A stretch of DNA of 42,914 nucleotides, taken from assembly GCA_023663725.1 (NCBI GenBank), contig JAMPGX010000023.1:1-42914 (forward strand), read 5' to 3'. Positions 1-42,914 of this stretch are shown in pieces. Position numbers and translations under genes: made by a program. Origin of the DNA: a bacterium (GTDB lineage Bacteria > Bacillota > Clostridia > Lachnospirales > Lachnospiraceae). Positions within the stretch are counted from its first letter, which is position 1. Each line of letters starts with the position of its first letter. The notes below the pieces were generated by a model. The model did no database searches and was not told the origin of the DNA. It saw nothing but the letters and a program-made list of their open reading frames with translations.

Positions 1-77
1 TGGCCTATTCTGTAGCCCTCTATTTTCAAGTGATTTCAACAGCGAAATTGATTCATTTTTCTCATAAATATCACAAA

Positions 78-112
78 ATTCCGCATCCCTCAAAGAAAGA
101 GGAATGCGGAAT
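78..112 (-). terminator. Hairpin downstream of galE
   Basis: A 9-bp perfect stem (ATTCCGCAT / ATGCGGAAT) encloses a partly pairing purine-rich loop and starts 16 bases beyond the galE stop codon. Reading in the galE direction the hairpin is followed by TTTGTGATATTT, a weak U-rich tail. It is most likely the terminator of the uridylyltransferase-galE transcript; the imperfect U tract keeps the call moderate. Confidence 0.55.
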
Positions 113-128
113 CCTATTACGCCGCTGT

Positions 129-1145
129 CTATTCTTCGTACCCGTTCGGGTTCTGACTCTGCCATCTCCAGGAGTCGGCGCACATCTCTCGGATACCGTA
201 CTGTGCCTCCCAGCCCAGCTCCTCCCTGGCTTTGGTCGCATCCGCGTAGCTGGCAGCGGTATCCCCAGCGCGGCGGCCCTTTATCACATAAGGAATCTTC
301 ACTCCGCTGGCCGCCTCAAAGTTGCTGACCACATCCAATACGCTATAACCTGTGCCAGTTCCCAGATTGTAGATCTTCAGGCCAGCTTTCTCCTCGATCT
401 TTTTCAGCGCCTTGACGTGTCCGACAGCCAGGTCTACCACATGGATATAATCCCGCACCCCTGTGCCATCCGGCGTGTCATAATCATTGCCATAGACACT
501 CAGCTGAGGCAGCTTGCCCACCGCCACCTGCGTAATATAGGGCATCAGATTGTTGGGGATGCCGTTCGGGTTCTCGCCGATGCTGCCGCTCTTGTGAGCC
601 CCAATGGGGTTAAAATAGCGCAGCAGAATCACATTCCACTCTTGGTCCGCTCTCTGTATGTCAGACAATATCTGCTCCAGCATGGATTTGGTCCAGCCGT
701 ATGGGTTGGTACACTGTCCCTTGGGACACTCCTCAGTGATCGGCACAAAGGCCGGATCGCCGTACACCGTGGCGCTGGAGGAGAAAATGATATTCTTAAC
801 CCCATGCTTTCTCATCACATCCACCAGCGTCAACGTCCCAGAAATATTGTTCTCATAATACTCCCAGGGCTTCTGCACCGACTCGGCCACCGCCTTCAAT
901 CCGGCAAAATGAATCACCGCGTCCGGTTTCTCGGCCTCAAAGATTTTATTCAGAGCCTCCCTGTCCAGGATATCTGCCTGATAAAAAGGCACCGCCTTGC
1001 CCGTGAGCTTTTCCACCCTGCCAAGGACCTTCTCGCTGGAATTGCTCAAATTGTCCACCACCACAGCCTCGTAACCAGCATTCTGCAGCTCCACCACAGT
1101 ATGACTGCCGATATATCCCGCACCGCCTGTCACCAATATTTTCAT
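129..1145 (-). CDS. galE: UDP-glucose 4-epimerase
   Basis: Predicted cytoplasmic NAD-dependent enzyme interconverting UDP-glucose and UDP-galactose (Leloir pathway, and supply of UDP-galactose for surface glycans). The 338-residue protein has the usual length. It opens with the Rossmann NAD loop GGAGYIG (residues 7-13), and has the SSSATVYGD segment with the catalytic serine near 124 and the YxxxK pair Y149/K153 of extended short-chain dehydrogenases. The start is the ATG at 1145, preceded by AGAGGGACAT; an upstream in-frame ATG would add 15 unconserved residues. It lies about 90 bp downstream of a UDP-sugar pyrophosphorylase gene on the same strand, so the two probably form a nucleotide-sugar operon. 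Confidence 0.95.
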
Positions 1146-1237
1146 ATGTCCCTCTTTTCCGCATCCCATGGTTTTTCCATAAGACAACAATCCGACTAAT
1201 GCCCCGCCAGAGCTTTCCGCTCCGGCTCTCCGGCAAA

Positions 1238-2464
1238 CTACAGTTCCACTCCGTTCTCCTGTAACAGAGCGCGGGCGCTCTCCACCGAGTCGATGCCCGT
1301 TCTGTTCTTGATGGGAGCGAACTCCCTGTTTCTCTCCACCTCGTAGGGCAGACAGCTATCCATCTGATGAATCATATCCAGCACCAGATTCTCATACTTG
1401 TAGCCGTTGGGCTCCTGGGGCTTATACAGCTCCCCGTTCTCATCCAGACAGGGAATCTTTTTCTCCACGATATGCAGCGGCAGCTTGCCATCCAGCAGAC
1501 GCTCCAGAGCAGACACACGGAACAGGTAGTTGAGGATCACACCGAAATTGTACGCCGGATTCCCCTTCTCGTCTCTGGCATCCATCAGCTCCTGCGTCAG
1601 ATCATAATATTCCACGATGGAAGGCCTGCCGTCCTCCAGACACATCACGCCCACCTTTTCGTCCGGCGCGTTCTTGCGCACCACCTTGGCGCCCACGTCA
1701 CAGTTTCTCTCGATAGTTGCGCCCACAAAACAGGGATCAGCGATCCGCTGCAACACATTGTCCACGGCAAAGACATTGAACCACTCGATGCCCTCCTTCT
1801 TGGCCAGCTCCAGCATTCCCGCATTTTTCATCGAGATAAACCAGCCGCCGTTTCCGTTGGGGGAGGTGGCCAGTCTACCCTTCTCCTCCAGATAGATCCT
1901 GCCCTCATAGTCCGTGGCGGCTGCCATCTCCTGCTTGAAGAAATGCACAAACTCCGGATTGTAGCCAAAGAATTTCTTCTCCCGCATGAACTTTACCGTC
2001 ACATCATTGTTCTTCTCACTGGTCATGACAAAGAGGTGGAACCAGACGCCACTCTGCCTCACCACATCCATCATGTTATTCACCAGGCATTCAAAAATAT
2101 ACAGCTTCCTGTGGATGCCCACATCATACATACATTTGGGATTGTCCGAGCCCAGCCTGGTCCCCATGCCTCCCGCCAGCAGCACGGTGCCAACCTTGCC
2201 GTCGCGGATCGCGTTCAGTCCAGTCTCCGTAAAACGCTGTCTGTTTGCGGCGATCTCCTCCAGCTCCATGGCCGCCAGCGGCGTGATCTCTCCCCTCTTG
2301 ACCAACTCCTCCCTGTGCCGGCAGGATGCCTGGATACTCATGTCCGTCTCATAAATCTGCTCAAGCAGCGCCTCCTGACCAGCCGTATCCAGCTCGTCAT
2401 AGTACTTCAGCACATGCTCCTGGCCATATTTTGCCAGCTTTTGTTTTGCCTCAGACAATGTCAT
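1238..2464 (-). CDS. UTP-sugar-1-phosphate uridylyltransferase (UDPGP family)
   Basis: Predicted enzyme joining UTP to a sugar 1-phosphate (glucose or N-acetylglucosamine) with release of pyrophosphate. The 408-residue protein carries the nucleotide-binding signature [16 protein letters not shown] (residues 95-110), typical of the eukaryote-like UDPGP/UAP1 family and not of bacterial GalU. The NGNGGWF and [10 protein letters not shown] segments further on also fit this family. The ATG start has an AGAGGGAG ribosome binding site 7 bases upstream. The gene immediately precedes galE, consistent with making the UDP-sugar that GalE epimerises. Whether glucose- or GlcNAc-1-phosphate is the true substrate cannot be decided by eye. 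Confidence 0.85.
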
Positions 2465-2518
2465 GGTGTTCTCCCTCTTTCCTAAAATAATCTGCTTATT
2501 TGCTTCATTCTACCGCCG

Positions 2519-3042
2519 TCAATCCTCGGACATCTGTATCGGAATGTCCGGTTTCGGATACCCCAGAGCTGCTATATTTTCCTCGGTCAACTGTTGAAAG
2601 GGAACGGTAATCCTTTCCGCTTGATCAAGATAGGACTGTCTCCAGCTCTCATATTCATCGCCATCCACTGTTTGCTCATTATTATATAGACGACGCCCAT
2701 CCCCATCTCTATCTAATATGGCATAGCTGTTATCCCTGGCATGTTCTGTACCGGCGTGATACAGCCTGTAGCCGTCAGGGAGGAGACCCTGCAGATACAG
2801 GTCCCACAGCACTTTCCCATATGCCTGATTTTGTGTCAGGAGTGGGATAGGCGTCGCCTCCGGCTGGGGGGGGAATTGGTCGGTGCATTATCGTTCTGGG
2901 CTTGCGTTTCAGGGAACGAGGGCGTTGTTTCCGGCTGAGAAGTGCTCACTGGGGCGCTGGCCGGCGCACTGCTGCATCCGCCCAGGATCACCAGGAGGAG
3001 GATACTGCACAATGTGAGCTGAAGGTTGCGGTTGAGGTACAT
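2519..3042 (-). pseudogene. Lipoprotein gene interrupted by a frameshift in a C8 tract
   Basis: Translation from the ATG at 3042 (ribosome binding site AAAGGA) gives a lipoprotein signal ending in the lipobox VILGGC, then a Ser/Thr/Pro-rich linker. It terminates early at 2836 after an unnatural RRRR stretch. The run of eight C residues on the coding strand (2866-2873) is where the frame breaks. With one more C, the frame continues through PPQPEATPIPLLTQNQAYG into a good 97-residue segment ending at 2519, giving a protein of about 174 residues. That segment includes DRDGDGRR and a C-terminal EENIAALGYPKP. The cause may be phase variation, a real null mutation or a sequencing error. The function of the mature part is unknown. 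Confidence 0.7.
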
Positions 3043-3120
3043 TGTTGATCCTTTCATTGGGTTGGAGCAAAGGATTTTATTTTGCGGCTTGTTGCGGGTA
3101 AGGGCCCGTAAGTTTATCAC

Positions 3121-3231
3121 GGGCAGAGGCCCGAAAACAAGTTTTCGGGCTCGCTTCGCTCCTCAAAGCACCGTGCAAGCAGCCGCTCAAGCAAGCTTGG
3201 CGGCTGTTTACACGGCGCCTTGACTCTGCCC
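3121..3231. repeat. Nested palindromic element A
   Basis: An intergenic block with several stems. An outer 8-bp pair GGGCAGAG (3121-3128) / CTCTGCCC (3224-3231) encloses two structures. The first is a perfect 10-bp hairpin, GCCCGAAAAC / GTTTTCGGGC (3129-3150). The second is a nested stem made of CCGTG (3171-3175) / CACGG (3211-3215), CAGCCGC / GCGGCTG and CAAGC / GCTTG. It begins 88 bases beyond the stop codon of the DUF3784-like gene on the minus strand. It could be a transcript 3' end structure or a dispersed palindromic repeat. Confidence 0.6.
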
Positions 3232-3319
3232 TTTGCGAACATTATACCACTTTTTGATGGGGTCGCAACTTTTTTGGTTATTTTTCTCACTTTTGAGGAA
3301 AGTGTTCCCAGTGCAAATA

Positions 3320-3652
3320 TTATTTCTTACAAATTGTATGATTGACAATGACTATCACCAAACAATCAACAACTACAATGCCAAGCGAAATATATGCAAA
3401 ACTGGCTGGCAGCACGTCCTCAAACAATCCCATAACAAGAACGAGAACTGTTATAACTGCCATTCCAAATCCAGTCGTTCTACACAATTTCTTTTTATCG
3501 TATTTTGCCTTTTCTTCTTTTGGTGCTGTATTATACCCAGAAATAAACCAGCTTCCATGACCAGAAAGTAACATTATGGATATCACCAAAAAAATAACGA
3601 ATACAACCCATATTATCCAATTTGCCCCATTTGATACGTCTGCTAATTTCAT
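3320..3652 (-). CDS. DUF3784-like small membrane protein
   Basis: A 110-residue integral membrane protein with three predicted hydrophobic segments (about residues 10-30, 56-76 and 82-103). The conserved block LLSGHGSWFISGYNTAPKEE in the first loop is the signature I associate with the DUF3784 family of Firmicute membrane proteins, whose function is unknown. The start is the ATG at 3652, preceded by AGAGGAAATAATACA; an upstream ATG would add a charged extension without a ribosome binding site. A TATAAA -10-like sequence lies just upstream, so it may have its own promoter. It is followed by palindromic element A. Confidence 0.7.
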   Translation of the reverse strand: MKLADVSNGANWIIWVVFVIFLVISIMLLSGHGSWFISGYNTAPKEEKAKYDKKKLCRTTGFGMAVITVLVLVMGLFEDVLPASFAYISLGIVVVDCLVIVIVNHTICKK

Positions 3653-3747
3653 TGTATTATTTCCTCTGCCAAATCGCGATTTATAAGTCATTTTCCAATG
3701 GGTACACAATTCCGAAAAGGAAGCTATTTTTCCTGTGCCGAGTTCCC

Positions 3748-4662
3748 CTACAGGGATAATCCGGCGAAAAAGTCTCCATGTCCCAGTTCCTCTTGTTGAT
3801 AGCGCAGGAACGCCGCCCGCAGTTGGGGCTGGTCCTCCCGCATCTGTCGGATCATGGCTTCTATGTTTTCTCTTCCGGCGCAGCCAAGCCGCAGGAATAG
3901 CTGCGCGTACTCCGGGTGAGCCTCCCCCTGCGCGAGTATCACCTGCCAGCTCTCCTCGCTCTCACAGCCCTTGGTGTGCGCCCGCAGATATTGCTCCAGA
4001 TACTGCCGCATGGTCGGCATAAGCCCCTGATCACACATCAGGCGCAGCATCGCCAACCTCACCTTTTTCTGCCTCCTGGCCTGTAGAAATGCCTCCATGT
4101 CCGTGCTGCCGTAGTCCTCCTCGCCGCAGAGCACCTGCTTGGAATAGCCCTCCCCGTCGTCGGCCCGCATCACCGCCTCCAGCCGCGCATCCCACTTTCT
4201 GAGCCACTCCGGGCTGCCCACCGCCGCGGGCTCCAACAGATAATAGGCGTCAAGCTGTGTCACGGACGCCGCCAGCAGCCGCCCGCAGGACTCCGGCCAC
4301 GCCTCACACGCCCCGCCCTCGCCGCAGCGGACACCTGAGATGCAGGCGAGCTGTCCACAGTCCAAAAACAGGGATTTGCCCATATGGTCACACTCGGCTG
4401 AAACCGTTATCCGCTCCAGGTTATCGCAGTAGGCAAAAGCCCAATCGCCCAGACTGTGCAGGCCCACCGGCAGCTCCATGACGCGGAGGCTCTTTTTGCT
4501 GAGAAATGCCTTTCTGCCGATGCCCGTCACCGTCAGGCCCTCTATCCGCTCCGGCACCTTCACCGTCCGGCCGCCGCCCTGCCAGCCCGTGATACAGACT
4601 CCGTCCGGCTCCAGCATATATTTCAGACAGCCGCTGCCGGTGTCGTACTCCAACTCTTTCAC
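3748..4662 (-). CDS. BspA-like leucine-rich-repeat protein of the MoxR-VWA operon
   Basis: A 304-residue protein without a signal peptide, so probably cytoplasmic. The first 110 residues resemble BspA-like LRR_5 repeats: DGVCITGW..., VKVPERIEGLTVTGIGRKAF, then LHSLGDWAFAYCDNLERITV. The C-terminal half (about 150-304) is helical, rich in charged residues, and not recognised. The start chosen is the GTG at 4662, which has AGGGGGG six bases upstream; the upstream TTG has no such site. It is the last gene of the VWA - MoxR - LRR unit, about 90 bp after the ATPase gene, which suggests it could be a substrate, adaptor or effector of that ATPase. That role is inference. Confidence 0.65.
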   Translation of the reverse strand: MKELEYDTGSGCLKYMLEPDGVCITGWQGGGRTVKVPERIEGLTVTGIGRKAFLSKKSLRVMELPVGLHSLGDWAFAYCDNLERITVSAECDHMGKSLFLDCGQLACISGVRCGEGGACEAWPESCGRLLAASVTQLDAYYLLEPAAVGSPEWLRKWDARLEAVMRADDGEGYSKQVLCGEEDYGSTDMEAFLQARRQKKVRLAMLRLMCDQGLMPTMRQYLEQYLRAHTKGCESEESWQVILAQGEAHPEYAQLFLRLGCAGRENIEAMIRQMREDQPQLRAAFLRYQQEELGHGDFFAGLSL

Positions 4663-4675
4663 GCTTACCCCCCTT

Positions 4676-4746
4676 GCGTGCTTTAGCACGCATACCAATC
4701 AATATTTGGAAGTTTACTTCCAGACTTGCGATACTGCATCAATAAA
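4676..4746. repeat. Hairpins and dispersed repeat between the MoxR and LRR genes
   Basis: The leader of the LRR gene holds two perfect hairpins: GCGTGC-TTTA-GCACGC (4676-4691) and TGGAAGT-TT-ACTTCCA (4707-4722). Next to them is CTTGCGATACTGCA followed by TCAATAAA (4725-4746). The last piece recurs with one mismatch in 22 bases at 42839-42860, again upstream of a minus-strand gene. An 11-base core is also present at 25211-25221. It may be part of a dispersed intergenic repeat family. Confidence 0.55.
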
Positions 4747-4754
4747 AATTCCCT

Positions 4755-6329
4755 CTACTCCTCCAGCTCCAGCTGCGCGATCTGCCCCTGTATTCGGTCC
4801 TGCCGCTGCGCAAGCATCAATTCCTGGCTGAAGCGCTGATAGTCCTCGCTGCCGAAGGTGGCGATAAAACCTGCCCCGGCGCTGCTCACAGTCAGCTCCG
4901 TCACCAGGATCAGCATCTCATTGCCCTCCGCAAAAGCCTCCTGCGCGAACACAAAGAGATTGTGCAGTTCCTCCTGTACCCGCTGTGTATCCCGTTTCAT
5001 CGCGGACACCGCCGCCTCATACCGTCCCTTCACCATCGCAAACGCTCTTTCTCCCCCGCCGGCTGTGGAGGAGTCTCCCTGTCCCTGCATATCCCAGCCC
5101 GCAAAACCGCCGGATTCTCCCGTCATCACCGCCTTGCGGGACTGCTCCAGAAACAGCAGCACCCTCTTATATTTTTTTCTGTCCTCAGCGGACAGGGTTC
5201 CGGCCCTGTCCAACGCGAACATCTGCGCCTGCTTTTTCTCCTCCAGCTGTTCCATACAGGCCGCTATCTGCTCCGGGCGGGTATCCTCGACCACCGTGTT
5301 CTTCACCGCCAACAGCAGAGCGCGGGTATCGGTGAGATAAGCCGCCTGCTCCATGATCTCCTGCATATCCGCCAGCATCCGGTCGAGCAGCATCCCCACC
5401 AGAGACAATCTCTCATCAAAGGCCGCCGCCTTAGCCCTGGCGATGGCCTGCACGGTGGGCCTGCCCTCCAGGATCTCCTGTATCCGATAGTCCTTTTGAT
5501 ACTTTTGGTACAGATCATAATAAGCGGTGAATTCCCGCACGATCCTGTCGTTGCGGATATATTGTCCCACCAGCGTTTCATCCACGCCAAGGCTCTCCTC
5601 CTCATAGTGGTACAATATCTGGGAGAGGTCCTCCCAGCCCCGCGCCGTCACATAACTGCGCCCCTTGGCGGTGATCTCCATATGGTAGAAATATTCCTTT
5701 TTCAAGTCCAGGAAATTCAGGACCGCGCCGTGGAGATGGCGTTCCAGCGCGTACTCCTTCCAGGTGCGCCAGTCCGCCTCCACTTCCATAACCTTCAGGC
5801 GGTCCATGGTCACCACATCAAACTCCCGCACAGACTTATTGTACTCCGGCGGGTTGCCCGCGGTGACGATGACCCATCCCTCCGGCACCTGATGGCGCCC
5901 GAACACCTTATATTGCAAAAACTGAAGCATGGCGGGAGCCAGCGTCTCAGACACACAGTTGATCTCGTCCAGAAATAATATCCCCTCCCGGATACCGCTC
6001 TCCTCCATGGTCTCGTAGATGGCCGCGATGATCTCGCTCATCGTATACTCGGAGACGTCATACTCCCGCCCTCCGTAGGTCTTGTGAGCGATGAACGGCA
6101 GGCCCAGCGCCGACTGACGGGTGTGATGGGTCATGGAGTAGGACACCAGCGCGATCCCCATCTCCTGGGCGATCTGCTCCATGATCGCCGTCTTGCCGAT
6201 GCCCGGAGCCCCCAGCAGGAAAATGGGCCGCTGGCGCACCACCGGAATACTGTATTCTCCGAACTCGTCCTTTTTCAGATAGATATTCACGGAGCTCTTG
6301 ATATACTCCTTCGCCTGTTTGATATTCAT
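4755..6329 (-). CDS. MoxR-type AAA ATPase
   Basis: A 524-residue cytoplasmic AAA+ ATPase of the MoxR / dynein-related class. Walker A is GAPGIGKT (40-47), Walker B is ILFLDE (117-122), and the sensor 1 region is TAGNP (157-161, Asn159). Members of this class usually act as chaperone-like remodelling ATPases together with VWA-domain partners. Here the partner gene lies immediately upstream (9-bp gap) and an LRR protein gene follows. The C-terminal 200 residues are helical with Gln/Glu-rich stretches and are longer than in minimal MoxR proteins. The ATG start has AAGGGGAG four bases upstream. Confidence 0.85.
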   Translation of the reverse strand: MNIKQAKEYIKSSVNIYLKKDEFGEYSIPVVRQRPIFLLGAPGIGKTAIMEQIAQEMGIALVSYSMTHHTRQSALGLPFIAHKTYGGREYDVSEYTMSEIIAAIYETMEESGIREGILFLDEINCVSETLAPAMLQFLQYKVFGRHQVPEGWVIVTAGNPPEYNKSVREFDVVTMDRLKVMEVEADWRTWKEYALERHLHGAVLNFLDLKKEYFYHMEITAKGRSYVTARGWEDLSQILYHYEEESLGVDETLVGQYIRNDRIVREFTAYYDLYQKYQKDYRIQEILEGRPTVQAIARAKAAAFDERLSLVGMLLDRMLADMQEIMEQAAYLTDTRALLLAVKNTVVEDTRPEQIAACMEQLEEKKQAQMFALDRAGTLSAEDRKKYKRVLLFLEQSRKAVMTGESGGFAGWDMQGQGDSSTAGGGERAFAMVKGRYEAAVSAMKRDTQRVQEELHNLFVFAQEAFAEGNEMLILVTELTVSSAGAGFIATFGSEDYQRFSQELMLAQRQDRIQGQIAQLELEE

Positions 6330-6338
6330 GATCTCCCC

Positions 6339-7628
6339 TTATTCCTCCTCTATTATGACCTTCATGCTCCAGGGCGGCACGCTGCGGCGCATCTCGTCCT
6401 CCTCCAGAAAGGCGAATATCACATCATAGCCCGGCATCCTCTCGGGATATATTCCATACCCGTCGGTAAAATAGATCAGTCCCTTCAGATTCTCGAACTC
6501 CCCCTGCTCCAGCAGACTGTCCACATAGTCAAACACCGGCCGAAAGTCCGTGGCGCCGAAGCCCTGCAGCCTGCCATGAGCCAGAAATTCCTGAAAATCC
6601 TCGTCACAGGTAATCTTCGTATCGCTCTGCACCTCGTTGTCACACTGGATAATATGCACATTTATCTTGGTAAAAAAGTTCTCCGAGCCCTTCAGCAGCG
6701 AATAGGTCCTGTTCAGAAACGCCCTGACCACCGGCCCTCGACAGGAGGCCGAGGTATCCAGCGCAATGACAAACTCTTTTACCTTCTTAGCGTCCTTATA
6801 TTCCAGCGGCTCGATCAGCGGCATATTGCCGTATCGCTCAAGTCCGTAGGTATAATAGATATAGTCAAACTCCTCATCGTTGACCGTCATATCCTCCCCC
6901 ATGACCGTAAAGCGTTTCAGGATCGCGCTGTAGTCATAGCGGTCGCGGGTGGCCTCCGCCAGATTTTTTTCCAATCCCTGCATCCCCGCCCTGCTCCTGG
7001 TAAAAGACTTCAAATCCGCCTTGACCCGCTCGCTGATCTTCTTCCACTGCTCCGGTGTCATCTGGAGCTCCTCTGCCGGCATCCACCGCGCGTGATCATC
7101 CCGCCAGAACAGCGCTGCCAACTCCTGCCTCTCCCGGGGCGTGATCGGATGGTGTCTCATATATCTGTAGATGCGCTCCGCGGTCAGAACTCCCACGTCC
7201 TCCCGCCACACCCGCAGCTTTGCCTCCGCCTCTGAGTCCGTATCCAGACTTGCCATGGGCAGCTCCAGCTCCAGAATCACGCTCTCCACCGCCATATCCG
7301 CCGCCATATCCCACAGCTCGCGCTCCACCTTATCATAGGCAAAGCTGTGAGAAAAGATACAGTGCAGCAGCAGATGCAGCATACCGCGAGTCACCAGGTG
7401 CGGATCAAGGCGGTACAGGCGCAGTATATATTCAGGGTCGTACCACACGGTGCTGCCATCCGTGGAGACGCAGCCCGTGGACGGCCTCTCCTGCCATACA
7501 AGGCCCAGCAGCGCCACATCCAGAAAGCGCAGGGACACCAGTATATTGTCCCTGGCCAGCGCCAGCACCTCTCCCGCCAGCTTTCCGATCTTCTGTTTTC
7601 TGTCCTGAGCTTCGTGCTCTTTTGCCAC
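6339..7628 (-). CDS. VWA-like (DUF2201-type) protein with putative metallopeptidase-like domain
   Basis: A 429-residue protein, partner of the MoxR ATPase encoded next. The N-terminal part contains HLLLHCIFSH (residues 85-94; H85, H89 and H94 could bind metal), resembling the predicted metallopeptidase region of DUF2201 proteins. The C-terminal part is a VWA-like domain with an intact MIDAS-type DTSAS motif (291-295), GATDFRP and IYFTDGYG. The GTG at 7628 is preferred because GGGAGG lies 7 bases upstream; in-frame ATGs further upstream lack a binding site. A promoter is plausible in the 200-bp divergent region before the AraC-GGDEF gene (TTGCTA, 17 bp, TACACT), but is not certain. Confidence 0.8.
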   Translation of the reverse strand: MAKEHEAQDRKQKIGKLAGEVLALARDNILVSLRFLDVALLGLVWQERPSTGCVSTDGSTVWYDPEYILRLYRLDPHLVTRGMLHLLLHCIFSHSFAYDKVERELWDMAADMAVESVILELELPMASLDTDSEAEAKLRVWREDVGVLTAERIYRYMRHHPITPRERQELAALFWRDDHARWMPAEELQMTPEQWKKISERVKADLKSFTRSRAGMQGLEKNLAEATRDRYDYSAILKRFTVMGEDMTVNDEEFDYIYYTYGLERYGNMPLIEPLEYKDAKKVKEFVIALDTSASCRGPVVRAFLNRTYSLLKGSENFFTKINVHIIQCDNEVQSDTKITCDEDFQEFLAHGRLQGFGATDFRPVFDYVDSLLEQGEFENLKGLIYFTDGYGIYPERMPGYDVIFAFLEEDEMRRSVPPWSMKVIIEEE

Positions 7629-7834
7629 CTTCTCGCCTCCCACCGTCTTGCTTAGCATTAGTGTACTGGAAAAATAAAAAAATAGCAAGCATATCGAAAA
7701 TATCAAGCCGCTTTCCCAAATGTATGTTATTCTTTAGATACGACGTCGAACCTGTTTACTGTGGCGGCCCCGCCCGCAGCATCATCGGGCCAAAAATAAT
7801 CTGCCACAATTCTGATCAGAGAGGATTTGTAGCA

Positions 7835-8644
7835 ATGGACAATCTGACCCTGTTGAATCTGGCTTTGAGCTATATGGAAGAAAATCTGAGCGAGAATATC
7901 ACCATCGAGGATGTGGCCCGGGCCTGCTACTGCTCGCCCTCCAGCCTGCAAAAGCTCTTCCGCCGACTGGCCCACTACTCCGTCAAGGAGTATATCATCA
8001 AACGGCGCCTGACCCTTGCGGCCCGCGATCTGCGGGACCGCCCTCAGGACAACATCCTGGAGATCGCTCTGCGCTACTGCTATCAGAGCAACGAAGCCTT
8101 CACCAGGGCCTTTGAAGCCATGTGGAACTGTAGTCCGTCTGCCTACCGTCAGGAGCGGTCCTTCGCAGACCTTTGCCCCCGACTGATCCTGTCGGGAGAA
8201 TACGATTATGGAGATGAGGATATGAATAGAAAAAAGAATGTAGACATCAGTGAGCTGTATGATCTGTTTAAAGAACGCAAAAATTGTTATTTCGTGTGCT
8301 GTGACATCAAATCCCTGATTCCCATCAATGAGATTTCCCACAAGGCCGGAGATCTGTCCATCGCCGAGACCGCCCACCGCATGGAACAGTGCGCCGGACC
8401 GGAGGATCTGGTCTTCCGCATCGGCGGGGACGAATTCGCAATGCTGACCGCCAGCGAGGACCCCGCCTATGCCCGCCAGATTGCGGACCGGATCCTGGCA
8501 ATGAACGGCCAGACCTTTACCTATGAGGGCAGGCAGATCCCCTTAAGTCTCTACGCCGACGTCGTGCGGTTCGACAGAGAGAATCTCCGCTACAGTGAGC
8601 TGTTCGCCTCCTTGCACCAGACCATCAACGACAGCAAGAAATAA
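7835..8644 (+). CDS. AraC-type HTH / GGDEF fusion regulator
   Basis: A 269-residue protein with an unusual architecture. The N-terminal 105 residues form an AraC/XylS double helix-turn-helix (IEDVARACYCSPSSLQKLFRR, then EIALRYCYQSNEAFTRAFEAMW). The remainder (about 150-269) resembles a compact GGDEF domain, with CDIKSLIPIN, KAGDLSIAE and an intact GGDEF motif at 197-201. The usual inhibitory RxxD site before the motif is not present (GPED instead). The domain may make, bind or have lost cyclic-di-GMP. The ATG at 7835 follows GAGAGGA, and a much longer open frame upstream is only the shadow of the VWA gene. The gene is divergent from the VWA-MoxR operon, so it may regulate that operon; this is inference. 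Confidence 0.75.
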   Translation: MDNLTLLNLALSYMEENLSENITIEDVARACYCSPSSLQKLFRRLAHYSVKEYIIKRRLTLAARDLRDRPQDNILEIALRYCYQSNEAFTRAFEAMWNCSPSAYRQERSFADLCPRLILSGEYDYGDEDMNRKKNVDISELYDLFKERKNCYFVCCDIKSLIPINEISHKAGDLSIAETAHRMEQCAGPEDLVFRIGGDEFAMLTASEDPAYARQIADRILAMNGQTFTYEGRQIPLSLYADVVRFDRENLRYSELFASLHQTINDSKK

Positions 8645-8664
8645 TCTGCAGGCCGTTCTCCTCT

Positions 8665-8694
8665 GCGGCCGTGGGAAAGCTCTCCCACGGCCGC
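8665..8694. terminator. GC-rich hairpin between convergent genes
   Basis: A perfect 12-bp stem, GCGGCCGTGGGA / TCCCACGGCCGC, with a 6-base loop sits between the end of the AraC-GGDEF gene and the end of the radical SAM gene. The adjoining run of seven A residues is on the 3' side of the plus strand, so neither direction has a classical U tract after the stem. It may still block both transcripts. Confidence 0.5.
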
Positions 8695-8709
8695 AAAAAA
8701 ATCGACTCG

Positions 8710-9345
8710 TCAAGTCTGCCGATTCTCTCTCACGATATAGTCAAACACCTCTGTCTGAGTAAAGCCCAGACGCTGTAGCTGCTCCAGAGACGCCTGGATA
8801 TTCTCCCGCGTGTTGTATGACGGAATCCGCGGGACGCGCAGTTTCACTCGCTCCGGAGAAACAGTCCTCGCCAGCAGCTCCAGATTCTCCCTCACAGGAG
8901 TCTGCGGTTGTCCAGTGTACGCGGCATAGATTGACTCATCCATATCCTTGATATCCACGATGAATTCATCCGCCACATCCAACGCCTGTATCAGACTGTC
9001 CACAGGCACATGCAGAGAGGTCTCGACCGCCAGATGCCAATCTGGGCCGCAGACCTGGCGGAACGCGGCGATAAAGGGGGCGTGCAGCAGAGCTTCCCCG
9101 CCGCCGAAGGTCACGCCCCCGCCGGTGGCCAGAAAATACAGCTCGTCTATTTTCACCCTCTCATACAGCTTCTCCGGCGTCATCCGCACACAGCGCTCCA
9201 GAGTGGCGGGATTCCAGGCGTGGGGGTTGAGACAGTAACGGCACTGCAAAGGACATCCATAAGCCCCCACCAGAGTAGTCACCCCCTGTCCGTCCGTGAC
9301 CAGCCGGTGGCGCTCTATGGCAAAGACCGGCAATGTGACGCTCAC
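8710..9345 (-). CDS. Radical SAM activase, pyruvate formate-lyase-activating-enzyme-like
   Basis: A 211-residue radical SAM protein. The [4Fe-4S] cluster cysteines are C31, C35 and C38 in GCPLQCRYC, and GGGVTFGGGEALL (75-87) matches the GGGVTFSGGEPLL block of glycyl-radical-enzyme activases with two substitutions. No glycyl radical enzyme is encoded in the window. The ATG overlaps the stop of the upstream gene by four bases (ATGA), so the two products are probably made together. The upstream product is a small protein with its own cysteine cluster motif. The pairing suggests an enzyme with a dedicated partner or substrate. The protein is somewhat shorter than PflA (about 245 residues). Confidence 0.8.
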   Translation of the reverse strand: MSVTLPVFAIERHRLVTDGQGVTTLVGAYGCPLQCRYCLNPHAWNPATLERCVRMTPEKLYERVKIDELYFLATGGGVTFGGGEALLHAPFIAAFRQVCGPDWHLAVETSLHVPVDSLIQALDVADEFIVDIKDMDESIYAAYTGQPQTPVRENLELLARTVSPERVKLRVPRIPSYNTRENIQASLEQLQRLGFTQTEVFDYIVRENRQT

Positions 9346-10013
9346 GGTGCAGTCTCCTCGGATGCCGCGGAGGACTCGTCGCTCTCCTCAGATTCCTCCG
9401 TCGGCGGTTCCAGGAAACCTGCCAGATCCCAGTTCTCCTCAGGCGGCAGTATCTCGCCCATCGCGATATCGCCGTCAAGCTCCATCCCCTCACTGTCTTC
9501 CGACCGAGTGTTCTCCTCGCTTCCTCCCGCTGGGGCATTTTCCCCACGGTCTTCCGTCTGGGTACTATCCCCGTTTTCCCCCGCGAGCGCATTCTCCCCG
9601 CTTTCAGAACCGTCCGGGGTCTCCTCGCCCGCCTCTGGGTTGTTCTCTCCCCCCAACTCCTCCGGCTCAATCGGGGCTGCCTTCCCCTCGATACTTTCCG
9701 GTGCAATCTCAATGTCCCCCGCTGTCTCCACAACACCTATGCCAAACGCGTCCTTGAACATCTCCACGGGACTGCAGGCCGTCAGCCCCGCACATACGGA
9801 GGTTGAGATGCCCACCACGGCCACAGCCCTCCCCAGTCCCTGCCGGACTGCCAGCTCCCGCTCTAAGTATCGCAACTCCGCCTCGCATCTGGGGCAGGTT
9901 CCCTTACAATCCCCCTGGTGCGTACACTGGGACACCACGTAAGGAATATCATTTTCCTCGGCAATCTGCCTGCGAATCTCCTTCAATGCCTTACACTTCT
10001 CTTTTCCTCTCAT
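9342..10013 (-). CDS. Cysteine-motif membrane-associated protein paired with a radical SAM enzyme
   Basis: A 223-residue protein with three zones. First is a basic N-terminal region with CX5CX3CX2C (C30, C36, C40, C43 in CTHQGDCKGTCPRC), able in principle to bind zinc or an iron-sulfur cluster. Next is a hydrophobic stretch (about 62-80) ending in a lipobox-like GLTAC. Last is a very acidic, Glu/Ser/Gly-rich, probably disordered tail of about 130 residues. The start is the ATG at 10013 preceded by AGAGGTAGAG; an upstream ATG adds 8 residues. It overlaps the radical SAM gene by four bases. I recognise the N-terminal block as recurrent in Lachnospiraceae but know no function. It could be a substrate, cluster donor or membrane tether for the activase. 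Confidence 0.65.
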   Translation of the reverse strand: MRGKEKCKALKEIRRQIAEENDIPYVVSQCTHQGDCKGTCPRCEAELRYLERELAVRQGLGRAVAVVGISTSVCAGLTACSPVEMFKDAFGIGVVETAGDIEIAPESIEGKAAPIEPEELGGENNPEAGEETPDGSESGENALAGENGDSTQTEDRGENAPAGGSEENTRSEDSEGMELDGDIAMGEILPPEENWDLAGFLEPPTEESEESDESSAASEETAP

Positions 10014-10132
10014 CTCTACCTCTTTTCCGCAAATCACTTTGCCGTCACATGGAATGTTCTCATCTCTATTGTCAGAAATCGGGAAAAATGGTTACAGAAT
10101 AACAGATAAATTCTTATATTTCTCTTAACTGC

Positions 10133-10162
10133 TTGCATTCCGTCCCCTTTATATCGTATAAT
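10133..10162 (+). promoter_or_regulatory. Sigma-A-like promoter of the sortase operon
   Basis: TTGCAT (10133-10138), an 18-bp spacer and a perfect TATAAT (10157-10162). The expected transcription start falls about seven bases later, on the A of the proposed sortase ATG at 10169. The mRNA may therefore be leaderless or nearly so, or translation may start at the next ATG, at 10184. Confidence 0.55.
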
Positions 10163-10168
10163 GAGGCT

Positions 10169-11053
10169 ATGAATAAAAACAATATGCCAAAAAATAAGTG
10201 GATACTATTTATTATTTTGATAATACTTGGCGTGTGTTGTCTGATAGCCGCAGGAGTCATTCTGATCTACCGCTATCGGGCGGACAGGCAGTCTCAGAAA
10301 ACAGTGGAAGCCCTCCGAGCCTCCGCCGAGAGCTACGGGCAGACACCCACAGAGGCAGATCCGACCGATGCGCCGGCGTTTCCCACTGCCACGCCTGCTC
10401 CCTCCCTTTCCCCTGCGCCAACTCCGCAGCCCACACCGCAACCGGTCGAGAATCCGTATCAGGATGCATTTCTGGCCAACGAGGACATGGCCGCCTGGCT
10501 GGTGATACCGGATACGCCGGTTGACTATCCAGTCATGTGGACCCCGCGGGACGAGAACTATTATCTGCGGCGGGGCTTTGACGGCAAGAAGAACCAGAAC
10601 GGCTGTCTGATTCTGGACACGGACAGCTGCATTGACCCACTGACGACCAATCTGATCATTCACGGTCACAATATGAAGTCTGGCGCTATGTTTGGCGAGT
10701 TGGAGCATTACAGGGAAGAGTCATTTTTTCAGGATCATCGGGAGATGCAGCTTCATACCAGAGAGGGGATACGCACCTACGAGGTCGTCGCTGTGTTTCT
10801 CTCCCAGGTATATCGAAAGACAGACCAGGTATTCAAATTCTACCAGTTCTTCCAGGCGGATACGGAGGAGGAATTTGACGATTTCTACGAGAACATCAAG
10901 GCAATGTCTCTCTATGACACAGGAGTTACGGCCAGCTATGGGGATCATTTTCTGACTCTGTCCACCTGCGCCTATCATGTGGAGCAGGGCCGTTTCGTGG
11001 TCGTTGCCCGCGAGACAGGGTACGAGGATATCTACGCCCCTTTTGATGATTAA
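10169..11053 (+). CDS. srtB: Class B sortase
   Basis: A membrane-anchored cysteine transpeptidase that links surface proteins to the cell wall. The 294-residue product has an N-terminal membrane anchor (about 10-34), a Thr/Pro-rich stalk (about 58-93) and a sortase domain. Catalytic residues are visible: His167 in IIHGHN, Cys267 in TLSTCAY and Arg275 in EQGRFVVVAR. The TLSTC motif and the long insertion before it are class B features. The start at 10169 is supported by promoter position but has only a very short-spaced GAGG. The probable substrate gene follows 93 bp downstream on the same transcript, before a strong terminator. Confidence 0.9.
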   Translation: MNKNNMPKNKWILFIILIILGVCCLIAAGVILIYRYRADRQSQKTVEALRASAESYGQTPTEADPTDAPAFPTATPAPSLSPAPTPQPTPQPVENPYQDAFLANEDMAAWLVIPDTPVDYPVMWTPRDENYYLRRGFDGKKNQNGCLILDTDSCIDPLTTNLIIHGHNMKSGAMFGELEHYREESFFQDHREMQLHTREGIRTYEVVAVFLSQVYRKTDQVFKFYQFFQADTEEEFDDFYENIKAMSLYDTGVTASYGDHFLTLSTCAYHVEQGRFVVVARETGYEDIYAPFDD

Positions 11054-11146
11054 CCTGCCTATTATCCTATTTTTATAAAGATGCTGACAAAAACAGCGCT
11101 TGCCGCAAGGCGGAGTAAGCGCGCAGTCCAGAAGGAGGTCTTGAAC

Positions 11147-11941
11147 ATGAAAAGAATGAAAACCATTGTCACCCTGTTGGCAGCCGCTCTGATGCTGTTC
11201 CTTATGCCTGGAACATGCAAGCTTCCGGCAACTGCCGCCGAACCCGTCACCTACTCCCTGAAGTATATGGAGAGTGAGCAGGGATGGCGCTATAAGGTGG
11301 GTTCCTGGAGCGATGACACCACTTTCCACGAGCTGCACTATATGCTGGAGGCCATCAAGGAGGGCGATGTCATCGTCATTGAGAGCGGCGACCAGCCATT
11401 GACCCTGGAAGTGCCGGTAAGACTGAGCAATGTCACTTTCAACCGCACAAACATGGCCAACATCACCGCGCCGGGCATTGACAACGTATATGTGCTGCGC
11501 GACAGCGTGGCCGTCATCAACGGCGATGTGGTGAATGCCCACGTGTATGACAATGCGGTAGCCAACTTTAACAACAATGTAACCAATCTCTATATCACCA
11601 AGGGCACCTGCGGAGAACAGACGATCGCTGTAGCAGGCACAATAGCGTATCTGAGAACCGGAGACGCAGAAAAGGTCTACAATGAGTTCTACGATTTCCA
11701 GGCCAACTCCTTCCGTCAGGAAAAGGGTGTCTGGAAGACGGCAGAGGGAACGTACAGCGCCACTCCCTCCGGCAATGCGCAACAACCTGCTGCCCCTGCC
11801 GCTCCCGCTACACCTTCCGCGGGCGGCGAGTATGACGATGTACCCAAGACCGGCGAGCCCTTCGCCCTGCCGGGCCTGCTGCTGATCGTCTCAGGCGTCT
11901 GTTTTGGAGGCGCATATCTGCTGCGCAGAAAAGCTGTATAA
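11147..11941 (+). CDS. Sortase-anchored surface protein (VPKTG motif)
   Basis: A 264-residue predicted cell-wall protein. It has a Sec signal peptide (MKRMKTIVTLLAAALMLFL..., cleavage probably after ATA near 30), a central domain of about 180 residues, a Pro/Ala linker, and a C-terminal sorting signal. The signal consists of VPKTG (232-236), a hydrophobic span and a basic RRK tail. The central domain contains a run of Asn/Val-rich short repeats (VRLSNVTFNRTNM, NAVANFNNNVTNLYI) suggestive of a small beta-helix. AGGAGGT lies 8 bases before the ATG. It directly follows the class B sortase gene, so it is the likely dedicated substrate. VPKTG is unlike the classical SrtB motif NPQTN. Confidence 0.85.
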   Translation: MKRMKTIVTLLAAALMLFLMPGTCKLPATAAEPVTYSLKYMESEQGWRYKVGSWSDDTTFHELHYMLEAIKEGDVIVIESGDQPLTLEVPVRLSNVTFNRTNMANITAPGIDNVYVLRDSVAVINGDVVNAHVYDNAVANFNNNVTNLYITKGTCGEQTIAVAGTIAYLRTGDAEKVYNEFYDFQANSFRQEKGVWKTAEGTYSATPSGNAQQPAAPAAPATPSAGGEYDDVPKTGEPFALPGLLLIVSGVCFGGAYLLRRKAV

Positions 11942-11955
11942 AATATGACAAAATA

Positions 11956-11996
11956 ATGGCCCCGTCCTCCTGACTTAAGAGGATGGGGCCATTTTC
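11956..11996 (+). terminator. Strong intrinsic terminator of the sortase operon
   Basis: A 14-bp stem with one G-T pair, ATGGCCCCGTCCTC (11956-11969) and GAGGATGGGGCCAT (11979-11992), followed by TTTTCTCT. On the minus strand the same hairpin is followed by TTATTTTG, so it may also terminate the convergent deacetylase gene. Confidence 0.9.
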
Positions 11997-12036
11997 TCTC
12001 ATCACCACAAGTCGCCCGTTTCTCGCCTAGCAGGGA

Positions 12037-12894
12037 TTATGGCAGTATCTCCGACAACGGCTTAAACGTATAGCCCATCTCCTCCCATTTCGTCAAAAGC
12101 TCATCCATGATCTCCCCATTGGTCTGCGAGGTGCTATGTAAGAGCACGATAGCTCCGGGATGAATGCGGGACAGCAGCTTGTCAAAGGCCTCCTCATGAG
12201 TGGGCTGCTTATCCTGATACCAGTCCACATAGGCAAGGCTCCAGAAGAAAGTCGCATACCCCAACTCCTGCGCCATCTTCAGATTCTCCGTGCTGTATTT
12301 GCCCTGCGGGGGCCGGTAATAGTTTACCATCTCCTGACCGGTGATCTCCTGGTACAGCGCCGCCACATCGTTCATCTCCTTGGCGAAGGCTTCTCGATCC
12401 GAAATACTGGACATGTCAGGGTGGTGATAGGTGTGGTTGCCCACGGTATGCCCTTCCTCCAGCATTCGCTTCACCAGCTCCGGGGCGGACTCCAGATAGT
12501 GTCCCACCACGAAAAAGGTGGCCGGGGCATTGTGCTTCTTCAATGCGTCCAGTATCGGCTCTGTGTTGCCGTTCTCGTACCCCGCATCGAAGGTCAGATA
12601 GATCACCTTGTCCTGGGCGTCCCCCACGTAGTAAGCGTTGTACTTTGCCAGCTCCGCGGCGGATACATTGCCGCTGGGCTGCGTTCCCTCCGCGCCAAAG
12701 CCAAGCCCCCAGTTCTCCGGCGAGCGGGCCACGGCCGATGCAGCCACTGCGCTGCCATGCGTTGCCGCTCCCACCGCTCTCCCCAGCAGGAACATAGCCA
12801 GCAGAAACAGCGCCGTCAACGCGATCTTCGGGTAGTCGAGCTTTTTCCAGTCCACATCCTTCCAGTGCAAATTCTTGATTCGTTCCAGCATCAT
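12037..12894 (-). CDS. Polysaccharide deacetylase (PdaA-like)
   Basis: A membrane-anchored NodB-type carbohydrate esterase, probably acting on peptidoglycan outside the membrane. The 285-residue product has one N-terminal membrane segment (about 23-43). The catalytic domain has TFDAGYENG (101-109), the metal-binding H154/H158 in NHTYHHPD, RPPQGKY (194-200) and the LLHS block (251-254). The FDAGYENGNT form and the overall length resemble PdaA, the muramic delta-lactam de-N-acetylase of spore cortex. The normal second Asp of the NodB TFDDG motif is Ala here, as in several PdaA-like proteins. Two adjacent ATGs follow CAGGAG; the second has better spacing. Confidence 0.85.
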   Translation of the reverse strand: MMLERIKNLHWKDVDWKKLDYPKIALTALFLLAMFLLGRAVGAATHGSAVAASAVARSPENWGLGFGAEGTQPSGNVSAAELAKYNAYYVGDAQDKVIYLTFDAGYENGNTEPILDALKKHNAPATFFVVGHYLESAPELVKRMLEEGHTVGNHTYHHPDMSSISDREAFAKEMNDVAALYQEITGQEMVNYYRPPQGKYSTENLKMAQELGYATFFWSLAYVDWYQDKQPTHEEAFDKLLSRIHPGAIVLLHSTSQTNGEIMDELLTKWEEMGYTFKPLSEILP

Positions 12895-12948
12895 GACTCC
12901 TGATACTTTTTGTAGCCAATATATGAGTCATGTGAGAGAAAAAGACCG

Positions 12949-14220
12949 TCATTCCAACATCAGCTTGATGATTTCCTTATCCGTCTGCTGCATGCCGACC
13001 TTGCCGATATATCCCACACAGCTGATGGTCTCGCCCGCGTCCTCCTTCAGAATTCCGGTGTAGGCCTCGTACTCCTTGTTCTGCATGGCCAGATAATGCG
13101 CCATCATCGAGGCGTCCAGGCTGGAGGCAATCTTGGCGGCACAGGATATCTTGGCCCCATCACAGATGACGCCGGGGATATTGGCAAGCGTATTGTCAAT
13201 GGTGGCCTTGATCTGGGAGAGCGTTCCGCCCGTCATATAGGTGATGGCCGCCGCCGACGCGCAGGAGGCGGAGACAGCCCCGCAGAACGCGGAAAGCTTT
13301 CCGATGAACTCCTTCTGGTAAATGGTGAGCAGACTGGAGAAGACCAGAGAGCGGTACAGCTTCTCCGTGGGAATGTTTTTCTCCCTGGCATACACAATCA
13401 CCGGAACCGAGGAGGCAATGCCCTGGTTGCCGCTGCCGGAATTGATGATGACCGGCATATCGCAGCCCCCCATGCGGGCCTCCGACGCCGCGGCCGCATA
13501 CGCTTTCATGCGGGTGACAATCCCATCCGCATAGGACTCCCTGATCACGCGGCCTATCCCGATGCCATAGTCCCCTGAGATTCCCTCATAGGCGATATCC
13601 ATATTGCAGCGAATCTGGCGCTCATAGATATCGCGGACCAATGCCAGCTCCACTTCATCCGCGAAGGTCTTGATATTCTCCAGCGAGAGCCCGGAGCGGT
13701 CCGTCGAGTAGCCCTTGTCCGCCAGCTCTCTGTCCTTCTCAAAGATCACTTCTCCGTCTCTGGTGATCAGAACCACATTGGTATGCGTGTGCCTCACCTC
13801 CACCGTCGCCGTATGCCTCTGAGAGAACAATTCGACAATAAAATGGAGCGGTATCTCGGATTCCAGGTATTCCACATGACAGCAACCTTTCGCCAGCTGC
13901 TCTGCGGCATGCGCTCTCTGCGCATCACTCACTTTTTCCAGAACCTCCATGCCGGCGGAGGCATCCCCCGCCGTCGCGCCCAATATGCATGCCGCCTCGA
14001 TACCTGTCAGACCGCCGGAGTTGGGAATCGTGACACAGCGCACATTTTTAATCATATTCCCGGAACACCTGGCGACAATGCGCTCCGGCTCACAGCCAAG
14101 GGCTTCCCTCCCCCTGGCGCTGGCATAGGCCAAGGCAATTGGCTCCGTACACCCCATTGCCGGAACCAGCTCCTCTCTGATAATGCGAATAAACTCTTCC
14201 TGCATTCCTTGATCCAACAT
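12949..14220 (-). CDS. L-cysteine desulfidase / serine dehydratase-like protein (UPF0597)
   Basis: A 423-residue protein of the UPF0597 (YhaM/CyuA) family. Characterised members use an oxygen-sensitive [4Fe-4S] cluster to break L-cysteine into pyruvate, ammonia and sulfide, and are related to L-serine dehydratase. Visible family blocks are VPAMGCTEPIALAYA with Cys24, IPNSGGLTGIEAACILG, INSGSGNQG, and a C-terminal run CGAVSASCASAAAITYMTGG that includes candidate cluster cysteines. The start at 14220 has only a weak GAGATGGG upstream. It sits 54 bp upstream of the deacetylase gene and 75 bp downstream of the dGTPase gene on the same strand. Cysteine versus serine specificity cannot be settled by eye. 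Confidence 0.85.
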   Translation of the reverse strand: MLDQGMQEEFIRIIREELVPAMGCTEPIALAYASARGREALGCEPERIVARCSGNMIKNVRCVTIPNSGGLTGIEAACILGATAGDASAGMEVLEKVSDAQRAHAAEQLAKGCCHVEYLESEIPLHFIVELFSQRHTATVEVRHTHTNVVLITRDGEVIFEKDRELADKGYSTDRSGLSLENIKTFADEVELALVRDIYERQIRCNMDIAYEGISGDYGIGIGRVIRESYADGIVTRMKAYAAAASEARMGGCDMPVIINSGSGNQGIASSVPVIVYAREKNIPTEKLYRSLVFSSLLTIYQKEFIGKLSAFCGAVSASCASAAAITYMTGGTLSQIKATIDNTLANIPGVICDGAKISCAAKIASSLDASMMAHYLAMQNKEYEAYTGILKEDAGETISCVGYIGKVGMQQTDKEIIKLMLE

Positions 14221-14295
14221 ACTGTATAACCCATCTCTTTCTGTGTGTCAACACCTATATATCATGTTCTCTCGTCTGGGAAGTTGGGCAGTTCC

Positions 14296-15708
14296 TTACA
14301 CAATACCGCTCAACTCCTGATACAGCCTCTTGGCATAACTGTCCGTCATGCCACAGATAGAATCCGTCACCAGGAGCAGGCGCAGATAGAGCTTCTCCTC
14401 CGCGCTTTTTCCCTGGCTGTAGTATCGGTAGATCGCCTTGTAATTGTCAGAGATCAGCGCCATAAGCTTGGTCTGCACCGCTGTCATGGGCTGGCCGCTG
14501 TCATAGACAATGGCAGCGGCTACAAAACGCTTCAGCAGAAAATCCATGATCGTCTCCGCCGCGATCTCCAGCTTATAGATCGGCTCTGAGACAAAGGCGT
14601 AGCGATAGGCGATATCGCCCAGGATATCCGCCATCAGAGCACAGTCATCTCCCGCCAGCAGCTCCCTTGTGTATGTACCGGACATAATCTCCCGATAATG
14701 GTCCGCGAAATGGTCCGTCGCGCAGGCCAGCAGCTTGCCCTGCACCCGCACAATCCAGTTCTGCACCGCATAGGCCTCGGGACTGGATACCTCGCGGCTC
14801 ACTCCCTTCTGATACCGCTCCTCCAGAGCATCCACCAGCTTGCTGTACGCCTGGCCTGCACCTTTCTCCTCCCCACACGAACGCAGCTCCTTCACAAGCT
14901 GTTGATAAGTGATGCAGCCCTTCTTAAAGGCGTCCTCCACATCCGCAGTCTTGTAGGCGATATCGTCCGCCGCCTCCAGCACAAAGGCCAAGGGATGCCT
15001 GTGCCCTTCGGTTCCCAGTGTCCGCTGAATCTGCTCGAACAGATCATGCTCCGCATAGTAGTAGCCCATCTTCTTCGTGCGGATATCCCCGTTGCCTTTG
15101 TCGATCTCCAGCGAGGATACCGGATACTTGATGATCGTGCCCAGCAGCGCCTGAGTCAGATTCATGCCATGCTCGTCCACCAGATAGTGCAGCTTGGTCA
15201 CCAGCCGCAATGCCTGGGTATTGCCCTCAAACTGGTAGAAATCCTCCTGCATCTGCCTGGTCAGCATCTCTGTCAGGGGCCTTCCCTGCAGAGTGAGGCT
15301 CCCCATATGGGACCGGAACCAGTCCCGAATCACAGTCTCTCCGAAATGGCCAAAGGGCGGATTCCCGATATCGTGCAGTAGTCCCGCACACTGCAGGATG
15401 TCACAGATATATCCCTGATACTCTGGCAGGAAGTCCGAATCTTGTACCTCCTGCAAGATCTTCTGGGAGATATTCTGCCCCAGGGATTTGCCAAAGGAGG
15501 ACACCTCCAGGGAATGCGTGAGCCTGGTGCGGATAAAATCGCTCCTGTCCAGCGGAAACACCTGGGTCTTGTCCTGCAGCCGCCTGAAGGATGCGCTGCC
15601 TATGATCCTGTGATAATCCTTCTCATACTCCGTCCGCAGATCCCCCGATCCAGCTCTGCTCCTCACCGGACGTATCCGCTCATCACTCAGCAATTTCGCC
15701 CATTCCAT
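14296..15708 (-). CDS. dgt: Deoxyguanosinetriphosphate triphosphohydrolase-like HD protein
   Basis: A 470-residue cytoplasmic HD-domain hydrolase predicted to cleave dNTPs (classically dGTP) to deoxynucleoside and triphosphate. The metal-binding pattern is visible: His65 (TRLTHSLEV), His112-Asp113 (LLHDIGNPPFGHFGE) and a downstream Asp in LEAADDIAYKTAD. The segment KTQVFPLDRSDFIRTRLTHS is characteristic of Dgt proteins. The start is the ATG at 15708 with AGGAGG seven bases upstream; the longer open frame would add 26 unconserved residues. It is the first gene of a possible three-gene unit with the desulfidase-like and deacetylase genes. Confidence 0.9.
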   Translation of the reverse strand: MEWAKLLSDERIRPVRSRAGSGDLRTEYEKDYHRIIGSASFRRLQDKTQVFPLDRSDFIRTRLTHSLEVSSFGKSLGQNISQKILQEVQDSDFLPEYQGYICDILQCAGLLHDIGNPPFGHFGETVIRDWFRSHMGSLTLQGRPLTEMLTRQMQEDFYQFEGNTQALRLVTKLHYLVDEHGMNLTQALLGTIIKYPVSSLEIDKGNGDIRTKKMGYYYAEHDLFEQIQRTLGTEGHRHPLAFVLEAADDIAYKTADVEDAFKKGCITYQQLVKELRSCGEEKGAGQAYSKLVDALEERYQKGVSREVSSPEAYAVQNWIVRVQGKLLACATDHFADHYREIMSGTYTRELLAGDDCALMADILGDIAYRYAFVSEPIYKLEIAAETIMDFLLKRFVAAAIVYDSGQPMTAVQTKLMALISDNYKAIYRYYSQGKSAEEKLYLRLLLVTDSICGMTDSYAKRLYQELSGIV

Positions 15709-15828
15709 GTCGCACCTCCTCCTTTGAAATACACGAAACCTAGTTACTGTGCCAGTGTCATTGTGCACATTGTATATTCCTGCCAAGGGTCACTGCTCCG
15801 CCTATGTACTCCCCATGCCAAGATACAG

Positions 15829-15977
15829 CCAGGGGAGGGGGATTGTTCCTGCAAGGACCGTTTGAACACGTCAGTGCTTAGCGAGGTATGCCGAATGCAA
15901 TTCGGCCGAGCTTAGCACTGCTACGCTGTTCAACCGAGCGAGAGCGTGTCCATGCAGGAACAATCACCCTCCCCTGG
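15829..15977. repeat. Nested palindromic element B with 25-bp terminal inverted repeats
   Basis: The arms 15829-15853 and 15953-15977 are inverted copies matching at 24 of 25 bases. Inside are further inverted pairs: TTGAACA / TGTTCAA, CAGTGCTTAGC / GCTTAGCACTG (one mismatch) and GCCGAAT / ATTCGGC. The whole 149 bp can fold into one long stem. It starts 20 bases beyond the stop of the FakA-like gene, the last gene of a six-gene unit. It may terminate or protect that mRNA, or may be a small mobile or dispersed element. The remaining intergenic DNA on either side shows nothing else. Confidence 0.75.
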
Positions 15978-15997
15978 CGTGCCTTCGCATAAAAACT

Positions 15998-16255
15998 CTA
16001 GCCCTGCAGCCCCCTGGCCTGGCGGTCCATATCCTCCACCACGATATCGTAGATCTCTCCCAGCCCCGCGCAGTACTTCAGCACATCCCAGGGCTCGTTG
16101 GTGTGAAAATGAATCTTGATCAACTCCTCATCTCCCACCGCCAACAGGCAGTCGCCCTTGAAGTGCTCGGTGATATAGTCGTTGATCTCGTCCTCATCCA
16201 GATCGTGACCCTCGATCAACAGTTGTGTGTCATAGCGAAATTCCAATGGTTCCAT
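15998..16255 (-). CDS. Stand-alone FakA/YloV C-terminal-like domain protein
   Basis: An 85-residue protein resembling the domain that follows the DhaL kinase domain in fatty-acid kinase FakA (YloV). Matching features are FRYDTQLLIEG, the FKGDCLLAVGDEELIKIHFHTNEP block and a C-terminal LGEIYDIVVEDMDRQ. No kinase (DhaL) domain is present, so it is not itself a complete FakA. It starts one base after the MATE stop codon, with GGAGGAG in the overlapping end of that gene, implying translational coupling. Its role is unknown; it might regulate or interact with a separately encoded kinase subunit. Confidence 0.65.
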   Translation of the reverse strand: MEPLEFRYDTQLLIEGHDLDEDEINDYITEHFKGDCLLAVGDEELIKIHFHTNEPWDVLKYCAGLGEIYDIVVEDMDRQARGLQG

Positions 16256-16256
16256 C

Positions 16257-17654
16257 TCAGTCTCCTCCTACTACAGTTTTTGGTTGCTGATTACACTGCC
16301 TGAATATCCGGCGCAGCATGAATATGGCGGCTGCGGCCAGCACCATCTCCGCAAAGGGCTGCGCGTAGGGCAGACCGTACAGCGGAAACAGCCAGTTGAG
16401 GATAAACAGGGCCGGTATCTCCAGCACGATCTTCCGCATCAGTGCAAAGACCAGCGCGTTTTTTCCCTTGCCCAGCGCCTGAAACACACCCACCGCCAGG
16501 AAATCCATGCCCAGAAACGGCATCGCCAGGCAAAAACCCCGCAGGAATCTGGCACCGTAAGCAATGATGGCCTCGTTCTCCATAAAAGCCTTCGTCAGAC
16601 CCGCCGAGAATACCCAGAACAGGATCATGACGCCAAAGAGCGCTGGAAACATCAATTTCATGGCAAAAGTGATCGCTCTCTTCATCCGAGGATGGTCCCC
16701 GCTGGCGTAGTTGTAGCTGATCAGCGGCATGATGCCCTGGGAGAATCCCAGCGCGATCTGCAGGGGAATCATGCTGGTCTTCTGGGATATGCCCATGGCA
16801 GCCACCGCATCCGCCCCATACTCCGAGGTGAAATTGTTCAGGATCGTCATGCCTGTCACATTCAACAGATTCTGTATGGACGCTGGAATACCCACCGCGC
16901 AGATTCCCAGGATGATGGCACGATTCCACCCCAGCATACGGGGATTCACACAGACATAGGTGGAACGCCGCTTCACATACAGCAGTACAAAGAAATAGCC
17001 GCAGGCGACGCAGTTGGACAGAAAGGTTGCCAGCCCTGCTCCCGCCGCCCCCATGTTGAGTCCCCAGGGCATGATAAAGATCGGGTCCAGCACAATATTG
17101 AGAAGACATCCGCTCATGGTGCCGATGCTGGCATGCAGAGACGCCCCCTCAGAGCGCACCAGATAGGCGAGTACCACGTTCAGGATCGCCGGAATCGCGC
17201 CGCAGGATACCGTCCACAGCATATAGGCTGCCGTGGCCGGCTCCGTCACGGAATCGGCGCCCAGAAGCGCCAACAGCGGACTCTTGAAGCTCGTGCAGAG
17301 AACGGCAAACAGCGCGCCGCAGAAGAGCGCGCAATAAAAGCCGATGGCCGAGCTCCTGCGCACCATATCATATTCCTTGCGTCCCAGAGCACGGCTCATC
17401 ATGCTGGAGGTACCCACGCCGAACAGATTGTTCACCGCGTTGAACGCCAGCAGCACCGGAGCGGCCAATGTCACCGCCGCGTTCTGCAGCGGATCGTTGA
17501 GTCTCCCCACAAAATAGGTATCCGCCAGATTATACAGCACCATGACCAGACTGCTCAGGATCGTGGGGATCGCCAGCTTCGCGACCGCCCTGGGAATGGG
17601 CATGGATTCAAACAACTGATTTTTATCGGATGCTTGAGTCGTCAGACTTCTCAC
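16257..17654 (-). CDS. MATE-family multidrug/metabolite exporter
   Basis: A 465-residue inner-membrane protein with about twelve hydrophobic segments. It begins with the MATE family pattern IPRAVAKLAIPTILSSLVMVLYNLADTYFVGRL, and the second half repeats the fold (GIPASIQNLLNVTGMTILNNF). MATE proteins exchange Na+ or H+ for cationic drugs or metabolites; the substrate here is unknown. The GTG at 17654 overlaps the stop of the helicase gene (GTGA). The AGGAGG there abuts that GTG, so a start slightly further inside is possible. It belongs to the six-gene unit ending at palindromic element B. Confidence 0.88.
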   Translation of the reverse strand: MRSLTTQASDKNQLFESMPIPRAVAKLAIPTILSSLVMVLYNLADTYFVGRLNDPLQNAAVTLAAPVLLAFNAVNNLFGVGTSSMMSRALGRKEYDMVRRSSAIGFYCALFCGALFAVLCTSFKSPLLALLGADSVTEPATAAYMLWTVSCGAIPAILNVVLAYLVRSEGASLHASIGTMSGCLLNIVLDPIFIMPWGLNMGAAGAGLATFLSNCVACGYFFVLLYVKRRSTYVCVNPRMLGWNRAIILGICAVGIPASIQNLLNVTGMTILNNFTSEYGADAVAAMGISQKTSMIPLQIALGFSQGIMPLISYNYASGDHPRMKRAITFAMKLMFPALFGVMILFWVFSAGLTKAFMENEAIIAYGARFLRGFCLAMPFLGMDFLAVGVFQALGKGKNALVFALMRKIVLEIPALFILNWLFPLYGLPYAQPFAEMVLAAAAIFMLRRIFRQCNQQPKTVVGGD

Positions 17655-19624
17655 CTCCTGTTTCTTCCTCCGCTATTTCCGCTTCTTGCGCCAGCCACGG
17701 AATAGTAGCACCTGTCGCAGAGAGAGCTGCGGGCCCCGACCGGCAACAGCTTGCCACAGTAATCGCAACGGCGAAGATAGAACTTCTTGCTCTTGCCAAG
17801 CTCCGCCAGGATGATGTCCTCGGTCTTCAATCGCTCCGCTTGCACGCGCTCCTCATCCATAATTTTTCCAAAACGCACTGAGAACTGATTGTAGAGATCC
17901 AGCATTTTATAGTAGGTCTCCGCCCGCTCCAGCAGAGTATCGCCCTTAACGTCGTCAAACACCGGAAATTTGACGGACACATCCGCCGTGTAGGTCCGAC
18001 AGTAATACCGCCACAATGCCATGCACTTCTCATTGCCCAGATCCACATCACAGGAAATCATGTTGTAGAGCTCCCGCTTGTCGTCAAAGCCCGCGATACT
18101 GTCCCTGATGCCATACAGACTCTTGTATTTCACCAGCATCTCCTTGATATCCATCTTGCGGTAGACATCCAGGTTGGGCTTGATACTGTACCAGGATGTC
18201 AAGATCTGGTCGATGGGCTGATCGATATCCAACAGCACCTGGGGGAAGCCGATAATCGCATACTCGATCGTGTGCTTCATCGGGAATACCCGCTTGATAT
18301 GCTCCAGCCCCGCCTCGGTGGTAGCCGTCACATAGCCCACATCATACATCCCCCGGCGCCCCGCCCGCCCCGCGATCTGACGCACCTCAAACTCATTCAG
18401 GGGACGTCTTTCCTTGCCGTCAAATTTCATATGTTCCATGAACACGATGCGTCGTATCGGCAGATTGACTCCCAGGCCTATCGCATCCGTGGCAACCACC
18501 ACATCATTTTCCCCCTTCAGAAACAGTTCAAACTGCTTGCGGCGAATCTGGGGGGGCAGATTGCCATAGATCACGCTGGCCTTCACACCCTGCAGCTCCA
18601 ATCGAGCCGCCACGTCCAGCACTGTCTTTTTGGAAAAAAGAATCAGAGCATCTCCACTGACCAGATCCTTGTCAATGTCAAAGGGCTTGTCCTCGAAGAC
18701 CAGCTCCGTGTTCCTCTCATGGCGCACCACATCATATTTGGCATGACAGCGCTTCAAGATCCGGCGAATGATATTCTCCGCCTCCGGAGCCATGCAGATA
18801 TGCACCTCCTTGGCCTTGATACCCATGACCAGCCGAGACCAGGCATGTCCCCGAAAAGGGTCGCTGATCATCTGCGCCTCGTCGATGACAGCCACATCAT
18901 ACTCTGTATCCAGATCGACCATCTCCGCCGTGCAAGCTGTCACTCGGCTGTCCTCAGCGATATGCTGCTCCTCACCTGTGATCATAGAGCAGGGGACCTC
19001 GGCCTCCAGCAGCTTGTCATAGATCTCCAGCGCCAGCAGGCGCAGGGGGCCGGCATACACGCCGCATTTGGCCTTTTTGAGCCGTTCCACCGACTCATAG
19101 GTCTTACCGCTGTTGGTGCCGCCGATATGGAGGATAAAACGCCTCTCCATGGCCAGCGCCTCGGTGTACTCCACCTCCGCGTCCGTCTGCACCATACCCA
19201 TGATGGCCCTGCGCAGCTCCTTCTCCGACGCTTTCAAATACCTGTTATACAGATCGCCGATGCCGACAGCCACCATATTGATCTCCTCATGTTCGAGCAG
19301 ATACTTGGCAAATCTCTCGCTGTGGGCACAGCTGTCAATATAGGTCAGATCCATGGAGATGATCTGCCTTTGCGTTCTCTCTATATTCCGCTGCTGTTGC
19401 GCATTGTTCCGGCTGCGGTAGAATTCCATCAGCGCCGCGCACTGCCGCTTGGGGCTGGCTGTCAGCGCCTTGCCATTGTCCAGTCGGGCGTCAACGCTGG
19501 TGCGCATCTCTCTGGCCCGATTTCCCGCGCTGCGGTTATCCTTGATCTTGTTCTCATGAAAACTCAGGAAATCGGCGTCATACCGCTTCCTGAGCTTCTC
19601 CTTAATGCTGGGTGATATACTCAT
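17651..19624 (-). CDS. Suv3-like superfamily 2 RNA helicase
   Basis: A 657-residue protein resembling SUV3, the mitochondrial RNA-degradation helicase. Walker A is GGTNSGKT (168-175), motif II is VIDEAQ (246-251), and motif VI is QIAGRAGRRG, with ATDAIGLGVNLP before it. An N-terminal 160-residue extension precedes the helicase core. The C-terminus has a CX2C...CX2C zinc-ribbon-like pair (CDYCGK and CDRC). A role in RNA unwinding or turnover is inferred. The ATG at 19624 is six bases from GAGG and is preferred over the ATG at 19630. It follows the hybrid kinase gene by 34 bp and overlaps the MATE gene. Confidence 0.82.
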   Translation of the reverse strand: MSISPSIKEKLRKRYDADFLSFHENKIKDNRSAGNRAREMRTSVDARLDNGKALTASPKRQCAALMEFYRSRNNAQQQRNIERTQRQIISMDLTYIDSCAHSERFAKYLLEHEEINMVAVGIGDLYNRYLKASEKELRRAIMGMVQTDAEVEYTEALAMERRFILHIGGTNSGKTYESVERLKKAKCGVYAGPLRLLALEIYDKLLEAEVPCSMITGEEQHIAEDSRVTACTAEMVDLDTEYDVAVIDEAQMISDPFRGHAWSRLVMGIKAKEVHICMAPEAENIIRRILKRCHAKYDVVRHERNTELVFEDKPFDIDKDLVSGDALILFSKKTVLDVAARLELQGVKASVIYGNLPPQIRRKQFELFLKGENDVVVATDAIGLGVNLPIRRIVFMEHMKFDGKERRPLNEFEVRQIAGRAGRRGMYDVGYVTATTEAGLEHIKRVFPMKHTIEYAIIGFPQVLLDIDQPIDQILTSWYSIKPNLDVYRKMDIKEMLVKYKSLYGIRDSIAGFDDKRELYNMISCDVDLGNEKCMALWRYYCRTYTADVSVKFPVFDDVKGDTLLERAETYYKMLDLYNQFSVRFGKIMDEERVQAERLKTEDIILAELGKSKKFYLRRCDYCGKLLPVGARSSLCDRCYYSVAGARSGNSGGRNRR

Positions 19625-19658
19625 ATGCATCCTCTAATTTTTTCCGGCTCACATCCGC

Positions 19659-22583
19659 CTACAGCCAACGGTTCAACACCTCCATCAGCCGGTTTAAGTC
19701 AATCGGTTTAGCCATATGTTCGTTCATACCGGAGGATTTTGCCGCCTGGATGTCCTCCGCGAAGGCGTTGGCAGTCATCGCCACGATAGGGAGGGCTCTG
19801 ACGTCCTTGCGTTCCAGCGTGCGAATGGCACAGGTGGCTTCATAGCCGTTCATCACTGGCATCTGGATGTCCATAAGCACCAGGTTATAATATCCCGGCT
19901 CCGCTCTGGCCACCATATCCACAGCAATACTGCCATCCGCCGCGGACTCTACCTCCAGCCCCACCATCTCCAATATCTCAACGGCAATCTCTCGATTCAG
20001 TTCATTGTCTTCCACCAGCAACACTCTCTTGCCGGTAAAATCATGCTGCAGCGTCTTTTCCAGCGTCTTTTCCAATTCTTCTTCAGGCGGCTCCGCCTCC
20101 TGCGCATGCTGTTCCTCCAGAAACCCCCGCAGCACGGTTGCCAGCCTGCTCTTAAACAGCGGCTTGGTGATAAACGCGTCCACGCCGGCCGCTCGTGCCT
20201 CCATCTCGCACTGCGCCCAATCGTAACCGGACAGAATGATAATAGGCACCTCCGGCCCCACTCTGCACCGTATCTCCCTGGCAGTCTCTATCCCATCCAT
20301 GCCCGGCATCTTCCAGTCCAGAATCACGGCAAAATAATGCTCCTGACGGTCATATGCCCTGTTCACACAAGCCACGGCATCCTCACCGGAAAGCACTCCC
20401 TCGCTGTGCAGTCCCAGCTCGTTGAGCATCAGGCAGGTGCTCCGGCAGGCAATCTCATCATCATCCGCCACCAGCACCGGAAATCTGATCAGCTCCGCCA
20501 GGGAAACTGCGTCCTCCTCCTGATACTTCAACAATATCTGTACGGTAAAGCGAGTCCCCTTCTCCTGCTCGCTTTCCACCTGAATATCGCCGCCCATCAT
20601 ACGGATAATATTGCGGGCCACGGGCATTCCCAGCCCTGTCCCCTGCACCTTGCTGGTGCGCACGTCCTCCGCGCGCTCAAAGGGCTCAAAGAGATGCTTT
20701 AAGAATTCCTGAGACATACCGATTCCATTGTCAATAAAGACAAATTCGTAACAGCCCGTTTTGACCTGGCCGGACGGTTTCTCGGTTAGTTCAATGCGGA
20801 TCTTGCCCTCTGGAGGCGTATATTTTACAGCGTTGCTGACAATGTTCATGAAAGCCTGCTGTATCCGCATGCTGTCTCCCACGACATTCTCATGTTGCAG
20901 GTCATGGATGCAGACCTCCAGCTTATGGCGTTTCTCCTGTGCCATTGGCCGCACCATGTTTAGCAGATTATCCATCAGACTGGACAGATTGAACTCCTCT
21001 TCACTCAGGGACAGGGTGCCAGACTCGATCTTGCTCATGTCCAGCACTTCATTGATGAGAGACAGCAGATGTCTGCTGGCGGAAGTAATCTTCCCAAGAC
21101 ATTCCGCCATCTTTTCCGGCTCATGCAGATGTGTTCCCGCTATAGCGGTCATGCCGATGATAGCGTTCATCGGCGTGCGGATATCATGTGACATCCGAGA
21201 CAGAAAATCCGTCTTGGCGCTGCTGGCCCAGTTCGCGGCCTCATACGCGTCGAGCAGAGCTTTGCGGGTCTCCCTCTCCTTTCTGCGCTGGCTGGTGATA
21301 TCCTTTAGATTGTTCATCGCCACAATGTCTCCACTGACACTGTCACGGATCATCAGAATCGTATGCCGCAGGATTACAGGGGCCTCGTCGTCTATTCGCG
21401 TCTCATACTCCAGCACCAGCTCCGTCTCTCCCCGCTCATACGCTTCGCTCAGATATCGGGTATTCATACATTTATCGTAATTCGCCCTGTCCTCCTCCGA
21501 TATCTTTTCCTGCGCCCATCTGCAAAAAAATGTGTCCGCGCTGCAGGGCGCACGCATTCCCAACAGTGGAAGGACCGAGATGCGCCGCTCGCCTGAGATT
21601 TTGTAGAAATCCTCCTCGATGACATTGCGGCTCACATTGACATTGAATACACAGATCGCCTCGGAGATAATGGCCTGCCTGTATTGCTCCTCCTCATTCA
21701 GAGATCTGCGCAGACTCGCATTGTCCATCAGCAGCGCGTCAGACAGATTCTTTTCCCTCGCCTTCTCCTCAGACATATTTTTCAGGTACCACATGACAAT
21801 AGGATTCTCCGGAGAATATCCCTCCATCGGTACTATCTCCGACCGCACCCAGATACTCTTGTCCCGCATCAGCCCGCGATAGGTGAAATAGATAGGTTCC
21901 CCTGAGGTATCCAGCAGTGTCCGCAGATTCTCAGGAGCCAGTATGCTCAAAAATTTCTCCCGAAATTCCTCCTCCACATATTCCCGCGCACAGTGCTCCA
22001 GAACCTTGCGGTAATCCTCCCGCATCAACGACTTCGACAGCGCCTCCGCGCCCTCCAGCTTCAACGTGTCGATACGATTATGCCCCAGATCCACAAAGCT
22101 GATACGATAGTAGGTATCCTTCATCAGACTAAAGGCCTCCTGATGGAGCCACTGCCTGCGATAGTCCTCGTCAATCAGACGCAGGGAACATACCCATATC
22201 TTCCTGCCATCCTGGGCCTCTGACATGGTGCGAATCTCATTGACCCACACAGGCTCTCCGCTGCCGTTAATCATGCGATATTCCCGCACGGGCTTCTCCT
22301 GCGCGAACCCCGCCTCAAATATCCGCCTGTCCTCCTCATAGACGGCATTCAGGTATCTGCCGCCCGTCCGTTCCATGAATTGCTCAAAGGACAGTCCCAG
22401 ATTATTCAGGGCAAAGTGACTGATGAAATAGACCGGATATCCCTCTTCAAAGAATCCGCCCACCACGCCTACCGCCAGATTGCCGCGCAGAAGCTCTATG
22501 ATCTTTTCCTGATTCTGCCCCAGCTCCCTGTCATTACTATTGGTAAAAAAAATCTCTTCTTTATAGAAAAATTTTTCCTCCAT
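19659..22583 (-). CDS. Hybrid sensor histidine kinase with two receiver domains
   Basis: A 974-residue soluble signalling kinase. No membrane segment is evident. The N-terminal 430 residues hold PAS-like sensing regions (for example YRMINGSGEPVWVNEIRTM and YRGLMRDKSIWVRSEIVPMEGYS). Then come HisKA with phospho-acceptor His466 (FLSRMSHDIRTPMNAI) and the ATPase domain, with its N box NIVSNAVKYTP, G1 IDNGIG and G2 GTGLGM. Receiver 1 has Asp756 (VILDWKMPGMDG) and receiver 2 has Asp905 (LVLMDIQMPVMNGYEA). There is no Hpt domain and no adjacent output regulator. A short LEKT duplication lies between the receivers. It is the third gene of the NUDIX-to-FakA-like unit. Confidence 0.92.
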   Translation of the reverse strand: MEEKFFYKEEIFFTNSNDRELGQNQEKIIELLRGNLAVGVVGGFFEEGYPVYFISHFALNNLGLSFEQFMERTGGRYLNAVYEEDRRIFEAGFAQEKPVREYRMINGSGEPVWVNEIRTMSEAQDGRKIWVCSLRLIDEDYRRQWLHQEAFSLMKDTYYRISFVDLGHNRIDTLKLEGAEALSKSLMREDYRKVLEHCAREYVEEEFREKFLSILAPENLRTLLDTSGEPIYFTYRGLMRDKSIWVRSEIVPMEGYSPENPIVMWYLKNMSEEKAREKNLSDALLMDNASLRRSLNEEEQYRQAIISEAICVFNVNVSRNVIEEDFYKISGERRISVLPLLGMRAPCSADTFFCRWAQEKISEEDRANYDKCMNTRYLSEAYERGETELVLEYETRIDDEAPVILRHTILMIRDSVSGDIVAMNNLKDITSQRRKERETRKALLDAYEAANWASSAKTDFLSRMSHDIRTPMNAIIGMTAIAGTHLHEPEKMAECLGKITSASRHLLSLINEVLDMSKIESGTLSLSEEEFNLSSLMDNLLNMVRPMAQEKRHKLEVCIHDLQHENVVGDSMRIQQAFMNIVSNAVKYTPPEGKIRIELTEKPSGQVKTGCYEFVFIDNGIGMSQEFLKHLFEPFERAEDVRTSKVQGTGLGMPVARNIIRMMGGDIQVESEQEKGTRFTVQILLKYQEEDAVSLAELIRFPVLVADDDEIACRSTCLMLNELGLHSEGVLSGEDAVACVNRAYDRQEHYFAVILDWKMPGMDGIETAREIRCRVGPEVPIIILSGYDWAQCEMEARAAGVDAFITKPLFKSRLATVLRGFLEEQHAQEAEPPEEELEKTLEKTLQHDFTGKRVLLVEDNELNREIAVEILEMVGLEVESAADGSIAVDMVARAEPGYYNLVLMDIQMPVMNGYEATCAIRTLERKDVRALPIVAMTANAFAEDIQAAKSSGMNEHMAKPIDLNRLMEVLNRWL

Positions 22584-22598
22584 CTGCCTGTCCCCGCA

Positions 22599-23564
22599 CT
22601 ATTTCTGATACCACTTTCTCACGACGTCTTCAGCCTTTTTCAGATATATATTAAAGCCCATATCCTTCATGGCTTCCTCCCGAGTATGATAGATATGCGT
22701 TCCCCAATCCCACCAGAACACGCCTTCAAACCAATCCTGCTCACTCATCACGGACAGACAGGATTCATAGAACCTGGCCTGCTCCTCCTGATCGACAGGG
22801 AATTCCCTGTGGACGAAATCCCATGGCATCTGCGCGCAGCCGCGTGCGCTCCGGCACCCAATCTCCATGAAGATAACCTTCTTGCCCAGACGTCTGCTCA
22901 CAGCCGCAAGCTTTTCGGCCGCCAGCCTCCAGTTCTCCTGCATCTCCTCAAGACTTCCCCCCGGCGCGCTCTCCACGGGAAAATAGGCGGAGGTTCCCAG
23001 ATAATCAATGGCGTCATACCATTTCGCCACTTCCTCCTTGCCATGGTTGGTATTGTACACCAGAGGCCCCTGATAGATCTCTCTGACCATGGCGATGGTC
23101 TGCCGCCAGTATGCCTCCTTGCGCTCTGTTCCCAGCATCTCGCAGCCCAGGCAGAACATTTCACAGCCCGTATACTGCGCAAGTCTGGCGTAATGTGTCA
23201 GGAAGGCCTGATAACTGGCAAACCATTTTGCCCAATAGGTATCCTCCTCCATCATACTCGCGTCGGGAAAATCAATCAGTGCGCGCCAGATGCCGTCGTC
23301 GGAATTGATCATCGGCTTCAGGCACACCTTGATCCCTCTGTCATGGAAACGCGCAATCGTTGTGATCAGCTCCAGATCGGGCACATTTTTTCGATAATCG
23401 AACAGAATCTCGGTGGACGCAAATGTCTTCTGATTCACGGGAAAAGCGAGGCATATCCAGTTGACCCCCGTATCCATCAGCGCATCCTGGCTGTATCTGC
23501 CCTCCTCACTGTCATACAGTCCCTTGACTGCGTGATACCCATAAGTAAATCCTTTAATGTTCAT
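22599..23564 (-). CDS. GH113-like glycoside hydrolase
   Basis: A 321-residue protein without signal peptide, so probably cytoplasmic. It resembles the TIM-barrel beta-mannanase family GH113: LELITTIARFHDRGIKVCLKPMI, then Glu142 in CLGCEML as candidate acid/base, TSAYFP, and Glu234 in KVIFMEIGCRS as candidate nucleophile, followed by GVFWWDWGTH. The substrate is probably a short manno-oligosaccharide or related sugar, but this is inference. The ATG at 23564 has AGGGAGGTTAAC directly upstream, decisive over the ATG 21 bases earlier. It lies between the NUDIX gene (11-bp gap) and the hybrid kinase gene (15-bp gap). Confidence 0.75.
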   Translation of the reverse strand: MNIKGFTYGYHAVKGLYDSEEGRYSQDALMDTGVNWICLAFPVNQKTFASTEILFDYRKNVPDLELITTIARFHDRGIKVCLKPMINSDDGIWRALIDFPDASMMEEDTYWAKWFASYQAFLTHYARLAQYTGCEMFCLGCEMLGTERKEAYWRQTIAMVREIYQGPLVYNTNHGKEEVAKWYDAIDYLGTSAYFPVESAPGGSLEEMQENWRLAAEKLAAVSRRLGKKVIFMEIGCRSARGCAQMPWDFVHREFPVDQEEQARFYESCLSVMSEQDWFEGVFWWDWGTHIYHTREEAMKDMGFNIYLKKAEDVVRKWYQK

Positions 23565-23575
23565 GTTAACCTCCC

Positions 23576-24079
23576 TTATAAACAAAAAGCCTCTCTGATG
23601 CTGTCATAGTGCAAAAAAATGCCCTGCCGCGCCAACTCCTGAATCTCTGTGGCCGTCGCCAGACGGTATCCGTCCGTCTCCGCCTGCTGGAGCCTCAGTT
23701 CCTCCTCAGAAAAGTCGCCTACAAATCGGTACACATCCACAAAATAGTTATCCCCCTCATCCGGATTCTCCCGATGATAAGTAAACAGATAACCGCCGTC
23801 CCAGTCTGTCACATCCAGTCCGGTCTCCTCCCGAACCTCCCGCCGCACCGCGTCCAGAGATTCCTCCCCCGCCATGGCCGCGCCGCCGGATACCTCCCAC
23901 CAGCCTGGAGCCCATGCCTTGGTCTCCACCCTCTTAGTGATCAGGAAGCGTCCGTCCCGCCGGGCGATCACGCCCAACACCGTCAGATGATACTCTCCCT
24001 CACCCAGATGAAAATCATTGCGCCGCATCGTGCGTCCAGTGCGTTTTTTATCCGCGTCATAGATATCCCAAAGCTCCAT
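23576..24079 (-). CDS. NUDIX hydrolase
   Basis: A 167-residue NUDIX protein. The full Nudix box GX5EX7REX2EEXG is present from Gly66 through Glu72, Arg80-Glu81 and Glu84-Glu85 to Gly87. The N-terminal WDIYDADKKRTGRTMRR is typical of the isopentenyl-diphosphate-isomerase-like/YfcD group, whose members often act on unknown diphosphate substrates. The start is the ATG at 24079, which has GGAG eight bases upstream; another ATG at 24106 also has an AAGGA and would add nine residues. It is the first gene of the six-gene unit that includes the GH113-like hydrolase and hybrid kinase. Confidence 0.85.
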   Translation of the reverse strand: MELWDIYDADKKRTGRTMRRNDFHLGEGEYHLTVLGVIARRDGRFLITKRVETKAWAPGWWEVSGGAAMAGEESLDAVRREVREETGLDVTDWDGGYLFTYHRENPDEGDNYFVDVYRFVGDFSEEELRLQQAETDGYRLATATEIQELARQGIFLHYDSIREAFCL

Positions 24080-24144
24080 TGTCTCTTCTCTCCGCCATTC
24101 TATCATATATATCCTTATCTAAGACAGTATACCAGAAAAACTAT

Positions 24145-24177
24145 AGGACTGGCAAGTTTTTCTTGCCAGTCCTTTTA
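24145..24177. terminator. Hairpin terminator
   Basis: A perfect 12-bp stem, AGGACTGGCAAG / CTTGCCAGTCCT, with a T5 loop. On the plus strand it is followed by TTTTAG; on the minus strand by ATAGTTTTTC. It lies between the end of the small membrane protein gene (minus strand) and the start of the NUDIX gene, so it most likely ends the transcript from the membrane protein gene and insulates the NUDIX operon. Confidence 0.75.
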
Positions 24178-24231
24178 GCCTTTTCCGTCTATTTCTCCAT
24201 GAAAATCACACAATATCTTCAATCCGGCATC

Positions 24232-24564
24232 CTACAGAAGCATACTGCAGACACAGATGATCGCTCCCAGTGCCAGAAACACCAGGCCAACCGCGATTCT
24301 TTTCTTGTTTCTGCTCATGGACAACTCCTGCTCCTGCGTCTTATGGAGAATGGGATACTTTCTCCTGCCCAGAAGATACAGGAGCAGTCCCGTCTGCCCG
24401 TTTCCCGATATTGCAAAAAATCCCCACAGCTTTGGGTGCTTTAACCCCCTGCACTCCGCATCCGTCCGCACCAGTCCATACAGCTGATACACGCTGTAAA
24501 AGCTTCCCACAATCACCATTGCCGCTCCCAGAGCGATAATAACCATCTTATATCCTTCCATCAT
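24232..24564 (-). CDS. Small membrane protein of unknown function
   Basis: A 110-residue protein with hydrophobic segments at about 7-28 and 90-109 and a shorter one near 47-65. The central loop is basic (LGRRKYPILHKTQEQELSMSRNKKR). I recognise no family. An excellent ribosome binding site (AGGAGGAAAAG) precedes two adjacent ATGs. It stands between palindromic element C upstream and a hairpin terminator downstream, so it may be a single-gene transcript, or the distal gene after the XRE regulator gene. Confidence 0.6.
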   Translation of the reverse strand: MMEGYKMVIIALGAAMVIVGSFYSVYQLYGLVRTDAECRGLKHPKLWGFFAISGNGQTGLLLYLLGRRKYPILHKTQEQELSMSRNKKRIAVGLVFLALGAIICVCSMLL

Positions 24565-24587
24565 CTTTTCCTCCTATTAGAATCGCT

Positions 24588-24704
24588 GCGCGATGGCTCT
24601 AAAGGGTAAAGTCACTTCGGCGCGCATCTGGGAGAGACAAATTTCATTCGTAAATGATCTCATGAAATTTGCTCTCGTGCGCCTTCGCGACTTTACCGTC
24701 GCGC
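24588..24704. repeat. Nested palindromic element C
   Basis: A 117-bp block of inverted pairs: GCGCGA (24588-24593) / TCGCGC (24699-24704), GGTAAAGTC / GACTTTACC (24605-24613 / 24689-24697), GGCGC / GCGCC, and an inner stem GAGAGA-CAAATTTCAT / ATGAAATTTG-CTCTC with one bulge. It begins 37 bases beyond the stop codon of the XRE regulator gene, the same relative position as elements A and B have to their upstream genes. Confidence 0.65.
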
Positions 24705-24741
24705 TTGACAGTTGAAAAACACTTGACATTTCTTAGCTGGG

Positions 24742-25149
24742 CTAGATTCTCTTTACGATCTGGTACAGCAGAAAAGTCATCCCGATCACCATCAGGCAGA
24801 ACACGCAGGCAATCATATAAACGCTGCCTGATGTAAAATATGCAATGATGAGCATACTCAAAAACAGGATGATATTGATGACCGCCGCCGCGATCAGCTT
24901 CTTGTTGCTTCTGACTACATTCGTACTTTCCTCCAAATGTTCCAGCATCTCCTTATCTCCTTTCAACAGTTCGTCCAGGCTGACGCCGTACAGGTCAGAC
25001 AGCTCAACGACACTGACAATATCGGGAAAAGAGCGCTCATTCTCCCAGTTCGATATTGTCTGCCGCGATACAAACAGCGCATCCGCAACCTGTTCCTGCG
25101 TCATGCTCGCTCTTGTCCTCGCCTCCTTTAGCTTCTTTCCTATCTCCAT
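24742..25149 (-). CDS. XRE-family regulator with membrane domain
   Basis: A 135-residue protein. The first 60 residues form a Cro/CI-type helix-turn-helix (KLKEARTRASMTQEQVADALFVSRQTISNWENERSFPD), and two hydrophobic segments follow (about 86-106 and 111-130). This HTH plus two-helix design recurs in Firmicutes and suggests a membrane-tethered transcription factor; its signal and targets are unknown. The ATG follows GGGAGGACGGTCTT. The 205 bp upstream of it contain a GC-rich imperfect hairpin (25184-25209), an 11-base CAGTATCGCAA repeat core and no gene. Confidence 0.85.
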   Translation of the reverse strand: MEIGKKLKEARTRASMTQEQVADALFVSRQTISNWENERSFPDIVSVVELSDLYGVSLDELLKGDKEMLEHLEESTNVVRSNKKLIAAAVINIILFLSMLIIAYFTSGSVYMIACVFCLMVIGMTFLLYQIVKRI

Positions 25150-25324
25150 AAGACCGTCCTCCCGTTATCACTCGATATCCGTCCGGTGGGCCCCCCTTCC
25201 GGCTCACCGCCAGTATCGCAATTTTTTCCTGAGCTGTCTATCAAAAGTCTTTTACATCCCCCGAATTTCAAGCATATCAGGGTGTCAAAAAGCTTTATAC
25301 TCCGCTGACTCCGCGCACAAAGTA

Positions 25325-25350
25325 AGGCATCCAGGTGATTCTGGATGCCT
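25325..25350 (-). terminator. Terminator of the AAA/PD-(D/E)XK gene
   Basis: A perfect 10-bp stem, AGGCATCCAG / CTGGATGCCT, with a 6-base loop lies five bases beyond the stop codon of the AAA/nuclease-like gene. On the minus strand it is followed by TACTTTG, a short T-rich tail. Confidence 0.6.
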
Positions 25351-25354
25351 CATC

Positions 25355-27058
25355 TCACTCTTTCACCACTCTGCACTTCTTCCGGTTGCAGACGATCCCG
25401 TATTTTATGACGGTATCGATCCCATCCTCCTCAAGTCGGGCCGCGTAATCCAACTTCTCTATCTGCGCAAGCGCCTCGCGGCAGCCCTGCTCCAGATTCC
25501 CGTCCTCCCGATACTTGACCTCTATCACAATGCCGATACCGGCCTCCTCGTCCTCCACCAAGATGTCGCTGTATCCATCCCCAGACTCCGCGTTGGAGTA
25601 CAGCAGCCAGTCCTCCCGATGCCTCAACAATCCCAACAGAACGCCGTGATAGAAATTCTCTTTCTGCCCCCTGCGTGCTCCCGCGTCCCGTATGCTGATC
25701 GTCCTGCGCAGATACGCGCCAAGCTTCTCCTCCACGGTCTGCGCGTCCCCCTTTAGAAAGGCGTCGCAGAAAGCGTCCAATGTAGGCACATCCCGGCGCG
25801 CCTCCGTCTGAAACCATTCCCTGATCTGTTCGGCAAAAATCTGTCGAATCTCCAGATTGGGAATCGCCAGCCGATAGGTAGTGGCGTCGAGCTTCCCTCT
25901 CTGAGTCAGATAACCGGTGGTAAAAAGTACGCTCCACAGATTGTCAATGCTGTCATACAGTTCCCGATAAGTCAGTTCCTGGCGGACGCTGTGGACAACG
26001 CTCTCCCCGTTGACCAGCCGCTCAATCTCCTGGCGGGTCTGTGAGGTAGCCCGATCGATAAAATTGCGGATAATATCATTGCCGCTGGTATTGATCCAGT
26101 AGGCCATGGGAAAAGCCTTCGGGTCAGCGCGCAGCTCCGCGCAGTAATTGATGACGTCCCACGGACAGTAGACATCCGCATCCCCAAAACGGTATCCGTC
26201 ATACCAGGCTTTGACCGTATCGAACTTGTCGCCAATCCCATAGTAGTCCAGCATGGCCTTTACTTCTTGGTCCGTAAATCCGAAATGCTCGTCAAAACGG
26301 ATGTTGGTAATGGAAAACACACTCAAGTTGTTAAGCCCTGTAAAAATACTCTCCCTGGCGATCTGTAAGCACCCTGTCAAAACTGCGAATTGCAGACTGT
26401 TATTGCTCTTTAGGACACAGGCAAACAGGTTGCGGATCAGAGTGACCATCTGATCATAGTAGCCATAATGCTGGGCTTTGTCCAAAGGCACATCATACTC
26501 GTCGATCAGCAAAACAGGCTTTTGCCCGTAATGTTTATATAATAGTTCGCAGAGAACCCGCAGAGAATCGGCAAGAACCTCATCCGACATGATAAAGCGC
26601 CCGTCCGCACTGATATTGAGCAGCGCCCGGTACTGTTGCTTATCTGCGTCCTGCAACCGCTCATCCGACAAGAGAAAGGGAAACCGCTTTGCCTCATTCC
26701 CGATAATGGAGCACAGCATACCCCGCGCAGTCTCGTAATTTCCGGCGCTTACACCTTTCAAAGTGATAGAGATCACTGGGAATTTACCCATATAAGCGTC
26801 GCAGTACTTTTTCTCTCTGCTGATCTCAAGCCCGTCAAAGAGAGAGCTGTCGCACCCGTACTCAAAGAAATATTTCAGCATACTCATATTCAGAGACTTG
26901 CCAAACCGCCTGGGACGGGTAAACAGGTTGACCTTTCCCCAGTTGTCCAACAGTTCCCTGATCAGTCCGGTCTTGTCCACATAGTAAAACCCTTCCGTGC
27001 GAATCTCCTCAAAATTCTCAATCCCGATAGGCAGTTTTACGGTTTTTCCCATCTGCAT
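25355..27058 (-). CDS. AAA-ATPase-like / PD-(D/E)XK nuclease-like protein (PF09820 type)
   Basis: A 567-residue protein of the multicopy AAA-ATPase-like family common in gut Clostridia and Bacteroidetes. Its N-terminus, LPIGIENFEEIRTEGFYYVDKTGLIREL, is the family signature. The P-loop is the unusual RPRRFGKS (48-55) and Walker B is VLLIDEYD. The C-terminus holds a PD-(D/E)XK nuclease-like core, GYSDILV...IEVKYRED. The function is unproven; these proteins often occur in variable regions and some have been proposed to be selfish or defensive. It has its own promoter (27132-27160) and terminator, so it is an independent unit. AAGGGG lies upstream of the first ATG. Confidence 0.88.
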   Translation of the reverse strand: MQMGKTVKLPIGIENFEEIRTEGFYYVDKTGLIRELLDNWGKVNLFTRPRRFGKSLNMSMLKYFFEYGCDSSLFDGLEISREKKYCDAYMGKFPVISITLKGVSAGNYETARGMLCSIIGNEAKRFPFLLSDERLQDADKQQYRALLNISADGRFIMSDEVLADSLRVLCELLYKHYGQKPVLLIDEYDVPLDKAQHYGYYDQMVTLIRNLFACVLKSNNSLQFAVLTGCLQIARESIFTGLNNLSVFSITNIRFDEHFGFTDQEVKAMLDYYGIGDKFDTVKAWYDGYRFGDADVYCPWDVINYCAELRADPKAFPMAYWINTSGNDIIRNFIDRATSQTRQEIERLVNGESVVHSVRQELTYRELYDSIDNLWSVLFTTGYLTQRGKLDATTYRLAIPNLEIRQIFAEQIREWFQTEARRDVPTLDAFCDAFLKGDAQTVEEKLGAYLRRTISIRDAGARRGQKENFYHGVLLGLLRHREDWLLYSNAESGDGYSDILVEDEEAGIGIVIEVKYREDGNLEQGCREALAQIEKLDYAARLEEDGIDTVIKYGIVCNRKKCRVVKE

Positions 27059-27131
27059 ATGCGATCCCCTTTCAAACCATTTCCCGTGCGCATATCTCGT
27101 TCAGCAAAGTTAAATGCGCAGCATTTTACTT

Positions 27132-27160
27132 ATTATATCCTATCTGCCCCTCTTGTTCAA
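27132..27160 (-). promoter_or_regulatory. Promoter of the AAA/PD-(D/E)XK gene
   Basis: On the minus strand TTGAAC (27160-27155), a 17-bp spacer and a perfect TATAAT (27137-27132). The start of transcription would be near 27125, about 65 bases before the first ATG of the gene at 27058. Confidence 0.75.
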
Positions 27161-27188
27161 CGGATGAAATTGAATAAAACATCCTATT

Positions 27189-28517
27189 TTACCGCGCAGA
27201 AAAAGAGGTCTCAGCGGCATTCCTGATATACTTATTAATAGTTATCCCGCCCATCACCGTTTCTACCTTTTCCCACTCTGGCCCGTCGGGATACAGCCTG
27301 ACACTGCCCTTATAATTATCGCTCCAGACACATTCCTCCTCAAACCAAAATGCGTCCTTCTCATAAAAATCTTCCGCTATCTGGTTCTCCTGTATCGCCT
27401 CTCCATCGGAATAGATCAGCTCGCGATACCCGTCGGAGCAGGTAACCTCACCTACTCCCGGTATATCATAGAATTCCGTCTCCGAGTAGACGCGCTCCAG
27501 CCGCCTGGTCTTCTGCCACTTGCCGTCCAGCCAGGCATACATATCCTTGGCATAGTAGATCCTGTCTCTCATATCGGAACAGACTACAAGCGAGGCCATG
27601 TCCGCATTCCACACTGGCAAATCGTCCGCCCTGCCCACTCCTCTCTCCTCATAGCGCCCTGTATCCGCATCCCAGATCAGCATTCTCAGGAAAGACCACG
27701 AACCGTTTTTACCACCCATGTAGACATCCGTACAGAATGCTACATCAGGGAAGCCGTCTCCCGAAAAATCGATCAGCCAATACGCCTCCTCATAGGCGAC
27801 AGGATAATGTACTATCATTTGCTGGGAGAGGGTATGTCCCTCGCCGTCCTGCACGGACAGGCAGTAGTCCGCCAGTACCCCACCGCATTCATATCCAGGA
27901 TCGTAGATAGGGCTGACCCTTTCAAACAGCACGGTAAATTCGTCCTCTCCCACAGAGAAGATCTCTTCCCATACTTCCCAGGCGCGGCTATCCGCGCCTG
28001 CTTCCAGCCCCTCCTGACTGCCGAATACGGCTTTCCTGTCAGACGCATAAGGGGCGAAATCCAGTGCTTTGTCCTCATCCCTCTCATAAAAAAAGACAGG
28101 GACGCAGGCCTCCCGCGCATCCCCGCCGGCATCGGGAATATATCGCAGAGACACACCCAAGGATTCCCCCACACTTATCTCCAGCAGCTTCCCATACACA
28201 TCCGGCAGATACCAGACGACGTCACGGTCCAGATCGTGAATCGCAATATATCTTTCTCCCGCAAACGTCTCGCGCAATTGCCACGTAAAATCGGTGTCGA
28301 TCTGTTCTCTCGGCTCATAGTAGGCGACCATGCGGTTGCCCAGATCAAGCACTTGCTCCCCGCTCAGGATGCTTTCGGCTTCCGGCTGTGGCAGGTCCGA
28401 TGCCTGCTGCCCCTGCTGATCCTCCAGTTTCTGCTCTGTTTCTGCCCCGCGACCGCTGCAACCGGAGAGCAGCAACAAAAATCCCAGCATTATCATAAGT
28501 TGTACTATTCTCTTCAT
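27189..28517 (-). CDS. Lipoprotein of unknown function
   Basis: A 442-residue predicted lipoprotein: signal peptide with lipobox LLSGC (cysteine near 20), then an acidic Gln/Glu-rich linker, then a long extracytoplasmic region. The stretch LIDFSGDGFPDVAFCTD resembles an FG-GAP/VCBS-type calcium-binding repeat. The last residues, MGGITINKYIRNAAETSF, match the opening of a BspA-like LRR region (compare GGITITKYLG in the lipoprotein encoded at 29073-29744). They stop at once, as if an LRR domain had been lost. AAGGAGCAGT precedes the ATG. No family assignment is possible by eye. Confidence 0.7.
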   Translation of the reverse strand: MKRIVQLMIMLGFLLLLSGCSGRGAETEQKLEDQQGQQASDLPQPEAESILSGEQVLDLGNRMVAYYEPREQIDTDFTWQLRETFAGERYIAIHDLDRDVVWYLPDVYGKLLEISVGESLGVSLRYIPDAGGDAREACVPVFFYERDEDKALDFAPYASDRKAVFGSQEGLEAGADSRAWEVWEEIFSVGEDEFTVLFERVSPIYDPGYECGGVLADYCLSVQDGEGHTLSQQMIVHYPVAYEEAYWLIDFSGDGFPDVAFCTDVYMGGKNGSWSFLRMLIWDADTGRYEERGVGRADDLPVWNADMASLVVCSDMRDRIYYAKDMYAWLDGKWQKTRRLERVYSETEFYDIPGVGEVTCSDGYRELIYSDGEAIQENQIAEDFYEKDAFWFEEECVWSDNYKGSVRLYPDGPEWEKVETVMGGITINKYIRNAAETSFSAR

Positions 28518-28580
28518 ACTGCTCCTTGTCTCTTTTCAGCCGCCAGTATCAAACTCGGCAACAATTTTATCCCGTTTCTA

Positions 28581-28617
28581 TTTTTTCGGCACTTTTTTCG
28601 GCACTTTTTTTCGGCAC
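28581..28617. repeat. Three tandem copies of a TTTTTTCGGCAC unit
   Basis: Two exact 12-base copies (28581-28592, 28593-28604) and a third with one extra T (28605-28617). The array lies about 65 bp upstream of the lipoprotein gene start. It could be a replication-slippage product or regulatory spacing. Confidence 0.7.
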
Positions 28618-28775
28618 TTCTCTTTGATCACGGCTCTCTCTGGCGTTTATCTTTAACTGTCAAATCTATTTTAAGAAAATATACTGAAAAATTCAACTTA
28701 AAATTATGTGTCACCAGAACAATCTGATCATGCAGAAAATTGCCTGACTTAACTTTTTCTACACACAATTTAAAA

Positions 28776-28911
28776 GAGGGGCTGTCGCAAAAGTAGATGA
28801 GTGATCACTTGGAGCAGAAGCTCCCAAACCAGAGAAAGCGTTCCAGATTACTCTGCACATAGGATGAGGGCGCCGCTCAATCATCTGATTTGATGATTTT
28901 GCGACACCCTC
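28776..28911. mobile_element. MITE-like element, 136 bp
   Basis: It is bounded by GAGGGGCTGTCGCAAAA (28776-28792) and the inverted TTTTGCGACACCCTC (28897-28911), which pair with a 2-base gap. The interior has no open frame. The GAGGGGCTGT end recurs at 42861, the edge of a possible insertion sequence, suggesting that a related transposase could have mobilised it. GGGGCTGTCxCAAAA-type ends are familiar from Firmicute insertion sequences. No target duplication is obvious. Confidence 0.6.
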
Positions 28912-28920
28912 CTTATACTT

Positions 28921-29087
28921 TTGATTATTGATTAGGTAATTGTGAAACGACTCTTTTCTGGAACAGGGGATGGGCAATATATACAAAATAAGGGCGACTT
29001 GCCACTGCATCGGAGCCCGTTTTTGTATATATTGACCAGTCCCGTCACTTGCGGAGAGAGTTTCGCATTTGACTATTGATTATTGAT
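28921..29087. repeat. Palindromic element flanked by 12-bp direct repeats
   Basis: TTGATTATTGAT occurs at 28921-28932 and 29076-29087; the right copy lies within the 3' end of the LRR lipoprotein gene. Between them is a long imperfect palindrome with a perfect 14-bp core, CAATATATACAAAA (28975-28988) / TTTTGTATATATTG (29021-29034). The outer parts (GTGAAACGACTC and GAGAGTTTCGC) pair imperfectly. It may be a small inserted element with a duplicated target, or the gene's 3' hairpin. Apart from this, the tandem repeat and the MITE, the 28518-29072 gap holds no gene. Confidence 0.5.
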
Positions 29088-29744
29088 CGCGTTGTAACAT
29101 TGATCCAGATCGGGCTTTTTGTACGTCTTTCCCTTATATGTCATCGATTCAAGAGAATCGCACGCATAGAAAGCGTTTACGTCGCATTCCTTGACCGTGT
29201 CGGGGATAACCACGGACTTCAGCGAATCGCAATTGTTGAAAGCCGCATACCCTATTACCTCAAGCCCGTCAAAAAGATTTACGGTCTCCAACGAGCTGCA
29301 TAATTGGCAAACCTTTTTGGGAATCTCTTTCAGGCTCTTTGAAAACGTAATGCTTTTGAGAGCAGAATTGCCCTGAAAAACCTCTTTGTCAAGTTCGGTC
29401 ACGGTATCAGGCATAACAACGCTCACAACGACCTTTTCTTCATCGCTTCTCAGGAAGGAAAAGGCTATTTTCTTAACGTCCTTTCCGTCGATCTGCTCGG
29501 GTATAACGATCTCCGTGTCCTTACCCAAGTATTTCGTTATGGTGATACCGCCGTTTTCTTCCATATATTCGTATTCAGCCGCATTTGTACTCGGCTTATT
29601 CGGTGCGGCGGTCGTGCCGCTTTGGGTTGACGCGGAAGACTCTGTGCCTCCTGTGGAGTCTGTCTCTGTTTCATGACTGCATGCCGTACTCAAGAGCGCC
29701 GCCGCGAGTACCAGCGCGGTAAAAAGTATTTTCTTTGATCTCAT
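29073..29744 (-). CDS. BspA-like leucine-rich-repeat lipoprotein
   Basis: A 223-residue lipoprotein: signal with lipobox LLSTAC (cysteine near 22), a Ser/Thr linker, then LRR_5 repeats from about residue 65 (ENGGITITKYLGKDTEIVIP, TVTELDKEVFQGNSALKSITFSKSLKEI, AAFNNCDSLKSVVIPDTV). Such proteins are surface-exposed in gut Clostridia and may take part in adhesion or binding. It is AT-richer than its neighbours. AAAGGAAAATCAG precedes the ATG. The last codons contain a 12-base repeat (29076-29087) duplicated beyond the gene, so the 3' end may have been altered by an insertion. Confidence 0.85.
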   Translation of the reverse strand: MRSKKILFTALVLAAALLSTACSHETETDSTGGTESSASTQSGTTAAPNKPSTNAAEYEYMEENGGITITKYLGKDTEIVIPEQIDGKDVKKIAFSFLRSDEEKVVVSVVMPDTVTELDKEVFQGNSALKSITFSKSLKEIPKKVCQLCSSLETVNLFDGLEVIGYAAFNNCDSLKSVVIPDTVKECDVNAFYACDSLESMTYKGKTYKKPDLDQCYNAINNQ

Positions 29745-29832
29745 CTGATTTTCCTTTCGCTATTTGTCGTGAACTATAGTAATAATTTCTAATTATTTAT
29801 GCAATATACATCAACTTTTTCTCCTCCCCCTT

Positions 29833-31806
29833 TCAGTCTTCGTCATCGATCTGCTCTCCATTCAGCGCGCTGTCCATCAGGTCAAAATACTCTTCATAAT
29901 ATTCATATACGTCTTCTATGGTATAAAGCTCCTTATACACGCCATCTGGCGCGGATTGAAATACTCCAGCCTCCAGATCAGCCGTCTCCCAGAAGACCTC
30001 TGTTTCCTCGTCTATTCCACCCTCTTCGCTGTCATCGGCGCAGTAAACCCGAAGCTTGCCAAAAGGCAGGAACGATTCCTTTTTGACATCCCAGACTGCT
30101 TCCGTCACATTTGCCGCAAGAACAGGCACCAGGTAATCCTTATATGTTCTGGCCACCACAACGATGCTGTCATCCTCCACAGACACCGACAGATCCCCTT
30201 CATCCTCATAGAACAGCGCCTGACTGCTCTGAGATATCCGTTCTATTATCGTCTTCACGGTCTGCTCTCTGTCCATGAGCCCCAGCTTGTCCGCATAGTG
30301 TTCATACAGCGGCAGGGCTGTACAGTCCTCAATGGTAATATCTTCCGGGACGGAGGAAAAATCTCCCCTGACCCCATCCTTGGAAAACCACCACACCATA
30401 CTGTCGGCATCCCAGTCCGTGGACATGAACACGGTGTCGCTGGTGTCTTTGATCAAAATATCCCTGCTGCCATCTGGCTTTCTGCCGGTGAATGTGATGT
30501 AGATCGTCCCCAGAGAATAATAGTTATCCCCCACAGACTCCTGAATAAAATCGTGCAGGGGAACAACGACTTCAGGAATATATTCAGGCTTTTCCACCTC
30601 TATAATCAATGCCATTTTCCCCGCTTGAGGTCTGATCATGACAGACGAGGAACGGTCCAAAAGCCTGTCTGCAATCTCCTGCGGGAATTCGTCGGTGATT
30701 TTTTCGACTAGCTTCTGAACCATCGCCTCGACTGCGTCATCATCCCCCGTCTCCTCTTCCTCCGAAGCAGTATCTGCCCCACCGACAGGGGGAAGCTTTG
30801 TGGCTCCCTCATCGTCCAGCCGGAAAAAGATCGTGTCCTCATCAGCCACATCATAGATATAGTCCCCGATCTTCCCTTCCAATCTGGCGTTTCTGAGACA
30901 TACCACCATCCCGTCGTATCCGGCGGGCACTACTGCGAATGCATCTCCCTCCCATGTTTGAACGCCGTCCTTCCATTCGCTGAAGCCGGAACCGCTGAAT
31001 ATACTTTTACATTCTGTATAATCCTTTCCCTTGAATCGGATCGTATATAATTTTGAGTTATCTCCCCTGTCATAGACCTCGTCCCATGCCTCTGTGTCAT
31101 AATAGTTCTCGTTGCTATAGTGCACTCCGACACCGTATTTCATGGCATTTTCATCGCTGAATTCAATCTTGATATGCACCGCGCGCCACTCATAACCCTC
31201 TGTAAGCGTGTCCTCAAATATCCGGTAGTCGGAGAATGTCAGCTTTCCTACAGTGATCAGGGACTTATCCGTGGCACAGCAGGTAACGTAGTCATAGGTT
31301 TCCCCCAGCTGGGCATTGATCGCAAGCCCGTGGGCCTCGAAGGACGGCTGCAGCGGCTCCCCCTGAGTCTCTCCGCAGGCCATACAGGTCTGCGGGGCAA
31401 AATAGTCCGCCTCCTGCCAGCTGTGTCCCAGCGCCTCCCCCTGAACCTCTCCACAGACGGCGCAGGTCTGCGGCTGCGTGCAGGCCGCCTCCTGCCAGTC
31501 ATGTCCCGGCGCCTCCCCCTTGGTTTCCCCGCAGACAGTACAGGTGGAGGGATGGGTGCAGTCCCCCTCCCAGTTATGCCCCAGTGCCTCCCCCTTGGTT
31601 TCCCCGCAGGTAATACAGGTCTGGGGATGGATACAATCGGCCTTCTGCCAGCTGTGTCCCAGCGCTTCCCCCTGAACCTCTCCGCAGACGGCGCAGGTCT
31701 GCGGTTGCGTGCAGGCCGCCTCCTGCCACTCATGTTTCATATGGCATCCGGTCAGCATAATGCTGAAAACCATTGCCGCGCCTGTCACAAGTATCTTCTT
31801 TTTCAT
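29833..31806 (-). CDS. Lipoprotein with five cysteine-rich HxW...CGxxxGE repeats
   Basis: A 657-residue lipoprotein with lipobox MLTGC (Cys21). Residues 25-152 are five tandem repeats of 25-26 residues of the form H-x-W-x-x-A-x-C-x2-P-x-T-C-x2-C-G-E-x2-G-E-A-x-G. Each carries up to three cysteines and one histidine, and the fifth lacks the first cysteine. The repeats may bind zinc or be disulfide-linked modules. The rest is an unrecognised extracellular region with an acidic linker near 350 (TASEEEETGDDD) and two domains rich in beta-strand patterns. GGAGGAG lies upstream of the ATG. It is encoded upstream of the LRR lipoprotein on the same strand. The function is unknown. Confidence 0.75.
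   Translation of the reverse strand: MKKKILVTGAAMVFSIMLTGCHMKHEWQEAACTQPQTCAVCGEVQGEALGHSWQKADCIHPQTCITCGETKGEALGHNWEGDCTHPSTCTVCGETKGEAPGHDWQEAACTQPQTCAVCGEVQGEALGHSWQEADYFAPQTCMACGETQGEPLQPSFEAHGLAINAQLGETYDYVTCCATDKSLITVGKLTFSDYRIFEDTLTEGYEWRAVHIKIEFSDENAMKYGVGVHYSNENYYDTEAWDEVYDRGDNSKLYTIRFKGKDYTECKSIFSGSGFSEWKDGVQTWEGDAFAVVPAGYDGMVVCLRNARLEGKIGDYIYDVADEDTIFFRLDDEGATKLPPVGGADTASEEEETGDDDAVEAMVQKLVEKITDEFPQEIADRLLDRSSSVMIRPQAGKMALIIEVEKPEYIPEVVVPLHDFIQESVGDNYYSLGTIYITFTGRKPDGSRDILIKDTSDTVFMSTDWDADSMVWWFSKDGVRGDFSSVPEDITIEDCTALPLYEHYADKLGLMDREQTVKTIIERISQSSQALFYEDEGDLSVSVEDDSIVVVARTYKDYLVPVLAANVTEAVWDVKKESFLPFGKLRVYCADDSEEGGIDEETEVFWETADLEAGVFQSAPDGVYKELYTIEDVYEYYEEYFDLMDSALNGEQIDDED
31351..31734 (-). 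repeat. Tandem 75-78 bp coding repeats
   Basis: DNA encoding the five cysteine-rich modules. Copies 1 and 4 differ by only a few bases and one residue (HEWQ versus HDWQ), pointing to recent duplication or gene conversion. The number of copies may vary between strains. Confidence 0.8.
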
Positions 31807-31937
31807 ATCGCCGCTCCTCCAGTAAGTACGTCGTCCCTAATTTTATCAGAAAATGGACGCATTTACGAAATGATTCGCGAGCGGTAGGAAATCCGGTGTA
31901 AGCGGTCGCCGGATGCCAAATGATGCAGTCGAAATTA

Positions 31938-31966
31938 TGGACAAATGCTCCGCCGGAGTCTATAAT
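31938..31966 (+). promoter_or_regulatory. Promoter of the two-GNAT gene with palindromic spacer
   Basis: TGGACA (31938-31943), a 17-bp spacer and a perfect TATAAT (31961-31966). The spacer contains the dyad CTCCGCCGGAG (31949-31959), which a repressor could use. Transcription would start near 31973, about 20 bases before the ATG. Confidence 0.75.
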
Positions 31967-31994
31967 AGGATTCACATATGGAGGGACTCAAAAG

Positions 31995-32888
31995 ATGTAT
32001 CAGGAGATAGTTACACTTTACCAAAAGAATTTACCCTTTATCGTACGAGACCAGGAGACTGTTCTGCGCATCCTGCACCATAAAGGAAATACGATCATCG
32101 AACACAGAGAGGAAGGAAAAAAGCTGGCCGGCGTGTCCGTTGTGAACCAAAACACCATACTCCTGCTCTGTGTCGACGCAAAATACCGGAGACAGGGAAT
32201 CGGGACAAAGCTGCTGAGAGAATCCGAAGAGACCATCCGACGGGGCGGCTATGACAGAGTCGTCGTCGGAAATGGCTTCGACTATATCATGCCGGGCGTC
32301 CCCACCTCAAAGCGCTATTTTCCGGCGGAAAATGAGGAGCTGTATCCCGGTCTGGACGAGACGGCCAGCGATTTTTTTACCAAAAGAGGGTATACCCATA
32401 CTTGGAACTGTAACTGTTTTGATATGCGGTTTCCCCTGGAGCGTTTTGACCAAAACGATCGGCATGTCGGAGATACGATAGAGGGCGTCACATACCGTTG
32501 GGCCACCCCTGACGATCTGGCGGGGATATGCGCCTGTACGGACGACGCATTTCCCGAATTTACTGTTTTCTATCAAAATGAGAGCCTGTATGCCCCAGGC
32601 GGCGCAAAAGTCCTGATCGCTGTCCTTGAGGGAGAGATCGTGGGGACCCTGATCGTGGAACCGGGCGACGGCAATCAGCCTGGCAGCATCGGCTGCACCA
32701 CTGTCAGACAGGCCTGCCGCGGCAGGCATATCGCCGTCAACCTGGTCACGGTCGGCACAAGATACCTGAAAGATACAGGGATAAAAGACGCTTATCTGAG
32801 CTATACCTATTCCGGCCTGGATCACCTGTACGGCTACGCCGGATACAGAATCTGCGTCTACTTTATGATGGCGGAGAAAGCATTGTAA
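31995..32888 (+). CDS. Tandem GNAT N-acetyltransferase
   Basis: A 297-residue cytoplasmic protein with two GNAT folds. The N-terminal one has the acetyl-CoA loop VDAKYRRQGIGTKLL (pattern RxxGxG). The C-terminal one runs from about 165 (VTYRWATPDDLAGICACTDDAFPEF) through IAVLEGEIVGTLIVEPGD to the CTTVRQACRGRHIAVNLV loop, where the RxxGxG pattern is degraded. The C-terminal half may therefore serve for binding, with catalysis in the first half. The substrate is unknown. The ATG at 31995 follows GGAGGGACTCAAAAG and sits well placed after the promoter; the longer open frame has no support. Confidence 0.82.
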   Translation: MYQEIVTLYQKNLPFIVRDQETVLRILHHKGNTIIEHREEGKKLAGVSVVNQNTILLLCVDAKYRRQGIGTKLLRESEETIRRGGYDRVVVGNGFDYIMPGVPTSKRYFPAENEELYPGLDETASDFFTKRGYTHTWNCNCFDMRFPLERFDQNDRHVGDTIEGVTYRWATPDDLAGICACTDDAFPEFTVFYQNESLYAPGGAKVLIAVLEGEIVGTLIVEPGDGNQPGSIGCTTVRQACRGRHIAVNLVTVGTRYLKDTGIKDAYLSYTYSGLDHLYGYAGYRICVYFMMAEKAL

Positions 32889-32898
32889 TTACTTCTCT

Positions 32899-33537
32899 CT
32901 ATATCTGCCGTCTGCGCCTCATGACAAACAGCGCTCCCACCACCAGCACAACCGCCAGCAGCAGTTGCCAGCCCTTGCCCTGCATGGTCCCTTTTGACAT
33001 GGAGAACAGACTGAATACGCCCAGCCTGCGCCCCATGCCATAGCTGGCCAGATAGTAGAGCATACAGGCCATCAGCCCTCCGGCTACGTTGCCGCTGACG
33101 CCGGAGATTGCCAGCCCCAGCGCTCCCAGCAGCGTAGCCGAACAAATGCTCCCCCATATATGGTAGGGCAACACTCTGCTCTCACCCGCTTTCATGATTC
33201 CGGTAAAGAGCAGGTTCAACAGAACCAACGCCAGTGCGCTGTACAGGAGCCTGAGCAGACACACCTGCAGATAGCTGGTCTGGCGCGCCCGCACCACATC
33301 CCGTATCTCGGGATTTTGCTCCGGCAGAAATATCGTGGCCAGCAGCGCCGGACCCACCCAGACCAGCAGCATTTCCAGCGGTCGGGCCACCGCGTCGCCC
33401 TCCAGGGAATTTAAGTTGAAGACCAGCGCTGTCAACGCCATCAGCGCCACCGCCGCCATTGCTGGCCAGGGAAACTGTCTGCGCAGATTTGTTTTCAGAA
33501 TCCCCCAAAAAGTCTCCGTTCTCACACGCATATCCAT
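32899..33537 (-). CDS. ABC-2-type transporter permease, small subunit
   Basis: A 212-residue membrane protein with about six hydrophobic segments and a basic C-terminal tail (RRRRQI). It follows a longer permease gene and an ABC ATPase gene with 1-base overlaps, so the three form one exporter. The start is either the ATG at 33537, which overlaps the upstream stop as TGATG, or the GTG at 33540; GAGGG is correctly spaced for either. It is probably the half or accessory membrane subunit. It is convergent with the tandem GNAT gene, 10 bp away, with no obvious hairpin between. Confidence 0.7.
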   Translation of the reverse strand: MDMRVRTETFWGILKTNLRRQFPWPAMAAVALMALTALVFNLNSLEGDAVARPLEMLLVWVGPALLATIFLPEQNPEIRDVVRARQTSYLQVCLLRLLYSALALVLLNLLFTGIMKAGESRVLPYHIWGSICSATLLGALGLAISGVSGNVAGGLMACMLYYLASYGMGRRLGVFSLFSMSKGTMQGKGWQLLLAVVLVVGALFVMRRRRQI

Positions 33538-34820
33538 CACCGCTCACCCTCTTTCCGTTTTTCGGCGACGCCGATCTTCACCGGTGAAAACAGCCTGCTT
33601 AACCAGGCCATACCGCCCCTCCTCTTACGTTCGTACAGCCATATGGTCAGACCCAGACAGAGCAGCGCAAGAGCCGTCAGCAATAACCGATTATACAGGA
33701 AATTGCTTTCCTGACTCTGCCAGAGGATGGTTTGGGTCAGAGAATTATGCCGTATCTGTAGCCTGAAAACTCCCACATCCCCTGTCAGTTTTGTCCCATT
33801 CAGCGATAAAAACCACCATACACATTGCAGGAAAATAGCCAACAGTGGAGAAAACAACTCTGTAAACAATATCCCGACGGCACAGACCGCCAGAATATCC
33901 GGCAGCAGCCACAGAAGCGCCATACCCAGCCCGCTGCCCCAGCCGATGCTCATCTGAGGGTACATGCCTCCCACCTTATACACCGTATAGACCAAAGTCA
34001 GCAGTACCGGAATGCTCATACAGCACACCAGCGCCAGATAGCGTGTACCCACGATCCGCACCGTAGAACTTTTTCGAGTATAGATCAGGGACTGCATACG
34101 CGCCCTCCGATCGAGCTGCCACAGGGCCGCCGCCACAAAGACAGGCATCACCGCCAGATCTATCCCCATATAGTCGCAGTGCAGCCGCAGATAGGCCTTG
34201 CCCAGTTCCCCGGGAGCCATTATAGCCTCATACTCCGCCAACGCCTCCTCATAGGTCATGGGCGCTCTGCCAAAGTAAGCGGCCAGCGAATCCCTCGCAT
34301 AGCTGCTGCCGCCGCCGATCAAAGCGTCCGCCTTCTCCATCAGCTCACAGAAACGCTCGTAAGTCAGGCTATCCGGCAGACTGTATTCGGGAAGTACCAT
34401 TCCCTGATAAAAAAACACCGGAGCGCCGTTTTCGTCCAGTCCCCCACCAGAAAATCGCGCCTCGGAAAAATCCTTAAAGCCGTCTATCTCCTCCCCTGTA
34501 AGTCCCGTTAGTTCTTCCAGGACAGAACGCATCTCCAGCCTCCTACTCTCCTTGAGGCGGACATTTTTATAGAGTCCGATGGGGTAGGCAGTATAGCTTC
34601 CGGACAGATATTCCCCCAACAGACTTTCGACCGCCGCAGGCATGATAAGCTGCGGGTCCTCCCGTATGGTCTGACCGTAATCAGCCTGGCCCGGGCTGGG
34701 TCTTGTAATCATGCGCAGATCATTACTGTACTGCGTCGTATACATCGCGAATACTGTCACCACAAACAGAACAAAGGTCATGGAGCAGACTACTTTTTTA
34801 CATTCCTTGAAAAACAACAT
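33537..34820 (-). CDS. ABC transporter membrane subunit
   Basis: A 427-residue membrane protein: one N-terminal membrane segment (about 10-28), a large extracytoplasmic domain (about 30-210), then five or six membrane segments to the basic C-terminus. This layout resembles ABC-2 type or antimicrobial-peptide-related permeases with an external sensing domain. Its ATG overlaps the stop of the ATPase gene by one base (TGATG), and the next gene overlaps likewise, showing tight translational coupling. Substrate export of a peptide or membrane-active compound is a guess from the adjacent two-component system. Confidence 0.75.
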   Translation of the reverse strand: MLFFKECKKVVCSMTFVLFVVTVFAMYTTQYSNDLRMITRPSPGQADYGQTIREDPQLIMPAAVESLLGEYLSGSYTAYPIGLYKNVRLKESRRLEMRSVLEELTGLTGEEIDGFKDFSEARFSGGGLDENGAPVFFYQGMVLPEYSLPDSLTYERFCELMEKADALIGGGSSYARDSLAAYFGRAPMTYEEALAEYEAIMAPGELGKAYLRLHCDYMGIDLAVMPVFVAAALWQLDRRARMQSLIYTRKSSTVRIVGTRYLALVCCMSIPVLLTLVYTVYKVGGMYPQMSIGWGSGLGMALLWLLPDILAVCAVGILFTELFSPLLAIFLQCVWWFLSLNGTKLTGDVGVFRLQIRHNSLTQTILWQSQESNFLYNRLLLTALALLCLGLTIWLYERKRRGGMAWLSRLFSPVKIGVAEKRKEGER

Positions 34821-35746
34821 CAGATATCACCTCCCACGATCTCGCAGCCATGCTGGTGCAGGCAGTACATATAGGCGTCCTCGCAGTTGGGCATGGCCTC
34901 TCTGACTCCGGCGGGCAGCTCGTCGGCAGCGGACAGCCCCGGCTCTTCATCCGCCAGAAAGCGCACCGTCACCGTGTGCTCGCTGCGCAGCATACCAGTC
35001 ACGATAAAATCCCGTTTTACCCTGGCCAGCAGATTTGCCGGAACCTCCGCCGTATATACCTTGCCTCTGGCGTTCTCCAACAGCTCCGTCACCGTCCCGC
35101 TCCACAACAGCTCCCCGTCATTTAATATGGCGATATTCTCACAGGTGGCTTCTATATCTCCCACTATATGGGTAGACAGGATCACAATGCGCTCCTCGGC
35201 CACCTCACAGAGCAAATTGCGAAAACGAATCCTCTCCTCCGGGTCCAGCCCTGCCGTGGGCTCATCCACGATCAGCACTCTGGGGTCGTGAAGCAGGGCC
35301 TGGGCAATGCCCAGCCTCCGTTTCATACCGCCGGAGAGACTCTTTACCCTGCTCCTCTTTTTTTCGGTCAGATTGACCCGCTTGAGCAGCATGCCGATCC
35401 GCTTCTGTCGCAGGGCCTTGGGCATCCCCGACAACATCCCCAGATAGTCCAGACACTCATAGACCGTCATATTGGGATACATGGAAAAATCCTGGGGCAG
35501 ATATCCGGTGATACTGCGAATCTCCCTGGCATGGCTGATGGGAATGCCGCACACGGATATCTCCCCCGCCTGCTTTTCATGCAGTGTGACCAGCGTTTTC
35601 ATCAGCGTGGTTTTGCCCGCGCCGTTCCTTCCCAGCAGTCCGAACATGCCCTGCTCGATATTCAGACTCACATCCTTCAAAGCCTGCTTTTTGCCATAGT
35701 ACTTATCCACATGGCTGATAATGATGCAATTATCCTTTTGGTTCAT
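34820..35746 (-). CDS. ABC transporter ATP-binding protein
   Basis: A 308-residue ATPase energising the two following membrane subunits. Walker A is GRNGAGKT (39-46), Q-loop Gln85 (YLPQDF), signature LSGGM (137-141), Walker B VLIVDE (157-162) and the H-loop STHIV. The C-terminal 90 residues are a domain typical of ABC-2 exporters such as bacitracin or lantibiotic-type systems. The gene is preceded by a hairpin and by the same 19-base box found in front of the response regulator gene, so its expression is probably under that regulator. Confidence 0.92.
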   Translation of the reverse strand: MNQKDNCIIISHVDKYYGKKQALKDVSLNIEQGMFGLLGRNGAGKTTLMKTLVTLHEKQAGEISVCGIPISHAREIRSITGYLPQDFSMYPNMTVYECLDYLGMLSGMPKALRQKRIGMLLKRVNLTEKKRSRVKSLSGGMKRRLGIAQALLHDPRVLIVDEPTAGLDPEERIRFRNLLCEVAEERIVILSTHIVGDIEATCENIAILNDGELLWSGTVTELLENARGKVYTAEVPANLLARVKRDFIVTGMLRSEHTVTVRFLADEEPGLSAADELPAGVREAMPNCEDAYMYCLHQHGCEIVGGDI

Positions 35747-35766
35747 GATCTGTCATCCTCCAATCC

Positions 35767-35794
35767 AAAAATGGTGTGGATCCCTCCACACCAT
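35767..35794 (-). terminator. Hairpin with T tract between the histidine kinase and ABC genes
   Basis: On the minus strand a perfect 10-bp stem, ATGGTGTGGA / TCCACACCAT, with a 4-base loop is followed by TTTTTGG. It can terminate the two-component transcript before the ABC genes. It also covers the place where a -10 element for the ABC promoter would be expected, so it may act as an attenuator. Confidence 0.7.
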
Positions 35795-35810
35795 CAGCCT
35801 ACCGCACATC

Positions 35811-35829
35811 TATCAACTTTTTATCTACT
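35811..35829 (-). promoter_or_regulatory. Predicted response-regulator box upstream of the ABC operon
   Basis: AGTAGATAAAAAGTTGATA on the minus strand, identical over 19 bases to the box in front of the regulator's own gene (37916-37934). It contains GTAGATA and GTTGATA, 11 bp apart as expected for tandem OmpR/PhoB-type binding. Its end supplies a TTGATA -35-like element. A matching -10 17 bases on is poor (TGGTGT), consistent with activation being needed. It overlaps the last codons of the kinase gene. Confidence 0.65.
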
Positions 35830-37161
35830 CTGAGTCATCTTATCTATATTTTTTGAACCGAGCCTGAAGCGGGCCGTCACCCGCCCGCCGCGGACCGCGT
35901 TGGACAGCGCCAGACTGCCGCCGCACCTGGCGCAGATCAGGCGGCAAATATATAATCCCAGGCCAAAGTGGAACTGCTCCATCTGTCCCTCTCCCCGGTA
36001 AAACGGGTCCGCCGCATGCTGCAGATCATCCGGACTAAAACCGACGCCGTCATCCTCCACCGTGATCTCCAGATACCTCTCCGACTCCTCCTGAGACGTT
36101 AGCCGCTCTCCCTCCGCCACCTGCACCGTCACCAGTAGACGCTCCCTGGCATAGCGAACTGCGTTGGACACCAGATTTTCACACACCTCCAGCACCAGCG
36201 CCTCATCCAGACACAGGATTCCCTCTCCATCAAAAGAAAAGGAGATGTCTATCTGCGCCTGCCCCAATATTTCACACATGTTTCTGAGCTTCTCGCGCAG
36301 TTCCGATGCCTTTACCGGCGCTGTCTCCGGCTCCAGATCTTCCAGCTTCCGGATGCTGCTCATCTTCTGCGTATAGCTCTCCAGCCTGCGTATCTGCCCG
36401 TTCATCATCCCCAGTATCTCCAAGAGCTTGTCCTGCGATATCCTGCCCTCCGGCACATACCGCTCCAGCATCTCCCCATAGCCCTTCAGCACGGTGATAG
36501 GAGTGCGCATGTCGTGGGCAAAAGCGGCGTTCAGCCTCTTCCTCTCCTCCAATTGCTGCCAGGTGGAACGATTGTTCTGATACAGCGCTGTCCGCATCTT
36601 CTCAAAGCCGTTCCGCAGTTGTCCCAGCTCATTGTCCTTCACCGGCTCCAGTTCAAAATCCAGGCAGTTGTCCGCAATCTTCTCCGATGCCTCCCGCAAT
36701 ACCCGAAGAGGCTTTTCTATCTCCCTCTTGTAAAATATCCACACTGTCACTCCCACACAGGCCAGGATCCACAGCGGGATCAGGATAAACTGGGAAGAGC
36801 TGATCGCCTCGTAGATTATTTTTTGTGGTGAATTCAACTTGTCCCCATTATATGCTATATGCTCTTCTCCCTTATAAGAGTGATGCAAATATCCGTCCGG
36901 ATCTACATAGAGCTCGTAACCGCCATCCCAGATGCGAACACTCCCGTCCATATATTTTGAAGAAAACCAGTCCTGCACATAATTGGTTCCTATCCCGATC
37001 GCCATGGTTCCCAGCCATGCCAGTACCGCGCAGATCGGGATACAGTAATACAGAACATGCCGCAGAGACCTGCGCCGTTTCCGCCGCCAGAGATGGCGCA
37101 GTCCCCGCTTTCCGGCATACACGGTCTGAGCTTCCCTGCCTGCTTCTCTCATTTCTTCCAT
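35821..37161 (-). CDS. Membrane sensor histidine kinase
   Basis: A 446-residue kinase. It has a basic cytoplasmic N-terminus, TM1 (about 35-58), an extracytoplasmic loop of 65 residues, TM2 (about 124-144), HAMP-like linker, HisKA with His216 (FAHDMRTPITVLKGYGEM), and a HATPase domain with ENLVSNAVRYA, VEDDGVGF and FGLGLYICR. It partners the response regulator encoded just upstream. Two starts are possible: the ATG at 37161 inside the regulator's 3' end, or the ATG at 37152 that overlaps its stop as ATGA. The short loop suggests sensing near the membrane, possibly through the ABC exporter encoded next. Confidence 0.93.
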   Translation of the reverse strand: MEEMREAGREAQTVYAGKRGLRHLWRRKRRRSLRHVLYYCIPICAVLAWLGTMAIGIGTNYVQDWFSSKYMDGSVRIWDGGYELYVDPDGYLHHSYKGEEHIAYNGDKLNSPQKIIYEAISSSQFILIPLWILACVGVTVWIFYKREIEKPLRVLREASEKIADNCLDFELEPVKDNELGQLRNGFEKMRTALYQNNRSTWQQLEERKRLNAAFAHDMRTPITVLKGYGEMLERYVPEGRISQDKLLEILGMMNGQIRRLESYTQKMSSIRKLEDLEPETAPVKASELREKLRNMCEILGQAQIDISFSFDGEGILCLDEALVLEVCENLVSNAVRYARERLLVTVQVAEGERLTSQEESERYLEITVEDDGVGFSPDDLQHAADPFYRGEGQMEQFHFGLGLYICRLICARCGGSLALSNAVRGGRVTARFRLGSKNIDKMTQSR

Positions 37162-37820
37162 CTATATCCCATCCCCCACACTGTCTCCAGATGATATTCC
37201 TCGCCATATTCCTTGAGCTTGGCCCGTATCCGGCGCACATGCTCCGCCACCACACTGCTGTCCCCCTCTGCGTCATAGCCCCAGAGCTTCTCATAGATCC
37301 TCTCCTTGTCAAAGACCTGCCCCGGATGCAGCGACAGCAGCTCGATTATCTCGTATTCTTTTTTCGCGAAAGGGATCACCGGCCCCTCCACCGCCACTGT
37401 CCTGGCGGTATAATCTATGACCATCCTTCCCCAGAACCGCACGTTGGCGTCCGCCTTACAGCGATGCTCCCGACGGATATGAGCCGCTACTCTGGCACCC
37501 AGCTCCTCCATGGAAAAGGGCTTCTGGATATAGTCGTCTCCTCCCGCCGCAAAGCCCTGTATCTTGTCGCTGTCCTCCACCCGCGCCGTCAGGAACAGGA
37601 TGGGGCAGGAGACATAATCCCGTATCCTGCGGCACACCGCCAGACCGTCCATATGAGGCATATTGATATCCAGCAGGATCAGGTCCGGCTGCTTGAGGGC
37701 CAATTCCAGCGCCTTTTCCCCGCTGCCGGCCGTCAACGTCTCATAGCCGTTTAACTCGAAATAGTCTTTGATCATGCTGACCACATCCGGCTCGTCGTCC
37801 ACAATCAGTATCTTATGCAT
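37149..37820 (-). CDS. OmpR/PhoB-family response regulator
   Basis: A 223-residue regulator. The receiver domain has the acidic pair Asp8-Asp9, phospho-acceptor Asp51 (LILLDINMPHMDG), Thr78 and Lys100 (YIQKPFS). A winged-helix DNA-binding domain follows (about 128-222) with VFDKERIYEKLWGYDAEGDSSVVAEHVRRIRAKL as the recognition region. It is predicted to bind the 19-base direct-repeat box in front of its own gene and in front of the ABC genes. The kinase gene overlaps its 3' end. Promoter elements are seen at 37893-37921. Confidence 0.95.
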   Translation of the reverse strand: MHKILIVDDEPDVVSMIKDYFELNGYETLTAGSGEKALELALKQPDLILLDINMPHMDGLAVCRRIRDYVSCPILFLTARVEDSDKIQGFAAGGDDYIQKPFSMEELGARVAAHIRREHRCKADANVRFWGRMVIDYTARTVAVEGPVIPFAKKEYEIIELLSLHPGQVFDKERIYEKLWGYDAEGDSSVVAEHVRRIRAKLKEYGEEYHLETVWGMGYRWKK

Positions 37821-37892
37821 AAAAAGATTCCGCCTTTCCCGTTATCTGTCCTCGGGCCCTCGCCAACCGGCAAGTTCCGCGGCCCTTCACTC

Positions 37893-37934
37893 AGCATAAC
37901 AGTATAAGGCGGAAATATCAACTTTTTATCTACT
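37893..37934 (-). promoter_or_regulatory. Promoter and regulator box of the two-component operon
   Basis: The box AGTAGATAAAAAGTTGATA (37934-37916) ends in the -35 element TTGATA. A 17-bp spacer and TATGCT as -10 (37898-37893) follow, with transcription predicted to start near 37886. The same box precedes the ABC operon, supporting autoregulation plus exporter control. Confidence 0.7.
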
Positions 37935-37943
37935 TTTCATGGC

Positions 37944-38861
37944 TTATAGCTGTCTGGACACGATATTGTTGCCGTCGATCTGTACTCCCTCGATGCTGCT
38001 CACATAGCGGGACAGACGAGCATAGCCGTAATCCTTGTACTTAAAATCCGGAAATTGCTCATGGAGCTGCTGTCCCAGAATCTCCAACTTAATACGCTGC
38101 TCCGCCCTGCGGATTATAAACTGCTGCACATTGGTCTCCATATTGACAGGCACACCCTGACCGCCCCTCACGACCAGGATCGTGGTACCCTGCTTGACGA
38201 TCTTGAACTTGGTTGCCTCGGTGATGAATTTCATCATGGAGCTATAGCCGTAATTGCGCTCGTCAAAATCGGGATAGAGCCTCTGCAGATTGCTCTTGAC
38301 CATCCCCAGATTGGCGGGCTCTCCATTGTTCTCGCACTCCTGCAGCAGATTATTGATCGCGGACTTGATCTCCCCGATGGGTGTAATCGAATCCTTCTCC
38401 ACCACGGGCTTGTCCCCCTTGGACTCGTCATCCACAATCTTGTCCAGGAATTTATACTCGTCGCAGACGGCGATAAAGGTCTTGGAGGCGTCGCTCTTGC
38501 CCATGCCGATCACGGACTTGCCCTCCTCGCGCAGACGGCTCACCAGACGGGTGAAATCGCTGTCCGAGGTCACGATACAGAAGCCGTCTATGCTGCCCTT
38601 GTACAAGATATCCATGGCGTCGATGACCAACATGATATCCGCCGCATTCTTGGCCGTGGAGTAACGGGACTGCTGTATGGGCACGATGGCGTACTTGAGC
38701 GCTTTCTTGTTCCAACTGTCCAGCGTTGGATTCGTAAAGTCCCCATACATCCTCTGATATGTGATAATCCCGTATTTTTTTAACTCGCTGATGATCACAT
38801 CCACATATTTGGAACTGGTATTCTCCGCGTCGATGAGCAGCGCATATTTTCTCTCTTCCAT
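37944..38861 (-). CDS. NYN-domain RNase-like protein with two OST-HTH/LOTUS domains
   Basis: A 305-residue cytoplasmic protein. The N-terminal NYN (LabA/DUF88-like, PIN-type) nuclease fold has acidic residues in LIDAEN (Asp11), ADIMLVIDAMD and VTSDSDF that can bind metal. Two C-terminal LOTUS/OST-HTH modules follow: one at about 158-227 (IGEIKSAINNLLQ...DERNYGYSSMMKFI) and one at about 245-300 (ILGQQLHEQFPDFKYKDYGYARLSRYV). LOTUS domains bind RNA, so a role in RNA cleavage or turnover is likely. The ATG at 38861 has GGGAG eight bases upstream. An extended -10 promoter lies about 80 bases upstream. Confidence 0.85.
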   Translation of the reverse strand: MEERKYALLIDAENTSSKYVDVIISELKKYGIITYQRMYGDFTNPTLDSWNKKALKYAIVPIQQSRYSTAKNAADIMLVIDAMDILYKGSIDGFCIVTSDSDFTRLVSRLREEGKSVIGMGKSDASKTFIAVCDEYKFLDKIVDDESKGDKPVVEKDSITPIGEIKSAINNLLQECENNGEPANLGMVKSNLQRLYPDFDERNYGYSSMMKFITEATKFKIVKQGTTILVVRGGQGVPVNMETNVQQFIIRRAEQRIKLEILGQQLHEQFPDFKYKDYGYARLSRYVSSIEGVQIDGNNIVSRQL

Positions 38862-38943
38862 TTCTAAACTCCCATCTGCCCTCATTTTATACTCACTGAC
38901 AGCTTCACCTTCAGGGTCAGATTCTCGGTGGTGTCTACTTCAG

Positions 38944-38952
38944 ATTATAGCA
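38944..38952 (-). promoter_or_regulatory. Extended -10 promoter of the NYN gene
   Basis: On the minus strand TGCTATAAT, a perfect TATAAT with the TGn extension; the -35 region is weak. Transcription would start near 38937, giving a leader of about 75 bases containing a short CTGAC / GTCAG hairpin. Confidence 0.55.
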
Positions 38953-38979
38953 CACATTGCCTCTCTTTAACAGCTTTTC

Positions 38980-39138
38980 TTATGCAGAATCCGAATCGCT
39001 TTTATTTAATATCGCTTTTATTTCCGGAATTGTCCTTCCCTCCAGACGCCAATCCTTAATTTTCAGAATTTGCAGTACGCTTTGCTCCCTCTTATACCGT
39101 CCGGTCAAATCTTCCTCGGCCTGTTCAAACGGCAGCAT
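38980..39138 (-). pseudogene. Small open frame, possible gene remnant
   Basis: A 52-residue frame from the ATG at 39138 reads MLPFEQAEEDLTGRY and later DWRLEGRTIPEIKAILNKSD before a stop. The residue mix is protein-like (helical, charged), unlike random sequence, and the frame extends a few codons upstream to a stop. The ribosome binding site (GAAGAAGGG) abuts the ATG, which is poor for initiation. I recognise no family. It may be the 3' fragment of a lost gene. The rest of the 38862-39173 gap shows only the NYN promoter. Confidence 0.4.
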
Positions 39139-39173
39139 CCCTTCTTCCGTGACGAATTACCTGAAAATCCATT

Positions 39174-39671
39174 TTAATTCCGAATAGGGCGCTCATAATT
39201 TACCAGGGTCATCCTGTCGTTCACGATCTCCTCTGCTCCAACCCTCACAAAGCCGCATTTCTCATACAAGTGACAGTTCCCCAGCTCCTGCTTGATCGTA
39301 TCCAGCTTCCATGTGACGATCTCAGGATATAGCTTGAATATTTTCTGGATCACCGACTGCGCAATTCCTCTGTTCTGGTACTTCGGGATGACGAAGAGCG
39401 GGGATATCCACGCTACATTTTTGATCTGCACCGCGCCCCGATGACGGCTCACTCTGATTCCGCCGACAGGCACAGCCTCGACATAGATCAGATAGAAATC
39501 CGCATTCGGGTCCTCAACCTTTTTCAGCAATCTCTCTTCCGACTCTTTGGCCGGACTGGTTTCATCATCCTGATATTTCTCATACAGCGGCATAAACGCT
39601 TCTATCTGTAATCTGTAAAGCAATTTGATATCCTGGCCGGTTGCCCGTACCAATTCCATTTTCTCCCGCAT
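39174..39671 (-). CDS. GNAT N-acetyltransferase
   Basis: A 165-residue acetyltransferase. The GNAT core is visible: FYLIYVEAVPVGGIRVSR as strands 2-3, SPLFVIPKYQNRGIAQSVI with the acetyl-CoA loop (PKYQNRGIA), and LYEKCGFVRVG near the end. The substrate is unknown. GGAGGGAGGACGCG precedes the ATG. It follows the HAD phosphatase gene by 21 bp on the same strand and is probably co-transcribed with it. Confidence 0.88.
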   Translation of the reverse strand: MREKMELVRATGQDIKLLYRLQIEAFMPLYEKYQDDETSPAKESEERLLKKVEDPNADFYLIYVEAVPVGGIRVSRHRGAVQIKNVAWISPLFVIPKYQNRGIAQSVIQKIFKLYPEIVTWKLDTIKQELGNCHLYEKCGFVRVGAEEIVNDRMTLVNYERPIRN

Positions 39672-39692
39672 CGCGTCCTCCCTCCGAGCGCA

Positions 39693-40505
39693 TTAAAATA
39701 TCGCGTTTTCTCTGAGCCATCTGGCAACCCCGTCGTGCTGATTTGAGCCGATAATGCCTGTGGCCATCTTCCGCAGGGCGGGATCGGCATTGGCAACGGC
39801 ATAACATTCATCCGACATCTCAAACATATCCATATCGTTCTTCCCATCGCCAAAGGTAATCAGCCTGTCACAGTTCAGCTTCTCCTTCAGTTCCCTGATC
39901 GCATAGGATTTAGATGCCTTAAGGGGCATGATCTCAAGCCATTGCTCTCCCGTATAGATGTCCCTCTGATATACGACATGATACCGTTCCCGGTACTTTT
40001 CACGCAGCGGCCCTAATTTCTCAGGGGTATCGATGCATGTGAGATAAAACGGTTTTCCCTGTGCCAACTCATCCGGCGTGCTTACGATATTGACACGTCT
40101 GTCGCCCTGCCTGCTGCGCAAAAATTTCTGCATCCCCGCCGTGCATTTTTCCGGTATATAGGAAAATTTCTCAACACCGTCGATGTAAGCGTACACGATC
40201 GGAAAGATGTCTTGGGAAAACAATTCCGCAAACACATCTCTGATGTCATGCTCAAAATAATGAGCCACAAGAATCTCCTCTGTCACATTGTCGATGACAA
40301 ATGCCCCGTTGTATACAATCAGCGGAAAATGTGTGTTAAGCCCCGCTGTGACCCTCTTGGCGGTGATCAGGGACCTCGCTGTCGCGTAGGAAAAAAGCAT
40401 TCCTTTTGCCGTCAATTCATTTATCGTGTCGATCGTGAACGGGGACAGTGTCTCGTCGCTTCTCAGCAAGGTTCCGTCCAAATCCGATACATATAGGGTA
40501 CGCAT
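39693..40505 (-). CDS. Cof-type HAD-superfamily phosphatase
   Basis: A 270-residue cytoplasmic phosphatase. Motif I is DLDGT with Asp8 and Asp10, motif II lies in FSYATARS, Lys near 200 is in LKASKSYAIREL, and motif IV is FGDGKNDMDMF. The C2-type cap places it with Cof/YbjI-like enzymes that hydrolyse sugar phosphates, flavin mononucleotide or similar. The substrate is not inferable here. TAGGAGGAAG lies upstream of the ATG. It is between the small unknown gene and the GNAT gene on the same strand. Confidence 0.92.
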   Translation of the reverse strand: MRTLYVSDLDGTLLRSDETLSPFTIDTINELTAKGMLFSYATARSLITAKRVTAGLNTHFPLIVYNGAFVIDNVTEEILVAHYFEHDIRDVFAELFSQDIFPIVYAYIDGVEKFSYIPEKCTAGMQKFLRSRQGDRRVNIVSTPDELAQGKPFYLTCIDTPEKLGPLREKYRERYHVVYQRDIYTGEQWLEIMPLKASKSYAIRELKEKLNCDRLITFGDGKNDMDMFEMSDECYAVANADPALRKMATGIIGSNQHDGVARWLRENAIF

Positions 40506-40518
40506 ATTAAACTTCCTC

Positions 40519-40863
40519 CTAGAATGTCCTCAAGGAATCCAATTGGCCGTCGTTACTATTTTTTCTGTTCACCTGCCTGTCAGATTCCTTTTTCTGTGTT
40601 TCACAATATAGTCGCTTTATCATATTTAAAGCTTTATCCGTCGGCACTCCTCTATCTCCAAGTCTATAAAATACTTCCCTAATAAGGTCTGGATCATTTA
40701 AAATGTACAATGTCTCTACTTCTTTTCTGCATACATTTATCTTTTCCTCATTTTCACTTGTGAGGAAATCCCTGATGCATCTATCTAACTCTGAGTAATC
40801 TACAGACCAATTAAAATAACTTTGGATAAAATAGCCAATCGTTTTAAATTGATTGATATTCAT
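40519..40863 (-). CDS. Small protein of unknown function
   Basis: A 114-residue soluble, mostly helical protein (INQFKTIGYFIQSYFNWSVDYSELDRCIRDFL near the N-terminus), AT-rich compared with its neighbours. The ATG at 40863 has GGAAGGG nine bases upstream; the ATG at 40902 has no binding site. Size, charge and isolation recall immunity-type proteins of toxin systems, but no partner toxin is present and I make no functional claim. It ends 13 bp before the HAD gene and may be the first gene of that transcript. Confidence 0.5.
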   Translation of the reverse strand: MNINQFKTIGYFIQSYFNWSVDYSELDRCIRDFLTSENEEKINVCRKEVETLYILNDPDLIREVFYRLGDRGVPTDKALNMIKRLYCETQKKESDRQVNRKNSNDGQLDSLRTF

Positions 40864-41001
40864 CTCACAAAACCCTTCCAAGCTCTTGTCTAGTCTTTTC
40901 ATTGACGTATATTAAAAATATTGTATTGGATTTTTCCCTATGTGTCAAATCTCTCTGCCCATTTTACGCCGACGCTGTGGATGAAGATTCAGGTAAGTCA
41001 T

Positions 41002-41030
41002 TTGACGAAATATGAGCGGTATAGTACACT
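41002..41030 (+). promoter_or_regulatory. Promoter of the GNAT gene at 41074
   Basis: TTGACG (41002-41007), a 17-bp spacer and TACACT (41025-41030). Transcription would start near 41037, about 37 bases before the ATG, leaving room for the AAGGAG ribosome binding site. Confidence 0.6.
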
Positions 41031-41073
41031 GGGAATAGATCTCGTGAGAACGGATACTTTTAAGGAGCGCTCT

Positions 41074-41550
41074 ATGGACTATTGTATACGCGAAATACAA
41101 AAACAGGAATATCCTCTGCTGGTTGACTTTCTATACGAGGCGATCTTCATTCCAACGGGAGTTGAGCCTCCGCCCAGAAGCATTATCGAAGCTCCCGAAT
41201 TACAGGTTTATATCGAGCGCTTCGGAGAGTTGCCAGACGACAGGGGACTGGTCGCAGAGGTTGACGGCAAAATTGTCGGCGCCGTGTGGGTTCGTGTGAT
41301 GAATGATTACGGACACATCGATAGCGAAACGCCCTCCCTGGCGATTTCCCTCTACCGGCAATATCGGGGCTTGGGCATGGGCACAGCGATGTTGAAGGCC
41401 ATTCTCGCACTGCTGAGAGACGAGGGATATCATCGCGTTTCTCTCTCTGTACAAAAAGCGAATGCCGCGGCAAGACTGTATCTCAGGCTTGGCTTTGAGA
41501 TCGTTCGGGAACATGAGGAAGAATACCTCATGGCATACGCGCTAAAATAG
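41074..41550 (+). CDS. GNAT N-acetyltransferase
   Basis: A 158-residue acetyltransferase. The first half carries LLVDFLYEAIFIPTGVEPPPRSI, then LVAEVDGKIVGAVWVRVM. The acetyl-CoA loop is in LYRQYRGLGMGTAML (pattern RGxGxG), and SVQKANAAARLYLRLGFEIV is the C-terminal motif B. The ATG at 41074 follows AAGGAGCGCTCT and lies after a good promoter; the longer frame upstream is not supported. The substrate is unknown. Confidence 0.88.
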   Translation: MDYCIREIQKQEYPLLVDFLYEAIFIPTGVEPPPRSIIEAPELQVYIERFGELPDDRGLVAEVDGKIVGAVWVRVMNDYGHIDSETPSLAISLYRQYRGLGMGTAMLKAILALLRDEGYHRVSLSVQKANAAARLYLRLGFEIVREHEEEYLMAYALK

Positions 41551-41554
41551 GCAT

Positions 41555-41583
41555 TTGACATAATTTTTTTATTTTGATAGGAT
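41555..41583 (+). promoter_or_regulatory. Promoter of the transglutaminase-like gene
   Basis: TTGACA (41555-41560), a 17-bp T-rich spacer and TAGGAT (41578-41583). Transcription would start near 41590. It begins only a few bases after the preceding GNAT stop codon. Confidence 0.65.
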
Positions 41584-41632
41584 GGATCTTAGGCAGATGA
41601 TGACGGAAAAATAGAAAGGTTATGGAAATCAA

Positions 41633-42541
41633 ATGAATGAAGCTATTTATCAGCGCTATCTGGAGACCAGTATCTATACAGACGCGGGATACTATAAGGA
41701 ATTGCTCTTATCATTGCCGGACGACATTCCTACCATCGGGATACTGGTCTGCGATCAGATCACTCACCCGTCCATGTATTTTACAGAGCCGTCTTCCTAT
41801 CTTGAGAATACCTATTTTGGGAAATTTTCATCCTACCCAAAGCAGCGTTTTAAAAACGAGGACGAACTGTATATAACGGCTGTTTCGATGATTGCCGGCA
41901 TCTTGCGTCTGGACGGTGTAGGCTTTACCAGAAACAGAGACGTGACAAAGAGAATCACCGTATCCTGCAGGCAGGCTTCCGTATTATTCAGCGCCATCTT
42001 GAAAGCGAAGGGGATTCCCTGCCGTTCAAGGGCCGGATTTATGGATTTTGGCAATACGGGTGACAGCTATATGGAGCACTGGGTCAACGAATATTGGGAC
42101 TTCCAGGAAAACCGCTGGATTTTGGCGGACGTGGACGGCTATTACGAGTATGAACCGCGCTTTGGTTACAGTCAATTTGATCTGCCACGTCGGAAATTTG
42201 TAACCGCTTCAGAGGCATGGCTGGGGGCGCGAAGAAATACGTTGGAGAAAAAATTGGACGTCTTTTCGCCAACACTTTTGGACGGTGTATGTGATTATCT
42301 GTTTATGGATTTTCATGCGCTGATGAACAATGAGATCTTTTACTCCTACCAGCCCCTATACCTTCGCGGCGGAACGCAGACGCTGAGCGAAGACGAATTG
42401 CGCGAGCTGGATGATCTGGCCGAATTATTGGCGGAGCCCGATCAGAATATGGAGCAACTGGAGTATCTGCAGGCTACAAATGAAAAGCTGTCCATTCTGA
42501 CGAACAATACCCAGAACATCTATCATGATATTTTTGGATAA
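41633..42541 (+). CDS. Transglutaminase-like cysteine protease-fold protein
   Basis: A 302-residue cytoplasmic protein with a transglutaminase-like core: Cys112 in TVSCRQASVLFSAILKAKGIP, His149 in MEHWVNEYW and Asp166 in ILADVDGY form the expected triad. It may act as an amidase, peptidase or crosslinking enzyme; the substrate is unknown. The C-terminal 60 residues are acidic and helical. The start region is odd: AAAGG is 13 bases from this ATG but 2 from an earlier ATG that opens a four-codon frame (MEIK) whose stop overlaps this start as ATGA. Re-initiation is conceivable. Confidence 0.8.
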   Translation: MNEAIYQRYLETSIYTDAGYYKELLLSLPDDIPTIGILVCDQITHPSMYFTEPSSYLENTYFGKFSSYPKQRFKNEDELYITAVSMIAGILRLDGVGFTRNRDVTKRITVSCRQASVLFSAILKAKGIPCRSRAGFMDFGNTGDSYMEHWVNEYWDFQENRWILADVDGYYEYEPRFGYSQFDLPRRKFVTASEAWLGARRNTLEKKLDVFSPTLLDGVCDYLFMDFHALMNNEIFYSYQPLYLRGGTQTLSEDELRELDDLAELLAEPDQNMEQLEYLQATNEKLSILTNNTQNIYHDIFG

Positions 42542-42546
42542 ATATG

Positions 42547-42813
42547 TCACCGTGTGTTCTTTGCCCCGATCAGCCTCAGCAGCAGGCGGGCGATTGCTCC
42601 GCATATGGCAATTACAATGCCTTTGCCCACCAGGACATCGCCAATGCCCATGTTGACAGCATATTTTATTTGCAACTCCAGCGGGGGGTCCTGATAGGGA
42701 ATCCCCGCTTTAATCACCCAGTAATATAAACCAATCAGGAAAATAATCAGTCCCGCTAATATGACAGCGTTAATGATCTGCACAAGGTAATATTTTACTT
42801 TTTCTTTCATCAT
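42547..42813 (-). CDS. Small membrane protein of unknown function
   Basis: An 88-residue protein with two hydrophobic segments (about 9-31 and 60-84) joined by a loop IPYQDPPLELQIKYAVNMG. Similar conserved short proteins occur in clostridia, but I know no function. Two adjacent ATGs follow GCAGGGGAATT. The longer frame to the window end reads through repeat sequence and is not supported. It is convergent with the transglutaminase-like gene (5-bp gap). Confidence 0.65.
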   Translation of the reverse strand: MMKEKVKYYLVQIINAVILAGLIIFLIGLYYWVIKAGIPYQDPPLELQIKYAVNMGIGDVLVGKGIVIAICGAIARLLLRLIGAKNTR

Positions 42814-42822
42814 AATTCCCCT

Positions 42823-42860
42823 GCATATCGCAAGCCTGCTTGCGATACTGCACCAATAAA
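42823..42860. repeat. Hairpin copy of the CTTGCGATACTGCA repeat
   Basis: GCATATCGCAAGC and GCTTGCGATACTGC form a stem with one bulged base (42823-42851), followed by ACCAATAAA. The right half matches 4725-4746 at 21 of 22 bases. Here it sits directly upstream of the small membrane protein's ribosome binding site. Confidence 0.6.
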
Positions 42861-42914
42861 GAGGGGCTGTGAAAAAAGTCCCCAACCAAAAAAAGAACAC
42901 TTTCAGGAATAAAC
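42861..42914. mobile_element. Possible insertion sequence end, cut by the window edge
   Basis: GAGGGGCTGTGAAAAAAGTC begins right after the hairpin repeat and matches the first ten bases of the MITE end at 28776. GGGGCTGT-type ends followed by A-rich DNA are common for Firmicute insertion sequences. No transposase is visible before the window ends, so this is tentative. Confidence 0.35.

Follow-up and report, generated by a model that had tools for sequence, protein, structure and literature searches.

Most bacteria carry many OmpR-type response regulators. At the class II promoters controlled by PhoB, the pho box is a direct repeat with an 11-bp period, which lies at the place of a -35 and at a fixed distance before the -10. 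In BceRS-BceAB and LanFEG-type modules, the two-component genes are neighbours of an ABC exporter, which is probably under their control. In the late genes of phage T4 and in IS10 and IS50, read-through RNA folds over the ribosome site, and RNA from the own promoter does not. According to the available part of a report on Clostridioides difficile, the regulator RR_1586 recognizes an 11-bp direct repeat with the consensus DRTTAAGNWWW occurring twice, binds at its own operon at a site lying partly inside coding sequence, and has a predicted regulon of many genes (PMC6222199). For tufB-secE of Salmonella, the accessible portion of the paper describes a terminator of one operon that overlaps the promoter of the next (PMC7055797). 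Operon concatenation is discussed in the available part of a further paper, where the word terminator is absent (PMC8046335).

The locus described here lies in a 42,914-nucleotide stretch of Lachnospiraceae DNA (contig JAMPGX010000023.1 of assembly GCA_023663725.1), which was analysed as a whole and is called the window. A sequence-only reading had claimed that the same 19-base box stands twice in it, reading with the genes, and exact copies of the 19-mer AGTAGATAAAAAGTTGATA were indeed located before a response regulator and before an ABC exporter, both on the minus strand, which is the gene strand (Table 1). The direct repeat was also borne out as it had been described, with two TWGAW half-sites and an 11-bp period (GTAGATA-AAAA-GTTGATA). 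Two head-to-tail half-sites with this period, a trait of OmpR/PhoB-type operators, were found at both window sites and in relatives. No third copy with up to 3 mismatches was found in the window or in the 3,626,547-base genome (49 contigs), where a reversed control pattern gave 2 matches within 3 mismatches. The box is thus not scattered over the genome. By a first-order Markov estimate from the window composition, 8e-6 exact copies would be expected per genome. The distance from the end of box 1 to the regulator start codon is 95 bp, and that from the end of box 2 to the start of the ATPase gene is 64 bp. Box 2 overlaps the 3' end of the kinase gene with its final codons and stop (TAA, 35821-35823), and the flanking sequence differs between the two copies. 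Judging from these sequences and those of relatives, we put at roughly 80% the probability that the box is the operator of the regulator encoded between its copies, that the regulator activates both promoters, and that a hairpin insulates the exporter from read-through.

Table 1. Positions of the boxes, genes and predicted promoter and hairpin elements of the locus in the window
Feature	Position	Strand	Remark
Box 1, operator copy before response regulator	37916..37934	-	two TWGAW half-sites; predicted
Probable -10 (TATACT), regulator-kinase promoter	37901..37906	-	9 bp after box 1
Response regulator, receiver domain + OmpR/PhoB-type winged helix	37149..37820	-	recognition helix SSVVAEHVRRIR
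Histidine kinase (HAMP, HisKA, HATPase_c)	35821..37161	-	
Box 2, operator copy before exporter	35811..35829	-	predicted
Probable -10 (TAGGCT), exporter promoter	35796..35801	-	9 bp after box 2
Terminator-like hairpin + short T run	35770..35795	-	starts directly after -10; predicted
Exporter ABC transporter ATPase	34820..35746	-	
Exporter membrane protein 1 (homologues of ABC-2 type)	33537..34820	-	
Exporter membrane protein 2	32899..33540	-	in many related loci, homologues lie next to membrane protein 1

The genes follow each other on the minus strand in the order OmpR-type response regulator, HAMP histidine kinase, ABC ATPase and two membrane proteins. The regulator matched PF00072 with 102 bits and PF00486 (Trans_reg_C) with 76.7 bits, both above the cut-off, which places it in the OmpR/PhoB family. 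Neither membrane protein of the window had a Pfam match. Among 24 homologues of membrane protein 1, 16 contained ABC2_membrane_3, for which the window's own protein gave no match. The structure model of membrane protein 1 (mean pLDDT 84.3) gave no match at E <= 0.001 against the PDB; several ABC-2 type exporters, e.g. NosY and PmtCD, were among its weak top rows, and a PDB sequence search with this protein returned nothing at E <= 1. By its homologues, the pump belongs with the ABC-2 exporters; as suggested in the sequence-only reading, it may act in a membrane-stress or peptide-resistance response.

The locus resembles BceRS-BceAB and LanFEG in that the two-component genes adjoin an ABC exporter which they probably control. 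It differs from them in its membrane proteins, to which no FtsX domain is assigned because they lack any Pfam match, and in its ATPase, which falls below the cut-off of the LanFEG model. A BceRS-BceAB module, marked by an FtsX-domain permease, was therefore rejected, the homologues of membrane protein 1 being of ABC-2 type, and so was a LanFEG lantibiotic-protection exporter (ATPase 149.9 bits vs the TIGR03740 cut-off of 309.75). A defence-system reading was also dropped; PADLOC matched the ABC ATPase alone, in our interpretation via its ATPase domain. No known RNA family was matched in Rfam at E <= 1 within 35600-38050. Upstream of box 1, a gene at 37944-38885 encodes an NYN domain together with OST-HTH/LOTUS domains, and its stop codon lies ~10 bp before the box. 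At 29833-31806 a 657-aa protein is encoded, the N-terminal part of which carries tandem copies of the cysteine-rich motif C..PQTC..CGE..GEALGH.

Both window sites and most relatives share a -10 of the form TANNNT, which begins 9 bp beyond the box, and the box therefore stands at the place of a -35. The same 9-bp distance, as expected of a class II promoter, was found at both window sites and at most sites of the loci with a V..[A/G] recognition helix. The TAGGCT of the window is a weak -10. It had been claimed that TTGATA, at the end of the box, forms the -35 in both places. A TTGATA-17-TATGCT match was present at site 1 only, and relatives share the -10 at 9 bp after the box, by which this assignment was ruled out. 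In repeat period, position at the -35 place and fixed distance to the -10, the window sites are like the pho box of PhoB; the half-site sequence is another one, and activation would here be an extension of the likeness. RR_1586, as far as the available part of its report goes, is likewise an OmpR-family regulator with an 11-bp direct repeat and a site at its own operon partly in coding sequence. It differs in the half-site and in having a predicted regulon of many genes, whereas the box has only two genomic sites, at which binding is predicted.

A search with membrane protein 1 gave matches in 36 of 299 family genomes, the window's own included. Forty regions were compared, and the five proteins and the box were placed in them. 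Thirty of the regions surround matches of membrane protein 1, covering 29 of the 35 genomes besides the window's own, and ten surround matches of the box. The box type was found on the gene strand in the window and at ten loci (L062, L063, L064, L085, L086, L092-L096). It stood at both places in 8 of these 11 loci; L086 and L096 had it before the exporter only, and L062 ends before the regulator. Conservation at orthologous loci, proposed in the sequence-only reading as a check, was thus observed, with the same positions and orientation.

When the plain 19-mer was searched family-wide with 2 mismatches, 47 places were obtained vs 39 for the reversed control by our own count, which is hardly above control. 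Fourteen of the 47 sit at regulator/exporter loci; of the other 33, five were inspected (G182, G024:C43, G015, G093:C26, G064:C33) and none was at an orthologous locus. A better pattern combined a degenerate box with a TANNNT -10 at fixed distance, one mismatch being allowed, and was run on 397 family genomes. The shared -10 had been derived from a side-by-side comparison of sites, from which the regulator site of L063 departs. This pattern gave 32 places in 19 of the 397 genomes and the reversed control gave 5. Of the 32 places, 29 lie on the gene strand of regulator/exporter loci, which come from 17 genomes and 15 genera, and three lie off such loci (G242:C23, G252, G297). Eighteen of the 29 come from loci used to write the pattern; among the places outside these source loci, 11 of 14 are at regulator/exporter loci, one of the 11 having already appeared in the plain 19-mer search.

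In the loci with a V..[A/G] helix (n=23), a site scoring <=3 was present in 16/23 regulator-upstream and 17/22 kinase-downstream regions, leaving 7/23 and 5/22, respectively, without a good site. Two loci, L102 and L103, were examined from at least 80 listed in a contig scan. L102, from a Ruminococcus MAG, has the order ABC-P1-P2-RR-HK, with a box showing 2 departures from the consensus before ABC. At L094, L095, L096, L103 and L209, a like regulator and the box were found beside an ABC ATPase of only ~40% identity, and the operator therefore goes with the regulator and not with one pump. Two loci look broken, L213 (G029:C50), where the regulator match ends early, and L214 (G338:C42), where the kinase match is split; the box before the regulator is kept in both.

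The group of loci is common in the family, as 89 of 397 genomes contain a match to the regulator profile A1 (E <= 1e-78). The analysis covered the loci compared above and 80 further regulator loci taken from these matches. Of the 127 loci entered, 8 were dropped for want of a usable regulator match (L062, L065, L072, L076, L080, L211, L212, L213), leaving 119, and 4 of these lacked the kinase end, leaving 115 kinase-downstream regions. L261 and L296, in which the helix was unreadable, were left out of the helix analysis. Operators were collected by a rule blind to the base after the half-site core (two TWGA 11 bp apart with <=1 mismatch in all, and TANNNT at fixed distance). Matches were obtained in 63/119 regulator-upstream and 77/115 kinase-downstream regions, and in 2/115 control stretches, each of 300 bp and taken from within the kinase gene.

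The base after TWGA was found to follow the helix residue before E-H. With A, G or V at this residue, the base was T or A in 73 of 78 half-sites; with M it was G in 76/77, with K it was C in 26/27, and with T the bases were mixed (G 35, T 15, C 3, A 2; n=55). Base 2 of TWGA also tracks a helix residue, A going with I in 50/51 and T with T in 75/77. At 26 loci the helix has E-L instead of E-H, and 21 of these are without the TWGA operator type; in eight E-L loci inspected by eye, including L274, TTG[T/C]-type repeats were seen before at least one gene. For the helix positions touching DNA in PhoB, we relied on what we take to be the established contacts. On a receiver-domain tree, a single independent pair was found for K; for A/G/V vs T/M there were 4, of which 2 were supported. 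These are too few for a test, so that shared ancestry can explain much of the association. The association points to a tie between the encoded regulator and the box, though the independent changes are few. The proposal that the two-component system controls itself and the exporter is thereby supported in part, together with the recurrence; its TTGATA -35 part was not supported.

The window's own genome encodes a paralogous regulator with an E-L helix (L274, G000:C2), and a different repeat was seen by eye before its downstream gene. In G022, of the window's genus, three paralogous systems on C40, C95 and C77 (L064, L209 and L239) have the helices VVAEH, VVTEH and TVMEH and different operators.

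If the encoded regulator does bind the box, it might still repress one or both promoters instead of activating them. A regulator sitting over the -35 region could block the polymerase, and the TTGATA-17-TATGCT promoter match overlaps the box at site 1. However, the conserved 9-bp spacing leaves no independent -35 at site 2, as for an activated promoter, and we regard repression as unlikely. Control of both operons by a different regulator that binds the box is about half as probable as repression, in spite of the many OmpR-type candidates in family genomes; the box is absent elsewhere in the genome, it recurs with orthologues of the encoded regulator, half-site base and helix residue go together, and the paralogue L274 has another helix and another repeat.

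The identity of the two boxes could also be due to chance or to a recent duplication without function, as AT-rich 19-mers within 2 mismatches do occur at many unrelated places in the family. Against this stand the minute number of exact copies expected per genome, the unlike flanks of the two copies, and the repeated finding of the box at both places in 15 genera at a fixed distance from the -10, which already contradicts such an origin; we give it almost no weight. Activation of both promoters by the encoded regulator is retained as the preferred reading.

In the window, an 11-pair hairpin ending in a short T tail is predicted directly after the -10 of the exporter promoter (-17.7 kcal/mol, z -4.2), and the expected transcript start falls in its left arm. 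A simple terminator scan of the region gave 1 site vs a shuffle mean of 0.9, which is not above chance by itself. Among 77 exporter promoters, a terminator-like hairpin was located over the expected start in 38, upstream of the box in 12 and elsewhere in 2, and 25 had none. With a stricter cut (-10 kcal/mol), the hairpin overlapped the -10 or the start in 33 of 71 unique exporter promoters, and none of the 58 unique regulator promoters had one by this cut. When the exporter promoters were shuffled with their dinucleotides preserved, the mean over 20 rounds was 0.35 hairpins and the maximum was 1. A terminator-like hairpin overlapping the promoter or start was found both in the window, where it lies directly after the -10, and at those 33 promoters.

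In 21 of the 33, the left arm begins exactly at the second base of the -10. The third -10 base is paired in these as C-G (11), T-A (7) or A-T (3), the fourth as A-T (19) or G-C (2), and the fifth as C-G (17) or A-T (4). Because the hairpins were picked for pairing, only the variety of the pairs counts; five distinct combinations of -10 and right arm were seen in hairpins with the left arm in the -10. By reading, a GGAG-like ribosome site lies in the right arm, with an ATG immediately behind the T run, in 18 of the 33 (22 by a looser automatic count). This arrangement, with the -10 in or next to the left arm, was observed at L266 as well as L089, L237-L239, L246, L250, L259, L262 and L264, and likewise at L269, L270, L277, L282, L283, L287, L291 and L298. 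With transcripts taken to start 7 nt downstream of the -10, the mean fold was -2.3 kcal/mol vs -16.0 for the whole hairpin. The same comparison for the window gave -7.3 vs -15.9 kcal/mol; the window RNA still folds at -7.3, and the effect would therefore be weaker there. The kinase stop codon is overlapped by the operator in 33 of 77 loci. The window is a mild form of this arrangement, with the stop codon in the box, the hairpin just after the -10 and the ribosome site outside the hairpin.

In the preferred reading, the phosphorylated regulator would bind as a head-to-tail pair on the two TWGAW half-sites 11 bp apart and, in place of a -35, would recruit RNA polymerase. Positive autoregulation of the regulator-kinase operon would result from box 1, and box 2 would give the ABC exporter a separate drive. 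The hairpin, lying over the beginning of the exporter promoter, would end transcripts that run on from the regulator-kinase operon, and the exporter would therefore rely mainly on box 2. With such a hairpin over its promoter, the exporter probably depends on its own box. Binding, the need for phosphorylation, activation rather than repression, and termination are what we infer from these sequence features.

More tentatively, and at a little under even odds, a stretch of ~75 bp may fuse the kinase stop, operator, -10, terminator, ribosome site and start codon, and a recognition code may insulate paralogues. In the fused element, the left arm of the terminator would begin inside the -10, the ribosome site would lie in the right arm, and the start codon would follow the T run. 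In RNA that reads through from the regulator operon, the hairpin would fold, ending transcription and masking the ribosome site. A transcript started at the exporter promoter itself would lack much of the left arm and escape both termination and the hiding of the ribosome site, and the exporter would therefore strictly need the activated regulator. The code, by which A/G/V, M or K in the helix selects T/A, G or C after TWGA, would insulate paralogous copies from each other.

Such an element would be like the T4, IS10 and IS50 cases in that the ribosome site is proposed to be hidden in read-through RNA alone. It would be unlike them in its combination with a terminator, and the ribosome site lies inside the hairpin in relatives and not in the window. 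As far as the accessible portion of the tufB-secE paper allows a comparison, a terminator, or here a terminator-like hairpin, reaches into the following operon's promoter in both; the present one differs in standing beside the operator of a regulator, and its left arm starts inside the -10 in 21 relatives. No case of ribosome-site hiding in read-through RNA, and no prior report of the box or the fused element, was found among the open-licence PMC papers listed. A literature search with the box sequence as a string gave nothing related.

The box, to which binding is inferred, is a new operator and belongs to the known PhoB/OmpR kind; its operator, promoter and terminator overlap in an unusual way. 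The principle of regulation is known, and the new details are the sequence of the box and the stop signal for transcription with which it overlaps. These results offer an operator, a promoter spacing and a recognition rule for regulator loci that are common in the family. If true, the recognition rule would make it possible to predict regulons from sequence for bacteria that are not easily manipulated. By overlapping operator, -10 and terminator, such a locus would protect a target operon, in little space, against read-through from the operon of its own regulator.
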